From contig CXTY01000005.1 of the NCBI GenBank assembly GCA_001404055.1, forward strand, positions 372,001 to 436,000: a DNA stretch of 64,000 nt. Direction: 5' to 3'. This stretch comes from Roseibium album. Its GTDB lineage: Bacteria > Pseudomonadota > Alphaproteobacteria > Rhizobiales > Stappiaceae. The notes beneath the pieces are model-generated. The model had not been told where the DNA came from. It saw nothing but the letters and a program-made list of their open reading frames with translations, and searched no databases. The first letter of the stretch is position 1; the number at the start of each line of letters is the position of its first letter. The translations under genes were made by a program, and so were the position numbers. Shown piece by piece: positions 1-64,000 of this stretch.

Positions 1-1
1 C

Positions 2-286
2 CAGTCCACGCTCACGATCGACAATGGTATTTGCCTGACGGCTACTCTGGAAATTCTGCGTGCTCTGGCAGAGGGTGAGGGACCAGAGCAGGCCATGCTT
101 GCATTGGGTTATGCAGGTTGGGCACCCGGACAGCTGGAAAGCGAAATTCAGTCCAATGGTTGGCTGACGGCACCGGCTGATCCGGAAATTCTGTTTGACC
201 GGAATTTTGACAAAAAGTGGCACCGCGCATTGGCGTCTCTGGGGATCGATCCCGCAATGCTATTTTCAGATGCTGGCCACGCCTGA
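2..286 (+). CDS. YqgE/AlgH family protein (UPF0301), C-terminal part, cut by window start
   Basis: The open frame runs in from the window edge and ends with TGA at 284-286, giving the last 94 residues. The segment with [11 protein letters not shown], followed by a WL..PAD.EI.FD stretch and a GIDP..LF...GHA ending, is the hallmark C-terminus of the YqgE/AlgH (UPF0301) family. These are cytoplasmic proteins of about 185-200 residues with no settled biochemical role; AlgH is named from alginate regulation in Pseudomonas. The true start lies outside the window. An inverted repeat at 351-388 follows and could end its transcript. Family identity is secure; function is unknown. Confidence 0.85.
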
Positions 287-350
287 TGACCCATTCGGGC
301 AGGGGAAACTACACAGTCCTTGTTCATGCACGGTCGTCAATTTGACCAAA

Positions 351-388
351 AGCGACTTGCGCTTGAATGTTATGGCGCGTAAGTCGCT
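351..388 (+). terminator. 12-bp inverted repeat between yqgE and thrC, possible terminator or leader hairpin
   Basis: AGCGACTTGCGC (351-362) can pair with GCGC (375-378) and AAGTCGCT (381-388), leaving a 12-nt loop and a 2-nt bulge. There is no long T run after it, so it is not a textbook intrinsic terminator. It lies 112 bp before the thrC start and could end the yqgE transcript or form part of the thrC leader. Role inferred. Confidence 0.35.
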
Positions 389-500
389 TCAATGGCATGT
401 TTGTTTCAAAGCTGCCTGGATTCAAGTAGGCTGAAGGTCTTTCTGCCGTGCAGGAACGAAAGCGCCAGTTTACAAGGTCATACAAGAGGGAAGAAGCGCG

Positions 501-1907
501 GTGAAATACAGCAGTTCGCGTGGCGAAGCACCGGTTTTGGAATTTTCTGATGTCCTGCTGCAAGGACTCGCCCGCGATGGCGGTCTTTATCTTCCCGAAA
601 CCTGGCCACAGTTCGACGCTGACACGATCGCCTCCTTTGCTGGCAAATCCTATCAGGATGTTGCCTTTGAAATCATTCAGCCTTTCATCGGAGATGAGAT
701 CCCGGAAGACGATCTGAAGTCCATGATTGAAGAGGCTTATGCGGGCTTCCGTCATCCTGCGGTGACACCGCTTGTTCAGACCGGTGCGAACACCTTTATT
801 CTTGAACTGTTCCATGGGCCGACGCTGGCTTTTAAGGATGTTGCCATGCAGTTGCTTGGCCGACTGATGGATTATGTGCTGACGAAAAGGGGACAACGCG
901 CAACGATTGTCGGCGCGACCTCCGGCGATACAGGCGGCGCTGCAATAGAGGCGTTTAGAGGCCGCGAACGTACCGATATTTTTGTTCTTTTCCCCGATGG
1001 ACGGGTCTCGAACGTCCAGCGCAGGCAGATGACAACTCCGTCCGAGGAGAATGTCCATGCGCTGGCGCTCACCGGTGACTTTGATGATTGCCAGGCAATC
1101 GTCAAAGGCATGTTCAACCATTTCTCGTTCCGTGACAGGGTTGCGCTTTCTGGCGTCAATTCCATCAACTGGGCACGCATTCTGGCGCAAATCGTCTACT
1201 ATTTCGTGGCCGGTGCTGCCCTGGGCGCACCGCATCGGAAAATATCCTTCACGGTTCCGACAGGAAATTTTGGAGATATTTTTGCCGGTTATGCGGCAAT
1301 GAAAATGGGTCTTCCAATCGAAAAGCTGATCGTTGCGACCAATGTGAACGATATTCTGGCGCGCACGCTGGAAACAGGACGATACGAAACACGCGGTGTA
1401 CAACCGACAATTTCACCATCCATGGACATTCAGGTGTCGTCTAACTTCGAACGACTTCTGGCCGAAGTCTCTGGTCGTGATGGCGCAGCCGTCCGCCAGA
1501 TGATGAACCAGCTCGTTCAGTCCGGAAGTTTCGAAATCGAAAATGGTTCCTTGAATGAAATGCGGGTGCATTTCGGAGCAGGTCGTTGCAATGAGGAGGA
1601 AACTGCAGCGACTATATCCGAAACGTGGAAGGATGCAGGCTATCTCCTGGATCCTCATACTGCCATTGGCGTGCATGTCGCCAAGGAACATGACGACGGG
1701 TCGGTGCCGATGGTGGTGCTGGGAACAGCCCATCCGGCGAAATTCCCGGATGCTGTTGAGAAGGCCGCTGGTGTCAGGCCTCAATTGCCCGAAAACTTAA
1801 AAGAAATGATGACTGCGGAGGAGCGTCAGCAGGTATTGGCTGCAAAACAGGACGTGGTGGAGCGATTTATCGACGACCACGCCAGGGCCGTCACCGCTGC
1901 GGTGTGA
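501..1907 (+). CDS. thrC: Threonine synthase
   Basis: Converts O-phosphohomoserine to threonine with pyridoxal phosphate, the last step of threonine synthesis, in the cytoplasm. The 468-residue product has the long proteobacterial ThrC architecture. The N-terminal Y.S.RG motif is present, the PLP lysine is K112 in HGPTLAFKD, and the phosphate-binding loop ATSGDTGGAA is near residue 140. The start is GTG at 501, giving the usual MKY.STRG-like N-terminus; a purine-rich GAAGAAG lies just upstream. The homoserine kinase gene thrB is about 7 kb away on the other strand, so the two steps are not in one operon. The next gene, an M16 peptidase, starts 4 bases after the stop, indicating co-transcription. 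Confidence 0.97.
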   Translation: MKYSSSRGEAPVLEFSDVLLQGLARDGGLYLPETWPQFDADTIASFAGKSYQDVAFEIIQPFIGDEIPEDDLKSMIEEAYAGFRHPAVTPLVQTGANTFILELFHGPTLAFKDVAMQLLGRLMDYVLTKRGQRATIVGATSGDTGGAAIEAFRGRERTDIFVLFPDGRVSNVQRRQMTTPSEENVHALALTGDFDDCQAIVKGMFNHFSFRDRVALSGVNSINWARILAQIVYYFVAGAALGAPHRKISFTVPTGNFGDIFAGYAAMKMGLPIEKLIVATNVNDILARTLETGRYETRGVQPTISPSMDIQVSSNFERLLAEVSGRDGAAVRQMMNQLVQSGSFEIENGSLNEMRVHFGAGRCNEEETAATISETWKDAGYLLDPHTAIGVHVAKEHDDGSVPMVVLGTAHPAKFPDAVEKAAGVRPQLPENLKEMMTAEERQQVLAAKQDVVERFIDDHARAVTAAV

Positions 1908-1911
1908 CTAT

Positions 1912-3201
1912 ATGAAAGTACAAACAACTGTCCTTGATAACGGGATGACGGTCGTCACCGACCAGATGCCCTATTTGAAAACTGCCGCTCTTGGAGTTTG
2001 GGTGCGAACCGGATCACGTGCAGAAGCCGTGCATCAAAACGGCATAACCCATCTTCTGGAACATATGGCCTTTAAAGGTACCAAGACGCGAACAGCACGC
2101 GGTATTGCGGAAGAAATCGAGGCGGTTGGGGGCGAACTCAACGCTTCCACCAGCATTGAACACACGAATTACTATGCACGGATCTTGGCTGAAGACATGC
2201 CTCTGGCTGTCGATATGCTGGCAGATATTTTACAAAATTCGACATTCGACGCCCAGGAACTGGCTCGTGAACAGCATGTGATCCTTCAGGAAATCGGTGC
2301 TGCAAATGATTCACCTGAAGATCAGGCCTTCGACCTGTTCCAGGAAGCTGCTTGGCCGGATCAAGCCATCGGTCGGCCGATTCTCGGCACGCCGGAGACT
2401 GTTCAGGGTTTTGATCGGGATGCATTGAACGGCTATCTTTCGGATCGCTATCGCGCGCCCGATATGGTTCTGGCTGCTGCAGGTGCAGTTGATCACGATG
2501 AAATCGTGGCCTTGGCGCGTACCAAATTCGGTGGTTTCAGCAGCGAACCTGCAGCGAAAGAAACAGCAGCTGGTTATGGCGGCGGTGAAACCCTTCGCAA
2601 CAAGGACCTGATGGAAGCACAGGTGCTGATCGGGTTTGAGGGCCGTCCGTACAAGTCGAAAGACTATTACGCGATCCAGATTCTGGCATCGGTTCTCGGC
2701 GGTGGCATGTCTTCTCGTCTGTTCCAGGAAATCCGCGAAAAGCATGGTCTTTGCTATGCCATTTACAGCTTCCATTGGGCATTTTCAGACACCGGTCTGT
2801 TTGGCGTACATGCGGCAACAAGCCATGACGATCTGGCTGCCTTGATGCCTATGATTGCCGATGAACTGGTTGCTGCGACACAGACGATTTCCGACGAAGA
2901 AGTGGCGCGTTCGCGTGCCCAGATTCGTGCTGGTCTCATGATGGCACTGGAGAGCCCGGCAGCGCGCGCTGGACAGATTGCGCGTCAGATTCTGGTGCAT
3001 GCCCGGGTCCTGGGTCCTGATGAGATTTCCGGCAAGATCGATGCCGTCACGACCGAGGATATTCGTAGGGTCGCACAGGAAACTTTTGTGGGTACCAAGC
3101 CAACTCTTACAGCAATTGGTCCCATAGATGGTATCATGAACGCGACTGAACTGGCCGACAGACTGCAACAAAGCCCCGTTTTGCAGGCGGCATCTATGTA
3201 A
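1912..3201 (+). CDS. M16 family zinc metallopeptidase (mitochondrial processing peptidase-like)
   Basis: A 429-residue pitrilysin-family protease. The inverted zinc motif HxxEH is intact as H47-L-L-E50-H51, followed by the typical MAFKGT. The distal glutamate region and the second, inactive M16 half (with GGGMSSRLFQEIREK) are both present. Alphaproteobacterial members are the closest bacterial relatives of the mitochondrial processing peptidase beta subunit, and thrC-M16 adjacency is common in Rhizobiales (family knowledge). No signal peptide is visible, so it should be cytoplasmic. It starts 4 bases after thrC. Physiological substrate is not known. Confidence 0.93.
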   Translation: MKVQTTVLDNGMTVVTDQMPYLKTAALGVWVRTGSRAEAVHQNGITHLLEHMAFKGTKTRTARGIAEEIEAVGGELNASTSIEHTNYYARILAEDMPLAVDMLADILQNSTFDAQELAREQHVILQEIGAANDSPEDQAFDLFQEAAWPDQAIGRPILGTPETVQGFDRDALNGYLSDRYRAPDMVLAAAGAVDHDEIVALARTKFGGFSSEPAAKETAAGYGGGETLRNKDLMEAQVLIGFEGRPYKSKDYYAIQILASVLGGGMSSRLFQEIREKHGLCYAIYSFHWAFSDTGLFGVHAATSHDDLAALMPMIADELVAATQTISDEEVARSRAQIRAGLMMALESPAARAGQIARQILVHARVLGPDEISGKIDAVTTEDIRRVAQETFVGTKPTLTAIGPIDGIMNATELADRLQQSPVLQAASM

Positions 3202-3220
3202 TCAGGTGGAGAGCTTGGGC

Positions 3221-3859
3221 ATGGCGCTGCTAAGACCGGGATCATCACCAGACGCCGAATTGCTGATAGAGGCAGGTGGCTACTATTTGCGGCCACCGGT
3301 AATGTCGGACTTCAAATCCTGGGCGGAACTCCGATCAGACAGCAGAACCTTTCTGAAACCATGGGAGCCACTGTGGCCATCCGACGATCTTACTAAAAGT
3401 GGATTTCGCCGGCGCTTGCGGCGGTATGCAAGAGACCGCAAGGAAGGCCGCAGTCTTTCCTTCCTTCTTTTTCGGGCGAAAAACGACGAACTGCTCGGTG
3501 GCCTGACCTTGAGCAATATTCGCCGTGGCGTCAGTCAGACATCAACGCTCGGCTATTGGATGGGACAAAAATACTCAGGCAAAGGTCACATGTCGGCCGC
3601 CGTTGCCATGATGTTGCCGTTTTGCTTCGATGTTTTGAACCTTCACCGTATTGAAGCGGCTTGCCTGCCAACGAACACACCATCCATAAGACTGCTCGAA
3701 AACGCCGGGTTCCACCGTGAAGGCTATGCACGCAACTATCTGCTAATCAACGGGATCTGGCAGGATCATCTGCTTTTTTCCTGTTTGGCAGAAGATCACG
3801 CAGCACGTCCAAGAAAAGTGGCACCAAGTATCGAGGGAATTTTGAAAGAATTCTTGTGA
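3221..3859 (+). CDS. GNAT acetyltransferase, RimJ/RimL type
   Basis: A 212-residue GNAT protein of the RimJ/RimL type, which acetylates protein N-termini or small amines with acetyl-CoA. Visible hallmarks are the N-terminal YYLRPP..SDF..WAELR, the central LGYWMGQKYSGKGHM (acetyl-CoA pyrophosphate loop R/Q-x-x-G-x-G/A equivalent) and the C-terminal N.PSIRLLENAGFHREGYAR. I chose ATG 3221 because GGAGAG lies 7 bases before it; an in-frame GTG at 3206 would add five residues. It follows the M16 gene by 19 bases and precedes the GGDEF/EAL gene by one base, so all are probably one operon. Substrate is unknown. Confidence 0.88.
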   Translation: MALLRPGSSPDAELLIEAGGYYLRPPVMSDFKSWAELRSDSRTFLKPWEPLWPSDDLTKSGFRRRLRRYARDRKEGRSLSFLLFRAKNDELLGGLTLSNIRRGVSQTSTLGYWMGQKYSGKGHMSAAVAMMLPFCFDVLNLHRIEAACLPTNTPSIRLLENAGFHREGYARNYLLINGIWQDHLLFSCLAEDHAARPRKVAPSIEGILKEFL

Positions 3860-3860
3860 C

Positions 3861-6800
3861 ATGCGCCACAACCCGGTAGTTCTTCGCTTCATGTCAATTT
3901 TGATCCGGGATCCAATCAGTAGCGTGTTCAGAAGCCTTGCCATCATCGTATTTGCGGTTGCATCACTCGTCGCCGCCTTGCCTGCACATGCACTTGAGCC
4001 GATTCCGGTGCCAATTGACATTGAAGCCCTTGATATCACCAATTCCATAGATCTCCACAGGGCGGCGGGAACGCGCCTAAAGGTATCGACAGCTCCCGGC
4101 GCAGACGGAATTGTGCGCCGTATTGAAGTGCCGTCGCGCGATGGCGCGAACGACAACTGGGCCGTTTTCGCTCTCGTCAACACGAGTGACGAGCAGATCG
4201 ACCGGCTGATTGTGGCACCGAATTTCAAGCTGGTTGGATCAGATCTTTTCTGGCCGGATCTGGGATCCTCGCGAATCGCGGCAATTACACCCAGCCAGGG
4301 CATTGCGCCTGTGCGACAGAAAAGTCTCGACGCAGATGTGTTTCTTGTCACGCTCGACCCTGGATCGATCGTCACTTTTGTTGCCGAACTGACAACGCCG
4401 AGCCTGCCCGAAATCAGGATCTGGGAACCGGATGTCTATGAGGAAACAATCAATGCATACACGCTTTATCGAGGGATCATTCTCGGTATTTCCGGTCTGT
4501 TGGCGCTGTTTCTGACGATCCTTTTTGTCGTCAAGGGAACCGTCATGTTCCCGGCGACAGCAGCGCTCGCCTGGTCGGTTCTGGCCTATCTGTGCATCGA
4601 TTTCGGTTTCTGGGGAATGGTGTTCCGCCTGGAAGGTGGCGGTAGCCAGTTGGCACGCGCCTGCGCCGAAGTCATGCTCGCGGCCAGCTTGATTGTTTTC
4701 CTTTACGCCTATCTCAACCTGAACCGCTGGAACATTCACTATTCCCATCTTGCACTGACGACACTGATCCTGGTTTTGGGACTTCTCGGCGTAGCGGTCT
4801 GGGATCCGTCAATAGCAGCTGGAATTGCGCGGCTTTCCCTTGGTGTCATCGGCGTGCTGGGTTTTGTCACGATCGCGGTTCTGGCATTCCAGCACTATGA
4901 TCGTGCAATCTTGCTTATACCGACCTGGTGTTTGCTGATCGCCTGGCTGATCGGCGCTGGCATGACGATCACCGGTTATCTTTCCAATGATATTGTTCAG
5001 CCGGCACTCGGTGGTGGCCTCGTCCTGATTGTCCTGCTGATTGGCTTCACGGTGATGCAGCACGCCTTTGCAGGCGGTGCTATCGCACAGGGGCTGATTT
5101 CCGATGTCGAGCGCAAGGCGCTTGCGCTCACAGGCGCCGGGGACATTATCTGGGACTGGGACATCGACCGGGATCGTATATTCACTGGCAACGAAGTCGA
5201 AGATCTGCTCAACCTCAAACACGGAACCCTTGAAGGGCCGGCACGCGACTGGCTGGAAGTGCTGCATCCTCAGGACCGGGACCGGTTTCGTGCGACACTG
5301 GACGCTGTTATCGACCAACGGCGCGGCAAGGTTGTGCAAACCTTCCGCTTGCGGTCAGAGGACGGGCATTTCCGTTGGTTCCGGCTCCGCGCCCGCCCGA
5401 TAATCGGGTCCGATGGCGAGGTCATCCGATGCGTTGGCACTTTGCTGGATGTGACCGAAGAACGGACAGCTGAAGAACGTTTGATGCACGACGCCGTCCA
5501 CGACAATCTAACCGGGTTGCCGAACCGCGAACTGTTTGTTGACCGGTTGCGCACAAGTGTTGTGCGGTCACAAGCCGAAGAAACGTCCAAGCCAACGATC
5601 CTCGTCCTCAACCTCGACCGTTTCAAACAGGTCAATGACAGCATAGGACTGTCGGCAGGTGACAGTATTCTGCTGACCGTCGCCCGCCGGATGGGCCGTT
5701 TGATCGGGCAGCAGGACACGCTTGGCCGTCTGTCGGGCGATCAATATGGTCTCGTCCTGTTGTCCGAACAGGAGCCTGACCGGATCGTCGCGCTTGCAGA
5801 CGCATTGCGCAAAGTGGTTCGCGCGCCGATCACCTTTGGAGATCGTGAGATTTTCCTGACCTGCTCGGTTGGTATTGCGTTTTTTGAAGGTGGCAAACAG
5901 GGCGTTGAGGACATGCTCACCAACGCTGAAATTGCCCTCAATCATGCAAAGCGCCTCGGTGGCGACCGGCAGGAGGTGTTCCGGCCTATCTTGCGGCCAC
6001 TCGACAAGAACATCGTCGATCTCGAGGGCGACTTGCGCGATGCCATCAAGAAAGAAACGCTCGGTGTTTTCTTTCAGCCAATCATCCGTCTGGAAGACCA
6101 GGCCGTTGCAGGCTTTGAAGTGCTGGCCCGCTGGAATCATCCAAAGCGCGGAAAGATCTCTCCGGCGGAATTTATCCCGGTTGCCGAACAATCCGGCCTG
6201 ATCAATGAACTTGGCATGTACATGCTGGACAAGGGAGCACATCAGCTTGCCATCTGGCAGCGGGAGTTCCCGACGCAGCAGCCATTGTTCGCGTCGGTCA
6301 ACATGTCTTCACGCCAGCTTTTGAAACAGGACCTGATCAACGACGTGAAGGCGGTTCTTTCGCGGAACTCGTTGGAGACAGGCACCTTGAAGTTGGAGTT
6401 GACCGAGTCTCTGGTGATGTCCAATCCTGAGTTTTCCGCAAAGGTTCTCGAGCGTTTGCGCAGCCTGGGTGCCGGTTTGTCCCTCGACGATTTTGGCACT
6501 GGTCACTCGTCACTGTCCTATCTGCAGCGTTTTCCGTTCGATACGATCAAGATCGACCAGTCCTTTGTAAAACCCAACGGGTTGTCTGCACGTCCTGTCC
6601 TGCTTCGGACAATTGTTGCAATGGGTCACGATCTGGGCATGTCGGTTGTCGCGGAAGGCGCGGAAAGCGAAACAGATGCGTTGGAGCTTTACCAACTCGG
6701 TTGTGAATACGCGCAGGGCTTCTTCTTCGGTGAAGCTGTATCCGCCGCTGAGGCTACCAAGATCTTGCGCAAAATGCCTGCAGAACCGGAACCTGCTTAA
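3861..6800 (+). CDS. Membrane-bound GGDEF/EAL cyclic-di-GMP protein with 7TM and PAS domains; GGDEF degenerate
   Basis: A 979-residue inner-membrane signalling protein. It has an N-terminal signal or anchor (about residues 25-45 ending LPAHA), a periplasmic beta-rich part, and a block of seven hydrophobic helices at about 205-405 resembling 7TMR-DISM. A PAS/PAC module follows at about 415-535, then GGDEF (about 545-700) and EAL (about 715-965). The GGDEF signature is S625-G-D-Q-Y629, so cyclase activity is unlikely. The EAL motif is E753-V-L, and L875-DDFGTG-H is intact, so phosphodiesterase activity is plausible. It starts one base after the GNAT gene stop. Inference: it degrades c-di-GMP in response to an unknown periplasmic or membrane signal. 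The exact ligand is not predictable. Confidence 0.93.
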   Translation: MRHNPVVLRFMSILIRDPISSVFRSLAIIVFAVASLVAALPAHALEPIPVPIDIEALDITNSIDLHRAAGTRLKVSTAPGADGIVRRIEVPSRDGANDNWAVFALVNTSDEQIDRLIVAPNFKLVGSDLFWPDLGSSRIAAITPSQGIAPVRQKSLDADVFLVTLDPGSIVTFVAELTTPSLPEIRIWEPDVYEETINAYTLYRGIILGISGLLALFLTILFVVKGTVMFPATAALAWSVLAYLCIDFGFWGMVFRLEGGGSQLARACAEVMLAASLIVFLYAYLNLNRWNIHYSHLALTTLILVLGLLGVAVWDPSIAAGIARLSLGVIGVLGFVTIAVLAFQHYDRAILLIPTWCLLIAWLIGAGMTITGYLSNDIVQPALGGGLVLIVLLIGFTVMQHAFAGGAIAQGLISDVERKALALTGAGDIIWDWDIDRDRIFTGNEVEDLLNLKHGTLEGPARDWLEVLHPQDRDRFRATLDAVIDQRRGKVVQTFRLRSEDGHFRWFRLRARPIIGSDGEVIRCVGTLLDVTEERTAEERLMHDAVHDNLTGLPNRELFVDRLRTSVVRSQAEETSKPTILVLNLDRFKQVNDSIGLSAGDSILLTVARRMGRLIGQQDTLGRLSGDQYGLVLLSEQEPDRIVALADALRKVVRAPITFGDREIFLTCSVGIAFFEGGKQGVEDMLTNAEIALNHAKRLGGDRQEVFRPILRPLDKNIVDLEGDLRDAIKKETLGVFFQPIIRLEDQAVAGFEVLARWNHPKRGKISPAEFIPVAEQSGLINELGMYMLDKGAHQLAIWQREFPTQQPLFASVNMSSRQLLKQDLINDVKAVLSRNSLETGTLKLELTESLVMSNPEFSAKVLERLRSLGAGLSLDDFGTGHSSLSYLQRFPFDTIKIDQSFVKPNGLSARPVLLRTIVAMGHDLGMSVVAEGAESETDALELYQLGCEYAQGFFFGEAVSAAEATKILRKMPAEPEPA

Positions 6801-6824
6801 GGTGTATTCTGGCCGGGTCTAACC

Positions 6825-7751
6825 CTATGGAACCAAAATCGGAATGGTTTTGTCTGCCTGTCTGATTTCAACCGGTGTTGCGCCAAAGGGATCACCATCC
6901 ACCTGGGTTGCGACGGCACTTTGCGCGGAAATGGTTGCTGCGGTGAAAGGTTTTACCGTCGCACCGCGCGCCTTGTGGATCCGTCCAAGCATCAGCGCAA
7001 TCCCGTAGTTTATAGACGACCAGAGGTCATCCTTTTCGAGTATCAGCATATGAAGTCCGGGATCGGTTACCTCGCTTGGGCAAATTACAAATGGCCCGCC
7101 ATAGTGGCGTGCGTTGCTGGCAACCGCGAACTTTCCCGCAAATGGCTCACCATCCAACGTGATCTGCAACGGATTGTCTTTACGCGTCAGGCCGACCTTG
7201 AAGGCGGTAAACACGTAAGCCAGTTTGCCGAGCCTGCGCTTCAGTGCAAGCGGTACGCTATGCACGACTTCCGCATCAAATCCCGCCGATGCCATGAGTA
7301 AAAAGGGGTGGCCGTTTGCCAGACCAAAGTGGAGACGCTTGGTTTTTTGGCGGGCGATTGTCTCGGCAATCGCATTGGCTTTTCTTGGCAGGGAGAGTTC
7401 CAGCGCCAGGACGTTGGCTGTTCCGATAGGCACCACAGCCAGTTGCGGTGGGTGTGGGTGGTCTTGAAGTCCGATTATGGCTTCATTGATTGATCCGTCC
7501 CCGCCGGCGATAACCAGGGTTCTCACATCGAGTGAAGGATCAGTACAAACCTCGCCAATTTCGCCAGCACTGCTTGTCAGACGGATCTCGGCAGTCCAGC
7601 CCAGCTCCTCTAGGCGTGCCTTCACTTTTTTCAGGGTTTTTGCGCTATAACCACCGGAAGTCGGATTGGCCATGATGAGGGCTGAACCGGTATTTTTCAG
7701 TTCTATCGTGCTCGGTTCAAGAGGAGTGGCAGACCATTGAAAAATTCGCAC
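6825..7751 (-). CDS. Diacylglycerol/sphingosine kinase-like lipid kinase (YegS/BmrU family)
   Basis: A 308-residue protein with the diacylglycerol-kinase catalytic fold. It has the N-terminal ANPTSGGYS nucleotide-binding loop and the VIAGGDGSINEAI motif (GGDG) that binds ATP. The family phosphorylates lipids such as diacylglycerol, phosphatidylglycerol or sphingoid bases; which one here is not visible. The start is GTG at 7751, preceded by GAGGA at good spacing. It lies 38 bp downstream of rnhA on the same strand and may be co-transcribed with ispH-thrB-rnhA. It is convergent with the GGDEF/EAL gene, with 24 bp between the two stops. Confidence 0.9.
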   Translation of the reverse strand: MRIFQWSATPLEPSTIELKNTGSALIMANPTSGGYSAKTLKKVKARLEELGWTAEIRLTSSAGEIGEVCTDPSLDVRTLVIAGGDGSINEAIIGLQDHPHPPQLAVVPIGTANVLALELSLPRKANAIAETIARQKTKRLHFGLANGHPFLLMASAGFDAEVVHSVPLALKRRLGKLAYVFTAFKVGLTRKDNPLQITLDGEPFAGKFAVASNARHYGGPFVICPSEVTDPGLHMLILEKDDLWSSINYGIALMLGRIHKARGATVKPFTAATISAQSAVATQVDGDPFGATPVEIRQADKTIPILVP

Positions 7752-7789
7752 TCAAGATCCTCGCAGTCAGACCGGATCAGATTCTTCTC

Positions 7790-8236
7790 TCAGAACTTAT
7801 AAGGGGCCATTCCAGCGCGCGCCAGCTCATCTGCGCGTTCATTGTCAGGATGACCAGCGTGCCCCTTGACCCAGTGCCAGGTTACATCGTGGCGTTCACG
7901 TGCCGCATCAAGGGCTTGCCAAAGTTCTGCATTCTTGACCGGCTTGTTAGTCGATGTTCGCCAGTTCTTCCTTTTCCAGCCGTCCATCCATTCCCGGATA
8001 CCACTGCGCACATAGGTGCTATCCGTATAAAGGTCGATGGCGCACGGGCGCTTAAGCGCATTCAGGGCCTCGATGGCTGCAGTCAATTCCATGCGATTGT
8101 TCGTGGTTTCCGGTTCGCCGCCCTTCAGCTCCCGCTCATGTTCACCAAAACGCATGATCGCGCCCCACCCACCAGGGCCGGGATTGCCGGAACAGGCACC
8201 ATCGGTATAAATCGTCACTTTGTTTTCGGTGCTCAT
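7790..8236 (-). CDS. rnhA: Ribonuclease HI
   Basis: Degrades the RNA strand of RNA-DNA hybrids, removing primers and R-loops, using two metal ions. At 148 residues it has the usual single-domain length. The catalytic carboxylates are visible: D12 in [15 protein letters not shown]50 in NNRMELTA, D72 in LYTDSTYV and D136 in NERADELA. The basic handle region [14 protein letters not shown] is present. Its start overlaps the thrB stop by 4 bases (ATGA), a translational-coupling arrangement common in Rhizobiales. RNase HII is also encoded in this window at 41423-42076. Confidence 0.97.
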
Positions 8237-9198
8237 CGTTCCAGCCCGTAAGCCTCCGTACTGTCAACGGTTTGATGAAACCGGAGTTTTTTCAGGTATT
8301 CCAAAGGGTCTTTTGGGGTCACCATTGCACCCGCTGGAACGCTCAACCAATCATAAAGTCGCGTCAGCAGAAACCGTAGTGCAGCACCGCGGCAAAGTGT
8401 TGGCAACGCTTCATATTCGTCATCGGTAAGCGGGCGGACAGCAGCGTAGCCTTTCAGTAGCGCGCGCGCTTTCGTGACATTGAAAGCGCCGTCCAGCTCA
8501 AAGCACCAGGCATTGAGGCAGATTGCGATGTCATAAGCAAAGGCGTCGTTGCAGGCGAAATAGAAATCAATCAGTCCGGACAATTCATCGCCCAGGAAAA
8601 AGACGTTGTCTGGAAAAAGGTCTGCATGAATGACGCCGCTTGGCAGATCGGCAGGCCAGGAAGCTTCAAGCAGATCGAGCTCTTGCGCTATTTCTGCTCG
8701 AAGGCCCGACTGAACGCTATCGCTGCGGTCACGGCACTGATCAAACAGAGGCCGCCATCCCCCGACGTTCAACGCGTTGCTTCGGAAACCTTCATAGTCC
8801 AGACCGTCCAGATGCAATTCGGCCATGGCTCTGCCAAGTTCAGCGCAATGCTCCACACGCGGGCGCTTGACCCACATCCCTTCCAGGAAAGTAACCAGTG
8901 CCGCCGGCCGTCCAGCCAAAGTGCCGAGCAGCATTCCATCCCTTGAAGGCACAGGTGTTGGACACGACAGGCCTTTTCCGGCCAGATGCTGCAGCAGGTT
9001 CAGGAAATAAGGCAGGTCGTCAGGATCCACACGCTTTTCGTAGAGCGTGAGAATGTAGGATGCCTTGTCGGTGTGAACCAGAAAATTGCTGTTCTCAACA
9101 CCTTCAGCAATGCCCTTGAACGACAGCAGTCGTCCGACATCATAGGTACCAATGAAGACATTCAATTCTTCATCGGTCACTTCTGTGTAAACGGCCAT
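8233..9198 (-). CDS. thrB: Homoserine kinase (ThrB, aminoglycoside phosphotransferase-like type)
   Basis: Phosphorylates homoserine to O-phosphohomoserine, the substrate of ThrC. At 321 residues it belongs to the APH/choline-kinase-fold ThrB class found in alphaproteobacteria and pseudomonads, unrelated to the GHMP kinase of enterobacteria. The N-terminus MAVYT.V.DEEL..F...Y.VG is typical; the catalytic loop is [11 protein letters not shown] and the metal motif is [10 protein letters not shown]. It is sandwiched between ispH (4 bp upstream) and rnhA (4-bp overlap), so the three are one operon. This threonine gene is therefore transcribed apart from thrC. Confidence 0.96.
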
Positions 9199-9202
9199 GG
9201 GT

Positions 9203-10201
9203 TTATCCGGTGGCGGCGCTGGTTGGCGAGACCATGTCTCTCAACTCGCGCGGCAAATTGAAGGAAATTGTCTCTTCGGCAGTTCTGACGGTCTCCACGG
9301 TGACGTCATAACGCTCGGCAAACGCACTGATGATTTCCTCTACCAGTGTTTCGGGTGCAGACGCACCTGCTGTCAGGCCGAGTGTGTGAATTTCTTCGAA
9401 ATCCGGCCAGTTAATGTCGCTTGCACGCTGTATAAGCACCGATGTCTTGCAGCCGGAACGCTCCGCCACTTCGCGCAGGCGCTGTGAATTGGAGGAGTTT
9501 GGTGCGCCAACCACCACCATGGCATCGACATCCGGCGCGACGTGTTTGACAGCTTCCTGACGATTGGTCGTGGCGTAGCAGATGTCTTCCTTGTGCGGCG
9601 CTACAATGTCAGGAAAACGCCCTTTCAGGGCAGCTACAATTCCTGCCGTGTCATCGACCGACAGCGTGGTTTGCGTAATGTAGGCAAGCGGATAGTCAGA
9701 CTTCGGCGTATAATTGCGAACGTCTTCTTCAGTTTCAATCAAGGTTACGGTTCCGTCCGGCAACTGTCCCATTGTCCCGATGACCTCCGGGTGACCGGCG
9801 TGGCCGATCAAAAGAACTTCGCGATCCCGCCGAAAGTGAATTTCAGCTTCCTTGTGAACCTTGGAAACCAGAGGGCAAGTCGCATCTAGATAGAACATGT
9901 TCCGTGTTTGCGCGTCTTTCGGAACTGACATTGGAACACCATGGGCCGAGAAGATTACGGGCCGTTCTGCATGCTCTGCGGGAATTTCTTCCAGCTCCTC
10001 GACAAAGACCGCGCCTTTGGCTTTCAGGCCGTCGACGACAAACTTGTTGTGAACGATTTCGTGGCGGACATAGACAGGGCGTCCATATTTTTCCAGAGCC
10101 AGTTCAACGATCTGGATAGCTCTGTCAACGCCCGCACAAAATCCGCGCGGCGCGCAGAGCCGAATGGTCAGGGCAGGTCTTTTTTCCGGGGTCTCGGTCA
10201 T
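9203..10201 (-). CDS. ispH: 4-hydroxy-3-methylbut-2-enyl diphosphate reductase
   Basis: The last enzyme of the MEP isoprenoid pathway, giving IPP and DMAPP; a cytoplasmic iron-sulfur protein. The product has 332 residues from ATG 10201. The three cluster cysteines lie in [11 protein letters not shown] (C22), DATCPLV and [11 protein letters not shown]; the H..GHPEV and NSSNSQRL substrate motifs are intact. An in-frame start at 10252 would add 17 residues with no family resemblance, so I prefer 10201 although its ribosome site (AGAAAG) is weak. It heads the ispH-thrB-rnhA operon. Confidence 0.96.
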
Positions 10202-10408
10202 TGTGCACTTTCTGAAACCTATCTGGCCGCAATAAGAGCTTGTGGCCGCCACCTGTCAAGAGCAGTAGAGAGGTGTGCAAGCCAATTCAGTCACAATGTG
10301 CCGCTTCAGCCACCGTATGGTTCGGGACCTCCAAACAAACAAAACTCGCCAACCAAATTTGTACCTGCTATGAAGCCTCGCCAAGCCGCTTAGTATTCGA
10401 ATGGGTAA

Positions 10409-10996
10409 ATGATGATCAGTGCGTTTCAAGTTGTAACCGGTACCAAATTGAAAACATTTCTAGGCTTTGGATTATGTGCGGCTGTTTTGGCCAGTTGTGG
10501 TGGCGGCACCGGTGGCGTGGCGGAAAAAATTATCGCTGGTGGTCAGGAGCCGATAGAAATTTCGCCCCAAACTTTTGCCCCGCCGGTTCCCTGTCCTCCG
10601 ATGGAGCTGAAGTCGAATACCTACCTGATCATGAAGTATCAGCGCGGCAAGGATGAACAGCCCGAGCACCTGCTCTATCAGGCCACTGTTGAGGACTGGG
10701 CGAACTCCTGTACACAGGACGTCGCTGGTCAACGGCGGATCAAGATGGGCTTCTCCGGAAATGTCACGCCTGGTCCAGCCTGGAAGGGTGGAGAAGTGGT
10801 CCTGCCGCTTCGCGTCGCAGTCCTTCCCGCAGGCGAGGATGCAAAGCCACTTGCATCAGAAATCCTCAAGGTTCCGGTGACCCTGGGGGCCGGTTCGCCA
10901 AGCGAAAAATGGACCCTTATTGACAGCAAATTTACGGTGCCACAGTCCACGAGTGCGAAGGTTGTTTTCGGTTTTGACCCAGGTCGCCGTCGCTAA
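10409..10996 (+). CDS. Conserved hypothetical lipoprotein
   Basis: A 195-residue protein with a hydrophobic N-terminus followed by a lipobox LASC, the lipidated cysteine being C30. The mature part is short and beta-rich, with no recognisable catalytic motif. It has an additional cysteine pair (about C62 in PVPCPPME and C101 in ANSCTQD) that could form a disulfide. By signal it should be attached to the periplasmic face of the inner or outer membrane. ATG codons at 10409 and 10412 are alternative starts. It is divergent from ispH and 70 bp upstream of the gcvT promoter, so it is a stand-alone unit. Function unknown. Confidence 0.8.
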   Translation: MMISAFQVVTGTKLKTFLGFGLCAAVLASCGGGTGGVAEKIIAGGQEPIEISPQTFAPPVPCPPMELKSNTYLIMKYQRGKDEQPEHLLYQATVEDWANSCTQDVAGQRRIKMGFSGNVTPGPAWKGGEVVLPLRVAVLPAGEDAKPLASEILKVPVTLGAGSPSEKWTLIDSKFTVPQSTSAKVVFGFDPGRRR

Positions 10997-11066
10997 CGCG
11001 ATCTGATTGCTTTTCAATGCCTTGGCACAGCCAACAGCTATTTCGTCAAGCAAGGATTGTCACATA

Positions 11067-11095
11067 TTGACAAGCCTATGCCCGGCTTTCACAAT
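11067..11095 (+). promoter_or_regulatory. Sigma-70-type promoter of the gcvT leader
   Basis: TTGACA (11067-11072), a 17-base spacer, then CACAAT (11090-11095). The -35 is a perfect match and the -10 matches four of six. It lies about 55 bases before the first glycine aptamer, the expected position for the riboswitch-bearing transcript. Inferred from sequence only. Confidence 0.6.
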
Positions 11096-11149
11096 CGCGG
11101 CCTAAATCGGGGTCGTGCCCTGATTGGCGTGGCAACACGCTGGAGCATA

Positions 11150-11350
11150 TGCGGGAGAGCCTGGGTGAGAAGATCCTGGCGCCGAAGGAGCAACCACCCC
11201 GGAAACTCTCAGGCAGAAGGACCGCAAATGCTGAAACGCTCTGGAAAGCAGTGCTCTGCATAAAGGTTATGTGGACTGCTCACCGAAGGAGTAACCGAAT
11301 AGCGCATTTTCCAGCGCTTTCGGGAAATCTCTCAGGTACTCGGACAGAGG
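11150..11350 (+). ncRNA. Tandem glycine riboswitch upstream of gcvT
   Basis: Two consecutive glycine aptamers are visible. The first (11150-11226) is closed by TGCGG/CCGCA and contains GGGAGAG, GCGCCGAAGGAGCAA, AAACTCTCAGGC and AGAAGGACCG. The second (11239-11349) is closed by CTCTG/CAGAG and contains CACCGAAGGAGTAACC, GGGAAATCTCTCAGGTA and CGGACAGAGG. These are the conserved cores of the glycine riboswitch (Rfam glycine class), and a tandem arrangement before gcvT is the classic context. There is no clear intrinsic terminator between it and the gcvT start at 11420, so control of translation start (69-base platform containing GAGGA) is more likely than attenuation; that part is inference. Glycine should switch on gcvT-gcvH. 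Confidence 0.96.
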
Positions 11351-11419
11351 GGGTGCAGACAGGCCAGATCCATTGTGGGATGGTTTGGGACTGCGCGACC
11401 CTGAATGCGAGGACCATTG

Positions 11420-12571
11420 ATGGCGGATACCGTTGCAGAAAGTGATCTGAAGCAGACACCACTTCATGACCTTCATGAAGAACTTGGTGCGCGGATGGTG
11501 GCGTTTGCCGGCTATTCCATGCCAGTCCAGTACAAAGCCGGTATTATGTCCGAGCATCTGCACACGCGCAGTCAGGCCGGACTATTCGATGTATCCCACA
11601 TGGGACAGGCGATTCTAGTTGGCCCGGACCATGAAACAACAGCCCGTGCGCTTGAAGCCCTAACCCCGTCCAATTTCGTTGAGCTTAAACTCGGTCGACA
11701 GCGCTATACCGTTCTGCTGAACGATGAAGGCGGCATCATTGACGACCTCATGGTCACACGCTCGGTTTCTGCGGATGATGACGGCCGCTTGATGCTGGTG
11801 GTCAACGCCGGGCGCAAGGACATCGATTATGCGCATTTTCGAACCCGCCTTCCTGACAATGTCCGGCTGGAAATTGTCGAAGACCGGGCTCTGATCGCCG
11901 TTCAGGGGCCGGAGGCTGTTGCCGCTGTTGCCGCACATGCGCCCAAGGCGGCCGACCTTGCCTTCATGTCTGCCTCCTCGATGGAATTCGACAGTATCGA
12001 CTGCCACATAGCGCGTGCTGGTTACACCGGTGAAGACGGCGTTGAAATGTCGGTTCCCGCCGGTGCTGCAGAGCCAATCGCGCGTGCTCTGCTTGCCGAT
12101 GATCGCGTGGAGCCAATCGGGCTCGGAGCACGCGACAGTCTTCGGCTGGAAGCAGGCCTATGTCTTTATGGCCACGACATCGACGAAACAACTTCGCCTG
12201 TTGAAGGTGGGATAACCTTCTGCATGCAAAAGCGCCGCCGCGAAGAAGGCGGTTTTCCAGCTGCCGAGCGTATTCAAGAGGAACTTCGGGATGGTCCGGG
12301 GCGCCTTCGCGTCGGGTTGCGCATTGAAGGGAAGGCACCAGCGCGTGAGGGTGCTGAAATCGCCTTGCCGGACGGTCCTGTCATCGGAATGATTACCTCG
12401 GGTGGATTTGCACCGACAGTTGGTGCGCCGATTGCGATGGGCTACGTGCCAACTGAACACTCAGAATTGGGGACACAGCTCGAATTGATCGTGCGCAATC
12501 GCCGTCTGCCAGCTGTCGTGACGGATATGCTCTTTGTACCCAATCAGTATTATCGAAAACCAAAATCCTAA
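11420..12571 (+). CDS. gcvT: Glycine cleavage system T protein (aminomethyltransferase)
   Basis: Transfers the methylene group of aminomethyl-lipoyl GcvH to tetrahydrofolate and releases ammonia, as part of glycine breakdown. The product has 383 residues and typical GcvT sequence: TPLHDLHEELGARMVAFAGY, the SHMGQ motif, GARDSLRLEAGLCLYGHD and the C-terminal GYVP region. ATG 11420 is chosen because GAGGA lies 7 bases before it and the N-terminus then matches the family; an in-frame start at 11405 is possible. It lies downstream of the tandem glycine riboswitch. gcvH follows 27 bases after the stop. The P-protein gene gcvP is not in the window. Confidence 0.96.
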   Translation: MADTVAESDLKQTPLHDLHEELGARMVAFAGYSMPVQYKAGIMSEHLHTRSQAGLFDVSHMGQAILVGPDHETTARALEALTPSNFVELKLGRQRYTVLLNDEGGIIDDLMVTRSVSADDDGRLMLVVNAGRKDIDYAHFRTRLPDNVRLEIVEDRALIAVQGPEAVAAVAAHAPKAADLAFMSASSMEFDSIDCHIARAGYTGEDGVEMSVPAGAAEPIARALLADDRVEPIGLGARDSLRLEAGLCLYGHDIDETTSPVEGGITFCMQKRRREEGGFPAAERIQEELRDGPGRLRVGLRIEGKAPAREGAEIALPDGPVIGMITSGGFAPTVGAPIAMGYVPTEHSELGTQLELIVRNRRLPAVVTDMLFVPNQYYRKPKS

Positions 12572-12598
12572 GCCTTGCCAGAAAATGGACGCAACAAA

Positions 12599-12970
12599 AT
12601 GACGACTTACTATTCAAAAGACCACGAGTGGATTTCCGTTGAGGGCGATGTCGCGACTATCGGCATTACCAATTATGCGCAGGAACAGCTCGGTGATGTT
12701 GTATATGTCGATTTACCGGAAGCTGGCACGGAGTTGGCGCAAGGCGACGATGCTGCCGTAGTGGAATCTGTTAAAGCTGCGAGTGAGGTTATTGCACCGC
12801 TTGATGGCGAAGTGGTGGAATCCAATGAGGCGCTTGCCGACGAACCGGGAAAGGTCAATGAGGATCCGGAAGGAGCGGCCTGGTTCATCAAACTAAAAGT
12901 GAGCAATCCGGAGCAGCTTTCCGAACTTTTGGACGAAGCTGCCTACAAGGCATACGTGGAGACACTTTGA
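12599..12970 (+). CDS. gcvH: Glycine cleavage system H protein (lipoyl carrier)
   Basis: The small shuttle protein of the glycine cleavage complex, carrying the aminomethyl group on a lipoyl arm between P, T and L proteins. It has 123 residues, the standard size. The lipoylated lysine is K59 in ESVKAASE, within the usual beta-hairpin, and the N-terminus [11 protein letters not shown] is typical. I chose ATG 12599; the frame is open back to a TTG at 12575 but that extension is not conserved. It is co-transcribed with gcvT and followed 3 bases later by an OsmC-family gene where gcvP would often stand. Confidence 0.97.
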
Positions 12971-12973
12971 TCC

Positions 12974-13459
12974 ATGGCGGGGCATTACTATTCAGCCAGT
13001 GTAGAGTGGGCGTGTGACGGTGATTATGCCGGCAACGCCTATTCGCGTGGACACGTCTGGCGTTTTGATGGTGGACTGGAAGTTCCGGCAAGCGCATCGC
13101 CGACAGTGGTGCCCTTGCCTCATTCCATAGAGGCGGCAGTGGATCCGGAGGAGGCCTTCGTTGCGGCAATTTCCTCCTGCCACATGCTTTCGTTCCTGGA
13201 TCTTGCGCGTATGGCGAATTTCAATATTGCTTCTTATAGGGACAATGCCCAAGGCGAAATGAACCGCGTGGCGCGCGGCAAAATGGCGATCACGAAGGTG
13301 GTACTGCGCCCCGAGATCACAATTATCGCTGACGAGGACCCTGATCCAACCTGGCTGACCGATCTCCACGAAAAAGCGCATGACGTTTGCTTCATCGCCA
13401 ATTCGGTGAATTGCGAGATTATCGTGGAGCCAATCCCGTTCAAATTGGCTAGATCATAA
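12974..13459 (+). CDS. OsmC/Ohr family peroxide-reductase-like protein
   Basis: A 161-residue OsmC-superfamily protein. The two redox cysteines are visible: one in AAISSCHMLSFL and one in KAHDVCFIANSVN, the expected positions for the peroxidatic and resolving pair of OsmC/Ohr. The family reduces organic hydroperoxides with dihydrolipoyl or thiol donors in the cytoplasm (family knowledge). It starts 3 bases after gcvH, so it is probably under the same glycine riboswitch. A lipoyl-dependent peroxidase next to the lipoyl carrier GcvH is suggestive but not proof of a shared role. ATG 12974 is supported by family N-terminus. Confidence 0.88.
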   Translation: MAGHYYSASVEWACDGDYAGNAYSRGHVWRFDGGLEVPASASPTVVPLPHSIEAAVDPEEAFVAAISSCHMLSFLDLARMANFNIASYRDNAQGEMNRVARGKMAITKVVLRPEITIIADEDPDPTWLTDLHEKAHDVCFIANSVNCEIIVEPIPFKLARS

Positions 13460-13532
13460 GCCTGAACTAAAACTCACAGACTACCGAAGGCTCAGGTTTT
13501 CAGGGTAGCCTGTAGGTTCTTTAATCGGTTTT

Positions 13533-14420
13533 TCAGCGAATGTTGTCAGACTTTTCTGGCGTGTCAGCCAAGGTAACCGTTGGTTCAAACCACAGGGCTG
13601 GGTCGTCGATTGGCGTGAGCGGTCCCGCCAATGGATTGGGAATTCGGAATACTTTTCTGTTTTTCAATCCCGCCCGTTCGATGTCGTCTTCGAAGAATTC
13701 CCAGAACAGTTTATCGAATGAGCCATCAGCTACCATCTCCCGCAGGCCACGCTCCATGCGTTCTGCAAGGTCGGGGCGCTTGGGCGTTACGAAGAAGTAG
13801 GTTGGATGCGGAATGAAAAGCGCAATTTTCTGTTCGATTGCCAGCTTGGGATACTCGGCTGCCCACTTGTCATTTTCTGAATAGATTTCGTCAATTCCAC
13901 GGCCATAGGTCTGGAACCGGCCGAGACTGAGCATTTTCATAAGTTCTGGCTTGCCTTTTGCAGTCACGACGATGAACCCAGCCTGTTCAAGTGCCTTTGT
14001 GGTGGACCACTGTGCGCCAGAGCCTATTGGAAATTGTTTGAGCTGTTCGAGTGTTTCAACCTTTGCCAGAGTTTCTTGGTCCTCGCGATTGATGAAAAAC
14101 AACCTGTAACCCTGCAGACCTTTTCTCAAAGGAATACGGATTGTAATCAATTTCTCTTCCCATTCAGGCTTTGTCGGAAGCGCGTTGAACTCGATATTCT
14201 CGCCTGAAATAAGCTCAAGAAGCATTCGATTACGCGACGTTACAAGTGTCTCCAGGGGACGGCGTTCCGCGGCACCCGGAGCTTCGGTCCGGGCAAAAAC
14301 CTGCCTAATGAGTTCGGTCACATAGTCTTTGTCTGTTGCGTGGCTGGTGGTCGTGGCTGCACTTATCGTCAAGAAGATTAGGGCGGCGACTGAGGCTGCA
14401 TTTAGAATACTCCTGACCAT
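13533..14420 (-). CDS. Extracellular solute-binding (PBP2-like) periplasmic protein
   Basis: A protein of 295 residues from ATG 14420 with an export signal (RSILNAASVAALIFL then ATTTSHA). The mature part resembles bacterial solute-binding family 3: a substrate-like segment near residue 70-110, GSGAQWSTTKALEQAGF, the KPELMKMLSLGRFQTYGRG hinge region and FFVTPKRPDLAERMERGLREM. No permease or ATPase gene is adjacent, so it may be an orphan sensor or binding protein rather than part of a transporter. An in-frame TTG at 14468 would add 16 polar residues before the signal and is less likely. Ligand unknown. It is convergent with the osmC-like gene and divergent from the MarR gene at 14822. Confidence 0.8.
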   Translation of the reverse strand: MVRSILNAASVAALIFLTISAATTTSHATDKDYVTELIRQVFARTEAPGAAERRPLETLVTSRNRMLLELISGENIEFNALPTKPEWEEKLITIRIPLRKGLQGYRLFFINREDQETLAKVETLEQLKQFPIGSGAQWSTTKALEQAGFIVVTAKGKPELMKMLSLGRFQTYGRGIDEIYSENDKWAAEYPKLAIEQKIALFIPHPTYFFVTPKRPDLAERMERGLREMVADGSFDKLFWEFFEDDIERAGLKNRKVFRIPNPLAGPLTPIDDPALWFEPTVTLADTPEKSDNIR

Positions 14421-14821
14421 CGGTCGCACCCATTCTTGTTTCTGCAGAGATACACTTGCGAGACTCAATAATGGAAGCTTTTTTCAGGAAGTAAATGGGA
14501 AACTAAAGTTATGGCTTGGGTTTCGAAGTGTCTCTTAATTACTAAAATAGTAGTAACTTGACAAAAATATCGATGTAATTATTTGAGATTTTCGGAATTT
14601 GGGGAGTTTTTGTCGAAGCAATATTTGGGTGAGGAGAACTAATTTGCACGATTGATCTACAGCCTCTGACGTGTACGTGCCAAAGGCCGCTGAATTTCAG
14701 GTGTTTAATTGTTCTCAGGTCCAAATTGATTTCATTTTGCCTCGCTTAGAAAAGAAAAGATCCAAGAGTCATATTGACAATATTATTGTCAATATGACAT
14801 GACTATTGTCAGTGAGGTGGC
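14421..14821. other. Intergenic region between binding-protein gene and marR
   Basis: About 400 bases without a gene. The stretch 14530-14770 is AT-rich and shows no ORF with family resemblance. The last 55 bases hold a perfect palindrome (14770-14796) and the ribosome site GTGAGGTGG of the MarR gene. No repeat or terminator is recognised elsewhere in it. Confidence 0.6.
14770..14796 (+). promoter_or_regulatory. Palindromic MarR-type operator
   Basis: CATATTGACAAT (14770-14781), 3-base spacer, ATTGTCAATATG (14785-14796): a perfect 12-bp inverted repeat. A further half site ATTGTCA lies at 14805-14811, giving a third repeat unit. The site is 26 bases before the MarR start codon and its TTGACA also looks like a -35 element, so autorepression is the natural reading (inference). 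Confidence 0.7.
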
Positions 14822-15289
14822 ATGAATAAATCGACGGAACTTTATGAGATCATCCAGCTGATCAGGCCAGTTCACAGGCGTTTGGCGCGGGCGGTTGAAG
14901 CAAAACTGAATAACACTGGCATTACCGTTGGCATGCGTGCAGTCATGGAAGTTCTGGAGGAGGCGGGGCCTCATTCAGTGCCGGAGATTGGCCGCGTTTT
15001 GTTTCTTGCCAGGCAGCAGGTCCAGCTACTTGTTAACGGGCTGGAAGAAGCAGGCTTGATCCAGCGTCGGGACAATCCGGCGCACAAACGCTCACCACTC
15101 TTTTCCCTCACCGAAACCGGGCAAACCTGCTTTGGTGAAATTCGCGACAGGGAAAATCAGGAGATGGATGCCGTTTGCGAACTGTTTTCGGACGCCGACC
15201 TTCAGTCTACGCAGCGAGTTCTCTGCGCGATGCTTGATCACTTTGCCGAATTTGAAGACGACCCGGACCGTCCCAAAAACCTCGAATAG
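14822..15289 (+). CDS. MarR family transcriptional regulator
   Basis: A 155-residue winged-helix regulator. The recognition region VPEIGRVLFLARQQVQLLVNGLEEAGLIQRRDNPAHKR is split here only in description and shows the MarR helix-turn-helix plus the wing with its D-x-R-like turn (DNPAHKRS). Flanking helices form the dimer interface. MarR proteins are usually repressors released by phenolic or oxidant ligands. It starts 7 bases after GAGGTGG. The perfect palindrome at 14770-14796 just upstream is its likely operator. The isochorismatase-type hydrolase gene follows by 22 bases and is probably its target. Confidence 0.92.
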   Translation: MNKSTELYEIIQLIRPVHRRLARAVEAKLNNTGITVGMRAVMEVLEEAGPHSVPEIGRVLFLARQQVQLLVNGLEEAGLIQRRDNPAHKRSPLFSLTETGQTCFGEIRDRENQEMDAVCELFSDADLQSTQRVLCAMLDHFAEFEDDPDRPKNLE

Positions 15290-15311
15290 ATTAATTGATT
15301 GGAGAACAGAG

Positions 15312-15965
15312 ATGCCTGGAATTTGGAGCGCGGTTGGGATTGTCTGCTTGGGAGTTCTAGGGCTGGTTCTTTATTTTGGCTATTTTCTTAAAAAGCTGAG
15401 TACACCGACAAAGGGTGCTTTGATCGACGCTAGGTCGCGGCCGAACTCCGCATTGATTGTCATCGATGTTCAGGAAGACTTTACCCGCAACACCGGTAAG
15501 CAGGCTTTCGATCCAATTGTCCGTGACGCAGCCCTTGCGGCAATCAATCTGGAAATTGAAACTGCGCGGTCTCTCGGCACTGATGTAGTCTTTATCAAGA
15601 ACGTTTTTCGCGACTGGCCAGTCATCGTGACAATGAAGCTTTTGGCAAAAGGGATCGGTACTCCTGGGCGGGTGGGGTTGAGGATTGACGGTGTCCTGGA
15701 TGTTGGCAATGCACCGATCTTTGAAAAATCCATAGGCGACACGTTTTCCAATCCGGAATTTGAGGCTTTTCTGGCAGACCGTAAGATCGGGAGACTAAGG
15801 CTTGTTGGTCTTGATGCGTGCCACTGTGTGCAGCTGACCGCTAGGGGCGCACTGTCTCGCGGGTATCAAGTAGAGATTGCCGAGCCATCCGTGCTGACTG
15901 CAACGCCACAAAAATGGCCGCCGCTCAAGCAGCAGCTTGATGCGGCGGGAGTTGCATTCGCTTGA
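15312..15965 (+). CDS. Isochorismatase-family cysteine hydrolase with N-terminal membrane anchor
   Basis: A 217-residue protein. A single hydrophobic helix (residues 4-25, IWSAVGIVCLGVLGLVLYF) is followed by an isochorismatase-like domain. The family triad is recognisable: Asp in LIVIDVQEDF, Lys in FEKSIGDTF and the nucleophile Cys in GLDACHCVQLTA. Members hydrolyse amides or ethers such as nicotinamide, N-carbamoyl compounds or isochorismate; the substrate here cannot be told. The start is ATG 15312 preceded by GGAGAACAGAG. The membrane anchor is unusual for the family, which is normally soluble. It is probably co-regulated with the MarR gene 22 bases upstream. Confidence 0.87.
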   Translation: MPGIWSAVGIVCLGVLGLVLYFGYFLKKLSTPTKGALIDARSRPNSALIVIDVQEDFTRNTGKQAFDPIVRDAALAAINLEIETARSLGTDVVFIKNVFRDWPVIVTMKLLAKGIGTPGRVGLRIDGVLDVGNAPIFEKSIGDTFSNPEFEAFLADRKIGRLRLVGLDACHCVQLTARGALSRGYQVEIAEPSVLTATPQKWPPLKQQLDAAGVAFA

Positions 15966-15996
15966 GCACTTCGAGGTCGGACTAGCCGGAGAGAGT

Positions 15997-16701
15997 TTAT
16001 TCTGCAGCTGCAAGCCTCGTTTGGTCGGAATGGGCGGCGAGCAAATTCGACATCCAGCTTTGCCGCTTCAGCAAAAATACCTTGAGAAGTTCTGGATAAT
16101 CGCCGGCTACGGCACCCTTCACTGAGGCCCGCGCTGCCAGTTGCTTACGCCATCGGACAACGGTCTCCAATCCGTCAAAAATCTCGAGATCAACAAATTC
16201 TTCAAACACGTCGAAATAGCGGAATGCCGGACCAAAGGCCGCATCAACGAGTGAAAAATGCTCTCCGCCGAAAAAGGGACCAACCGGACTAATAGTTTCT
16301 TCAAGGTGCTCAAACTTCGAACGCAAAACATTAGATGCCTGCTTGAACGCGGCTTCGTCCTTGGCGTTATAGAGTGCACCAATTCCATTGAGGATCTGTG
16401 ACGCGAACTCAACATAGGCTCGGTGTTGCGCTCTTGTGACCGGATCGTCCGGGTGCAGTTTTTTGCCTTCTGTCTCGTCTAAGAATTCCACGATTGGTGC
16501 AGATTCAAACAGATATGTGTCCTCACCGACCTTGAGCAGGGGAACCTTACCCAGAGGGGATGCAGCGCGAAACCAGTCGGGCTTGTCCGCCAGGTCGATA
16601 TAGATGCGCTCAAAGGGGACATTCTTTTCAGAAAGTACGATTGCCGCGCGTTGCACATAGGGGCAAAGCGTGTGGCTGATCAGGGTAAGAGAAGAGGTCA
16701 T
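15997..16701 (-). CDS. Glutathione S-transferase family protein
   Basis: A 234-residue GST. The N-terminal thioredoxin-fold domain has the motif SHTLCPYVQRAAIVLSEK, with the cysteine in the C-P-Y-V position typical of omega/lambda-like GSTs that use thiol transfer. cis-Pro GKVPLL and the ESAPIVEFLDE glutathione-binding motif follow, then the helical C-terminal domain. The start is ATG 16701 with GGAGCC 7 bases before it; the open frame upstream is not conserved. It is divergent from a MarR gene (16797), and three copies of a 12-bp operator lie between them, so it should be induced when that regulator binds its ligand. Confidence 0.92.
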   Translation of the reverse strand: MTSSLTLISHTLCPYVQRAAIVLSEKNVPFERIYIDLADKPDWFRAASPLGKVPLLKVGEDTYLFESAPIVEFLDETEGKKLHPDDPVTRAQHRAYVEFASQILNGIGALYNAKDEAAFKQASNVLRSKFEHLEETISPVGPFFGGEHFSLVDAAFGPAFRYFDVFEEFVDLEIFDGLETVVRWRKQLAARASVKGAVAGDYPELLKVFLLKRQSWMSNLLAAHSDQTRLAAAE

Positions 16702-16717
16702 CAATAGGCTCCATTTC

Positions 16718-16776
16718 ATGCATCTGCGTTGATATAGATGCAATTGCATGAAAAATCAAGATTGATGCATCTGCAT
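16718..16776. promoter_or_regulatory. Three 12-bp operators ATGCA-N2-TGCAT between GST and marR
   Basis: Three copies of one imperfect or perfect palindrome lie in the 95-base divergent gap: ATGCATCTGCGT (16718-16729), ATGCAATTGCAT (16738-16749) and ATGCATCTGCAT (16765-16776). A fourth half site TTGCAT is at 16782-16787. They fit binding of the adjacent MarR dimer to repress both genes. Assignment to the regulator is inference from position. Confidence 0.72.
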
Positions 16777-16796
16777 TTAAATTGCATGGTTATTCG

Positions 16797-17264
16797 ATGA
16801 CCAAGGCAAACGTAGAAAATCCGAATTCAGCACCAATCGAGGCATGGGCCCGATTACACCGGGCGAGCAACACAATTCTGGAACGTGTTGAGGTAAAGCT
16901 GAAGGCAGCGGGTTTCCCTCCGCTCTCCTGGTATGATGTACTGCTGGAATTACGGAAGGCAGAGGGGCATAGCCTGCGTCCCGTTGAAATCGAAAAACGC
17001 ACGCTGTTGGCGCAATACAACGTCTCGAGATTGATCGATCGGATTGTTGCCGCAGGCTACGCCGAAAAGCGCAAATCATCAGAAGATGGTCGCGGCGTCA
17101 GGGTGTGCCTGTGTCCTGAGGGCGAAGATTTGCTGGTAAAAATGTGGCCGATTTACCGACAGGCAGTTCAAACAGAGTTTGCTGACCATCTTTCCCAGGG
17201 TGAGACTGAAACACTGTCGCTGATCCTGAAAAACCTTCTTTCTCAAATAGTTGAAGTGAAATGA
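16797..17264 (+). CDS. MarR family transcriptional regulator (divergent from GST)
   Basis: A 155-residue MarR protein with the helix-turn-helix region LRPVEIEKRTLLAQYNVSRL and the wing AEKRKSSEDGRGVRV, which carries the conserved D-x-R turn. The start ATG 16797 gives the best N-terminus; an in-frame TTG at 16782 would lie inside the operator region. No strong ribosome site precedes the ATG. Two cysteines in VRVCLCPEG sit in the wing and could be redox-active, though this is speculation. It probably represses itself and the divergent GST gene through the ATGCA-N2-TGCAT boxes. Confidence 0.92.
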   Translation: MTKANVENPNSAPIEAWARLHRASNTILERVEVKLKAAGFPPLSWYDVLLELRKAEGHSLRPVEIEKRTLLAQYNVSRLIDRIVAAGYAEKRKSSEDGRGVRVCLCPEGEDLLVKMWPIYRQAVQTEFADHLSQGETETLSLILKNLLSQIVEVK

Positions 17265-17498
17265 CGAGTGTCCTGCCAGCAAGTGGTTTGGGGCAATCCG
17301 GAGATTGATGCCACGTTTGGGGGTCGTGGAAATCGACTTTGCCTTTTGGCTCTCACTTGAATTGACCCTCTTGACTCTTCCAATTGCATCGCGCATTTAA
17401 GCTGTCATGACCAAGATGCCTGCAACATTTGTGTATTTTTATTACGTCACCGACATATCGGCGGCTGCGTAGGATCTTGTTCATCTCTTAGACACCTC

Positions 17499-17525
17499 AA
17501 AAGCCGCCGCGTCAGGCGGCTTTTT
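17499..17525 (+). terminator. Intrinsic terminator in the tyrS leader, possible attenuator
   Basis: AAAAGCCGCC (17499-17508), 6-base loop, GGCGGCTTTTT (17515-17525). The upstream GGCGGCT at 17460-17466 is identical to the 3' arm and could pair with AGCCGCC (17502-17508) instead, the geometry of an antiterminator. No gene upstream on the same strand needs this terminator except marR, 235 bases away. Confidence 0.7.
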
Positions 17526-17534
17526 GGTTTCTAA

Positions 17535-17561
17535 GGCTCCTGGCGGGGGAACCAGGAAGCC
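17535..17561 (+). promoter_or_regulatory. Hairpin immediately before the tyrS start codon
   Basis: GGCTCCTGG (17535-17543) pairs with CCAGG-A-AGCC (17552-17561) around an 8-base loop CGGGGGAA, with one bulged A. It ends four bases before ATG 17566 and would occupy the ribosome-binding region, so it may affect tyrS translation. Function inferred. Confidence 0.45.
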
Positions 17562-17565
17562 GAAA

Positions 17566-18843
17566 ATGACTAAACACATGATTGAAGCCGGAAAGCCGGC
17601 GACCAAACTCAAATCGGAAGCACTTGCCGTGCTTCTGGAGCGTGGGCTTGTGCATCAGTGCACGGACATTGATGCTCTCGACAAAACTCTGTCCGAAGGG
17701 CCGATCACGGCATACGCCGGATTTGACGCCACCGCCGCAAGTCTTCACGTCGGGCACTTGATGCCACTGATGACCATGCGCTGGCTGCAGAAACTCGGGC
17801 ATCGACCAATCGTGGTTCTGGGCGGTGGTACGAGCCAGATCGGCGACCCTAGTTTTCGCAATGATGCGCGGCCCATGCTGGAAGAACGCCAGATCGCGGC
17901 CAACATCGCCACGATCCGAAGGTCTGTCGAACGTCTGGTGGATATGGACGGCCCGGACGGCGCACTACTGGTCGACAATGCTGAATGGCTTAACGAATTT
18001 CGCTTCCTGGAATTCCTCCGCGATTATGGTTCCCAGTTCACCGTCAACCGCATGATGACCTTCGATAGCGTCAAATCCCGCCTGGAAGCACAGTTGCCGC
18101 TGACCGTGCTTGAGTTCTGCTACATGATGCTTCAGGCAGTGGATTTTCTGGAACTCGCCAAACGGCAGGATTGTGTGCTGCAGGTTGGAGGCTCCGACCA
18201 GTGGGGTAACATCGTCAACGGTGTTGAACTTGGCCGCCGCGACGGCCGCAAGCTCCACGGCCTCACCGTGCCACTTCTAACCACTGCAAGCGGTGCAAAG
18301 ATGGGCAAGACTGCAGCAGGTGCTGTCTGGCTACACCCGGAGCACTTGTCACCCTTCGGGTTCTGGCAATTCTGGCGCAACACCGCTGATGCCGACGTTG
18401 CAAGATTTCTCCGGCTCTTCACCGAGCTGCCCATGAAAGAAGTCGAGCGTCTTTCTGCGCTGAAAGGCGCTGAGTTGAACGAAGCAAAGAAGATCCTGGC
18501 AACGCAGGTCACTGCCATTGTGCATGGGCCAGAAGAAGCACGGGCTGCCCTGCAGCAGGGGGATGCGCTGTTTGCGGGAGAAGGCGAAATCCTGGAGCCG
18601 ACCCACAGATTGCCGCTTGGAACACTCGCAGAAGGGCTTGGGTTGCTGGAACTGCTTGTCCAGGTTGGATTCGCTGCCTCAAACGGCGAAGCAAGACGCC
18701 TTGTTGAAGGTGGAGCTGTCCGCCTGAACAATCAGATTGTCGACGATCCACGCCGCCGGATCGCGAGCGGCGATCTCAAGGCCAATGAACGGCTGGCTGT
18801 GTCCGTCGGCAAGCGCCGTAAGGCACTGGTGGGATTTGAGTGA
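17566..18843 (+). CDS. tyrS: Tyrosyl-tRNA synthetase
   Basis: Charges tRNA-Tyr with tyrosine. The product has 425 residues, a class I synthetase of the bacterial TyrRS type. The HIGH-like motif is HVGHLMP, the tyrosine-binding loop is YAGFDATAASLH, the KMSKS-like loop is AKMGKTAAG, and the C-terminal S4 RNA-binding domain starts near residue 350 (LVEGGAVRLNNQIVDD). ATG 17566 or 17578 could be used; I chose the first, which follows the hairpin at 17535-17561. The open frame continues upstream to 17524 but crosses the terminator hairpin. The gene has a leader with an attenuator-like terminator. Confidence 0.96.
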   Translation: MTKHMIEAGKPATKLKSEALAVLLERGLVHQCTDIDALDKTLSEGPITAYAGFDATAASLHVGHLMPLMTMRWLQKLGHRPIVVLGGGTSQIGDPSFRNDARPMLEERQIAANIATIRRSVERLVDMDGPDGALLVDNAEWLNEFRFLEFLRDYGSQFTVNRMMTFDSVKSRLEAQLPLTVLEFCYMMLQAVDFLELAKRQDCVLQVGGSDQWGNIVNGVELGRRDGRKLHGLTVPLLTTASGAKMGKTAAGAVWLHPEHLSPFGFWQFWRNTADADVARFLRLFTELPMKEVERLSALKGAELNEAKKILATQVTAIVHGPEEARAALQQGDALFAGEGEILEPTHRLPLGTLAEGLGLLELLVQVGFAASNGEARRLVEGGAVRLNNQIVDDPRRRIASGDLKANERLAVSVGKRRKALVGFE

Positions 18844-18895
18844 ACAAATTGAAGAGAGGGTCGGACAGGGTTCGGCTTCCCGCCTTGTTGACAAT

Positions 18896-18942
18896 TCCTC
18901 CTTCGCCGTCCCGGACGAAGTGAAACGCAGATCCGGGACCTG
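18896..18942. repeat. Dispersed intergenic palindromic repeat (CCTTCG..CCGGGACCT type), copy 1
   Basis: CCTTCGCCGTCCCGGACGAAG, then 9 bases, then GATCCGGGACCT. The same word pattern occurs at 30679-30765. It is palindromic (CCCGGA/TCCGGG) and sits in a non-coding spacer. Such short palindromic repeats are widespread in alphaproteobacteria; function unknown. Confidence 0.55.
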
Positions 18943-18996
18943 TAGCCTCCGATAGACTTAGGAAAAAGTTATTGAATTCAGTGGTCCATAAAAATG

Positions 18997-19018
18997 GTCC
19001 CGGCGCGGAGGCCGGGAC
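18997..19018. repeat. Hairpin GTCCCGGC/GCCGGGAC in tyrS-tautomerase spacer
   Basis: GTCCCGGC (18997-19004), 6-base loop, GCCGGGAC (19011-19018): a perfect 8-bp inverted repeat in the convergent spacer. It has no T run and resembles the CCGGGAC core of the neighbouring dispersed repeat, so it may be part of the same repeat cluster. Confidence 0.5.
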
Positions 19019-19053
19019 AGCGGCATAGGTATTAGGTTTTGTCGGTAGTCTGA

Positions 19054-19080
19054 GGAGCCGGACATCATCCGGCTCCCTTT
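19054..19080 (+). terminator. Terminator-like hairpin between tyrS and the tautomerase gene
   Basis: GGAGCCGGA (19054-19062), loop CATCA, TCCGGCTCC (19068-19076), then CTTTT. It is placed to end transcription from tyrS and is convergent with the operon ending at 19090. Confidence 0.6.
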
Positions 19081-19089
19081 TGATCCATT

Positions 19090-19299
19090 CTATTTGTGCG
19101 CGATCTGAGCCCTGTATTCCTCGGCGGGCAAGCCTCCGATACCCCAGCTTTCAAGTTCGACCTCTTCGATCACGACAAATGTTGTTGCCGGGTTCTTGTC
19201 CAGAACATCGACCAAAAGATCCGTTGCTCCCTTGATGAGCTGCTTCTTCTGGTCACTGGTCACGCCCTCGCGGGTCACCTGAATATTGACGTAAGGCAT
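19090..19299 (-). CDS. 4-oxalocrotonate tautomerase family enzyme
   Basis: A 69-residue tautomerase. The N-terminus M-P-Y-V-N-I-Q-V puts the catalytic proline directly after the initiator methionine, the defining feature of the family, and VTREGVTSDQKKQLIKGATDLL plus E..SWG.GG (residues 50-57) are typical; the first of these is quoted in part only. For a free Pro1 the start must be ATG 19299; an ATG two codons upstream (19305) is nearer the GGAGGTG site but would bury the proline. It is third in an operon after a GST and an NTF2-like gene. Members tautomerise keto-enol intermediates of aromatic catabolism; substrate here unknown. Confidence 0.88.
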   Translation of the reverse strand: MPYVNIQVTREGVTSDQKKQLIKGATDLLVDVLDKNPATTFVVIEEVELESWGIGGLPAEEYRAQIAHK

Positions 19300-19301
19300 G
19301 A

Positions 19302-19688
19302 TCATGCACCTCCGGTCTGACGTGGTTTGATCTGGAAGATCTTCGACATGATCTGCCAGCGGTCGTCTTCACGGACAAAGGTCAGAAAATCGACGAAGTC
19401 ACTGTCACCAATGCTGCAGCGAACCCTGGCAAAGGCGGTGTTGTCACCGGCAAGCTGAATGTCGTCGATTGCATCCCGTCGTTCTTCGCCGCGCGAGGCA
19501 GGCGACACGCGCGCAGCAACGACAGGCACATATTCCGCCATGGTCCGGTGAAGAAGGGGTGTTTCATCCGCCGTCGCATAGACCGCCTTCGGGTGGAACA
19601 CCTTCTGCAACAGATCCGTGTCGCATTGGTAGAGCGCATCAAAGTAGTCCGAGATCGCGCTTTGCAATGCATTCAGCGCATCACTCAT
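19302..19688 (-). CDS. NTF2-like/SnoaL-fold protein (lumazine-binding-like family)
   Basis: A 128-residue protein with the cone-shaped NTF2-like fold pattern: an N-terminal helix AISDYFDALYQCDTDLLQKVF, then HPKAVYATAD, ARVRCSIGDSDFVDFL and FVREDDRWQIMSKIFQI. These resemble the putative lumazine-binding subgroup of SnoaL-like proteins. The fold binds small hydrophobic ligands or catalyses simple eliminations; nothing more precise can be said. It overlaps the GST gene by 4 bases upstream and its stop abuts the tautomerase start, so the three are translated from one mRNA. Confidence 0.8.
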   Translation of the reverse strand: MSDALNALQSAISDYFDALYQCDTDLLQKVFHPKAVYATADETPLLHRTMAEYVPVVAARVSPASRGEERRDAIDDIQLAGDNTAFARVRCSIGDSDFVDFLTFVREDDRWQIMSKIFQIKPRQTGGA

Positions 19689-20299
19689 GCAGCCAATCCT
19701 TCTTCTTTCAGTGTTTGTTGCGCTGCTGGTCGCGTCTGGATTCGCGTGACATAAGCTTCTGTTTCCGGCCAGTCAGCCAGTGAAACGCCAATGAAGTTTG
19801 TCCAGTTCAGGATCACGAAAGCATAGGCATCTGCGACAGAGAAACTGTCTCCAAGGAGATACAAACCGCCCTTGGCCAGAAGAACCTCAAACTGGGAGAT
19901 TGTTGCGTTCAGCTTCTTGCTGTTTGCTGCTTTCTCGTCGGCGTTAAATTCCTTTCCTGAAAAATACGGGTTAAAGGCCTTGTGCAGCTCCGAGGACAGA
20001 AAACTCAGCAACTCAAGCTGACGGAATTTGACCAAGGAGCTGCCGTTGTCGTTGGAGGCAAATCCGGGAAGTTGCTCGCTGAGCCACTGCAGGACCGCAA
20101 CATTTTCCGTCAGTATTTCACCGTTTTCAAACTCGAGCGCTGGCACATAGCCACGCGGATTTGTTGTGGCATAAGAAGCCCCGTTCTCGGTCGTGCCAGC
20201 ATCCGTGTCCACTTTTTCAAGTTGATAATCTACCCCTGCTTCGTTGAGGAGAATATGGGCTGCCATGGAACAGGCACCGGGCTTGTAGAAGAGTTTCAT
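19685..20299 (-). CDS. Glutathione S-transferase, beta class
   Basis: A 204-residue GST. The N-terminus MKLFYKPGACSMAAHI contains C10-S11, the bacterial beta-class active-site pair (as in E. coli GstA). cis-Pro GYVPALEFENGE and ILTENVAVLQWL form the glutathione site, followed by the helical domain. It heads an operon with the NTF2-like and tautomerase genes and is divergent from an HxlR regulator. The gap contains GGTAACT/AGTTACC repeats. Together this looks like a small module for detoxifying electrophiles such as quinones or enals, which is an inference. Confidence 0.93.
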   Translation of the reverse strand: MKLFYKPGACSMAAHILLNEAGVDYQLEKVDTDAGTTENGASYATTNPRGYVPALEFENGEILTENVAVLQWLSEQLPGFASNDNGSSLVKFRQLELLSFLSSELHKAFNPYFSGKEFNADEKAANSKKLNATISQFEVLLAKGGLYLLGDSFSVADAYAFVILNWTNFIGVSLADWPETEAYVTRIQTRPAAQQTLKEEGLAA

Positions 20300-20364
20300 T
20301 GTTTTTTGTCCTTCACGTTTATCGATGACGGGAAGGTGTTGTTTTAGGTTTCATTTGACAAGTA

Positions 20365-20397
20365 GGTAACTGATGGTAACTTAGTTTTCGAGTTACC
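20365..20397. promoter_or_regulatory. HxlR-type operator cluster GGTAACT / AGTTACC
   Basis: GGTAACT at 20365-20371 and 20375-20381 as direct repeats 10 bases apart, and the inverted form AGTTACC at 20391-20397. Palindromes built from GTAACT/AGTTAC resemble sites reported for HxlR/YodB-like regulators. It lies in the divergent gap between the GST operon and the HxlR gene. Confidence 0.65.
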
Positions 20398-20432
20398 CGG
20401 AAGAAACCTGATTTTGCGAGCGTGATCAAAAA

Positions 20433-20807
20433 ATGCCTCTCAAGATGCGAAAGAATCGCAGCCCGAAACCGCCCGAGCCCTGCATGTTGACGGAATGCAT
20501 GCAGGTGATCGCCGGTGCCTGGGCGCCGAATGTCATCTGGAGTCTGCGGGCAGGTCCGCGTCGCTTTAGCGAGCTCAGAGCGGACATTCCGCCTGTTTCC
20601 GCCAAGGTCCTGTCGGCGCGACTGTCTGAACTGGAAGAAAGGGGTGTTTTGCTGCGTCATGTCATGCCGACGTCACCGCCATCAGTCGAATACGAATTGA
20701 CGGGTCTTGGAGAGGAACTGATACCGGCGCTTGAGGCCATTGTTCAGGTTGGGCACAAGCTCAAGGTTCTGCGCGGCTATCAACCTGAAGCCGAAGCCGC
20801 AGAATAA
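20433..20807 (+). CDS. HxlR family transcriptional regulator
   Basis: A 124-residue winged-helix protein of the HxlR/MarR-like group, with the typical CM.VIAGAW.P.VIWSLR...RRFSELRADIP.VSAKVLSARLSELEERGVL core (listed with gaps). The N-terminal segment PEPCMLTECMQ has two cysteines; many HxlR regulators sense quinones, diamide or hypochlorite through an N-terminal cysteine at this position. ATG 20433 is the family-consistent start. The divergent GST-NTF2-tautomerase operon and the downstream alpha/beta hydrolase (22 bases after) are its likely targets, via the GGTAACT boxes. Confidence 0.92.
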   Translation: MPLKMRKNRSPKPPEPCMLTECMQVIAGAWAPNVIWSLRAGPRRFSELRADIPPVSAKVLSARLSELEERGVLLRHVMPTSPPSVEYELTGLGEELIPALEAIVQVGHKLKVLRGYQPEAEAAE

Positions 20808-20829
20808 CGCCGCCCCGGGGAAACTGACA

Positions 20830-21546
20830 ATGAATTCAAAGGTCTTTGTTTTGGTGCATGGGGTCTGGCACGGTGGTTGGTGCTGGTCACGAGTCGCAGA
20901 TATTTTGAAGTCGCGCGGTCACTGGGTTAGCGCACCGACGCACACCGGGCTTGGAGAGCGACGCCACTTGCTCAGCGCAGACATCACATTGCAGACCTTT
21001 GTTGACGACATTATCCAGCACATGAAATTTGAAGACCTGTCGGAAGTTGTTCTCGTCGGCCACAGCTTTGGCGGCGCGCCGATAACCGGGGTCGCCGACC
21101 GTGTGCCGGACAGCATCGCAAAGCTGATTTATCTCGACGCAATCATGTTGAATTCCGGTGAGACCTGGTTCGATCTCCTGCCGGAAGACCTGGCAAAAGA
21201 ACGTGCAGCGCTTGCTGAGAGCAGCAGTGGGGGTTTGAGCCTGCCACCGGCGCCAGCACAAAGTTTTGGTGTGAGTCGTCCCGAGGACATTGCCTTTCTG
21301 GAGCCACGCCTGACGCCGCATCCCTTCAGAACATTCACCACGGCCTTGTCACTCGACAATCCAATCGGAAATGGCCTGCCTGCCACCTATATCGAATGTA
21401 CACAGCCAGCTTATCCACCTGCAAAAGTTGCCCTGGAGCGGGCACGCCAACACGGTTGGCCAGTGGCTCAGATCCGGACGGGACATGATGCCATGGTCAC
21501 CGCACCGCAAGCACTGGCAAACCTTTTGGAGACTTTGGCGCTTTGA
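20830..21546 (+). CDS. Alpha/beta hydrolase (esterase/hydroxynitrile-lyase-like)
   Basis: A 238-residue single-domain alpha/beta hydrolase of the plant methylesterase/hydroxynitrile-lyase-like group. Visible are the oxyanion-hole region FVLVHGVWHGGWCWS, the nucleophile elbow VGHSFGG (serine about residue 79), and a C-terminal TGHDAMV histidine. The start is ATG 20830; the frame is open further upstream only because it overlaps the HxlR gene in another frame. It follows the HxlR gene by 22 bases and probably belongs to the same redox or xenobiotic response. Natural substrate unknown. Confidence 0.9.
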   Translation: MNSKVFVLVHGVWHGGWCWSRVADILKSRGHWVSAPTHTGLGERRHLLSADITLQTFVDDIIQHMKFEDLSEVVLVGHSFGGAPITGVADRVPDSIAKLIYLDAIMLNSGETWFDLLPEDLAKERAALAESSSGGLSLPPAPAQSFGVSRPEDIAFLEPRLTPHPFRTFTTALSLDNPIGNGLPATYIECTQPAYPPAKVALERARQHGWPVAQIRTGHDAMVTAPQALANLLETLAL

Positions 21547-21588
21547 GGTGGTTCTGAGCAGCCTGTACTGCTTCTGGTTCCAACTTTC

Positions 21589-21766
21589 GTCATTCCGGAC
21601 CAGTGAGGCGTTTAGCCGAACGCCGATCCGGAATCCAGAAATCAGCGTGAGCAGCGCGAACTCACATAATCATTTGAGATTAGGAAAGAGGCCGCGCCTT
21701 TGGCGCGAAATACATCTGGATTCCGGATCACGCGATGGCGCTGCGCGCCACGCTGTCCGGAATGAC
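21589..21766. repeat. 178-bp compound palindromic intergenic repeat
   Basis: Outer arms GTCATTCCGGAC (21589-21600) and GTCCGGAATGAC (21755-21766); inner arms GATCCGGAATCCAG (21626-21639) and CTGGATTCCGGATC (21717-21730). Inside each half is a smaller hairpin (GCGTT...AACGC near 21608-21623; GGCGC...GCGCC near 21738-21749). All arms are perfect. It lies between two convergent genes. This is the architecture of dispersed extragenic palindromes; function unknown. Confidence 0.8.
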
Positions 21767-21784
21767 CTGAGGTGACAAATGAAA

Positions 21785-21808
21785 AGGCGGCCTGAAATCA
21801 GACCGCCT
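21785..21808 (-). terminator. Intrinsic terminator after the aldehyde dehydrogenase gene
   Basis: On the minus strand AGGCGGTCTGA, a 2-base loop, then TCAGGCCGCCT followed by TTTC. The stem is 10-11 bp with one mismatch. It lies 26 bases after the stop codon of the dehydrogenase gene. Confidence 0.8.
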
Positions 21809-21834
21809 CTATCGTTTTCAAGGCTCACTGAGCC

Positions 21835-23355
21835 CTAGAAGAAACCTAGTTTGTTCGGATTGTAGCTGACCAGCATATTTTTGGTCTGCTGATAGTGATC
21901 GAGCATCATCTTGTGGTTTTCACGCCCAATGCCGGACTGCTTGTAACCGCCGAAGGCCGCGTGTGCCGGGTAGGCGTGGTAGTTGTTCACCCAGACGCGA
22001 CCAGCCTCGATTGATCGGCCAAAGCGGTAGCAGGTGTTGGCATCGCGCGACCAGACACCGGCCCCGAGGCCATACATTGTGTCATTGGCAATCGCGAGCG
22101 CCTCTGCTTCGTCCTTGAAGGTTGTGACGGAAACAACCGGGCCGAAGATTTCCTCCTGGAACACGCGCATCTTGTTGTGGCCCTTGAGGATGGTTGGCTG
22201 AATGTAGAAGCCGCCCGAAAGGTCACCTTCAAACTTTGCCTCTGCTCCGCCGACGAGAACTTCAGCACCTTCTTCAACGCCGATGTTCAGGTAGGACAGT
22301 ATCTTGTCCTGCTGTTCCTGGCTGGCCTGGGCGCCGACCATGGTGTCTATTGCACGCGGATCACCTTGCTTGATGGCCTTGACGCGTTCGATTGCCCGCT
22401 CCATGAAGGCTTCATAAATGTCCTCCTGAATCAGCGCACGGCTTGGGCAGGTGCAGACTTCGCCCTGATTGAAGGCAAACAGAACAAAGCCTTCAATGGC
22501 CTTGTCCAGGAACGCGTCGTCTTCGCGCATGACATCGGAGAAGAAGATGTTCGGCGATTTGCCACCGAGCTCCAGCGTGACCGGGATCAGGTTTTCAGTT
22601 GCATACTGCATGATCATGCGGCCGGTCTGGGTCGACCCGGTAAAGGCGATCTTGGCAATTCGACCAGATTTTGCCAGCGGTGCGCCGACCTCGGCACCAT
22701 AACCATTGACGATGTTCAGGACACCGGCGGGAAGCAGATCGGTAATGAGTTCCGCCAAAACCATGATCGCAGCTGGCGTCTGCTCAGCCGGCTTCAGGAC
22801 AACACAGTTGCCCGCAGCAAGGGCCGGGGCGAGTTTCCACGCGGCCATCAGGATGGAAAAGTTCCACGGAATGATCTGGCCAACGACACCAAGCGGTTCC
22901 TGGAAGTGATAGGCAACGGTGTCGGCATCGATTTCCGACATGGTGCCTTCCTGACCGCGCAGAACCCCGGCGAAATAACGGAAATGGTCGATTGCCAGCG
23001 GGATGTCAGCGTTTGTCGTTTCACGGATCGGCTTGCCGTTGTCCCAAGTCTCTGCCTTGGCCAGCAGATCCAGATTCTGCTCCATGACATCGGCAATCTT
23101 CAAAATGATATTGGCGCGTTCTGCAGCTGGCGTCTTGCCCCAGCTTTCCTTTGCCGCGTGTGCTGCATCCAGAGCAAGTTCTACATCGGCAGCGTCTGAG
23201 CGGGCGACATCGCATACGGCTTTGCCGGAGATCGGCGTCACGTTGCTGAAGTAACGGCCATTTACCGGGGCAACGAACTTGCCACCGATAAAGTTGTCGT
23301 ACCGGGACTTAAAGGGAGACTCTGTTTCTGTTGTGAAACTGGGCATCTCGTTCAT
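21835..23355 (-). CDS. Aldehyde dehydrogenase (AldB/ExaC type)
   Basis: Oxidises aldehydes, most likely acetaldehyde, to acids with NAD(P). The 506-residue length and sequence match the AldB/ExaC group: [39 protein letters not shown], the catalytic glutamate in LELGGKSPN and the nucleophile in [12 protein letters not shown], where two cysteines occur. The start ATG 23355 follows GGAGGAAATCAC. The regulator gene directly upstream (23485-24444) is of the AcoR type, the usual partner of this enzyme in ethanol or acetoin-related metabolism. A terminator follows at 21785-21808. Confidence 0.94.
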
Positions 23356-23372
23356 GTGATTTCCTCCAATTT

Positions 23373-23397
23373 CCTGGTCCTCCACCAGGGATCGGAG
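23373..23397 (-). promoter_or_regulatory. Inverted repeat just before the ALDH ribosome site
   Basis: On the minus strand CCTGGT, GGAGG, ACCAGG: a perfect 6-bp inverted repeat with a 5-base loop that itself contains GGAGG, about 20 bases before the real ribosome site. It may be a decoy or regulatory hairpin; role unknown. Confidence 0.35.
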
Positions 23398-23484
23398 GAA
23401 AATGTCGAGCATTGATGAGCTTGTCAGCAGGTGCAAACCGGACTGCCCGCCAGACTGTCTCAGTTCCGAAACAGGTTGGCCCGG

Positions 23485-24444
23485 CTAATCGCCAATGCCC
23501 AGTCTTTTCATGCGGCGGTAAAGCGTCGCTCGGCCAACGCCGAGTGCTCGGGACGCTTCGGAAACGTTGCCGTTTGCCCGCGCCAGTGCGCGCATGACCG
23601 CAGCGCGCTCTGCCTTTTCAAAGCCTGTCGGACCTTCATCGCGTCCCAGCAAGTCTGAAGCGGGAAGGGGCGTGACGGGACCTGTGGCCCCAAGACCAAA
23701 CGCCTTGCGCGCTCCTCGCGTGGCACCAACGACAATGTCATCGGAGTCGACTGCCAGCAGGATCGTCGACTCAGAAGAATCTCTGTCTGCGAATATGATG
23801 CGGCTTTGTGAAAACGCTGCCCGGAACGTATCGACTTCAATTTGCCGTGCGGTCTGGGAAACCATCGCTGAAATCAGCCGGTTGAAGGCTTCAGTCTGGT
23901 CAGACCGGGCGGAAGAGACGTCCAGCGCACCTGCGATAAAACCGTCAGGACCGTAGATCGGCGCGTCGATGCAGCTCATGGAAGCAATCCGGGCCAGAAA
24001 ATGCTCCTCCCGGTGGACGATGACATTTCTTTCTTCGGCAATACAGGTGCCAACACCGTTTGTGCCGACAGCCGCCTCGCTCCAGTCCGTCCCCTGTGCG
24101 AGACCCCATTCGTCAAATACATCCGCATCAGCTGCGGTGCATCTCTGGTCGAGAACAACACCTTTTGCATCTGTCAGAAGAACGGTGCAGCCGGACTGTC
24201 CGACAAGACCGAAAAGCTGATCAAGTTTGGGGGCGGCAATCTGAAGAAAGGAACCTTGTTCATCACGGCGTTGACGGAGTTGCCCGTCCTCCATCCGCTC
24301 TGGTGCCTGCTGTTCACCTGGGTGAAGACCATATTTATCAATCGACCGGCGCCATGAGGCCGCGATCCTGGAGACGGCAGGCGCCGACCCGGACTCCACG
24401 GTTCGAAAAACTGTTTCGACATGATCCTTCATGAGTGTGATCAT
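23485..24444 (-). CDS. AcoR-like GAF-domain regulator lacking the AAA+ sigma-54 domain
   Basis: A 319-residue regulator. The N-terminal half has the AcoR-type GAF region (SRIAASWRRSIDKYGLHP, then VLLTDAKGVVLD, GTDWSEAAVGTNGVGTCI, REEHFLA, SCIDAPIYGPDGFIAGALD). The C-terminus is a Fis-type helix-turn-helix (RANGNVSEASRALGVGRATLYRRMKRLG). Between them the AAA+ ATPase domain of full AcoR proteins (about 230 residues with GAFTGA) is missing; only a PAS-like stretch remains. It therefore probably acts on sigma-70 promoters. It sits directly upstream of the aldehyde dehydrogenase gene, same strand, its likely target. ATG 24444 or 24432 may be the start. Confidence 0.9.
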   Translation of the reverse strand: MITLMKDHVETVFRTVESGSAPAVSRIAASWRRSIDKYGLHPGEQQAPERMEDGQLRQRRDEQGSFLQIAAPKLDQLFGLVGQSGCTVLLTDAKGVVLDQRCTAADADVFDEWGLAQGTDWSEAAVGTNGVGTCIAEERNVIVHREEHFLARIASMSCIDAPIYGPDGFIAGALDVSSARSDQTEAFNRLISAMVSQTARQIEVDTFRAAFSQSRIIFADRDSSESTILLAVDSDDIVVGATRGARKAFGLGATGPVTPLPASDLLGRDEGPTGFEKAERAAVMRALARANGNVSEASRALGVGRATLYRRMKRLGIGD

Positions 24445-24811
24445 GGATCCCGAGCGGTTGGCCTATTGGCCCCAAAACTCCCGATCCGTTCCTCCCAAAA
24501 CGTCCAAAAAGACGCACCAGAATGACGGTTGGTGCGAAAACATTCAAGGCGGTGAAAGGGTCTATTTGTTCAATGTGTTTCAGTTCTGAGACACATTCAT
24601 GGTCTCACGGCGAGGTGGGTTCTCTCCAGGTTGCTTCAGACACCCGTTTTCTGTCGCAACAATCCCTGAAAAAGGATACCGGTTCGCACCTCGTTTGAGC
24701 AGGGCGACATTTGGTTCTTTCAAAACCCAAAAAGAAAAACCCCACCTCCTTTTCTGGGAGGCAGGGAGTTTTTTCGCGGGGAACGCGAAGGTCGCTTCTT
24801 TTAAAGCCTGC
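24445..24811. other. Spacer between acoR-like gene and ccrM
   Basis: 367 bases without a credible gene. The right half contains the ccrM terminator (24736-24775) and a small GC hairpin (TTCGCG...CGCGAA near 24773-24790). The left half (24445-24720) would carry the promoter of the AcoR-like gene, but I recognise no clear -35/-10 pair or operator in it. Confidence 0.55.
24736..24775 (-). terminator. Intrinsic terminator after ccrM
   Basis: On the minus strand CCCTGCCTCC, a short loop, GGAGGTGGGG, then TTTTTCTTTTT. The stem is about 10 bp with one bulge and the tail is strongly T-rich. It ends the transcript of the methylase gene. Confidence 0.8.
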
Positions 24812-26005
<1,194 letters not shown>

Positions 26006-26082
26006 TCAGGAGTTAAGCTCTTAAAACAAAAATTCCCATTGAATCAATGCTTTGTTTACAATCGTAAATGTTGAATGAGAAG

Positions 26083-26769
26083 TTAACGGGTTGTTCCAAC
26101 CGAAAACGCCAGAATTCTGCTGATTTCGTTCAGCGTTCGACCGGAAGTTGCTTTCCAATCGTTAAAGGCGGCCTGAATCGCGTTCAGATTTTTTTTCGAC
26201 AGGCGGTCGTTCTCGATCACGTTTTCCCTGATGAGAGCATTAACGACATCGCCCGAGAGAAGGAAACTTTCCTTGCCCATGAAACGCAGCGCGAGTTGCC
26301 CGGTGTTGCCGCCAAGGCGGCTGCCGCGCTTTTTCAAAATTTCCATCAGGCCGATCTGGTCTGTCACAGGGAAATGGGCCAGAAATTTCGCCGCGCTTCC
26401 ATGTTCCATGGCCAGATCCTTGAGGAAAACAGCATTGTCCTGGACGGTTTTGATCTTGATCCCGTTGCGGACAATCCTGGTGTCTTTCAGGAGTGCTTCA
26501 AAGGCTTCGTCGGGCAGGAATGAGAGGCGGGCGATATCAAATCCCTCGAAGGCTTCTTCAAACCCTGGCCATTTCTGCTCGATCACCTTCCAGCTGAAGC
26601 CAGCCTGGAAAACACACTTGGTGAACATGGCCAGCCAGCGGTCGTCGCCAATCTTTTCCAGTTCTGCTTCGGACTTTGGCGGATTGTGTTCGCCGAGCAG
26701 AGCAGCAAGCTTCTCAGGACCGCCTTTCTTCTCGGTAGCGAGGGCTTCGATTTCTTCAAAAGATCGCAT
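26083..26769 (-). CDS. Tag-like DNA-3-methyladenine glycosylase I family protein
   Basis: A 228-residue helix-hairpin-helix glycosylase relative. The core W..MFTKCVFQAGFSWKVIEQKWPGFEEAF.GFD (gapped) followed by DTRIVRNGIKIKTVQDNA closely parallels the substrate pocket of 3-methyladenine glycosylase I (Tag). The N-terminal Cys of the Tag zinc snap, and its C-terminal Cys/His partners, are not visible, so it would be a zinc-free variant of the family. Function in removal of alkylated bases is inference. It lies on the same strand as ccrM, 131 bases upstream, and may be transcribed with it. Confidence 0.8.
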   Translation of the reverse strand: MRSFEEIEALATEKKGGPEKLAALLGEHNPPKSEAELEKIGDDRWLAMFTKCVFQAGFSWKVIEQKWPGFEEAFEGFDIARLSFLPDEAFEALLKDTRIVRNGIKIKTVQDNAVFLKDLAMEHGSAAKFLAHFPVTDQIGLMEILKKRGSRLGGNTGQLALRFMGKESFLLSGDVVNALIRENVIENDRLSKKNLNAIQAAFNDWKATSGRTLNEISRILAFSVGTTR

Positions 26770-26806
26770 CGGCGCGTTCTCCCTGCTTTGATCATACTAC
26801 TACTCT

Positions 26807-26914
26807 GTCATTACCGGGCTCGACCCGGTAATCCATGCCGTGATTTTTCAAAAAACTGTGAGACCAACCTAAAGCGAAACGGATTGGATGCCACGATCAA
26901 GTCGTGGCATGACG
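26807..26914. repeat. Palindromic intergenic repeat (GTCATTACCGGG type)
   Basis: Left half GTCATTACCGGG-CTCGA-CCCGGTAATCC and right half GGATGCCACGA-TCAAG-TCGTGGCATGAC are each hairpins, and their outer ends GTCAT/ATGAC are complementary. The whole unit spans 108 bases between the Tag-like gene and the ABC permease gene. It is of the common alphaproteobacterial dispersed palindrome type; function unknown. Confidence 0.75.
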
Positions 26915-26928
26915 AGAAGAAAGAGAAA

Positions 26929-27735
26929 CTACCTGCCGCCGATCTCTTTTGTTCGCTCGAATTTTCTCAAGACGAGCGACAGCGTGATCGTCATCATCAG
27001 ATAAATCAGGGCCACTACATTATATGTCTCGAAATAGCGGAACGACCCGGCGGCATAAACCTTGCCCAGCTGGGTGACGTCGGTAACGCCGAGAACGGAG
27101 ACCAGCGAACTATCCTTGATCATGGCGACAAAGTCATTTCCAAGGGGTGGCAGGATTGTCTTTAGCGCCTGGGGAAAAATGATCAGGCGGAACCGGAGCC
27201 AGCGGTTCATGCCCAGGGCTTCTGCGGCCTCGATCTGACCCTTGTCGACAGCCTGGATGCCGGCACGAAACACTTCTGCGATGAAGGCTGAATACCCAAT
27301 CATCAGCGCGACGATCGCACGCCACAGCAGCGGGAAGTCGCGCGTTCGCATCGCGTCCAGGCCAAGCGGCTCGATCACGGCATTGATGGTGGCCACAATC
27401 AGCGGTGTTGCCACAAAGGCGATGTAGAGCAGGAGCACGATGATCGGCAGCCCGCGCACGATCTCGACGTAGAACCGGGCGCTCTGCCTTAAGACAATGG
27501 AACCGGAGAGCGACGCCAGTGCGAGCAGCAGCCCGAGAACGGATGCCAGAAAAAACCCGACCAGCGTCACGAATATCGTTATGCCAACGCCGCGCGAGAC
27601 CGTTGATATGACCTGGGTATAGATTTCATCGGTCGCGATCTGAAACAGGAGAAAGGTTGCTATTCCCACAGCAGCCAGAAGCCAATAGGGAAAATCCTGT
27701 TTCGGTGTGCTGGAGGGAGACTTTTTGCGGAACAT
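26929..27735 (-). CDS. Polar amino acid ABC transporter permease (HisM/GlnP family)
   Basis: A 268-residue inner-membrane protein with an N-terminal hydrophobic helix and at least five further ones (about residues 15-35, 50-80, 90-115, 140-160, 195-215, 235-255). The signature loop EAAEALGMNRWLRFRLIIFPQAL is the EAA motif that docks the ATPase. The family imports polar amino acids. It is downstream of the binding-protein gene (27898-28698) on the same strand, 162 bases away, with a strong stem-loop between. No second permease and no ATPase gene is present in the window, so the complex must use a subunit encoded elsewhere. Confidence 0.93.
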   Translation of the reverse strand: MFRKKSPSSTPKQDFPYWLLAAVGIATFLLFQIATDEIYTQVISTVSRGVGITIFVTLVGFFLASVLGLLLALASLSGSIVLRQSARFYVEIVRGLPIIVLLLYIAFVATPLIVATINAVIEPLGLDAMRTRDFPLLWRAIVALMIGYSAFIAEVFRAGIQAVDKGQIEAAEALGMNRWLRFRLIIFPQALKTILPPLGNDFVAMIKDSSLVSVLGVTDVTQLGKVYAAGSFRYFETYNVVALIYLMMTITLSLVLRKFERTKEIGGR

Positions 27736-27805
27736 GAGGCTGTCTTGGCTGGGAAGTGAAAAGAACGAATTGCTGTTATCTTGCGGAAGCCGTCAGATAT
27801 GCAAA

Positions 27806-27842
27806 TGGCCGGTATCCGTGACCAAAGCCCGGATACCGGCCA
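27806..27842 (-). promoter_or_regulatory. 13-bp perfect stem-loop between binding-protein and permease genes
   Basis: TGGCCGGTATCCG (27806-27818), 11-base loop, CGGATACCGGCCA (27830-27842). It follows the binding-protein stop by 56 bases and precedes the permease start by 71. On the minus strand there is no T tail, so it more likely protects the 3' end of a processed binding-protein mRNA, as known for ABC transporter operons (inference). Confidence 0.7.
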
Positions 27843-27897
27843 ACTACAGGATTGTCTTGTGTCCTGACCCTAGCAGCTTGAAGCAGCTAAAGAAGCA

Positions 27898-28698
27898 TTA
27901 TTGACCTGCTTTATAGTCGAAGAACCACTTCTTGTTGAGCGCATCCAGTGTTCCATCGTCGCGCATGCTTGTGATCGCGGCGTTGACCGGGGCAACCAGT
28001 TCCGAGCCTTTCGGGAAGATGAAGCCAAAGTCCTCGCTTCCAAGTGGATCGCCGATCAGTTTGAACGTGTCCGGATTTGTGGCGACATAACCCTTGCCAC
28101 CGGTACTGTCGGTCAGAACAAGATCAACGTCGCCGATTTTCAGCGCCTGAACGGCTGCACCGAAGGTTTCAAACAGCTTGATGCGTGAATTGGCTTCATC
28201 GCCGTCAAGCACTTCATAGACCGTGACATAGAAAGGGGTTGTGCCGGGCTGTGCACCTGCCAGGAAGTCGGCTTCCGCACCAAAACTCTTGGCGTCGGTA
28301 AATCGGTCTTCGTCGGCACGTACGAGCATAAACATTTCAGAGCGCATGTAAGGTTCTGAGAAGTCGACTTTCTCCGCCCGATCTGCGCGAATTGTAATGC
28401 CATTCATGGCAATGTCGTATTCACCTTGGGAGATAGCCGGGATCATCGCGTCCCAGCTCGTGTTCTCATAAGTGACTTTCATGTTCAGCCGTTTGGCGAT
28501 TTCCGCAACAGCCTCATATTCCCAGCCAATCGCGTCACCTGTCTTTGGGTCGACAAATTGAAGCGGCGGATAGGTGTTTTCCGACGCAATGATTACTTCC
28601 TTGCCTCCAAGGTCCGGAAGATCGTCGGCAAGCGAGGTCGTGCTGGCACCAAGCACGGTTGAAATGGCGACTGCCACGGTCAGAAAAGTGCGTTGCAT
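27898..28698 (-). CDS. Polar amino acid ABC transporter periplasmic binding protein
   Basis: A 266-residue exported protein: signal peptide [17 protein letters not shown] then STTSLADD. The mature protein is of solute-binding family 3: [40 protein letters not shown], the [21 protein letters not shown] segment (about residues 90-110) and [10 protein letters not shown] that bind the amino-acid carboxylate and amine. AGGAGC precedes the ATG at 28698. Directly upstream of that ribosome site begins the 264-bp inverted-repeat element 28710-28973. The permease gene follows downstream. Ligand specificity is not determinable. Confidence 0.94.
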
Positions 28699-29157
28699 GG
28701 GAAGCTCCTAGGGTACGGACCTATAATATTGGATACATTGGTCGATCTGGAATCGGTCGGAGGCGAGGCGCAATATCGCAGGAAACCTGGTGGTTTCCAA
28801 GATTTTGCAACGCAGGGTACGGCTGGTGCCAGTTCGATCCTAAGGACGTTGAAACTGCTTCGATTGGTAACGTCAACACTTTTGACCTATGCCGTGCATA
28901 GCTCTGCAAGCGTTTCCTCGCCCTTCTTTGCCGTTTCAACGCCAATGCATTCAATATTTTAGGTCCGTACCCTCGCCAAAATCAGGAGGACTTTACCGGC
29001 TTCCTTGCTGGTGGGAAAGACCGTAGGAACAACACTTCGTACTGGAGTGAATAATTTTTCTTGTTGCGAAAAAATATTCAGAAACTGCCGTCTCCCTATT
29101 GACGTTAAAGAGACTTGGCGGGACTGTGAACGAATAACAACAATAAGGAACGATTTA
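28699..29157. other. Divergent spacer between ABC binding-protein gene and amn
   Basis: 459 bases without a protein gene. The left 60 per cent is the inverted-repeat element 28710-28973. The rest (28974-29157) is AT-rich before the amn start and should hold its promoter; AAGGAA at about 29146-29150 is the amn ribosome site. I see no clear -35/-10 pair. Confidence 0.5.
28710..28973. mobile_element. 264-bp element with 32-bp terminal inverted repeats (MITE-like)
   Basis: The ends 28710-28741 (AGGGTACGGACCTATAATAT then TGGATACATTGG) and 28942-28973 are inverted copies of each other with 3 mismatches in 32. An internal partial copy AGGGTACGG is at 28814-28822. The interior has no ORF with family resemblance. 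No clear target-site duplication is visible at the borders. Size and structure fit a miniature inverted-repeat element or a large regulatory palindrome. It occupies most of the gap between the ABC binding-protein gene and amn and touches the ribosome site of the former. Confidence 0.5.
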
Positions 29158-30669
29158 ATGTCTACATCATACAATAGCGATGTTCAGCAACCCGTTAGGC
29201 GCACACGGTGCGCTCCCTCTCATCCACTTGAAGTTTTTTCGGATGCAGGCAAAGCGGTCGACCGGCTGATTGAAATCTTTGAAGACAACACCGCATTTTT
29301 GCGCGCACAATTTAAGGATCTGCTGGACGGCAAGGAAATTACCGAACGCGTCCGTGCATTTTATCCGCAAGTCCGCATCGTTACTGACAGCCACATTCGT
29401 CTGGATAGCCGCCTGTCATACGGCTTTGTTTCCGGGCCAGGCACCCATGCCTCTACAATCACACGCCCGGATCTGTTCCGGAATTACCTTTGCTCACAGC
29501 TTTCGCTGCTCATGAAAAACCATGATGTGCCCATCGTGGTGGGTGATAGCGATATGCCGATCCCGCTGCATTTTGCGTTTTATGACGGCACGCATGTGGA
29601 AGGTGGTGCGGCTGCGGCAAATATGGATCGTCCGTTGGCAGATATCTTTGATCTGCCGGACCTCACCGTGATGGACGATTCCATCGCCAATGGCACATAT
29701 GAGCCGGTCGACGGTGTCATGCCGCTTGCGTCTTTCACGGCGCCACGTGTTGACTATTCCCTGCACCGGTTGCAGCACTACACGGCGACTGCCGCGGAGC
29801 ACTATCAGAACTACGTTCTTTTCACGAACTACCAGTTCTACATTGATGAGTTCTGCCGCATGTCCAAGGAAATGCTGGCAGATCCGGACAGCGGCTATGA
29901 AGCCTTTGTCGCGCCCGGTGACCTGGTCACAAAAGCCGGTGACAGTGAACCGTGCAGCGGCACGGAGCCGGCCAAACTTCCGCAAATGCCCGCGTACCAC
30001 CTCAAAAGAGCAAATGGCAGCGGCATCACCATGGTCAATATCGGTGTCGGACCTTCCAACGCCAAGACCATCACTGACCATATCGCGGTTCTTCGTCCGC
30101 ATGTCTGGCTGATGCTGGGCCACTGCGCGGGCCTCAGAAACAGCCAGACGCTGGGTGACTATGTTCTTGCCCATGGATATGTACGTGACGACAATGTTCT
30201 CAATCAGGACCTACCGGTCTGGGTGCCCATTCCGCCACTTGCCGAAGTGCAGGTCGCACTTGAAGATGCTGTGGCCGAGACCACTGGCTATGACGGCTAT
30301 GAATTGAAGCGTGTGATGCGGACCGGAACTGTAGTATCGCTCGACAACAGGAACTGGGAACTCTGGGATCAGCCGGAACTGGTGAAACGCTTTTCACAAT
30401 CGCGGGCAATAGCCCTTGATATGGAATCTGCAACCATCGCCGCAAATGGTTTCCGGTTCCGTGTGCCCTATGGAACGCTTTTGTGCATTTCGGACAAGCC
30501 GCTGCATGGTGAATTGAAATTGCCGGGCATGGCGACAGATTTTTACAAGCGGCAGGTCGCCCAGCATCTGCAGATCGGCATCAAAGCGATGGAGAAAATG
30601 CGCGACATGACAGCCGAGAGACTGCATTCACGCAAACTCAGAAGCTTTGCCGAAACGGCGTTTCAATAA
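29158..30669 (+). CDS. amn: AMP nucleosidase
   Basis: Hydrolyses AMP to adenine and ribose 5-phosphate, controlling adenylate levels. The product has 503 residues, close to the enterobacterial Amn (484). The N-terminal Amn-specific domain (about residues 20-180) is followed by the nucleoside-phosphorylase fold. Motifs include NIGVGPSNAKTITDHIAVLRP, LMLGHCAGLR and the catalytic ALDMESATIAANG. ATG 29158, preceded by AAGGAA, is the start; the frame stays open further upstream but the extra residues are not conserved. A bidirectional terminator follows at 30789-30818. Confidence 0.95.
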   Translation: MSTSYNSDVQQPVRRTRCAPSHPLEVFSDAGKAVDRLIEIFEDNTAFLRAQFKDLLDGKEITERVRAFYPQVRIVTDSHIRLDSRLSYGFVSGPGTHASTITRPDLFRNYLCSQLSLLMKNHDVPIVVGDSDMPIPLHFAFYDGTHVEGGAAAANMDRPLADIFDLPDLTVMDDSIANGTYEPVDGVMPLASFTAPRVDYSLHRLQHYTATAAEHYQNYVLFTNYQFYIDEFCRMSKEMLADPDSGYEAFVAPGDLVTKAGDSEPCSGTEPAKLPQMPAYHLKRANGSGITMVNIGVGPSNAKTITDHIAVLRPHVWLMLGHCAGLRNSQTLGDYVLAHGYVRDDNVLNQDLPVWVPIPPLAEVQVALEDAVAETTGYDGYELKRVMRTGTVVSLDNRNWELWDQPELVKRFSQSRAIALDMESATIAANGFRFRVPYGTLLCISDKPLHGELKLPGMATDFYKRQVAQHLQIGIKAMEKMRDMTAERLHSRKLRSFAETAFQ

Positions 30670-30678
30670 GGTCACGGA

Positions 30679-30765
30679 TCCTTCGTCGCCTTCCCGGCCA
30701 AGCGAAGCGCGAGCCGGGACCTGGGTGACGAGATGGGAAGGTCCCGGATCTTCGTCCGGGACGGC
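30679..30765. repeat. Dispersed intergenic palindromic repeat (CCTTCG..CCGGGACCT type), copy 2
   Basis: CCTTCGTCGCCTTCCCGG, AAGCGAAGCGCGAGCCGGGACC, then GGTCCCGGATCTTCGTCCGGGACGGCG; the second is quoted over two reading units and lies at 30699-30721. It matches copy 1 at 18896-18942 and adds a second hairpin. It is located just after amn. Confidence 0.6.
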
Positions 30766-30788
30766 GTCAATTCAAGTGTCTGGAAACG

Positions 30789-30818
30789 AAAAACGCGACC
30801 GATTGGCCGCGTTTTTTT
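30789..30818. terminator. Bidirectional terminator between amn and bfr
   Basis: AAAAACGCGACC, loop GATT, GGCCGCGTTTTTTTT: a GC stem with A and T flanks, so it works in both directions. It ends amn (+) and bfr (-), which are convergent here. Confidence 0.88.
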
Positions 30819-30836
30819 TGATATCAGTGGTCGGTT

Positions 30837-31322
30837 TTATTCGGCTTCGTCGGCCGGAGCTGCGTTCAGCAGGCCATAGCGTTCTTCGCCAATCCTTTCC
30901 AAAAGGTCCAGCTGGGTTTCCAGGAAGTCGATGTGCCCTTCTTCGTCAGCGAGCAACTCTTCAAACAGGCCCATGGAAACGTAGTCGCCCTCATCGCGGC
31001 AGATGTCGCGGGACTTGGCGTAGGACGCACGGGCGTCATATTCACCAGCCAGATCAGATTCCAGAACTTCCTTGATGTTCTGACCGATGCGCAAGGGACC
31101 AACCTTCTGCATATTCGGGTGGCCTTCGAGGAAAATGATGCGGTCGGTCAATTTGTCCGCATGCTGCATTTCCTCAATGGATTCTTCGCGTTCCTTCTTG
31201 GCAAGGCGCGTGAAGCCCCAGTCATTCAGGAGGCGGTAGTGAAGCCAATACTGATTGATCGCGCCAAGCTCAAGAAACAGAGCCTCATTCAGGCGTTCGA
31301 TAACTTTCGCATTCCCTTTCAC
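30837..31322 (-). CDS. bfr: Bacterioferritin
   Basis: An iron-storage protein forming a 24-mer with heme at dimer interfaces. It has 161 residues. All ferroxidase ligands are in place: E18, E51, H54, E94, E127 and H130; the heme ligand is M52. The start is GTG at 31322 with GGAGGT 7 bases before it. Upstream lies a palindrome TAGAATTATTCTA at 31360-31372, which matches the iron-control element bound by Irr in Rhizobiales, so bfr should be repressed when iron is low. It is convergent with amn across a shared terminator. Confidence 0.97.
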
Positions 31323-31359
31323 GGCAATACCTCCTTTGATGCGGATGATTTGGCTACAT

Positions 31360-31372
31360 TAGAATTATTCTA
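31360..31372 (-). promoter_or_regulatory. Irr-type iron control element (ICE) upstream of bfr
   Basis: TAGAAT-T-ATTCTA is a perfect 6-bp palindrome 38 bases before the bfr start codon. The known Irr box in Rhizobiales has the form TTTAGAA-N3-TTCTAAA, and bfr is a known Irr-repressed gene (established for Bradyrhizobium and Agrobacterium). Binding here is inferred. Confidence 0.75.
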
Positions 31373-31487
31373 TTCTATAAGTCCAGCTAATCTTCACCAA
31401 AAAGTTGAATTTCATATATACAAAACGTAGCGTTCGCAGCAGAGTTTCACCAAACGGACTGATCCATTCAAAGTTCAATATTGAAAA

Positions 31488-31513
31488 GGCGCAGCCCGAC
31501 CCGGAGCTGCGCC
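31488..31513 (-). terminator. Intrinsic terminator after the fasciclin gene
   Basis: On the minus strand GGCGCAGC, a 10-base loop, GCTGCGCC, then TTTTC. Perfect 8-bp stem, placed 44 bases beyond the stop codon of the frameshifted fasciclin gene. Confidence 0.82.
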
Positions 31514-31556
31514 ATTCTTGCTGGATTTTGCCTTCAATCTTGTGAAGAATTTATGA

Positions 31557-32038
31557 TCAGGACTTCGGTAGGATTACGGCATCGATGATATGAATGACGC
31601 CATTTGAGGCTTCAATGTCAGCGGTAACTACCGTGGCATCATCGACCTTCACACCATCTGTTGCATCAACCGAAATTGTATCGCCCTGCACGGATGCGAC
31701 ATCTGCCTTTTTTCCGGCTATGTCGGAGGACATCACTTTGCCCGGAACGACGTGATAAGTGAGGATGGCGACCAGTTTGTCCTTATTCTCGGGCTTCAGG
31801 AGGCTGTCGATTGTTCCGGCAGGCAGTTGGCGAATGCTTCGTCTGTCGGTGCGAAAACAGTGAATGGCCCGTCTCCTTTCAGAGTTTCGACTAGACCGGC
31901 TGCCTGGACTGCAGCGACGAGTGTATTAAAGGATCCTGCGCCGACTGCCGTGTCGACGATGTCCTTGTCGGATGCTTTCGCAAACGAGACAGGAAGAACC
32001 AGAAGGAGGGCGAAAACGAGACGTTGGATTAGTTTCAT
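31557..32038 (-). pseudogene. Fasciclin (FAS1) domain protein, frameshifted by one base
   Basis: The N-terminal part is a signal peptide ([20 protein letters not shown]) followed by a FAS1 domain up to [12 protein letters not shown]. There the frame goes off and stops after ten residues. Restoring one T on the plus strand at about 31827-31828 (GCC AA? CTG on the coding strand becomes GCC AAA CTG) continues the domain perfectly: [39 protein letters not shown], stop at 31557. The full gene would give 160 residues, the usual single-FAS1 size. FAS1 proteins are secreted adhesion-type proteins. Either a recent one-base deletion or a sequencing error in an A/T run; no slippery heptamer suggests programmed shifting. 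Confidence 0.9.
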
Positions 32039-32263
32039 GTCATGCTCCCAAATATGTCACACAGGCAGGGGTTATCGGGTCCGGAAAACGAATTTTCCGG
32101 ATTAGTTCCAAAAGGTTGGTTGAATGCCAGTGTTATAAGGAATACGAGGCCCTGAGTATTTTGGATTAGAAAAATTATTTTTTTTTAGTTCATCAAGAAT
32201 GTGATCCGATGAGATGCAATGCGCGTTTAAATGACCGTTCTTGAACCAATTGCTGACTGCTCT

Positions 32264-33328
32264 TCAGCCAATGGCGTGATGTAGGATTTTGCGCATTACG
32301 GTCGGTAGCGCCTCGCCACCCAGGTCCTCGGGTGAAGACCACCAGGCATTCCCGTCAAGCGTCACAAGGTCTGAAGCCACATCTGCCCTGTAGACCGTCA
32401 CCTTGAGATGAAAATGCGTGAAAGTATGTTTCACTTCACCGGAACACTTTTTCCAATTGGCTGTAAATGGCGCAAGTGGCAGAACATCCTTGCTGTCAAA
32501 ATTCTCGGACCACTCCGTGCCCGGCACTTCTGTCATGCCGCCAAGCAGTCCTTTTGGGGGGCGCCGCCGCAAAAGAACAGCGTTGTTGTTGTCAACGGCC
32601 AGGAAAGCTGCGCCGTGTCGCGTCGGTATCACCTTTTTGGGTGCCTTGCGCGGCAGTGTTTCCTGGATCCCGGATGAAAATGCCTTGCACCCATCGTTCC
32701 ATGGACAAAGCGAACAAGCCGGTCGTTTGGGCGTGCAGATCGTCGCGCCGAGATCCATGACGGCTTGCGCAAAGTCGCCAGGACGGATGTCCGGTGTCAG
32801 CTTCGCCATCAACTTCTTTATGTCCGGTTTTGCTTCCGGTAGAGGCGTTTCAATCTGGTCAAGCCGGGCAAGAACGCGCTCCACATTGCCATCGACAACC
32901 GCAGCATGCCGGTCAAAGGCAATCGTGGTGATGGCTGCCGCTGTGTAGGGGCCAATACCCGGCAGCTTTATGAGTTCGTTTTCGCCCTCCGGAAAGCTGC
33001 CGTTATGACTTGAGACAATCGTGTCGGCACATTTTTTCAAGTTGCGTGCACGCGAATAGTAGCCAAGCCCCGCCCAGGCTTTCATCACATCTTCTTCGGG
33101 CGCGGCAGCAAGGTCCTCAACGGTGGGCCAGGCGTGTGTGAATTTGTTGAAATAGTCTTTCACAGCCGCAACAGTTGTCTGTTGCAACATGATTTCCGAC
33201 AACCAGATCCGGTAAGGATCGGGAATTTCGCCCAGGTTCCGGTTCTCAGGATGCACACGCCAGGGCAATTCCCGGGCGTGACGGTCGTACCAGTTCAGGA
33301 GCAGGGAAGAAGCAATTTCCGGTTTCAT
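32264..33328 (-). CDS. mutY: A/G-specific adenine DNA glycosylase
   Basis: Removes adenine mispaired with 8-oxoguanine. The product has 354 residues. The HhH-GPD core shows catalytic E45 in WLSEIMLQQT and D146 in VVDGNVERVLAR, with the hairpin LPGIGPYTAAAI. The 4Fe-4S loop is C-X6-C-X2-C-X5-C in CTPKRPACSLCPWNDGC. The C-terminal NUDIX-like domain that recognises 8-oxoG is present (about residues 235-350). It is divergent from the DciA-like gene at 33539. Confidence 0.97.
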   Translation of the reverse strand: MKPEIASSLLLNWYDRHARELPWRVHPENRNLGEIPDPYRIWLSEIMLQQTTVAAVKDYFNKFTHAWPTVEDLAAAPEEDVMKAWAGLGYYSRARNLKKCADTIVSSHNGSFPEGENELIKLPGIGPYTAAAITTIAFDRHAAVVDGNVERVLARLDQIETPLPEAKPDIKKLMAKLTPDIRPGDFAQAVMDLGATICTPKRPACSLCPWNDGCKAFSSGIQETLPRKAPKKVIPTRHGAAFLAVDNNNAVLLRRRPPKGLLGGMTEVPGTEWSENFDSKDVLPLAPFTANWKKCSGEVKHTFTHFHLKVTVYRADVASDLVTLDGNAWWSSPEDLGGEALPTVMRKILHHAIG

Positions 33329-33538
33329 GAGAAAGACTGTATCTATGTGCTAGAAGATCAGGTCAATGTACTGGATAGCCTGGGGAAAACTCGGTGGGTT
33401 GAGGCTAACAAGTTCGTGTGTTGAAAGTATTCGTCGTCATTTTGTCGCATTCTGTTGCAACACAACATGGCAGTCCATGAATGGGAACTGGCAAGGAGTT
33501 GATCCTCGTTTGTTCTGATGAGGAGGTAGAGCATCAAC

Positions 33539-34060
33539 GTGGCAAAGGCAAACCCTGTTCGCAAGCCAAAGGAAGCAAAACGTCTTGCCGACCTGGTCAG
33601 CAAGGCGATGACGCCTGCTTGCAAGAAACGAGGGTTTGCATCCGTTGATATCGTGGCGTCCTGGGCCGACATCGTCGGAGACCGCTATGGTACGCGCGTC
33701 CAGCCCGACCGGCTGATCTGGCCACGCCAGACTGAACTTGGCGATCCGGATGCGCCGCGGCAACCAGCGACGCTGGTAGTTCATACTGATGGTGCCACGG
33801 CCCTGATGCTGTCCCATGAGAGTGGGCAGGTCATCGAACGGATCAACACCTTCTATGGCTGGGCGGCCATTGGTCGCATTAAGATCCTGCAGAAACCTGT
33901 GTCGCAAAAAAAGACAAAGTCACCCAAGCCGTTGCGCTCCCTGACCCAATCTGAGGAAAAAAGGCTCGATGAAAGCGTGGAAGGCGTCGAAAACGACCGT
34001 CTGCGTCAGGCGTTGAAAAAACTCGGGGCACAGGTGATCGCCAAAACCGGGACCCTATGA
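33539..34060 (+). CDS. DUF721 protein, DciA-like DnaB helicase-loading factor
   Basis: A 173-residue protein whose central region (VDIVASWADIVGDRYGTRVQPDRLIWP, described in part; then ATLVVHTDGATALMLSHESG, VIERINTFYG) is the DUF721/DciA domain. DciA is the ancestral loader of the replicative helicase DnaB in bacteria lacking DnaC (established for several phyla). The start is GTG at 33539, with AGGAGGT about 11 bases upstream. The C-terminal 50 residues are charged and probably helical. It is followed by the DsbA-like gene and smc, a common Rhizobiales order of mutY - dciA - dsbA - smc. Confidence 0.85.
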   Translation: MAKANPVRKPKEAKRLADLVSKAMTPACKKRGFASVDIVASWADIVGDRYGTRVQPDRLIWPRQTELGDPDAPRQPATLVVHTDGATALMLSHESGQVIERINTFYGWAAIGRIKILQKPVSQKKTKSPKPLRSLTQSEEKRLDESVEGVENDRLRQALKKLGAQVIAKTGTL

Positions 34061-34245
34061 TCCTGAAAAGCCGCTCGCGCTTGTGTGTACCAGTGATAAC
34101 ATCACTGTGAAGCGAGGCCTTGCAACGTCCTCGTTCCTGCCACAATTGATAAGCTTTGTTGACGCGACGTGCCTGAAGGGGCACATGAGACATCAGGATT
34201 CGCACCCAAAGGTGCCGTGCTTTAACTTGTGACAGGACGATATTC

Positions 34246-34881
34246 GTGACCCAGACCCGTAGACACTTTCTCAAGACCACAGCCCTGGCTACCGTAGCCT
34301 TTGGTGTTGCAGCCGCAGCACCTTCCTTTGCGCAGTCGGTCGACAATGACGAACTGCTGAAGCCAGGACCGTTGGGCGACAAAATTCTGGGTGATGAAAA
34401 TGCGCCTGTGACAATCGTTGAATATGCTTCGATGACTTGCGGGCATTGTGCCAACTTCCACAAAGGCACCTGGCCAGCCTTGAAGACACAGTACATTGAT
34501 ACCGGGAAAGTCCGCTTCATCTTCCGCGAGTTCCCGCTTGACCCGGTGGCCGCTGCTGCGTTCATGCTGGCGCGCTGTGCACCTGCGGACAAATATTTCG
34601 ATATTGTCGACATCATGTTCGAGCAGCAGCGCACCTGGGCGTTTACCGACAATCCTTATCAATCCCTGCTCGATTTTTCCAAGCAGATTGGATTTACACA
34701 GGAGTCGTTCGAGGAATGCTTGACAAACCAGGGTATGCTGGACGCAGTTAATGCTGTGAAAGATCGTGGAGCTGGTGAATTTGGTGTGAACTCCACACCG
34801 ACATTCTTCATCAACGGCGAAAAAGTCTCTGGGGCGCTGTCGATTGACGATATGGGGAAGAAGATCGAAGAATACCTTTGA
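34246..34881 (+). CDS. DsbA-like thiol-disulfide oxidoreductase with Tat signal
   Basis: A 211-residue exported thioredoxin-fold protein. The N-terminus MTQTRRHFLKTTALATVAFG has R5-R6 in RRHFLK, a twin-arginine export motif, and cleavage is likely after FAQS. The redox site is C65-G-H-C68 (YASMTCGHCANFH) and the cis-proline is in NSTPTFFING. Family members oxidise or isomerise disulfides in the periplasm; Tat export is unusual for a small thioredoxin-fold protein and suggests folding before export. The start is GTG at 34246. It lies between dciA and smc on the same strand. Confidence 0.93.
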   Translation: MTQTRRHFLKTTALATVAFGVAAAAPSFAQSVDNDELLKPGPLGDKILGDENAPVTIVEYASMTCGHCANFHKGTWPALKTQYIDTGKVRFIFREFPLDPVAAAAFMLARCAPADKYFDIVDIMFEQQRTWAFTDNPYQSLLDFSKQIGFTQESFEECLTNQGMLDAVNAVKDRGAGEFGVNSTPTFFINGEKVSGALSIDDMGKKIEEYL

Positions 34882-34968
34882 ACCGGCGGTTTCACCGTCG
34901 AACGAAAAGGCCTGTTTTGATCTGACCAGTTGTTCATCGGCGCTTTGCATGTTGAGGCATGAGCGCCG

Positions 34969-37900
34969 ATGAGGTTTTCCAAGCTCCGCGTTGTCGGTTT
35001 CAAATCCTTCGTCGAGCCGATGGAATTCATCATCGGCGATGGACTGACCGGCGTGGTTGGGCCCAATGGCTGTGGCAAGTCCAATCTTGTTGAAGCCTTG
35101 CGTTGGGTAATGGGAGAAAACTCCTACAAGAATATGCGTGCGTCCGGCATGGACGACGTTATTTTTTCCGGAAGTCTCAATCGTCCTGCCCGCAATACCG
35201 CTGAAGTCACTCTGTTTCTGGAAAATTACGACCGCACCGCGCCCACGGCCTTCAATGATGCCGACGCGCTTGAGGTCTCTCGCCGTATCGAGCGCGAACA
35301 GGGGTCGAATTACAAGATCAACGCCAAGGATGTGCGTGCAAGGGACGTACAGCTTCTGTTTGCCGACGCATCCACCGGTGCACGGTCCCCAGCGATGGTA
35401 CGCCAGGGGCAGATCGGCGAGTTGATTGCCGCCAAGCCAACTTCCCGCCGGCAGATCCTGGAAGAGGCCGCTGGCATTTCGGGATTGCACTCCAGGCGGC
35501 ACGAGGCGGAAATACGCCTGCGCGCTGCAGAAACGAACCTTGAACGTCTTGAAGATGTACTGGTCCAGATCGATGGACAGCTCGACAGTCTGAAGCGCCA
35601 GTCCAGACAGGCGACACGTTACCGCAATCTCTCATCTGAAATCCGGGGCGCCGAGGCCTCCATTCTCTATATCCGCTGGACCGAGGCACGCCATGCATTG
35701 GCTGCAGCAGAAACCCACTTCGCTGAAGCACAGAAGCAGGTGAACGAGGCAACGGGCCTGCAGGCTGAAAGCGCGCGCATTCAGGCTATCGCAGCTCACA
35801 AATTGCCCGAACTTCGAGACGACGCAGTCAAGGCGGCAGCCGCGCTGCAGCGCCTTGTGATCGCCCGCAACGAACTGGACGCCGAAGAACGGCGGGTCAA
35901 GGAACGACTGCAGGATCTTGAGCGGCGGCTTGTCCAGCTGGTGGAAGATATCCGCCGCGAACAATCCATGGTTTCGGAAAACGACGAGGTTCTTGAACGT
36001 CTTGCAGAGGAGCGCGCCGAGCTTCTGGAAGAAAACGAAATGGTGCAGGAGCACACTGAAAGCGCTGGAGAAAAGGTTAGCAAAGCTGAAGAAGCTGTTC
36101 GCAGCCTTGAAAGCCAGCTTTCAGAACTGACAGCGACTGAGGCCCGCGCCAGCGCGGAACGCCGCCAACTTGAGCGAGCTGTAGCCGATAGCCGGCAACG
36201 AGCTGACAGGCTGGTTGCCCAGGCGCAGGAAGCTCAGCAGGCTCTGGCTGATCTTGATGCTCAGATGGCTGAGCATGACGGCGTCGCGGAAAACCGTGAG
36301 ACGCTTGAACTTGTTGAAGAGGAACTTGCAGAGGCCGAAATCGCGGTTGAAGAAGCAGAAACCTCAACGCGTGAAGCCCGCGAGCATGAGCAGTCTGCGC
36401 GGGAGCCATTAAGCGAAGCCCAACAGATGCTTCAGGGTCTTGAAACCGAGGCCAGAACCCTTGAACAGGTTCTGAATGTTCATTCCGAACAGGATCACAC
36501 ACCGGTCGTCGAACAAATTCGTGTCGAGCAGGGCTTCGAAACAGCACTGGGTGCAGCGCTCGGTGAGGATCTTGATGCTTCGTTGGACGATGCCGCAGCT
36601 GTCAGGTGGGGATCGGCTCTGCCGGATGATCAGGATGCGGCTTTGCCAGACGGTGTTCCTTCACTTGCCTCAGTGGTGGAAGCACCTGCGGAGCTGACCC
36701 GCCGCCTGCGACAAATCGGCATTGTGGACCAGGCTCAAGGGTCGGTTCTGCGGTCCAAATTGAGTCCCGGTCAGAGACTGGTGTCCCGGGACGGTGACCT
36801 TTGGCGTTGGGACGGATTTGTGGTTGCGGCGAATGCGCCGACGCCAGCGGCACAACGGCTTGCACAGAAAAACCGTCTTGCGGAACTCGCAGATGAAATT
36901 GAGACAGCTCGCCGTGCTGTTGAGGACCAGGGTCAGGTTCTGGAAGAAGCCGCTCTCCGTGTCCGTCAGACCGTTGAGTTTGAGCAGATTGCCCGCGGCA
37001 AGGTGCGCGACGATCAGCGCCGTGCAGCCGCAGCGCGTGAAGCTATGGTGGCCGCCGAGCGGGCGATCTCGCAACTGGCTGCCAAGAAAGAAGCCGCCCG
37101 CGACCGGTCAGAGCGTCTGGGGGAGGAAGCTGAGCTCGCGCGCGCGCAAGTGGTCGAGGCGGAAGAGCTTCTGGTAGAGGCGCCAGATGGCGCAAGCTAC
37201 CAGGACCAGATAAGCGAGCTTCAAGGCAATGTCGGAACAGCGCGCAGCAAATTGGCCGAGGCCCGTGCGGTTTCCGAAGGTCTGAGCCGCGAACAACAAT
37301 TGCGGGACAGGCGCCTTGAGGCGATCGTCCGCGAATATGACAGCTGGAAAACCCGCGCGGCCAATGCCACTCAGCAAATAACAATTTTGACCGAGCGGCG
37401 CGAGGAAGCAGAAGAAGAGCGTGCTGAGCTGATCGAGGCACCGGAAGATATCGAAATAAAACGACGCCAACTTTTCTCAGCTATTGCCAAGGCTGAAGAA
37501 GAAAAAAAGGCCATGGATGATCGATTGCAGCAGGCCGAATTGGATCTGGCAGACGTAGACCGGGCGGCAAAAACTGCCATGGAGGCCATGGCCGGCGCCC
37601 GCGAACAGAAAATCCGAAGTGAAGAACGCCTGGAGGCGGCAAGGGAACGCAAAGGCAATCTGGAACGCCGGATCGACGAAGACCTGGAAGTTTCGGTTGC
37701 CGCCCTTCCGGAGATTGCCGGTCTGAAGGAGGGGGCACCGTTGCCTGACCCCGAGGCAATGGAACGCAAGCTCGATCGGTTGAAGGCTGAGCGGGAACGT
37801 CTTGGCGGTGTAAACCTGCGCGCTGAAGAAGAGCTCAGGGAAATTGATGAACAGAAAACCACGCTCACTTCTGAACGGGATGATCTGATTGAGGCGATTC

Positions 37901-38427
37901 GTCGTCTGCGCACCGGCATTTCCAACCTCAATCGGGAGGCCCGCGAACGCTTGTTGGCCTCGTTTGAGGTCGTCAACGGTCACTTCCAGAGACTGTTCAC
38001 TCATCTGTTCGGTGGTGGCACGGCTGAATTGCAGCTGGTTGATTCTGACGACCCATTGGATGCCGGCCTTGAAATCATTGCCCGCCCGCCGGGCAAAAAG
38101 CCGCAGACCATGACGCTACTCTCCGGCGGAGAACAGGCTCTGACGGCAATGTCGTTGATTTTTGCGGTGTTTTTGACCAACCCGGCACCAATCTGTGTTC
38201 TGGATGAGGTCGACGCTCCCCTGGATGACGCCAATGTGGAGCGCTATTGCGATCTGCTGGACGAAATGGTGGCAAGTACGGACACACGTTTCGTCGTCAT
38301 TACGCACAACCCCATTACAATGGCGCGAATGAGTCGGCTTTTCGGGGTAACGATGGCCGAAAGGGGGGTCTCGCAGCTGGTTTCGGTGGATCTTGAGACC
38401 GCCGAGCGATTCCGGGAAAGTGCTTGA
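34969..38427 (+). CDS. smc: Chromosome segregation protein Smc
   Basis: Structural-maintenance-of-chromosomes ATPase that organises and separates chromosomes. 1152 residues in the standard order: N-terminal ATP-binding head (FKSFVEP, Walker A GPNGCGKSNLVEALRWVMGE, about residues 28-47), long coiled coil rich in E, A and R (about 170-500), a hinge near 500-660, second coiled coil to about 950, and the C-terminal head with signature LLSGGEQALTAMSLIF and Walker B ICVLDEVDAPLDDAN. It dimerises through the hinge. scpA and scpB are not nearby. It starts 88 bases after the DsbA-like gene stop and may share its transcript. Confidence 0.97.
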   Translation: MRFSKLRVVGFKSFVEPMEFIIGDGLTGVVGPNGCGKSNLVEALRWVMGENSYKNMRASGMDDVIFSGSLNRPARNTAEVTLFLENYDRTAPTAFNDADALEVSRRIEREQGSNYKINAKDVRARDVQLLFADASTGARSPAMVRQGQIGELIAAKPTSRRQILEEAAGISGLHSRRHEAEIRLRAAETNLERLEDVLVQIDGQLDSLKRQSRQATRYRNLSSEIRGAEASILYIRWTEARHALAAAETHFAEAQKQVNEATGLQAESARIQAIAAHKLPELRDDAVKAAAALQRLVIARNELDAEERRVKERLQDLERRLVQLVEDIRREQSMVSENDEVLERLAEERAELLEENEMVQEHTESAGEKVSKAEEAVRSLESQLSELTATEARASAERRQLERAVADSRQRADRLVAQAQEAQQALADLDAQMAEHDGVAENRETLELVEEELAEAEIAVEEAETSTREAREHEQSAREPLSEAQQMLQGLETEARTLEQVLNVHSEQDHTPVVEQIRVEQGFETALGAALGEDLDASLDDAAAVRWGSALPDDQDAALPDGVPSLASVVEAPAELTRRLRQIGIVDQAQGSVLRSKLSPGQRLVSRDGDLWRWDGFVVAANAPTPAAQRLAQKNRLAELADEIETARRAVEDQGQVLEEAALRVRQTVEFEQIARGKVRDDQRRAAAAREAMVAAERAISQLAAKKEAARDRSERLGEEAELARAQVVEAEELLVEAPDGASYQDQISELQGNVGTARSKLAEARAVSEGLSREQQLRDRRLEAIVREYDSWKTRAANATQQITILTERREEAEEERAELIEAPEDIEIKRRQLFSAIAKAEEEKKAMDDRLQQAELDLADVDRAAKTAMEAMAGAREQKIRSEERLEAARERKGNLERRIDEDLEVSVAALPEIAGLKEGAPLPDPEAMERKLDRLKAERERLGGVNLRAEEELREIDEQKTTLTSERDDLIEAIRRLRTGISNLNREARERLLASFEVVNGHFQRLFTHLFGGGTAELQLVDSDDPLDAGLEIIARPPGKKPQTMTLLSGGEQALTAMSLIFAVFLTNPAPICVLDEVDAPLDDANVERYCDLLDEMVASTDTRFVVITHNPITMARMSRLFGVTMAERGVSQLVSVDLETAERFRESA

Positions 38428-38541
38428 TCACGTTTTTTCAGGCTGTTTCGGCTTTCGGCAATTCAACTAAGGTCTTGTGATTTCTTCTGTTCAGTCAAAA
38501 AATATATAAAAAACAATAACTTAATTAGCTATCTGCAGTTC

Positions 38542-38570
38542 TTGACAGGGCAGGGTCCGCCGACTATGGT
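38542..38570 (+). promoter_or_regulatory. Sigma-70-type promoter of the ATP synthase F0 operon
   Basis: TTGACA (38542-38547), 17-base spacer, TATGGT (38565-38570). The -35 is perfect and the -10 fits three or four positions. It is the clearest promoter in the window, 66 bases before the atpI start, with an AT-rich stretch immediately upstream that could act as an UP element. Confidence 0.75.
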
Positions 38571-38635
38571 GCGCGCGGCTTACGGGGGCTGAACGACTTC
38601 CGGATTGATCATTCTGAGCTTGGCGAGAGGACCTC

Positions 38636-39016
38636 ATGAACAGTTCTTCGCAGGATCATGAGAACGAGAAATCCGGATCGGAATCACCGCAAGCTGGTCT
38701 GTCAGGACGACGGGACCAACTGAACCGGACACTGAATGAACGAAAGCAGGAAGAGGCTTCGGCTTCTCGGCGATCAAAAGGCAGTGCAACCGGTTACGCT
38801 CAGGCTGTCAAAATGTCCTCTGAATTTATAGCGGGCATTATTGTTGGCGCTGGTATTGGTTGGCTCTTGGACGAGTGGCTGGGAACATCACCTTTCGGGT
38901 TGATCGTATTTCTGTTGCTTGGCTTTGTGGCGGGGGTTTTGAATGTGCTAAGGGCGGCAGGTCAAATTGCTGAGCCAGGCGCGACGCCTCCTAAACAAGA
39001 TGACGGCAAAGACTGA
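38636..39016 (+). CDS. atpI: ATP synthase protein I
   Basis: A 126-residue accessory protein of the F0 operon. The first 60 residues are polar; then two hydrophobic helices (SEFIAGIIVGAGIGWLLDE and PFGLIVFLLLGFVAGVLNVL) anchor it in the inner membrane. This AtpI type, with a long polar N-terminus, is standard for Rhizobiales. It is thought to help c-ring assembly or magnesium supply (family knowledge, not certain). It is the first gene after the promoter at 38542-38570 and is followed by atpB after 51 bases. Confidence 0.92.
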   Translation: MNSSSQDHENEKSGSESPQAGLSGRRDQLNRTLNERKQEEASASRRSKGSATGYAQAVKMSSEFIAGIIVGAGIGWLLDEWLGTSPFGLIVFLLLGFVAGVLNVLRAAGQIAEPGATPPKQDDGKD

Positions 39017-39067
39017 ATGTGCCCGCGCTTTGCGCGCCCTTAATATTATGAACGTGAAGGTTGACCG

Positions 39068-39817
39068 GTGGCGAACGATCCGATCCATCAGTTCCAGATC
39101 CAGAAAATTTTTCCGATTGAAGTCGGGGGAATGGATCTATCATTTACCAACTCTTCGCTGTTCATGGTGGCAACTGTTGCCGCTGCGTCAGCATTCCTGA
39201 TTTTAACGACTAGCGGCCGTGGACTGGTTCCAACGCGCCTGCAATCTGTGTCGGAAATGGCTTACGAGTTTGTAGCCGGCATGTTGCGCGATGCGGCAGG
39301 GTCGGAGGGGATGCGCTTTTTCCCCATGGTGTTCTCGCTCTTCATGTTCGTGCTGGTCGCGAACCTGTTCGGCATGTTCCCGTACTTCTTCACTGTAACC
39401 AGCCACATCATAGTCACCTTCGCGCTAGCGATGCTCGTGATACTCACTGTGGTTTTTTACGGTTTCATGCGAAACGGCATGGGATTCCTGAAACTGTTTG
39501 TGCCCGACGGGGTGCCGGCAGCACTTATTCCTCTGGTGACGATGATCGAGATCATCTCGTTTCTCTCTCGTCCCATCAGCCTGTCTGTTCGCTTGTTCGC
39601 GAATATGCTGGCAGGCCATATCACGCTTAAAGTGTTCTCGGGTTTTGTTGTGAGCCTGAGCACTTTGGGAGCTGTTGGTATCTTCGGAGCCGTTCTTCCT
39701 TTGGGAATGACCGTTGCACTGACGGCACTGGAGTTCCTCGTTGCTTTCCTGCAGGCCTACGTCTTCACGGTTCTGACCTGCATGTACCTCAACGATGCAA
39801 TTCATCCATCCCACTAA
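39068..39817 (+). CDS. atpB: ATP synthase F0 subunit a
   Basis: Forms the stator half-channels for protons against the c-ring. 249 residues with five or six membrane helices. The essential arginine is in [14 protein letters not shown], and the C-terminal helix [24 protein letters not shown] is characteristic. The start is GTG 39068, giving the conserved [10 protein letters not shown]-terminus. It lies between atpI and atpE. Confidence 0.97.
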
Positions 39818-39886
39818 AAGTTCACCAATCACGCGGCCGTCTGGGTCGCAAGTGAAACTGACAAACGCTAATTAGGAGCACGTGTC

Positions 39887-40114
39887 ATGGAAGCAGAAGC
39901 TGCAAAATACATCGGCGCCGGTATCGCATGTCTCGGCATGGGCGGCGCAGGCATTGGTCTTGGCCAGATCTTTGGTAACTACCTGGCAGGCGCATTGCGC
40001 AACCCATCCGCAGCTGACGGCCAGTTCGGTCGCTTGATTTTCGGTTTTGCTGTTACCGAAGCTCTTGGCATCTTCTCTCTTCTCGTAGCTTTGATGCTGC
40101 TGTTCGTCGTCTAA
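39887..40114 (+). CDS. atpE: ATP synthase F0 subunit c
   Basis: The proton-carrying ring subunit, 75 residues with two hairpin helices. The loop [10 protein letters not shown] contains the conserved R-N-P. The carboxylate that binds the proton is the glutamate in [14 protein letters not shown], in the second helix. Strong TAGGAGCACGTGTC ribosome site precedes the ATG. It has higher GC and better codon use than its neighbours, as expected for a highly expressed gene. Confidence 0.97.
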
Positions 40115-40194
40115 TCGATCACTGATCGAAACGAGACTGATGAGAAACCGGTGGTGGCGCACATGCGCCGCCTCTCCGGCATCTGGAGACGAAT

Positions 40195-40737
40195 ATGGCA
40201 GGCGAAACCCAAACGGGAACTGAAGTTCCGCACGACGCTCAGGCAGATGCAGGATTTCCGCCGTTTGACAGCACGACATTTGCTTCCCAGATCCTGTGGC
40301 TCGCCATTACCTTTGGTGTTCTTTACTGGATCATGAAGAATGTGGCCGTGCCGCGGATTGCGGGCATCCTTGAAGACCGCAGAGATCGTATTGCTGGAGA
40401 CATTGCCGAAGCCAACAGGCTGAAGCAAGACACCGACGAAGCGATTGCCTCTTACGAGCAGGCTCTTTCTGAGGCGCGAAACAATGCGCATGGCATTGTG
40501 GAAGAAACGCGTGCGAAGCTGAAAGCTGAAAACGATGTTCGCCGCGAAAAGGCGGAAACGGAACTTGGCAAAAAGCTTGAAGCGGCAGAAACGCACATTG
40601 CCGGTATCAAGACCGAGGCGTTGTCCCAGATTGGTGATATTGCCGGAGAAACCACCTCTGCTCTCGTTGAGCAGCTGATTGGCAAAGCTCCGACCAAAAC
40701 CGATCTGACCAAGGCACTCAAGTCGGCGATGAACTGA
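40195..40737 (+). CDS. ATP synthase F0 subunit b' (AtpG/AtpF2)
   Basis: One of two peripheral-stalk subunits. 180 residues: a polar N-terminus, one membrane helix (FASQILWLAITFGVLYWIM), then a long charged coiled coil (about residues 60-170). The PRIAGILEDRRDRIAGDIAEA stretch is typical of the b' form of alphaproteobacteria, which is longer at the N-terminus than b. It pairs with subunit b encoded by the next gene, 10 bases downstream. Confidence 0.95.
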   Translation: MAGETQTGTEVPHDAQADAGFPPFDSTTFASQILWLAITFGVLYWIMKNVAVPRIAGILEDRRDRIAGDIAEANRLKQDTDEAIASYEQALSEARNNAHGIVEETRAKLKAENDVRREKAETELGKKLEAAETHIAGIKTEALSQIGDIAGETTSALVEQLIGKAPTKTDLTKALKSAMN

Positions 40738-40747
40738 GGAGACGATA

Positions 40748-41227
40748 ATGGATGCAACATTTTGGGCCCTGATTGGCCTCGTTCTCTTCTTTGCCGTGAT
40801 CATCTGGGCCAAGGTTCCAGGCAAAATCACGGGCGCTCTGGACAATCGTGCAGATGACATCCGCAAGGAACTTGACGAAGCCCGCAAACTTCGTGAAGAG
40901 GCTCAAGCCCTCTTGTCGGAATATCAGCGCAAGCGTCATGAGGCTGAAGGTGAGGCGGAAGCCATCGTCACCGAGGCCAGCTCTGAAGCAGAACGCCTGA
41001 CGGTTGAAACCAACCAGGCTCTGGAAGAGATGATCGCCCGTCGGACCAAGGCCGCGGAAGACAAGATCGCTCAGGCAGAGACACAGGCGATTGCCGAAGT
41101 TCGGGCCAAGGCAGCTGATGTTGCTGTTGCTGCAGCCGAGCAGATCCTGACCGCCAAGGTCAAGGACAAGGTTGCTGACGACATTCTTGCCAAGAGCATT
41201 GCGCAGGTGAAAGATCGTCTGAACTAG
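40748..41227 (+). CDS. atpF: ATP synthase F0 subunit b
   Basis: The second peripheral-stalk subunit, 159 residues: an N-terminal membrane helix (FWALIGLVLFFAVIIWA) and a long coiled coil ending near the C-terminus. The sequence LDNRADDIRKELDEARKLREEA is the family pattern after the membrane segment. Together b and b' form the heterodimeric stator typical of alphaproteobacteria and chloroplasts. It is the last gene of the F0 operon, followed by a strong terminator. The F1 genes are not in this window. Confidence 0.96.
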   Translation: MDATFWALIGLVLFFAVIIWAKVPGKITGALDNRADDIRKELDEARKLREEAQALLSEYQRKRHEAEGEAEAIVTEASSEAERLTVETNQALEEMIARRTKAAEDKIAQAETQAIAEVRAKAADVAVAAAEQILTAKVKDKVADDILAKSIAQVKDRLN

Positions 41228-41253
41228 GACTGATCCTCATTGCAAGAGTTATG

Positions 41254-41280
41254 AAAAGCGGCCTCCGGGCCGCTTTTTTT
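41254..41280 (+). terminator. Intrinsic terminator of the F0 operon
   Basis: AAAGCGGCC (41255-41263), loop TCCG, GGCCGCTTT (41268-41276), extended by TTTT. Perfect 9-bp stem followed by a run of seven T. It lies 27 bases after the atpF stop. Confidence 0.93.
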
Positions 41281-41314
41281 GTTGGGCCAGTAAATTAGTC
41301 TCGAAGTTTCCGTC

Positions 41315-41409
41315 GTTGTCATCCCAGTTTGGCGAAGACAAGACCGGGATCCAGTAGCCACCGCAAAAGCCGATGGTTACTGGATCCCTGCCTCCGCAGG
41401 GATGACAAC
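41315..41409. repeat. 95-bp palindromic intergenic repeat (GTTGTCATCCC type)
   Basis: Outer arms GTTGTCATCCC (41315-41325) and GGGATGACAAC (41399-41409); inner arms GGGATCCAGTAGCCA and TGGTTACTGGATCCC (around 41346-41388) with one mismatch. Located in the convergent spacer between atpF and rnhB. The arrangement resembles the dispersed palindromes at 21589-21766 and 26807-26914, although the sequence differs. Confidence 0.8.
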
Positions 41410-41422
41410 CGTTGGGGTTGGG

Positions 41423-42076
41423 TTACTCGGTCGCCGCTGCCAGCCGCACCGGTTTGAATGATGTTCTGTGATGGGACGACGGCCCGAGTTTATTCAGCGC
41501 TGCCTGATGTTGCGGAACGCCATAGCCCTTGTGCTGGGCAAAGCCATAGCCGGGGCAATGATCCTCCAACCGCACCATCATTCGGTCTCTTGTGACCTTG
41601 GCAACGATTGAAGCTGCTGCCACACAAAGGCAACGGCCATCACCTTTAATCAGTGCTTGACCGGGTTGTTTGAGGCCTATTGGCACGTCACGTCCGTCAA
41701 CAAGGACGTATCTTGGAACTTTTGCCAGTCCGTTGACTGCCCGCACCATGGCCGAAAGAGTAGCAGTGCGGATGTTCAATCTGTCGATAGTTGCAGGCGA
41801 AGAACTGGCAGCACACACGACCGCGCTTGAAGTGATCTTTCCGAACAGTTCTTCCCGTTTCGCTTCCGTCAATTTCTTGGAATCATCCAGTCCCTCGGGA
41901 ACATTGTCGTAGTCGAGGATTACAGCGGCAGTGACGACAGGCCCGGCCCACGGACCGCGTCCGGCTTCATCGACCCCGCAGATCAAGCCATCAAAGACCG
42001 CTGCGTGTTTGCGTTCCAGTTTCAAGTCTGGGCTGTCACCAAAAGCGAGGTCAAAAAGAGAAAGGTTTTCGGTCAT
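41423..42076 (-). CDS. rnhB: Ribonuclease HII
   Basis: Removes ribonucleotides from DNA and RNA in hybrids. The product has 217 residues. The first catalytic acidic pair is in CGVDEAGRGPWAGPVV; further acidic residues lie in LDDSKKLTEAKRE (Asp) and in the VDGRDVPIGL region. The basic GKGDGRC..AAASIVAKVTRDRMM motif is intact. The start is uncertain: ATG 42076 gives the family-like TENLSLFDL N-terminus; ATG 42100 follows GAGGG. It lies 10 to 45 bases after the stop of the radical SAM gene and is probably co-transcribed with it. Confidence 0.95.
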   Translation of the reverse strand: MTENLSLFDLAFGDSPDLKLERKHAAVFDGLICGVDEAGRGPWAGPVVTAAVILDYDNVPEGLDDSKKLTEAKREELFGKITSSAVVCAASSSPATIDRLNIRTATLSAMVRAVNGLAKVPRYVLVDGRDVPIGLKQPGQALIKGDGRCLCVAAASIVAKVTRDRMMVRLEDHCPGYGFAQHKGYGVPQHQAALNKLGPSSHHRTSFKPVRLAAATE

Positions 42077-42121
42077 TCTCCGTACCCTGCAGGCTGTCAT
42101 TGTCCCTCGCAAGACGGATCT

Positions 42122-43255
42122 TCAAAAGAGGTCCAGTTGCACACCGCCTTTTTGAGGTTGCACAAATGCGTTGGTGTCGAGCTTCTTTCGACGAATGTTT
42201 AGCCCAAACCGCTTGGCGGCAAGAGAAACTCGTCTGGAGATCTGCTCGGCATAGGGGCCTCGTCCGCGCATGCGTTCACCCCATTTTGCGTCATAGTCCT
42301 TGCCGCCCCGCATGGAGCGGATCAGGTTCATGACATGGCGATAACGATGAGGCCGCTCGCGCAGGAGCCAGTCACGAAAGAGCTCGGATACCTCGAGGGG
42401 AAGTCGAAGCAGCACATAGGCCACTTCACTCGCACCCTGATCAGCGGCAGCCTCCAACACTGCTTCGATTTCGCTGTCGTTGAGAGCAGGAATGATGGGT
42501 GCCATCATGACGGATACCGGGATACCGGCTTCAGACAAAGCCTTTATTGCGCTGAGGCGCTTGTGCGGGGCTGAGGCTCTGGGCTCCATCGTCCGGCAAA
42601 GTTTTCTGTCGAGCGTTGTTACTGACAGCGCAACTTTGACCAGGTTCCTTTCAGCCATGCGTGAAAGGATGTCGATATCACGTCCGACCAATGCGGACTT
42701 GGTGACAATCGCGACCGGATGCGAACAATTGTCCAGCACCTCCAGGATTTCCCGCATCAGCTTGTAGTCACGTTCCAGCGGCTGATAGGGATCGGTATTG
42801 GTTCCAATCGCCATGGGGCGCGGCACGTAACCAGGTTTTGAGAGCTCGCGTTCGAGCAACTGTGCGGCATTGGGTTTTGCAAACAGCCGTGTTTCGAAAT
42901 CGAGACCCGGGGATAGGCCCATATAGGCGTGGCTTGGCCTGGCAAAACAATAAACGCAGCCGTGTTCGCACCCCCGGTAAGGATTGATCGACCGATCAAA
43001 GGACAGGTCCGGCGATTCATTGCGCGTGATAATCGTTCGTGCGCGTTCTTCCTGTACTTCAGTTTGAAGCGGCGGCAAGTCTTCAAGACTATCCCAACCA
43101 TCGTCGAAGCTTTCGCGCGATTGGGGCTCAAAACGTCCTGACGTATTCAATGCGGCACCGCGACCGCGTCTGCGATCTTCTACAATGCGCATAGAATTCG
43201 ATCCCATTTCCTCTTTCTGGGCGTGGTCTAGGTCTGATTGAAGCACAGCATTCAT
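42122..43255 (-). CDS. PA0069-family radical SAM protein (spore photoproduct lyase-like)
   Basis: A 377-residue radical SAM protein. The 4Fe-4S/SAM motif is C-x3-C-x2-C in YRGCEHGCVYCFARPSHAY; the flanking SPGLDFETRLFAK is typical of the PA0069 group. It is related to spore photoproduct lyase but is widespread in non-sporulating bacteria; the reaction is not established. The first 60 residues are polar and low in hydrophobics, and the C-terminal part (MNLIRSMRGGKDYDAKW) is conserved in the group. Starts at 43255 or later in-frame methionines are possible. rnhB follows closely downstream. Confidence 0.9.
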   Translation of the reverse strand: MNAVLQSDLDHAQKEEMGSNSMRIVEDRRRGRGAALNTSGRFEPQSRESFDDGWDSLEDLPPLQTEVQEERARTIITRNESPDLSFDRSINPYRGCEHGCVYCFARPSHAYMGLSPGLDFETRLFAKPNAAQLLERELSKPGYVPRPMAIGTNTDPYQPLERDYKLMREILEVLDNCSHPVAIVTKSALVGRDIDILSRMAERNLVKVALSVTTLDRKLCRTMEPRASAPHKRLSAIKALSEAGIPVSVMMAPIIPALNDSEIEAVLEAAADQGASEVAYVLLRLPLEVSELFRDWLLRERPHRYRHVMNLIRSMRGGKDYDAKWGERMRGRGPYAEQISRRVSLAAKRFGLNIRRKKLDTNAFVQPQKGGVQLDLF

Positions 43256-43366
43256 GATCTGGAATCGCGAACAAGAGGGAACATAAAGAGAACATTAGTC
43301 AAAATTCGGGCCTTAACAAGCCCTCTCTCTCGCACTTTTGAATTTTTTCATGTAAAAGCCGGGCTC

Positions 43367-44059
43367 ATGATCAGCGTCATAATTGCAACAGAAAATTCAG
43401 AGACCGAGCTCGTTCACACTCTTTCGGCCCTGGTGCCAGCGGCTGCAGAAGGGGTGATACGGGAAGTGATTATTGTGGATGGTGGGTCCTCGGACGGCAC
43501 CGAACAGGTCGCCGACGCGGCCGGATGCGAATGGGTCAGGATTGACGCTCCTCGCAGCGAGCGGTTGGCTTTTGGTGCAGCCAAGGCAAAGCGCGGTGAC
43601 TGGCTGTTGTTTCTGCGACCCGAAACATTGCTGGAAAGCGGTTGGCATCACGAAGCGCAAGGATTTGTCGAAAGAGCAGCCAGAGCCCCCAATGGACCAC
43701 GCACTGCCGCCAGCTTCCGGCTGCGCTATGAGGCATTTGGATTGGGTGCCAGGCTTGGTGAAACGATCGCCGCCCTGAGGTCACAACTTCTGGGGATGCC
43801 CTATGGCAATCAGGGACTTCTGATTTCCCGGCAGTTCTACCAGAAGCTTGGTGGCCATAAGCCGCTGCCGGAACTGGAAGACCTCGACATTGCCAAACGC
43901 ATTGGCAGGGGACGCATGGTTTTCTTGCGCGCGGCTGCAGTTTCGTCAGGTGAGACAGACGACGAGGGTTTGGTTTCCGGCTTGCGGCGCGCTGTCGCCC
44001 GCTTTTGCGTCGGCACCCTGCGTTTACCGGCAAGTCTGGCAGTTAAGCTGCACGGCTAA
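43367..44059 (+). CDS. Glycosyltransferase family 2 protein
   Basis: A 230-residue GT-A-fold transferase. The nucleotide-binding start MISVIIATENSETELVHTLS, the DGGSSDGTEQVADAAG acidic loop and the later YGNQGLLISR.F with PELEDLDIAKRIGR are features of the GT2 subgroup similar to RfbF-type enzymes with a TIGR04283-like domain. No membrane helix is present. The start is ATG 43367, although the frame is open back to 43238. Donor and acceptor sugars are unknown. The stop overlaps the stop of the GST-like gene at 44056 by 4 bases. Confidence 0.85.
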   Translation: MISVIIATENSETELVHTLSALVPAAAEGVIREVIIVDGGSSDGTEQVADAAGCEWVRIDAPRSERLAFGAAKAKRGDWLLFLRPETLLESGWHHEAQGFVERAARAPNGPRTAASFRLRYEAFGLGARLGETIAALRSQLLGMPYGNQGLLISRQFYQKLGGHKPLPELEDLDIAKRIGRGRMVFLRAAAVSSGETDDEGLVSGLRRAVARFCVGTLRLPASLAVKLHG

Positions 44060-45036
44060 GCATCTACCTGTACTGGTTCGGATGGCATCTCGAAATCGAC
44101 CATTGGGCCGAGCGGGATAATTCCTTTTGGATTTCGTGCTGCACTTTTGGAATGATACCCCCGCCGATAGATCTCGAGTTTCACGGTTTCTGCGACCCCA
44201 GGCAGCGCATGAAATCTGCGGGCAAATCCCCAGAGGTTCGGATAGTCGATCAAGCGCCGCCTGTTGCACTTGAATGCGCTCCAATATGCAACGTCAAAAC
44301 GCGCGAGCGTGGGGAACAGACGGACATCTGCTTCGGTCATTCTGTCACCCAGAAGCCAGTTCTGGCCCTCAAGTGCAGCCTCGATTTTATCCAATGTTTC
44401 GAAAACATCGCTCACCGCCTCGTCGTACGCGGCCTGTGATTTTGCAAATCCTGCCCGATACACCCCGTTGTTCAATTTGGGATAGATCAGAGCGTTCCAG
44501 CTATCGATCTCGGTGCGAAGGTTTTCAGGGCAATAGTCCGTTTTGTTTTCCGCTATTACCGCAAATGCGCTGTTGAACATTCTGATGATTTCAGCTGATT
44601 CATTGCTGACCAGCTTGTTGGTGTGCGTGTCAAACAGAACCGGGACAGTTATCCGGCCGGTATAGTTTTGCGTGCCGTTGGCATAGATTTCATGCAGGGC
44701 AGACGTACCCGACAACTTGTCGACGTAGCCTTCTGCCGGATCGAATACCCATCCCTCTGGTGTGCGTTTGGGGGCAAGAACAGAGATAGGGATATGGGGC
44801 TCTAGACCTTTGAGTGCGCGCATGAGCAGTGTGCGATGAGCCCAGGGGCAATTCCAGGCGACGAAGAGATGATAGCGTCCGCTGTCGGCTTTGAATCCTG
44901 CATCGCCAGTTGGTCCCGCAGAACCATCTTTCGTGACCCAGTTGCGAATTTGCGCCTTTGACCGTTCGTACCGTTCGCTCGAAACGCTCTCGCTTGTCGC
45001 TTCAGGATCCCAGGTACCGTCTACAAGCATCCCCAT
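44056..45036 (-). CDS. Glutathionyl-hydroquinone reductase (Xi-class GST)
   Basis: A 326-residue enzyme that reduces glutathionyl-hydroquinones with glutathione. The N-terminal segment before the GST fold and the motif VAWNCPWAHRTLLM, with the catalytic cysteine, identify the Xi class (YqjG/EcfG4/PcpF type). NESAEIIRMFN gives the glutathione site and the C-terminal domain is helical. The start is ATG 45036 preceded by GGGAG at 6 bases. It helps detoxify quinones, consistent with the other redox modules in the window. It is convergent with, and overlaps, the GT2 gene. Confidence 0.94.
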   Translation of the reverse strand: MGMLVDGTWDPEATSESVSSERYERSKAQIRNWVTKDGSAGPTGDAGFKADSGRYHLFVAWNCPWAHRTLLMRALKGLEPHIPISVLAPKRTPEGWVFDPAEGYVDKLSGTSALHEIYANGTQNYTGRITVPVLFDTHTNKLVSNESAEIIRMFNSAFAVIAENKTDYCPENLRTEIDSWNALIYPKLNNGVYRAGFAKSQAAYDEAVSDVFETLDKIEAALEGQNWLLGDRMTEADVRLFPTLARFDVAYWSAFKCNRRRLIDYPNLWGFARRFHALPGVAETVKLEIYRRGYHSKSAARNPKGIIPLGPMVDFEMPSEPVQVDA

Positions 45037-45079
45037 TCAAATCTCCCTTTGGAAGATATTTAGGTAGTTGAGAGGGAAG

Positions 45080-45580
45080 TTACAGTACCCGCGTCATCCG
45101 GACCGCGGGAAATTGAACATTGCCGGGCAGCGCGATGAGGAACGGCTCGATACTTTTAAACCCACAGGCCTGGTAAAAGCCTTCGCCATTCAGCGTCGAG
45201 TAACAATTCAATTCGTTGAGGCCGGCAAGGGAAGCATCTTCAACGCACCGGTTCATAAGCGTCCTGCCTATGCCTTTACCTGCATAATCCGGGTCGGTGC
45301 CAAAATGCCGGATGTTGCCGTTTGTCGACGTTTCGTTCTGTCCATTCGGTGAGGCCTTCGTCCAGCCGCCTGCACCGACAATTGCTCCCTGGTCCGTTTC
45401 AACAAGATAATAGCTGCCGGAGGTAAGAAGCTTGGGCTGGGCGTTGGTGATCAACGGCACCGCTTTTTCCAACATGGTTGCGTCGTAGGCCCCTTGCAAC
45501 AACACGGAATAACTTTTCAGCAGGAGTTCAGAAACCGCTTCCAGATCAAGCAGAGAGGCGGTCCGAATTCGCAATGACAC
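45080..45580 (-). CDS. GNAT family N-acetyltransferase
   Basis: A 166-residue GNAT enzyme. The acetyl-CoA binding motif A is FGTDPDYAGKGIGRTLM and the preceding strand is NIRH; the C-terminal part has CYSTLNGEGFYQACGF, typical of the Y/F-rich end. Its start (GTG 45580) comes 4 bases after the moaB stop, so the two are translationally coupled. The acceptor substrate is unknown. Confidence 0.88.
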   Translation of the reverse strand: MSLRIRTASLLDLEAVSELLLKSYSVLLQGAYDATMLEKAVPLITNAQPKLLTSGSYYLVETDQGAIVGAGGWTKASPNGQNETSTNGNIRHFGTDPDYAGKGIGRTLMNRCVEDASLAGLNELNCYSTLNGEGFYQACGFKSIEPFLIALPGNVQFPAVRMTRVL

Positions 45581-45584
45581 CGGT

Positions 45585-46142
45585 TCAAGCCTCTCGGAGT
45601 TTGCCGCGTTTCAAGTGCTCGTCCAGACGCGGCATGATTTCAACGAAATTGCAGGGCATATGCCGATAGTCAAGTTGCCACTTCAAAATACCGTCCCAGG
45701 CGTCCTTGCAAGCCCCGGGAGACCCTGGAATGGCGAAGATGTAGGTAGCACCGGCCACACCACCTGTCGCACGGGACTGGATTGTTGAGGTGCCGATCTT
45801 CTCATAAGACAGCTGGTGAAAGACCGTCGAAAAACCGTCCATACGTTTTTCGAACAAGGGTTCCACAGCCTCAGGCGTTATGTCTCTGCCTGTGAAGCCG
45901 GTTCCACCGGTGGAGATGATCACATCCACACCCTTGTCGGCGATCCAGCTTTTGACAATCTCCTGGATGGAACTGACATCGTCCTTGACGATCTTGCGGT
46001 CCGCGAGCGCGTGTCCGGATTTTTCGATGCGATCGGCAAGCGTGCTTCCCGAACGGTCTTCCTCCAGGGATCTGGTGTCGGAGACAGTCAAAACCGCAAT
46101 ATTCAGCGGAACGAAAGGGCGCGATTCATCGAGACGGGACAT
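45585..46142 (-). CDS. moaB: Molybdenum cofactor biosynthesis protein MoaB/Mog type
   Basis: A 185-residue protein of the MoaB/MogA fold. The molybdopterin-binding motif is STGGTGFTGRDITPEA, and VLTVSDTRSLEEDRSG near the N-terminus is typical of MoaB. In most bacteria MoaB's adenylylation role belongs to Mog; here the exact step is uncertain. The start is ATG 46142 with AAGGAG 7-8 bases upstream. The frame extends upstream without conservation. It precedes a GNAT gene in an operon. No other molybdenum-cofactor gene is near. Confidence 0.93.
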   Translation of the reverse strand: MSRLDESRPFVPLNIAVLTVSDTRSLEEDRSGSTLADRIEKSGHALADRKIVKDDVSSIQEIVKSWIADKGVDVIISTGGTGFTGRDITPEAVEPLFEKRMDGFSTVFHQLSYEKIGTSTIQSRATGGVAGATYIFAIPGSPGACKDAWDGILKWQLDYRHMPCNFVEIMPRLDEHLKRGKLREA

Positions 46143-46330
46143 GGAAACTCCTTTGTCCTCAAGACATAAGCGATTGGCCCAGACCGTTCCAGAGGCGAAA
46201 TTGACACATAAGGGTGAGGTCCTATTTTGAAATAAAATTACAAAAAATAGCAAGAGTGAGACACTTGCATTATAGTTAGGTCAGCATTATTGACTTAATT
46301 AGATACTTTCAACGCGCCAATGAGCTCATC

Positions 46331-47557
46331 ATGACCACCTGGGACAGTTTATATGCAAATCGCGCAACTCGTATGCGCGCGTCAGAGATACGAGAATTGC
46401 TGAAGCTTCTGGACAAGCCTGATGTGATCTCGTTTGCAGGTGGAATTCCAGACCCAAAACTGTTCCCGGCAGACGAATTCAAGAAAGCCTATACGGACAT
46501 TCTTGGAAGTGCCGAGGCTGAAAGAGCACTGCAATATGGGGTCAGCGAAGGTAGTTTGCGGCTCAGGACCTGGATCGCGGACCATATGCAATCGCTTGGC
46601 GTTATCTGCAGCCCGGAAAACATCCTGATTACATCCGGTTCTCAGCAGGCGCTGGATTACATCGGCAAACTGTTTTTGTCTCCTGATGACACCGCACTGG
46701 TTCAATGGCCCACATACCTCGGAGCGCTGCAGGCGTTTAACGCATATGAAGCCCGTTACGACCGGCTTGATCCGGGCACAAACAGATCAGCTGCAGACCA
46801 TCGGAGAAAGGCGAGCGAGACCGGGGGTGATATCAAATTTGCTTATCTCTCGCCCGATTTCGCTAACCCAACGGGCCTTTCGCTGAGCCTTGAAGACCGC
46901 CGCAGGGTCTTGTCGTTGGCAGAGGACCTGTCATGCGCTGTGATTGAGGACTCGCCGTATGAAAGCATGCGCTATGACGGCGAACCTGTTCCGCCGTTGC
47001 TGGCGCTTGATTGTGAGGCATCCGGCGGGATCGAGAACAGTCGGACGTTTTACTGCGGCAGTTTCTCCAAATCCATTTCGCCGGGCCTGAGGTTGGGTTG
47101 GATCTGCGCTGCACGCGAGGTGATTTCCAGGCTTGTCCTGATCAAACAGGCCAGCGACCTGAACACACCGGTGCTCAACCAGGATGCAATGGCACGCGTT
47201 GCTGAGAGTATTTATGAAGCCCATACCTCAAGGACCAGAACGGTCTACAAAGCGCGGCGGGATGCGATGCTTGCCGCCCTTGAGCGGCATATGCCAGCAG
47301 GAACAAAATGGACCAAGCCGGAGGGCGGTCTGTTCGTTTGGGTTGAACTTCCGGGTCAGATTGATGCCGCTGAATTGCTTTCAAAGTCCGTGGAGACTGC
47401 AAAAGTTGCCTTTGTTCCTGGCAGGGCATTTCATGCAGATGGTGTCGGCGCCAATACCATGCGGCTCAGCTTCTCTTGCGCGGATAATGAAAAAATCGAA
47501 AAAGGTGTTTCGCGATTGGGCAGGTTGATCGTCGAAACTGTCACATCCAAGGTGTAG
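46331..47557 (+). CDS. PLP-dependent aminotransferase (LysN/2-aminoadipate class, MocR-related fold)
   Basis: A 408-residue fold-type I aminotransferase of the 2-aminoadipate/kynurenine group: it lacks the GntR DNA-binding part. The PLP-binding features are ITSGSQQALDYIGKLFL, the DFANPTGLSL turn and the Schiff-base lysine in CGSFSKSISPGLRLGW, with the phosphate-binding R of the latter. Substrates commonly are branched-chain, aromatic or 2-aminoadipate keto acids; it cannot be pinned down. It is divergent from the moaB-GNAT operon with a 77-base AT-rich gap containing TTGACTTAATTAGATAC-like sequence. Confidence 0.9.
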   Translation: MTTWDSLYANRATRMRASEIRELLKLLDKPDVISFAGGIPDPKLFPADEFKKAYTDILGSAEAERALQYGVSEGSLRLRTWIADHMQSLGVICSPENILITSGSQQALDYIGKLFLSPDDTALVQWPTYLGALQAFNAYEARYDRLDPGTNRSAADHRRKASETGGDIKFAYLSPDFANPTGLSLSLEDRRRVLSLAEDLSCAVIEDSPYESMRYDGEPVPPLLALDCEASGGIENSRTFYCGSFSKSISPGLRLGWICAAREVISRLVLIKQASDLNTPVLNQDAMARVAESIYEAHTSRTRTVYKARRDAMLAALERHMPAGTKWTKPEGGLFVWVELPGQIDAAELLSKSVETAKVAFVPGRAFHADGVGANTMRLSFSCADNEKIEKGVSRLGRLIVETVTSKV

Positions 47558-47596
47558 TCAAATCATCGGAACGCAAGGCGAGCAGGTGAATGGCGC

Positions 47597-48241
47597 ATGG
47601 CGCTGAGTGATCAGTTGAACAATTACTGTGAGCGGACAGGTCCGGATTTCTGGTCCGAACCGCTGAACGCCGTTACCAACGCTGCGTTTCTGATCGCCGC
47701 TTTTGTTGCCTATCTGATTTGGCATAGAAAAACGCCTGACGATCTTTCGGTTTTGCTCTTGATCGTTATCGTGTTCGTGACTGGTGCCGGGTCGTTTCTG
47801 TTCCACACCTTTGCGACCCGGTGGGCCATGCTGGCTGATATCATCCCGATCACGTTGTTCATCCACATCTACTTGTTCGTTGCGCTAAAGCGTTTTCTGG
47901 AAATGCCGTGGTGGGCCGCGCTTGTGATTGTGGCAGGCTTTTTTGGTGTCACCCCGTTCGTCGCTCAAGCCGTCGCGCCAATCGTCGGTTCATCGGCTGG
48001 TTACGTTACGGCGCTTTTGGCTATTTTTGTGGTTGGTAGGCTGTTTTATAGGAAAGACAGGCACCTTGGCGCGCAGGTTTTGCTGACAGGACTGGTCTTT
48101 GCGGTTTCGCTGACTTTACGTACACTCGATGAACCACTTTGCACGCAACTGACTTTCGGAACCCACTTCCTGTGGCATATCCTGAACGCCATCGTGCTCT
48201 TTAGACTATTACGGGTTCTCATTTCACAACGCGCCGGGTAA
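47597..48241 (+). CDS. Ceramidase-family (alkaline ceramidase-like) membrane hydrolase
   Basis: A 214-residue integral membrane protein with about seven hydrophobic helices. Three family motifs are seen: YCERTG..FWSEPLNAVTNAAFL, GAGSFLFHTFATRWAMLADIIPI and FGTHFLWHILNA. The His/Asp residues in SFLFH, LADIIP and THFLWH are the zinc ligands of the alkaline ceramidase fold (family knowledge). Bacterial members presumably hydrolyse lipid amides, but substrates are unproven. ATG 47597 is 39 bases after the aminotransferase stop, so they may be co-transcribed. Confidence 0.87.
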   Translation: MALSDQLNNYCERTGPDFWSEPLNAVTNAAFLIAAFVAYLIWHRKTPDDLSVLLLIVIVFVTGAGSFLFHTFATRWAMLADIIPITLFIHIYLFVALKRFLEMPWWAALVIVAGFFGVTPFVAQAVAPIVGSSAGYVTALLAIFVVGRLFYRKDRHLGAQVLLTGLVFAVSLTLRTLDEPLCTQLTFGTHFLWHILNAIVLFRLLRVLISQRAG

Positions 48242-48348
48242 ACCTCAGAGACAAATCATGGTTTTGCAGAATTCAGTTACGGCGCCGGGGCCGTGTTTGC
48301 AGATCAAATCAACGACCCAGAAAACAGGGCAGAGAGACAGGGATCTTC

Positions 48349-50640
48349 ATGAGCGATAACAACAAGACCGAAAGCGATTTGACCGAAGCCGCCCTGTATT
48401 TCCATGAGCACCCCAAGCCCGGGAAACTCGAAATTCAGGCGACAAAGCCACTCGGCAACCAGCGCGATCTTGCTCTGGCTTATTCTCCTGGTGTCGCAGC
48501 GCCCTGTCTTGAAATCGCTGACGATCCTGCCAAGGCCGCCAATTACACGTCCCGGGGCAATCTTGTCGGCGTGATTTCAAATGGTACTGCCGTGCTTGGC
48601 CTCGGTAATATCGGACCATTGGCCTCCAAGCCCGTGATGGAAGGCAAGGCGGTTCTTTTCAAGAAATTTGCCGGGATCGACGTCTTCGACATTGAAGTGG
48701 ACGAAACCAATGTCGACAAATTTGTCGACGCCGTTGCTACGCTTGAACCAACTTTCGGCGGCATCAACCTTGAAGACATCAAGGCACCGGAATGCTTCAT
48801 GATCGAAGGCAGGCTCCGGGAGAAGATGAAAATCCCGGTCTTCCATGATGATCAGCATGGCACCGCGATTATTGTTGGCGCAGCAGTTCGCAATGGTCTG
48901 GATCTGGCCGGCAAGAAGATTGAAGACGCTAAAATTGTCGCGTCAGGTGCGGGCGCTGCTGCTTTGGCCTGCCTCAACATGCTCGTGTCTCTGGGAGCCC
49001 GGCGGGAAAACATCTGGGTCACGGATATCGAAGGTGTTGTCTATGAGGGCCGTGAAGCGCTCATGGATGAGTGGAAGTCAGTTTTCGAGCAGAAAACCGA
49101 CAAGCGCACTTTGGACGAAGTTATTGGAGGTGCTGACGTATTCCTCGGTCTTTCTGCCGCCGGTGTGCTCAAACCGCATATGGTCGAAAAAATGGGGCAG
49201 GGGCCGCTGATCCTGGCGCTTGCCAATCCAAACCCGGAAATCATGCCTGAGGACGCCCGACAGGTTCGTGATGACGTTGTCATGTGCACGGGCCGTTCGG
49301 ACTATCCAAACCAGGTGAACAACGTTCTCTGCTTCCCATACATCTTCCGCGGAGCACTGGATGTCGGCGCGACGACGATCAATGAAGAAATGAAGCGCGC
49401 TGCGGTGGAAGCTATCGCTGGCCTCGCAAAAGAAGAGCCGTCAGATGTTGCCGCGCGTGCGTATGGCGGCAAAACCGACACCTTTGGGCCGAACTATCTC
49501 ATTCCGTCTCCATTTGACCAGCGCCTCATTCTGCGGATCGCTCCAGCGGTCGCCAAGGCAGCTATGGATACTGGTGTTGCGACGAGGCCGATCGAGGACT
49601 TCAATGCCTACCTCGACCGCCTCAATCGCTTTGTCTTCCGTTCAGGACTGATCATGAAACCGATCATCCAGAACGCCAGCACGGATCCAAAGAAGATCAT
49701 TTATGCGGAAGGCGAGGACGAGCGCGTTCTGCGCGCCGCCCAGGTTCTCCTGGAAGACAACATTGCAAAACCCATTCTGGTTGGGCGTCCGGAAGTGTTG
49801 CAGGCCCGCTGCGAGCGTTTCGGCTTGAAGATCCGTCCGGATGTCGACTTCGAATTCGTCAATCCTCAAGACGATCCCCGTTATCGGGATTATGCGGACG
49901 AGTATTTTGAGTGTGTTGGCCGAAAAGGCCTGCCACCAGGTGCTGCGCGAACCGTTGTGCGCACTAATGCGACAGTGATATCTGCGCTCGCAGTCCGTCG
50001 CGGCGACGCAGATGCAGTCATCTGCGGCCTTGAGGGCAGGTACATCCGGCATCTTCGGGATATCAAACAGGTCATTGGTATTTGTAAATCTGCCCGTGAC
50101 CTCTCCGCAATGTCCCTGCTGATCAACAGTCGTGGCGCAATGTTCTTGTCGGACACCTTCGTGACGGAAGATCCCACCGCACAGGAGATTGCCGAGATGG
50201 CCGTTCTTGCTGCGGAAGAAATCAGGCGATTTGGTATCGAGCCGAAAATCGCGCTGCTGTCGATGTCCAACTTCGGTTCACGTGACACTGCTTCCTCGCG
50301 CAAGATGCGTGAGGCAATTGAAATCATCTGGGACCGCCATCCGGAGCTGGAAGCCGATGGTGAGATGCATGGTGATTCAGCGCTGAGCGTGGCACTGCGT
50401 GAACGTGTTATGCCCGACAGCAAACTGACGGGTGAAGCCAACCTGTTGCTGTTCCCCAACCTGGATTCGGCCAATATCGCGCACAATCTCCTGAAAGTGG
50501 CAACGCAGGCCCTTCACGTTGGGCCGATCCTTCTGGGAACTGCCAAGCCAGCCCATATTCTGACCCCATCCGTAACATCACGCGGAGTGGTCAACATGTC
50601 TGCCTTGGCGAGCGTAGAAGCCCAGACCCGGGCTGATTGA
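48349..50640 (+). CDS. maeB: NADP-dependent malic enzyme with phosphotransacetylase-like C-terminal domain
   Basis: Decarboxylates malate to pyruvate with NADP. The 763-residue length is that of the MaeB hybrid type common in Rhizobiales. The N-terminal malic-enzyme domain (about residues 15-420) shows [38 protein letters not shown] and the [13 protein letters not shown] and [11 protein letters not shown] nucleotide region. The C-terminal 320 residues resemble phosphotransacetylase ([29 protein letters not shown]-like ending), usually catalytically silent and regulatory. The ATG 48349 has CAGGGATC upstream. A terminator-like hairpin follows at 50683-50705. Confidence 0.96.
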
Positions 50641-50682
50641 GAGAGCTGACGCTGCTTCAATTTGCTCCTTCTTTTAAAGCGT

Positions 50683-50710
50683 GCGGACCGCTAAAAACGG
50701 TTCGCGCCTT
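50683..50710 (+). terminator. Terminator-like hairpin after maeB
   Basis: GCGGACCG (50683-50690), a 7-base loop, CGGTTCGC (50698-50705) with one G-U pair, then GCCTTTTCTC. It separates maeB from the chorismate mutase gene, but the stem is only 8 bp. Confidence 0.6.
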
Positions 50711-50732
50711 TTCTCTATTTAAGCAAGTTCAA

Positions 50733-51074
50733 ATGACCCAGTTGAAACCACCTGCCGATTGCATGAGCAAAAATGACATTCGAAACGCAATTGACAGTCT
50801 TGATGATGATCTTCTGCAGATTTTTGCCCGCCGCCAGGGCTATGTCCGCAGGATGGCTCAACTGAAAAAGCATCCGGGCGAAGCCTTCGATCATGAGCGA
50901 ATTGAGACCATGGTGACAAAACTCAAAGCGCGCGCCGAAGAACTCGGATTAGAAGGTGAACAAGCCGAAACCGTCTGGCGTACGTTGATTGACTGGAATG
51001 TGGCCTATGAGCGTGCTGCGATCGCTGAGCACCTCAGCGCCAAGGAGCCAGTGAGCAACAAGGGTACGGACTAA
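50733..51074 (+). CDS. Chorismate mutase (AroQ type)
   Basis: Converts chorismate to prephenate, entering phenylalanine and tyrosine synthesis. The single-domain, all-helical product of 113 residues shows the AroQ pattern: DIRNAIDSLDDDLLQIFARRQGYVRRMAQLK with the key R and K of the active site, and WRTLIDWNVAYERA near the C-terminus. I chose ATG 50733, as the PADCMS.NDIR segment matches the conserved N-terminal P..DC.S..DIR of alphaproteobacterial members; ATG 50763 would cut it. The stop is directly followed by AGGGTACGGAC-like sequence discussed separately. Confidence 0.92.
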   Translation: MTQLKPPADCMSKNDIRNAIDSLDDDLLQIFARRQGYVRRMAQLKKHPGEAFDHERIETMVTKLKARAEELGLEGEQAETVWRTLIDWNVAYERAAIAEHLSAKEPVSNKGTD

Positions 51075-51168
51075 AAATTTTTAATGTCAGCCTGTCTGTA
51101 CTATGCGGTTGGAGATCTTACTTAAGTGGGCAGCTCAAACAGTTTGCATTTTTGAGATGGAGCCCCTG

Positions 51169-52293
51169 ATGATTGGCAGCAAGAATTTTCTCTCCCTCCT
51201 GACCGCTACATTTTTGACGTCGACCGCCTGGACTGTGTTTCCGGCCAGCGCGCAATCCTCGATCGAAATTGAAACGGTTACAGATGGGCTCTCCTATCCC
51301 TGGAGTGTCGCTTTTCTGCCCAAAGGCGGATATCTGGTTACCGAACGCGACGGCCTGCTGAAATTTGTTTCTGATGAAGGCACACAAAGTGTTGTTCCCG
51401 GCACGCCAGAGGTTTTTGCTCAAGGGCAGGGTGGGCTGCTCGATATTGTACTGAGCCCCGAGTTTGGTACAGACAACACCGTCTTCATGACATTCTCGCA
51501 AGGATCTCCGGAAGGCGCAGGGACGTCGGTTTACCGGGCGAAACTGACAGCTGTCGACGGCGGTTATGAGTTGGCAAATGGTGAAACGATCTTTGCAGCA
51601 AACAACAGATCCTACGGTGGTCGGCACTTCGGCTCACGGCTGGCTTTTGCGCCAGACGGCAATCTATTCATGACGCTTGGCGACAGAGGCGACGGGCCGC
51701 GCGCACAAGATACTGCCGATCATACCGGTTCTGTATTGCGGCTGACACGTGACGGAGAGGCGGTATCTGATAATCCGTTTGCAGGACAGGCCGGTTACAA
51801 ACCCGAGATCTGGTCTATCGGGCACCGAAACCCCCAAAGCGCAACAATTAATCCGGCAAATGGCGAGCTTTGGACCGTTGAGCATGGCGCGCAAGGGGGC
51901 GATGAAGTCAACATCCCGGAAGCTGGCAAGAATTATGGCTGGCCGGTGATTTCCTATGGTCGGCATTATTCCGGCGGCAAGATCGGTGAAGGAACGTCCA
52001 AACCAGGCATGGAACAGCCAATTCATTATTGGGATCCCTCCATCGCACCATCAGGCATGGCTTTCGTAACCAGCGGCACTTATCCGGATTGGCAAGGTGA
52101 TCTTCTTGTTGGTGCTCTGCGAGGTCAGCACCTGTCGAAGCTGGTTCTGGATGGAGACCGTGTTGTCTCGGAAGACCAGTTGCTCACGAACCTTGGCGAA
52201 CGTATTCGGGACGTCCGGCAGGCCCCAGACGGGTATGTCTATGTTTTGACTGACAGTGATGACGGCCAATTGATCCGCCTTCTGCCGCAGTAA
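51169..52293 (+). CDS. PQQ-dependent aldose sugar dehydrogenase-like protein (glucose/sorbosone type)
   Basis: A 374-residue exported beta-propeller. The signal peptide is MIGSKNFLSLLTATFLTSTA with likely cleavage near PASAQS. The mature part is the YliI/GdhB-type propeller: LSYPWSVAFLPKGGYLVTERDG, HRNPQSATINPANGELWTVEHGAQGGDEVN (shown in part), YGWPVISYGRHYSG and PSGMAFVTSGTYPDWQG. The RNPQ/EHG/GWP motifs bind pyrroloquinoline quinone. The start ATG 51169 has GGAG 6 bases before it. Whether the cell makes PQQ cannot be seen here. Confidence 0.93.
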   Translation: MIGSKNFLSLLTATFLTSTAWTVFPASAQSSIEIETVTDGLSYPWSVAFLPKGGYLVTERDGLLKFVSDEGTQSVVPGTPEVFAQGQGGLLDIVLSPEFGTDNTVFMTFSQGSPEGAGTSVYRAKLTAVDGGYELANGETIFAANNRSYGGRHFGSRLAFAPDGNLFMTLGDRGDGPRAQDTADHTGSVLRLTRDGEAVSDNPFAGQAGYKPEIWSIGHRNPQSATINPANGELWTVEHGAQGGDEVNIPEAGKNYGWPVISYGRHYSGGKIGEGTSKPGMEQPIHYWDPSIAPSGMAFVTSGTYPDWQGDLLVGALRGQHLSKLVLDGDRVVSEDQLLTNLGERIRDVRQAPDGYVYVLTDSDDGQLIRLLPQ

Positions 52294-52627
52294 AAAGCAG
52301 GGACAAGCTTGTTGCATATGAGGCATGCGGCCAATTTCGCTTGACATTTGCAACCGGCCCGACGATATAGCGCCCTGCAATCGCTGCCGCGTGAGTAGCT
52401 GCGTGCTAACAGCCTGATGGATTTCAAACGCAGGCGAGCCGCTTAATTGATTGCAATTATCTGAGCCCGGACGGGGCTCAACCAGTTCCCATGTCACGCG
52501 AGGGTCTGGCGGCAAAGAGATCGTTTTCTGAATGAAAGCGGCTGCCGCGAACCAACATCAAACCGCAAGGGCGAGCCTTTGCGGTCCACAAGCGTATTGT
52601 GTTGCGCTTGAAACAAGGAAATTATTT
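52294..52627. other. Leader of the DEAD-box helicase gene
   Basis: 334 bases without a protein gene. It contains hairpins at 52462-52480 (TGAGCCC/GGGCTCA, 5-base loop) and 52562-52585, the latter just upstream of the ribosome site AAGGA (52616-52620). The long structured leader fits post-transcriptional control of a helicase gene. No promoter is clear. Confidence 0.55.
52562..52585 (+). promoter_or_regulatory. Hairpin upstream of the DEAD-box helicase ribosome site
   Basis: ACCGCAAGG (52562-52570), 5-base loop, CCTTTGCGGT (52576-52585), one bulged base. It ends 30 bases before the ribosome site and could modulate translation or mRNA stability. Confidence 0.45.
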
Positions 52628-53926
52628 TTGACCGACTTTCAAAGCCTGGGACTTTCTGAAGACCTCCTGTCAGCTGTCGCCGAAAACGGCTATGACGCAC
52701 CGACACCAATTCAGGCAAAGGCCATCCCCCTGATTCTTGATGGCAAGGACCTGATGGGATTGGCTCAGACAGGAACAGGCAAAACTGCAGCGTTTGGCTT
52801 GCCGCTGATCGACAGACTTCTTGAAGAAGACAAGCGCCCCCTGCCAAAAGGGACACGGGCACTCATACTTGCCCCGACCCGTGAACTCGTTAATCAGATC
52901 GCCAAGAATCTGGTTTCATTCGTGAAGAAAACACCACTGCGGGTGACTTCGGTCGTTGGTGGCGTTTCCATCAATGCGCAGGTCAAGCGCCTTTCCAGAG
53001 GGACAGACATTCTGGTTGCGACACCTGGCCGGCTTCTGGATCTGGTTGATCGCAAGTCCGTCGACCTGGGAACAGCTTCCTACCTCGTTTTGGATGAAGC
53101 CGATCAGATGCTCGATCTCGGATTTATTCATGCTCTGCGCCGAATTGCAGGACTGGTTTCCGACGATCGCCAGACGCTTCTGTTCTCGGCCACCATGCCA
53201 AAACAGATCAATGTGCTGGCGAAATCTTATCTGAAGAACCCGGAACGGGTTGAAGTTTCTCCTACCGGGCGTACCGCTGACAAGGTTACCCAGTCCGTTC
53301 ACTTCCTGGAGCAAAAGACCAAGGGAAGTTTCCTGGTTGACCAGTTGCAGTCGAAGCCTGATGGCATGTCGCTTGTCTTTTGCCGTACCAAACATGGCGC
53401 TGAGAAGCTCATGCGAAAGCTTGCGCAAAGTGGGATTGCCGCGGGGTCTATTCACGGAAACAAAAGCCAGAACCAACGAGAGCGGGCAATCCGGGATTTG
53501 CGTGATGGTTCCATCAAGGTGCTCGTGGCAACCGATGTCGCTGCGCGCGGAATCGATATTCCGGGTGTAAGCCATGTCTATAATTTCGAGTTGCCGGAAG
53601 TTGCGGAAGCTTATGTGCACAGGATCGGCAGGACTGCCCGGGCCGGTGCTGAAGGCGAAGCCATTGCGCTGTGTTCACCTGAGGAAATCGGTTTGTTCCG
53701 GCAGATCGAGAAACTCATAGGTCTGGACATAACTGTCGCCAGCGGCGAGGTGCCACCGATGTCGGCAGCGGCAGCACGCACGCAGCGCGGTGGGCGCAAC
53801 AAGGGTGGCGGTAAGCCTTCCGGCAAGAAGCCATTCCAGAAAAGATCGTCTTCTGGCGACAACGACAACAAGTCCCGCGCAAGGCATCAAAGACGTCGGC
53901 AGGGTGGTCGCAGGAACGCGGCCTAA
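52628..53926 (+). CDS. DEAD-box RNA helicase (RhlE-like)
   Basis: An ATP-dependent RNA unwinding enzyme of 432 residues, in cold response, ribosome assembly or mRNA decay. Motifs in order: Q motif F.SLGLSEDLLSAVAENGYDAPTPIQ, Walker A AQTGTGKT, PTREL, GG, TPGR, VLDEADQML, SAT, then domain 2 with ARGIDIP and HRIGRTARAG. The C-terminal 60 residues are basic and glycine-rich (KGGGKPSGKKPFQKRSSS, RRRQGGRR), an RNA-binding tail. The start is TTG 52628: it follows AAGGA at 7 bases and gives the correct Q-motif spacing; a start 96 bases upstream is in frame but not conserved. Confidence 0.95.
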   Translation: MTDFQSLGLSEDLLSAVAENGYDAPTPIQAKAIPLILDGKDLMGLAQTGTGKTAAFGLPLIDRLLEEDKRPLPKGTRALILAPTRELVNQIAKNLVSFVKKTPLRVTSVVGGVSINAQVKRLSRGTDILVATPGRLLDLVDRKSVDLGTASYLVLDEADQMLDLGFIHALRRIAGLVSDDRQTLLFSATMPKQINVLAKSYLKNPERVEVSPTGRTADKVTQSVHFLEQKTKGSFLVDQLQSKPDGMSLVFCRTKHGAEKLMRKLAQSGIAAGSIHGNKSQNQRERAIRDLRDGSIKVLVATDVAARGIDIPGVSHVYNFELPEVAEAYVHRIGRTARAGAEGEAIALCSPEEIGLFRQIEKLIGLDITVASGEVPPMSAAAARTQRGGRNKGGGKPSGKKPFQKRSSSGDNDNKSRARHQRRRQGGRRNAA

Positions 53927-53969
53927 GCTTAAGTGCCTGCACTTGCTGCGCGCTTTTCAAAAAGAAAAA

Positions 53970-53993
53970 CACCGGGAAGTGGCCTTCCCGGTG
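53970..53993 (-). terminator. Hairpin CACCGGGAAG/CTTCCCGGTG with T run on the minus strand
   Basis: CACCGGGAAG (53970-53979), 4-base loop, CTTCCCGGTG (53984-53993); perfect 10-bp stem. On the minus strand it is followed by TTTTTCTTTTT, so it reads as an intrinsic terminator for leftward transcription; the plus-strand copy could also end the DEAD-box mRNA weakly. The same core recurs at 55001-55031. Confidence 0.65.
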
Positions 53994-54498
53994 CCAATTC
54001 GGTGATCGATGGATGTCCAGGTAGCCATAGCTGCCTGGGGATATGTAGAAGCTGTTTGAACCGACAGTCTTTGCCGCCGCTATCTGACTACCGCTCTAAA
54101 AACTTCCAATCCACGTGCATATAGGCGTTTCTGGCGCCCAATCAGTTTTTATTTTCGGGAAGTCGCGAAAAACTTATGAAAGTCCATCAAGGACTTGTTT
54201 GTTTTTGATCGCTCGCCCCGTTGGAAGTAAAAGTAATTTAGTTAACTTGGAACTGCAACCACAACCGGGATTTTCGCCTAGTGTGTGTGAATAACAAAAA
54301 ACTTGTTTTCTGTCAGGTAGTTATGTGAAAAATCGACTTGAAATCAATTTCAGTGATACGCCCAGTGGTTGTAGTGCGGTTGTATGTTTTGGAAATTTTG
54401 ATTTAAATTCAAAGAATTGGCTTGCATATCTTCTTTATTTATCCGGGTATTGAAAATTCTTATGCCCTGTAAATAGATGGAATTTTCAGGTTACCAAG
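53994..54498. other. Gene-poor AT-rich spacer downstream of the DEAD-box helicase gene
   Basis: No credible protein gene. It contains a strong hairpin CCAGGTAGC/GCTGCCTGG (54017-54038) and an intrinsic terminator (54180-54207). From about 54210 to 54690 base composition is markedly AT-rich compared with neighbours; no ORF has family resemblance. Confidence 0.55.
54180..54207 (+). terminator. Intrinsic terminator in the helicase downstream spacer
   Basis: AAGTCC (54180-54185), loop ATCAA, GGACTT (54191-54196), then GTTTGTTTTT. With the hairpins at 53970 and 54017 it may close the 3' UTR of the helicase transcript or a separate short RNA. Confidence 0.65.
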
Positions 54499-54688
54499 TT
54501 GAAAAATAAGAAAAAAACAGCAAGTGATCTCATTGGGGTATGTTGCGACATACTCAGGTATTACTTCAAAAGTCGTGAGATCTCGATTTCCTTAAATTCG
54601 GCATTCCGGTGGAAATCGCAAGTTTCTGCGGCTCACATAAGGTTGAATTTTGGAGCTATAACAAAATTTTATTCCGTCAAATATTTCA

Positions 54689-54717
54689 TTGACCTTACCG
54701 TAAGGTGAGGTTATCTC
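54689..54717 (+). promoter_or_regulatory. Candidate promoter with embedded palindrome, upstream of RNA candidate
   Basis: TTGACC (54689-54694), 17-base spacer, TATCTC (54712-54717). A perfect palindrome ACCTTAC-C-GTAAGGT (54692-54706) covers the -35 end and spacer, the position of a repressor operator. The -10 matches only three positions, so strength is uncertain. Confidence 0.45.
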
Positions 54718-54723
54718 GGCTCC

Positions 54724-55041
54724 ACAGGTTTATGGTTAACAGGCTCTGAAGAGTCGCAAGCCTGACAAAAACCCAGACTTGAATCTGGGAGAATGTGCAC
54801 GTCGGCTCCATCAGGACCACCGACCCCATACATGGTTGTTTGCTCATTGTGGGCAGGCAAACCCCTTGTGGCGCGGGCAATTGCGCAATGGCATGCGGAT
54901 GCGCGGCGCGTCCGCACTCTCTGCTGTGTGCTTTTGATAACCGCAACAAGTTGGCCCCCCACTTTTGCCAGCTTGATACGACCCATCGGCCACAAGGCTA
55001 CAGCACCGGGAAGGTCTCCTTCCCGGTGCTGTTTGTTTTGG
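54724..55041 (+). ncRNA. Candidate structured non-coding RNA, about 315 nt, family unknown
   Basis: No protein reading frame on the plus strand ends before the terminator, but the sequence folds into nested helices. CCTTGTGGC (54864-54872) pairs with GCCACAAGG (54989-54997); inside it GGCAA (54876-54880) pairs with TTGCC (54965-54969), and GCGGATGC/GCGTCCGC (54895-54915) forms a hairpin. Before them are hairpins CAGGCT/AGCCTG (54740-54764), CCCAGA/TCTGGG (54772-54789), GTCGG/CCGAC (54801-54824) and GTTTGC/GCAAAC (54838-54862). The 3' end is a perfect 14-bp terminator at 55001-55031. A promoter lies at 54689-54717. It is not SRP RNA, tmRNA or RNase P RNA: their core motifs are absent. 6S RNA cannot be excluded. 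Confidence 0.5.
55001..55041 (+). terminator. Strong intrinsic terminator of the candidate RNA
   Basis: CAGCACCGGGAAGG (55001-55014), loop TCT, CCTTCCCGGTGCTG (55018-55031), then TTTGTTTTG. Perfect 14-bp stem with T-rich tail. It shares the CACCGGGAAG core with the hairpin at 53970-53993. Confidence 0.9.
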
Positions 55042-55128
55042 GCATCTAAAATGCTGCTATTTTCGATCAGGGTGTCACAATCACGAAGACATTGGTACCG
55101 AGATGTTCCGCTGGCTGGTAATCGATTG

Positions 55129-55569
55129 TCAGAGTTTTCGACTTTTCCGAACCCGCTGAAAATTTGCAGTAAAAAGACAAATCATGCAGATCAGCACTAG
55201 CAGGGACGTCGATAGATAAGGGGGGATAATGCAGCCTTCACCTATGGCGCTGATATGTACCACACCTTTTGAAACAGACGGGACTAGCCAATTATACGGC
55301 ACAACAAACGCCGCGAATGCTGATAGTCCCGCTGATAATACGCAAAGCCACATATTTTTGAGAAACAGCGAAGCTGCGACAAATGCGATAAAGGTAATTC
55401 CTGGTACTGATCCAAATGTCAGGAGAAAATCACCGATCTGATTGAGCGGGCCATCAGATGGGCTCCACTCAGGGCGAACCTTGTCGCACACTTCCGCGAT
55501 AGCGGAAGTGTTGGAGCCAAGAAGAGCAGCCACTGCCACTCCATAATATTTTGGGGCGAAAGGCACCAA
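55129..55569 (-). CDS. Conserved hypothetical small membrane protein
   Basis: A 146-residue protein with an N-terminal export-like helix (VAVAALLGSNTSAIAEVCDK), followed by three further hydrophobic helices (about 45-70, 75-95, 115-137). CDKVRPEWSPSDGP and the AIGEGCIIPP motif are, as far as I remember, shared by unnamed alphaproteobacterial membrane proteins; cysteines C28, C75, C112 could pair. The reading frame begins at TTG 55569 or GTG 55566, and no good ribosome site is seen. It follows the ETF-QO stop by 10 bases on the same strand, so it may be expressed with it by readthrough. Function unknown. Confidence 0.6.
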   Translation of the reverse strand: MVPFAPKYYGVAVAALLGSNTSAIAEVCDKVRPEWSPSDGPLNQIGDFLLTFGSVPGITFIAFVAASLFLKNMWLCVLSAGLSAFAAFVVPYNWLVPSVSKGVVHISAIGEGCIIPPYLSTSLLVLICMICLFTANFQRVRKSRKL

Positions 55570-55578
55570 AATGACTAA

Positions 55579-57255
55579 TCACATGTTCGGATAGTTCGGC
55601 CCGCCGGCGCCTTCAGGTACTGTCCAGGTGATGTTGCGGTTCGGGTCCTTGATGTCACAGGTCTTGCAATGCACGCAGTTCTGCGAATTGATCTGGAAGC
55701 GTGGCGCATCTTCACCTTCTTCGATCCACTCGTAAACACCTGCGGGACAGTAGCGGTTTGACGGACCTGCAAAAACATCATGCTCAGATGATTTCTGGAG
55801 AGCGTCGTCCATCACCTTCAGATGGATCGGCTGATCTTCTTCATGATTGGTGTTGGAAAGAAACACGGAGGACAGCTTGTCGAAGGTAACCACGCCATCG
55901 GGTTTCGGATAGTCGATCTTCTTGCAGTCTTTGGCGGGCTTGAGGGTCTCGGAATCCCGTTTGCCATGTTTCAGGGTGCCGAAGAAGGAGAAGCCAAACA
56001 GTTCGTTGGTCCACATATCCAGGCCGCCGAGGGCGACGCCTATGGCTGTTCCATATTTTGACCAAAGCGGCTTGGCATTGCGAACCTTCTTGAGGTCCTT
56101 GCCAATTGGGCTCTCGCGCCAGGCTGTGTCGAAGTTAGTCAACTCGGTGTTTGCTTCACCCCGGCCAATTGCAGACATGACTTCTTCTGCTGCAAGCATG
56201 CCGGAGAACATCGCATTGTGGGAGCCCTTGATGCGCGGCACGTTTACCATGCCAGCAGAACAACCCATCAGCAGTCCGCCAGGGAAGGAGAGTTTCGGTA
56301 CTGACTGATAACCACCTTCGGTGATTGCACGTGCGCCATAGGAAATGCGTTTGCCACCTTCAAACGTGTCCCGGATCGCCGGGTGCGTCTTGAACCTCTG
56401 GAATTCGTCAAACGGGGACAGCCAGGGGTTCTCGTAATTGAGGTGCAGAACAAAGCCGACGGCGACCTGGTTGTCCTCAAGATGATACAGAAAGGAACCG
56501 CCGCCGGTTTTGCCATCAAGCGGCCAGCCAAATGAATGCTGAACGAGGCCCGGCTTGTGCTTTGACGGGTCAACCTGCCAGAGTTCCTTGATGCCGATGC
56601 CGAATTTCGGCACGTCGCAATCCTTGTCGAGCTCAAATTTGTCGATCAACTGTTTGGCCAGCGAACCGCGCGCGCCTTCACCGATAAGGGTGTATTTGCC
56701 GCGCAGTTCCATACCGCGCGTGAACATGGCATTGGGCTTGCCGTCCCGGCCAATACCCATGTCACCGGTGGCGACGCCAACCACATTGCCGTTGTCGTCA
56801 TAAAGCAGTTCAGCGGCTGCAAAGCCCGGATAAATTTCAACGCCGAGCGCTTCGGCCTTTTCTGCAAGCCAGCGGCAGACGTTGCCCAACGAAACAATAT
56901 AATTGCCGTGGTTGTTCATCAGCTTGGGCATGAACATGTTCGGAAGTCGTAAAGATCCTGCTGGCCCCAAAACGAGAAAATGATCAGCGCTGACAGCTGT
57001 GTTGATCGGGGTGTCTTCGTTGCGCCAGTCAGGCAGCAACTGGTCCAGGGCAATCGGGTCAATCACAGCCCCCGAGAGAATATGAGCACCAACTTCGGAG
57101 CCTTTCTCCAGAACGACGACGCTTAGCTCTTCGCCTTTTTCGATTGCGATCTGTTTCAGCCGGATGGCCGCTGCCAATCCTGCCGGTCCTGCACCGACAA
57201 TGACGACATCAACATCCATGCTTTCGCGTTCGCCAAGCGCTTCCTGTTCGCTCAT
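55579..57255 (-). CDS. Electron-transfer flavoprotein:ubiquinone oxidoreductase
   Basis: Passes electrons from ETF (fatty-acid and amino-acid oxidation) to ubiquinone at the inner membrane. It has 558 residues, as expected. The FAD-binding GxGxxG is DVVIVGAGPAGLAAAIRLK; the ubiquinone-binding region and the C-terminal 4Fe-4S ligands are in YCPAGVYEW and NCVHCKTCDIKDP. The start ATG 57255 is preceded by GGAGGGAG. etfA and etfB are not adjacent. A palindrome TTACGT-TT-ACGTAA lies in the divergent gap (57581-57594). Confidence 0.96.
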   Translation of the reverse strand: MSEQEALGERESMDVDVVIVGAGPAGLAAAIRLKQIAIEKGEELSVVVLEKGSEVGAHILSGAVIDPIALDQLLPDWRNEDTPINTAVSADHFLVLGPAGSLRLPNMFMPKLMNNHGNYIVSLGNVCRWLAEKAEALGVEIYPGFAAAELLYDDNGNVVGVATGDMGIGRDGKPNAMFTRGMELRGKYTLIGEGARGSLAKQLIDKFELDKDCDVPKFGIGIKELWQVDPSKHKPGLVQHSFGWPLDGKTGGGSFLYHLEDNQVAVGFVLHLNYENPWLSPFDEFQRFKTHPAIRDTFEGGKRISYGARAITEGGYQSVPKLSFPGGLLMGCSAGMVNVPRIKGSHNAMFSGMLAAEEVMSAIGRGEANTELTNFDTAWRESPIGKDLKKVRNAKPLWSKYGTAIGVALGGLDMWTNELFGFSFFGTLKHGKRDSETLKPAKDCKKIDYPKPDGVVTFDKLSSVFLSNTNHEEDQPIHLKVMDDALQKSSEHDVFAGPSNRYCPAGVYEWIEEGEDAPRFQINSQNCVHCKTCDIKDPNRNITWTVPEGAGGPNYPNM

Positions 57256-57733
57256 ATTTTCTCCCTCCGCCCGCTAGTTACCCGGATCTGATGTTTGTCT
57301 CATCTTCCGGTGCACCCTGAACGAACTTCAAATTCGAACGGGTGACTAGCAAGTTATTTCTCTCGTGTGGTATTAAAATTTGAAATACGTCCCAGTGATC
57401 ACTTCCAGAACGAGACGCATTTCAAACTCACCACGCAAAGGCTTTGCCCCTTTCGCATTGTTTGCCTCATTTTGCAGCGCAAAACACGACATTTTTCATC
57501 GTCGAATGCGAATTCGGGCTGAATCTCGTCTTCCGAGTGCCAGATAGACCAAAGCGCAGAGTTTCCGTCAAGAGAAAGAATTACGTTTACGTAAAGGTAA
57601 TTTTTCGAGTTTGCCAATCGATGAAGAGATGTGTACAGCCATTGGAAAACCGGTCGGACCGGATTGATGATCCGGACTGTGTTCTTGTGCTCAGATCTCG
57701 GCTGGTTAAACTCTGGCCCCGGAGGCCTTTCCA
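57256..57733. other. Divergent spacer between ETF-QO and uracil-DNA glycosylase genes
   Basis: 478 bases. It has no protein gene with family resemblance. A palindrome TTACGTTTACGTAA lies at 57581-57594, and GGAGG at 57721-57725 is the ribosome site for the glycosylase gene. No clear promoter for either side is assigned. Confidence 0.55.
57581..57594. promoter_or_regulatory. Palindrome TTACGT-TT-ACGTAA, possible LiuR-type operator
   Basis: TTACGT (57581-57586), TT, ACGTAA (57589-57594). Sites of this form have been described for LiuR, a MerR regulator of branched-chain amino-acid and fatty-acid breakdown, pathways that need ETF-QO. It is about 325 bases upstream of the ETF-QO start and 140 from the UDG start, so the link is only suggestive. 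Confidence 0.4.
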
Positions 57734-58642
57734 TTGCAGCAAAACCCGTCTGACTTGCGCCAACTTGAAGCTCTGCTGGATTTCTATACCGAATCCGGTG
57801 TGGACTGCTTTTTAGGCGATGACCAAGTGGACTGGTACGAGTTGACGAGGCAACAGGCTGCCCGTCGCCGTCAAAACCAGGCTTCGCAAGCACCAATTCA
57901 ACCCACTCCGCAAGCCGCGCCGCCAAGCGCGCCCACACCAGGAGCAGCGCAAGCATCTGGGCTTTCGAAAGTTCCATCGGTACCTGCAAATGCAACGGGG
58001 AATTTGGCGGGTGGCGGACTTGCCGCTGTCGTTCCAGACAAGGAAATTGTTGACGCTGCCCGTGATTTGGCAGCGACTGCCGCCTCGCTCGAAGATCTAA
58101 GAGCGTGTCTGGACTCCTTTGACGGCTGCAATTTGAAACTGACCGCAAAAAAGCTTGTTTTCGCTGACGGCAATCCAGCTGCAAAACTGATGTTTGTCGG
58201 TGAGGCGCCTGGCAGGGATGAAGATCTGCAAGGCAAACCATTCGTCGGGCGGTCCGGTCAGTTGCTGGACAGCATGCTTGACGCGATCGGGTTGGACAGG
58301 TCGTCGGCGTATATCGCAAATGTCGTGCCGTGGCGGCCACCAGGAAACCGTACTCCAACACCGCAGGAAACGGAAATCTGCAAACCATTCATTCAAAGGC
58401 AGATTGAGTTGGTAAACCCGGATATTCTTGTGTTCCTGGGAGCAGCATCTGCAAAAACGTTGTTGGGTGTTCAAGAAGGTATTCGCAAGATGAGGGGACG
58501 TTGGATGTCATATCCAACCAAAGGCGGCGAGATCTCAGTCATTGCCACCTATCACCCGGCTTATCTTCTGCGCAGCCCCTTGGAAAAGCGACTGGCCTGG
58601 AGAGATTTTCTCAGTATCAAAGCCCGGCTTTCCGGCGAATAA
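57734..58642 (+). CDS. Family-4 uracil-DNA glycosylase, iron-sulfur type, with N-terminal linker
   Basis: Removes uracil from DNA. The product has 302 residues. The catalytic domain is in the C-terminal two-thirds: [28 protein letters not shown], the [16 protein letters not shown] motif and TYHPAYLLR. The FeS ligands are probably C127 and C134 ([15 protein letters not shown]), C217 and a further one. The first 120 residues include a proline-rich linker (residues 54-75) between a helical head and the domain. The start is TTG 57734 with GGAGG at 57721-57725, which fits better than any ATG. It is divergent from the ETF-QO gene. Confidence 0.9.
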
Positions 58643-58722
58643 TTTCCAACGACTATTCCCCCGGCGTTAACCCGGATTTCAGACATGGCGATGCAATTTG
58701 ATCTGATCATTGCCGGGGGGAA

Positions 58723-59367
58723 ATGTTGACCAATCTTGCTTTGGCGGAAGACGCCGATAATTGTGCAACGGCACTCGCCGTTGATCTTGCTGACATGTCA
58801 TGTCTTGAAGTTTCGGTGCAGGACATGACCGATGACGGATGCTGGATTTTTTCCGACAAGATCAATCTGCTCAAGGAACAGATAGGCCTTCGTCTCGAGG
58901 GACGCGATAAGCTGGTTCGCGGCAACATTGTTGCTTATGGCGATAGCGAAGCTCAAATTTCCTTCAAGGTGAAGTTTGAGGAACCGAGTGAAAAGCGTCG
59001 TGAAATCAGGCGGCCCGTCTGGATAACCTCGGTCATTTGCGGACGCACCAATCCAGTTTCAATGAAGTGCCGGATCGTGGATGCAAGCAAGTCCGGTTGC
59101 CGACTTGAAGGAGACAAGCTGGATCGTTTGCCGGAAGAAATTGATGTTTCCATTCCCGGTCTCGATTTGCCGATACCTGCGCAAATTATCTGGCGCGGGA
59201 ATAATCAGGCGGGTGTCCGCCTCGACTGGCCTTTCGATCCCGAACCCAAGCCATCGACGCAGGACAAGCTCAAAAAGCTGCTTGAAGATAGCAAGAAACC
59301 TGAACCGAAGCCGGAGCCGAAAACCCGGAAAAAACCGAAAAAGCGGATCAGCGCTTTTGGAAGTTAA
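58723..59367 (+). CDS. PilZ domain protein (c-di-GMP-binding)
   Basis: A 214-residue cytoplasmic protein. The C-terminal domain (about residues 87-170) is PilZ: RREIRRPVW (RxxxR motif) and the D-A-S-x-x-G pattern DASKSGCRL, which together bind cyclic-di-GMP. The first 85 residues form a second beta-rich domain, perhaps a degenerate PilZ, with no RxxxR. The C-terminal 45 residues are lysine and proline rich (KPEPKPEPKTRKKPKK), probably flexible. It could be an effector of the GGDEF/EAL protein in this window, but that is inference. It lies 80 bases after the uracil glycosylase gene. Confidence 0.85.
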   Translation: MLTNLALAEDADNCATALAVDLADMSCLEVSVQDMTDDGCWIFSDKINLLKEQIGLRLEGRDKLVRGNIVAYGDSEAQISFKVKFEEPSEKRREIRRPVWITSVICGRTNPVSMKCRIVDASKSGCRLEGDKLDRLPEEIDVSIPGLDLPIPAQIIWRGNNQAGVRLDWPFDPEPKPSTQDKLKKLLEDSKKPEPKPEPKTRKKPKKRISAFGS

Positions 59368-59461
59368 TTCAGTTGAATTGACCGTCGATTGTGGTTCAGC
59401 GTTGATTTGCTGATCTGCGACCTTTGCAACTGCCGCCTGGATACATATATCGATAGAGATT

Positions 59462-60346
59462 GTGAATCTCTATCAAGGCTTATTCCGCGTGCTTTCAAAA
59501 ATTCGCCGTTTCCTCCCCAAACCTTTCCGTGACGATAAACCGGTTATTCCGGTCGTGCGCCTTCAAGGTGCCATCGGCATGTCGAGCCCGATGCGTTCCG
59601 GCCTGTCGCTGGCGTCGATCGCTCTGCCTTTGGAAAAGGCGTTTTCCATAAAAAAGGCACCTGCGGTCGCCTTGATCGTCAACTCGCCCGGTGGATCGCC
59701 CGTTCAGTCGCGCCTGATTTTCAAGCGCATCAGGGACCTGGCCAAGGAGAACGAAAAAGACGTTCTGGTCTTTGTCGAAGATGTTGCCGCAAGCGGCGGT
59801 TACATGATTTCACTGGCCGGTGACGAGATTTTTGTCGACCCGTCCTCAATCGTTGGCTCGATTGGGGTTGTTGCCGCTGGATTCGGTTTTACCGAAATGA
59901 TCAAGAAGATCGGTGTTGAACGTCGCGTCTATACCGCAGGTGAGAAGAAGGTGACACTCGATCCGTTCCAGCCAGAAGTGCCGGATGATATCGAATATCT
60001 GAAAACCCTTCAGCTGGAAATCCACGAGACATTCATCGATTTGGTGAAATCCCGTCGTGGCGACATCCTCACCGATGACCCGGATTTGTTTACCGGGAAA
60101 TTCTGGACGGGCCGCAGCGCCATTCAATTGGGATTGGTCGATGCGATTGGTGACCTGCGTTCGGTCGTGAAAGAGCGGTACGGCGAGAAAGCCGAGCCGA
60201 AGCTGATCGCCGCGCCGCGCGGACTATTGGGCCGCAAGGCGGGACTTGGTGTGAACTTGTCCGGTCAAAGACTGACGGAGGGGCTTGGTGACGAGCTGAT
60301 TTCCTCGATTGAGAACCGGGCACTCTGGATGCGTTACGGCCTTTAA
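59462..60346 (+). CDS. S49 family signal-peptide peptidase-like protease (SppA/SohB)
   Basis: A 294-residue protease of the SohB/SppA type. The catalytic serine is in EDVAASGGYMISLAG, with the flanking IVNSPGGSPVQSRLIFKRI region; the catalytic lysine is probably in TAGEKKVTLDPF. It has no strong N-terminal membrane segment (residues 1-25 are amphipathic and basic), so it may be cytoplasmic or peripheral, unlike E. coli SohB. It starts at GTG 59462. The 61-residue gene after it and glyQ upstream order are conserved in Rhizobiales. Confidence 0.93.
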   Translation: MNLYQGLFRVLSKIRRFLPKPFRDDKPVIPVVRLQGAIGMSSPMRSGLSLASIALPLEKAFSIKKAPAVALIVNSPGGSPVQSRLIFKRIRDLAKENEKDVLVFVEDVAASGGYMISLAGDEIFVDPSSIVGSIGVVAAGFGFTEMIKKIGVERRVYTAGEKKVTLDPFQPEVPDDIEYLKTLQLEIHETFIDLVKSRRGDILTDDPDLFTGKFWTGRSAIQLGLVDAIGDLRSVVKERYGEKAEPKLIAAPRGLLGRKAGLGVNLSGQRLTEGLGDELISSIENRALWMRYGL

Positions 60347-60393
60347 AAAGGCGCATTGGGCAGTTGAATTGTTGGGCAGGAAAGGGGATTTAA

Positions 60394-60579
60394 ATGACGG
60401 AACTGATAGGTGTTGCCGCACTCGCAGTTGGTGGTTACTGGATCATGCAGCGCGTCAAGCGCAAGATGGCCGAAGTTGAAAACCAGATTTCCAAGGCTGC
60501 AGCAAAAGCCGATCCCAATGGGCGCGGTGCAAAGCTGGTTCTGGATCCAGTGAGCGGTAGATACCGTCCGCAAACCTGA
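60394..60579 (+). CDS. Small conserved membrane-anchored protein
   Basis: A 61-residue protein: a single hydrophobic helix (ELIGVAALAVGGYWIMQRVKR) then a basic, lysine-rich tail ending GRGAKLVLDPVSGRYRPQT. The ATG is preceded by GGGG and A-rich sequence. It follows sohB by 47 bases and fits the pattern of short, unnamed Rhizobiales proteins between sohB and glyQ. Function unknown. Confidence 0.7.
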   Translation: MTELIGVAALAVGGYWIMQRVKRKMAEVENQISKAAAKADPNGRGAKLVLDPVSGRYRPQT

Positions 60580-60618
60580 GAGACGTCCAAAACCCTTCAA
60601 GAAGCCTGCAGTCAATAT

Positions 60619-60646
60619 AGGCGAGCAAGATGGATCTTGCCCGCCT
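60619..60646. terminator. Bidirectional terminator between the small ORF and MATE gene
   Basis: AGGCG-A-GCAAGAT (60619-60631), 2-base loop, ATCTTGC-C-CGCCT (60634-60646). Stem of about 11 bp with one internal mismatch. Convergent genes meet here; no long T run is present, so efficiency is uncertain. Confidence 0.6.
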
Positions 60647-60654
60647 AATTGGTT

Positions 60655-62046
60655 TTAAGCAGCAGGAATTGCCTTGAACAACCCCCAACGTGCGGTACTC
60701 CGCCTTGCTGTTTGCACTAGGATCAGGGCCGTTAGTCCGATCAACAGCGTGTCGGACAGAGGTCCAGCCAACCAGATCCCGACTTCACCGATGTAAAATG
60801 GCAGCAGCCACACCATCGGGATAAAGAAGAAATAAGGCCTGACAAGGCTTAGAAGTGCCGCGCGTTTCGCGTCGCCGATTGCCTGAAAGTAGCTTGCGAC
60901 AACAATGAGCGGTCCGGCTACAAAAAACATCGCAACCATGATGGGCAGAATTCGCGCAACCTCGTCAGCAACTGCAATGTCGTCAACAAACAGCAGGCTC
61001 AGAGGGCGGGCTGAAACAGACAGGATCAGCTGCGCGCCGAGGCAGTAGACAAATGCACCAACCAGCCCGATGCGAAGAGTACTGTCTGAACGGTGCCAGA
61101 GCTGCGCACCATAATTGTTACCTATCATTGCCTGCAGTGCGTACGTGAGCCCGAGAAGAGGCAAATAAGCGAAGGTCATGATACGGGTGGTAATGCCGAA
61201 GGCCGCAACAGTAACCTCATATCCGTTCATGCCGAAATGCTGAAGAGCAGCGAACGTGGACGCTGACCCAAAAGCGATGCCGATAAAGCTCAGGCTTTGT
61301 GGCGCACCGAGAGCAAGAATTGACAGCCAGTTCGATGACAACGGGAACCGGAATAGACTGCCGGACCGCAAGACTGTTCTTCCGCGCAAGCGAAAGCCAA
61401 GCACGATAGCAAGTGCTATCGACTGCGCCAGCGCCGTTCCATAGGCGGTACCTGCCACACCAAAATCGAAAATGGCAATCAGAACGTAGTTGAAGGCAAT
61501 GTTGGCCAGCGAGACAAAGACACTGGTGCCCGCCATCAGGCCTATACGGCCTTCGCTTCTCAAAGCATCAGAATTCACTGCCAGGACGAACAGAAGCGGC
61601 GAACACCAGAGGGTAATTGCCACATAGGTATAGCTCATCTCTGCAATCACCGATGAACCGTCAGCAGCAATGAGTGTTGCTTCGTGCCCAAACAGGAGGA
61701 GCAGGACTATAAGTAGAGAGCTGAACAAAAGCGCCAGTCCGTGAGCGCCTGAAAAGACCGCCTGGGCTGCTTCAATCCGGTTTCCGCCCAGATGACGTGC
61801 CAGCAAGCTGGACATGCCGTTGGATATCAGCGTCGCCAAGGCGACAAGCAGCATATAGGCCGGAAACATCAGGGTGACCGCGCTCAAGGCGTCCGGTCCG
61901 ATAAAAACGCCAATGAACATGGCGTCAACGACTGTCAGAAGTCCGTTCATGCTCATCACGAAAATGATGGGCAGGGCGGTTTTCAAAAGAGTGAGGCCAA
62001 GCGACCCCTGTGTGAACATGTTGGGGCGAGCCGTGTCTTGCGACAT
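60655..62046 (-). CDS. MATE family multidrug efflux transporter
   Basis: A 463-residue inner-membrane protein with 12 hydrophobic segments, in two halves as in NorM/DinF. Features include the early GSLGLTLLKTALPIIFVMSMNGLLTVVDAMFIG stretch (described in part) and the internal repeats FPAYMLLVALATLISNGMSSLLARHLG and FGITTRIMTFAYLPLLGLTYALQAMIGNNYGAQ (each given in part). MATE pumps expel cationic drugs using sodium or proton gradients. Substrate is unknown. It ends next to the terminator at 60619-60646. Confidence 0.93.
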   Translation of the reverse strand: MSQDTARPNMFTQGSLGLTLLKTALPIIFVMSMNGLLTVVDAMFIGVFIGPDALSAVTLMFPAYMLLVALATLISNGMSSLLARHLGGNRIEAAQAVFSGAHGLALLFSSLLIVLLLLFGHEATLIAADGSSVIAEMSYTYVAITLWCSPLLFVLAVNSDALRSEGRIGLMAGTSVFVSLANIAFNYVLIAIFDFGVAGTAYGTALAQSIALAIVLGFRLRGRTVLRSGSLFRFPLSSNWLSILALGAPQSLSFIGIAFGSASTFAALQHFGMNGYEVTVAAFGITTRIMTFAYLPLLGLTYALQAMIGNNYGAQLWHRSDSTLRIGLVGAFVYCLGAQLILSVSARPLSLLFVDDIAVADEVARILPIMVAMFFVAGPLIVVASYFQAIGDAKRAALLSLVRPYFFFIPMVWLLPFYIGEVGIWLAGPLSDTLLIGLTALILVQTARRSTARWGLFKAIPAA

Positions 62047-62437
62047 GCTTTTCTCCGATCATCGATCTTGAAACTTGGAGGAGCTCGCGTTGCCACCGGA
62101 GAAGGGATGCGCATAAAAACGGCAAAACTTCAAAGCCAGAATTTCACCATGACAATTAAGTCTGCGAGCGGCAGGTATCTGGAACCGGACGAGAAACTAC
62201 TCAGAACCACGCAGCGGCGTCAAGAGCAGAACCAGTTCAGCTGGTTTGTCGATCAGTTTGGCGCGGATATGTGACCGGAACAAAGCAGCTTTTTTAAGAA
62301 AGGAAAAACCGCAGTTCGCCCTACGCGATCCAGGATTACTCATCAACCCTTGACCTGATGCTGCCTCCATGGCACCTGTCGCCCACAAATCGGCAGGCGA
62401 CGCTTGCCGCAGAAAGCCAGATTTCGGAACTTTATCT
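62047..62437. other. Spacer between MATE and glyQ
   Basis: 391 bases between divergent genes. It contains one small open frame with a fair ribosome site (62107-62274), listed separately. No promoter or repeat is clear. Confidence 0.5.
62107..62274 (+). CDS. Possible small protein, 55 residues, unknown
   Basis: Open frame from ATG 62107 to TGA 62272-62274. GGAG lies 5 bases before the start. The product (starting MRIKTAKLQSQNF and ending SWFVDQFGADM) is charged and soluble with no recognised domain. It may be real or a chance frame; no homology can be claimed from memory. Confidence 0.3.
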   Translation: MRIKTAKLQSQNFTMTIKSASGRYLEPDEKLLRTTQRRQEQNQFSWFVDQFGADM

Positions 62438-63406
62438 ATGTCGACTGAAACCGTACCGGCGCATATGCGCCCGGAAAATTCCTTTCAAGGTTTGATCCTC
62501 ACCCTGCAACGCTATTGGGCCGACCAGGGCTGTGCGGTTCTTCAGCCTTACGACATGGAAGTCGGTGCAGGCACGTTCCACCCTGCAACAACACTCCGCT
62601 CGCTCGGTCCGCGTCCGTGGAAAGCAGCCTATGTGCAGCCGTCGCGTCGACCGACCGACGGTCGATATGGTGAAAACCCCAACCGGCTGCAGCATTATTA
62701 CCAGTTCCAGGTCATCTTGAAGCCGTCTCCGGATAACCTTCAGGACCTCTATCTCAATTCGCTTTACGCCATCGGACTGGATCCGAAGCTGCATGACATC
62801 CGCTTTGTGGAAGATGACTGGGAAAGCCCGACGCTTGGGGCCTGGGGGCTTGGCTGGGAGTGCTGGTGCGACGGTATGGAAGTGTCGCAGTTCACCTATT
62901 TTCAGCAGGTCGCAGGATTCGAATGTTCACCGGTGTCCGGTGAATTGACCTACGGCCTTGAGCGGCTTGCGATGTATATTCAGGGCGTCGATAACGTTTA
63001 CGACCTGAACTACAACGGTATGGAAGGTGAAGACAAAGTCACTTACGGCGATGTTTTCCTGCAGGCTGAACAGGAATATTCCCGTCACAACTTTGAACAC
63101 GCGGACACAGATATGCTGTTCCGTCACTTCAAGGATGCGGAAACCGAATGCGTTGCGATCCTGGAAGCAAGTGCAAAAGCGCGCGATGAAGCCGGAGCTG
63201 CCGTGCACCAGATGGTACTGCCAGCATATGATCAGTGCATCAAGGCCAGCCACGCATTTAACCTGCTTGATGCGCGCGGTGTGATTTCAGTGACCGAGCG
63301 CCAGAGTTACATTCTTCGCGTGCGTGAGTTGGCAAAAGCTTGTGGAGCAGCTTTCCTTGAGACGGAAGCTGGTGGCGTTGGCTATCACAACCAGGCAGCA
63401 GAATAA
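62438..63406 (+). CDS. glyQ: Glycyl-tRNA synthetase alpha subunit
   Basis: Forms the alpha2beta2 glycyl-tRNA synthetase with GlyS. The product has 322 residues. The class II motifs are readable: [20 protein letters not shown] at the start, the motif 2 loop [22 protein letters not shown] (given in part) and motif 3 [12 protein letters not shown] chose ATG 62438; ATG 62465 is also possible and would leave MRPENSFQG. glyS is not in the window (the LemA gene follows). The enzyme charges glycine, which also controls gcvT through the riboswitch in this window, but no regulatory link is implied. Confidence 0.96.
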
Positions 63407-63493
63407 GTCGCTGAATTCCATTTTCTTTTTGCCCCGCAGATGACAACCAGGTGAAGTCCGGTTAGCCTCCTCGTGTTTTTTGCGGAGGTTTTC

Positions 63494-64000
63494 ATGACTA
63501 CCTGGTTTGTTCTTGCACTTCTGATTGCGCTCTCTGTCTTTGCTATCCTTCTTTACAATGGGCTCGTCAAAAAGCGTCAGATGGTGGAAGAAGGCTGGAG
63601 CGGGATTGATGTGCAGCTCAAGAGACGGGCTAATCTGATCCCCAACCTGGTGGAAACGGTCAAGGGCTATGCCTCCCACGAGCAGGAAACGCTCGATGCG
63701 GTTACAAAACTCCGCAGCCAGGTCAGTTCCCTGCCAAGGGATGATGTTGCAGGGCGCGCGAAAGCCGAAGGCGCGCTGTCACAGGCGTTGGGGCGGCTCT
63801 TTGCTGTTGCCGAGGCCTATCCGGACTTGAAGGCAAGCCAGAACTATTCGGAATTGCACCAGTCACTGGATGAGACTGAAGATGCCATCCAGATGGCACG
63901 CCGCTACTACAATGGTGCGGTAAGAGCACTCAATGTTGCTGTTGAGAGTTTCCCCTCCAACCTGATTGCAAACCAGTTCAAATTCGTAAAGGCCGAATAT
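63494..64000 (+). CDS. LemA family protein, 3' end cut by window
   Basis: The frame runs from ATG 63494 (GCGGAGG at 6 bases upstream) to the last base without a stop, giving 169 residues. A single N-terminal membrane helix (WFVLALLIALSVFAILLYN) is followed by the LemA motif WSGIDVQLKRRANLIPNLVETVKGYASHEQETL (given in part), then a helical bundle with AEAYPDLKASQNY and DAIQMARRYYNGAVRALN. LemA proteins are inner-membrane proteins with the helical part outside the cytoplasm; function is largely unknown, often next to a TPM-domain gene. Only the last part of the protein is missing. Confidence 0.93.
   Translation, partial: MTTWFVLALLIALSVFAILLYNGLVKKRQMVEEGWSGIDVQLKRRANLIPNLVETVKGYASHEQETLDAVTKLRSQVSSLPRDDVAGRAKAEGALSQALGRLFAVAEAYPDLKASQNYSELHQSLDETEDAIQMARRYYNGAVRALNVAVESFPSNLIANQFKFVKAEY

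Follow-up and report, generated by a model that had tools for sequence, protein, structure and literature searches.

Bacterial trans-acting small RNAs can occur as sibling pairs, as do AbcR1 and AbcR2 of the Rhizobiales, and comparative genomics has revealed large ornate structured RNAs, such as GOLLD, ROOL and OLE, whose function was unknown at discovery. In the window, that is, the whole 64,000-nt stretch of Roseibium album DNA analyzed here, we identified two loci, RNA1 and RNA2, which are almost certainly genuine, previously undescribed structured non-coding RNA genes. Like AbcR1/AbcR2-type pairs, they appear to be paralogous, to have promoters and intrinsic terminators, and to expose C-rich unpaired motifs, but they are roughly threefold longer, have a multi-branched fold, lie divergently instead of in tandem, and show no Rfam similarity. 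With GOLLD, ROOL and OLE they share an extensive conserved multi-branch structure and invariant unpaired motifs, but they are smaller, occur in one genus and one neighbour, form a chromosomal divergent paralogue pair, and again lack Rfam similarity. 6S RNA (RF00013) resembles RNA1 in its long-range closing stem, its intergenic location and, as predicted for RNA1, its independent transcription, but it folds into one long hairpin interrupted by a central bulge, whereas RNA1 forms a three-way junction. A previous sequence-only reading of this DNA had kept 6S RNA as a possible identity of RNA1; this is now excluded, as the RF00013 model had no match in the region at gathering score or at E<=5 and the genome carries its own 6S gene on another contig (C17, 65.5 bits). 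A literature search found nothing on small RNAs of Roseibium or Labrenzia.

The sequence-only reading had proposed that the RNA1 locus specifies a hitherto undescribed structured RNA that has a promoter and a terminator of its own, and all elements that it named, including both strands of a long-range pair, a palindrome, a promoter pair and a terminator stem, were found at their positions (Table 1). Its proposal is now backed by the lack of an Rfam match, tree-aware covariation and conserved signals, from which transcription is predicted; it is thus supported for RNA1, and it missed both the minus-strand paralogue RNA2 and the genus-wide conservation. The 318-nt stretch folds at −144.5 kcal/mol, whereas 100 dinucleotide-shuffled versions gave −108.8 (sd 5.3), which corresponds to a z of −6.7, and RNA1 without its terminator had a fold z of −3.9 in the window and a mean z of −3.7 over 30 homologues. 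Ten of the 15 pairs in the terminator stem are G-C and a U-rich tail follows, so that RNA1 ends in a rho-independent terminator as expected of a stand-alone sRNA gene. The divergent arrangement of the two paralogues is unusual, and the genomic setting is otherwise ordinary. A 146-aa open frame without a Pfam match (55129-55569, minus strand) lies between RNA1 and ETF-QO.

Table 1. Positions in the window of RNA1, RNA2, their parts and the neighbouring genes.
Feature	Position	Strand	Remarks
RNA1	54724..55039	+	~310 nt; predicted transcript, beginning near 54724 and ending in the U tract of the terminator
RNA1 promoter	54689..54717	+	−35 TTGACC (54689-54694), 17-nt spacer, −10 TATCTC (54712-54717)
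Operator-like palindrome ACCTTAC-C-GTAAGGT, ACCTTACCGTAAGGT	54692..54706	.	Overlaps RNA1 −35 element and spacer
RNA1 5′ domain	54795..54825	+	GTGCACG motif and hairpin GTCGG..CCGAC; kept in typical RNA1 copies
RNA1 P1, 5′ strand CCTTGTGGC	54864..54872	+	Pairs with 54989-54997; invariant in RNA1 and relatives' RNA2
RNA1 P2 arm	54873..54944	+	Closing stem GCGG (54873-54876)/CCGC (54941-54944); outer arm variable, covarying
RNA1 P3 hairpin CAAGTTGGC/GCCAGCTTG	54947..54975	+	C-rich loop CCCCCAC; compensatory changes, 2 pairs significant in tree-aware test
RNA1 P3 strands	54947-54955 / 54967-54975	+	
RNA1 junction J3/1	54976..54988	+	3′ end is CCCATCG, invariant in aligned RNA1 and RNA2 copies
RNA1 P1, 3′ strand GCCACAAGG	54989..54997	+	Partner of 54864-54872
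RNA1 intrinsic terminator	55000..55039	+	15-bp stem (55000-55032), then TTTGTTTT; 4 stem pairs covary significantly
RNA2	53965..54228 (approximate ends)	-	Divergently transcribed paralogue, diverged in this genome; intact copies in 30 related genomes
RNA2 core	54117-54000	-	Covariance-model match, E 1.2e-7
RNA2 upstream region	54234..54294	-	Most relatives keep these elements at fixed distances
DnaA-box-like TTATTCACA	54294-54286	-	Upstream of RNA2
RNA2 upstream elements GGTTGTGGTTGC, TTAACTAAATTA	54266-54255, 54245-54234	-	
RNA2 terminator GGCACCGGGAAGGCCACTTCCCGGTG	53970..53995	-	T run after
DEAD-box helicase	52532-53926	+	Pfam-confirmed
ETF-QO	55579-57255	-	Pfam-confirmed

Both RNAs appear, from their sequence signals, to be transcribed from conserved promoters and to stop at intrinsic terminators. 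In RNA1, the promoter-like pair TTGAC[CG]-N17-TAnnnC keeps its spacing in nearly all of 30 homologues, and a generic sigma-70 scan did not list this promoter among its sites. For RNA2, the expression signals GGTTGTGATTGC and TTAAT[TC]TA stand at a fixed distance across relatives. The conserved promoter elements of both RNAs thus suggest two stand-alone genes. Most relatives retain the ACSTT..AASGT form of the RNA1 promoter palindrome, with compensating changes in some, such as ACCTTGC-C-GCAAGGT. The RNA1 site is the sole exact match to the palindrome consensus in the genome, and in a whole-genome regulon search two-mismatch matches were no commoner than the control. A repressor-type regulator could act on RNA1 through this palindrome over the promoter. 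A LiuR-like MerR site was considered as a candidate identity of the operator and was not confirmed; a MerR-type promoter, which requires a spacer of 19-20 bp, was rejected for RNA1, where the palindrome is conserved within a spacing of only 17 bp. Of 30 relatives, more than half keep a DnaA-box-like TTWTCCACA upstream of RNA2, and others have a related ATCCACA there; the box (TTWTNCACA) precedes the promoter elements of RNA2 by ~20 nt, and DnaA control of RNA2 is possible.

To delimit the distribution of the two RNAs, we used DNA searches and covariance models of the RNA1 core (R1) and of RNA2 (R2), the reach of the genome search being set by the first-look filter rather than by the covariance model. 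The DNA search found RNA1 homologues in 24 of 61 genomes, every one from the genus of the window, and R1 matched in 33/46 genus genomes and in 0/41 genomes of other genera in the family. Searching beside ETF-QO in unmatched genomes added three genus genomes (G022, G029 and G036), which brought RNA1 to 36/46 Roseibium genomes (counting strains filed as Labrenzia or Stappia) as well as G072, the only match from a neighbouring genus (29.9 bits, E 3e-7 over the 62 kb searched). RNA2 was found by R2 in 32/46 genus genomes, alone in five and together with RNA1 in 27, and as a rule each RNA has one copy per genome. In G022, the RNA1 core forms a tandem duplicate of nearly identical copies (L121, 1082-1220 and 1277-1415) with a 195-bp period. 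Beyond these, two model matches among 249 genomes of the order (E near 3e-4) were judged chance because the P1/CCCATCG signature was absent, as was the one outside match in a pattern search of 397 order genomes, which fell within a transporter-type open frame.

In most relatives RNA2 lies in opposite orientation ~0.5-0.9 kb upstream of RNA1, and their RNA2 has CCTTGTGG, CCCATCGACCACAAGG and a near-identical terminator in common with RNA1. R1 detected copies of RNA2 with E-values as low as 1.8e-7, and the window's RNA1 was matched by R2 at E 2.9e-6. Because the model of each one finds the loci of the other, RNA1 and RNA2 are taken as ancient paralogues that would define one new RNA family. The window's RNA2 retains promoter elements and terminator, with P1 and CCCATCG altered and much of both lost, from which it follows that at least one of the two RNAs can be dispensed with. 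Throughout the genus, hardly a letter changes in the RNA2 terminator GCACCGGGAAGGCCACTTCCCGGTGC, whereas that of RNA1 covaries.

The core common to both RNAs is a three-way junction. Its closing stem P1 (CTTGTGG/CCRCAAG) is invariant, its two arms covary, keeping their pairing while their sequence changes, and the linker CCCATCG that joins the last arm to P1 is likewise invariant and unpaired. RNA1 comprises P1 (CTTGTGGC/GCCACAAG), P2 (GCGG/CCGC plus a variable outer arm), P3 with its CCCCCAC loop, and the linker ending in CCCATCG; RNA2 comprises the same P1, a second arm with the apical loop CGGCGG, a third hairpin, and then CCCATCG. Even the most diverged variants of RNA1 are able to build P2 and P3 from different sequence, such as GCGA/TCGC in G022, and the 5′ domain (GTGCACG, GTCGG..CCGAC) has been lost from them. 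GTGCAC (54795-54801), invariant and unpaired in typical RNA1 copies, is self-complementary, and dimerization of the RNA is possible.

A covariation analysis among relatives and an Rfam scan including 6S, both proposed in the sequence-only reading, were run. In a tree-aware simulation, which is our own approximation of R-scape and not R-scape itself, significance was reached by six RNA1 pairs, of which two lie in P3 and four in the terminator, and by four RNA2 pairs. An all-pairs test without the proposed structure found just one significant pair, in the terminator, and had little power with 30 close sequences; a refolded-null test was therefore used, which also addresses the circularity of deriving the structures from the same alignments as tested. 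Once the terminators were excluded and the tree-simulated null alignments folded afresh, covariation summed to 190 for RNA1 against a null of 6 (sd 13, maximum 42) and 166 for RNA2 against 6 (sd 11, maximum 32), and shuffle and slide controls likewise backed both. The long-range pair suspected earlier is the core stem P1, whereas the GGCAA/TTGCC pair placed inside it is rejected, since its bases are those that form the covarying hairpin P3. P1 is near-invariant, its variation being limited to U-A to U-G changes and the outermost inner pair, and because it almost never varies, covariation neither supports nor opposes it; this putative long-range stem rests on the invariance of both strands and their conserved spacing.

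The Rfam 15 scan yielded nothing at gathering thresholds in the RNA1 region, and the matches that it gave below them were at chance level, in agreement with the earlier view that RNA1 is not SRP RNA, tmRNA or RNase P. None of the Rfam 15 families, including tmRNA, SRP, RNase P and alphaproteobacterial sRNAs, reached gathering score in 20 homologous loci; a relaxed search gave weak sub-threshold matches only. We report, new to Rfam, a covariation-backed RNA family in the marine genus Roseibium.

Our explanation as a whole, two divergently transcribed paralogous non-coding RNA genes with one core that would act in trans, has about an even chance of being correct; that they are a pair of trans-acting regulatory RNAs with one partner in common is offered more tentatively. 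The P1/CCCATCG module would bind this partner, be it protein or complementary sites in mRNAs; one common partner is suggested because P1 and CCCATCG are invariant in both RNAs. The RNA-specific parts would set the targets of each, namely the CCCCCAC loop and GTGCACG domain of RNA1 and the CGGCGG loop of RNA2, and different outputs are suggested because the loops are RNA-specific. CCCAUCG and the CCCCCAC loop of RNA1 are the candidate contact sites. Antisense or sponge pairing between RNA1 and RNA2 was also considered; same-genome duplexes were no better than mixed ones (permutation P 0.80), and mutual antisense control is therefore disfavored. The pair offers a tractable test case, with paralogous RNAs, one invariant core, divergent arms, and single loss or decay in some species, so that partner and targets can be searched for by comparing strains with both, one or neither.

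Between trans-acting regulation and a role purely as a protein scaffold, we favor the former. As a protein-sequestering or scaffold RNA, 6S-like or the core of another ribonucleoprotein, the invariant stem and linker would bind protein with no base-paired targets; the invariance of both P1 strands and CCCATCG is as expected of a protein-binding site and the fold is large and multi-branched, but no known protein-binding RNA family matched and 6S lies elsewhere in the genome, and we regard this reading as unlikely. Less likely still, a single ribonucleoprotein system would contain RNA1 and RNA2 as its two RNAs, with the three-way junction that they share (invariant P1, CCCATCG) docking a dedicated protein; if true, this would be a functional RNA class without described precedent.

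A cis-acting element of the ETF-QO or DEAD-box helicase 3′ end, for example an antisense or convergent-transcription device, would fit the conserved position of RNA1 beside ETF-QO across homologous genomes, within ~70 nt in some. We consider this improbable, as both RNAs have conserved predicted promoters of their own and are kilobases apart in some genomes; in the window ~540 nt separate the end of RNA1 from the ETF-QO stop codon, in relatives too RNA1 ends before the gene, and cis action on ETF-QO is therefore unlikely. That the locus is a mobile-element remnant or neutral relic surviving by chance is very improbable: RNA2 is decayed in this genome, and some genomes have one RNA only, a tandem duplicate or visible remnants, but compensatory substitutions and invariant motifs throughout the genus show selection on the locus, and there is usually one copy of each RNA per genome. 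Viral contigs held no credible copy either; two viral pattern matches fell within open frames and were judged chance, and a stricter pattern search of viral sequences found no RNA1 or RNA2 homologue. A short protein-coding gene has a negligible chance, for frames in the window reach 135 aa, but, in line with the earlier judgement that no frame is credible, none retains its start, stop or extent among the homologues, roughly a third of which lack any plus-strand frame of 45 aa over RNA1, many indels are not in threes, and the Pfam search gave no match over RNA1, a protein-family match being what the sequence-only reading had held would speak against it.

Elsewhere in the window, a glycine riboswitch aptamer (RF00504, 11142-11234, plus strand, 66.2 bits) is the only Rfam match at gathering level.
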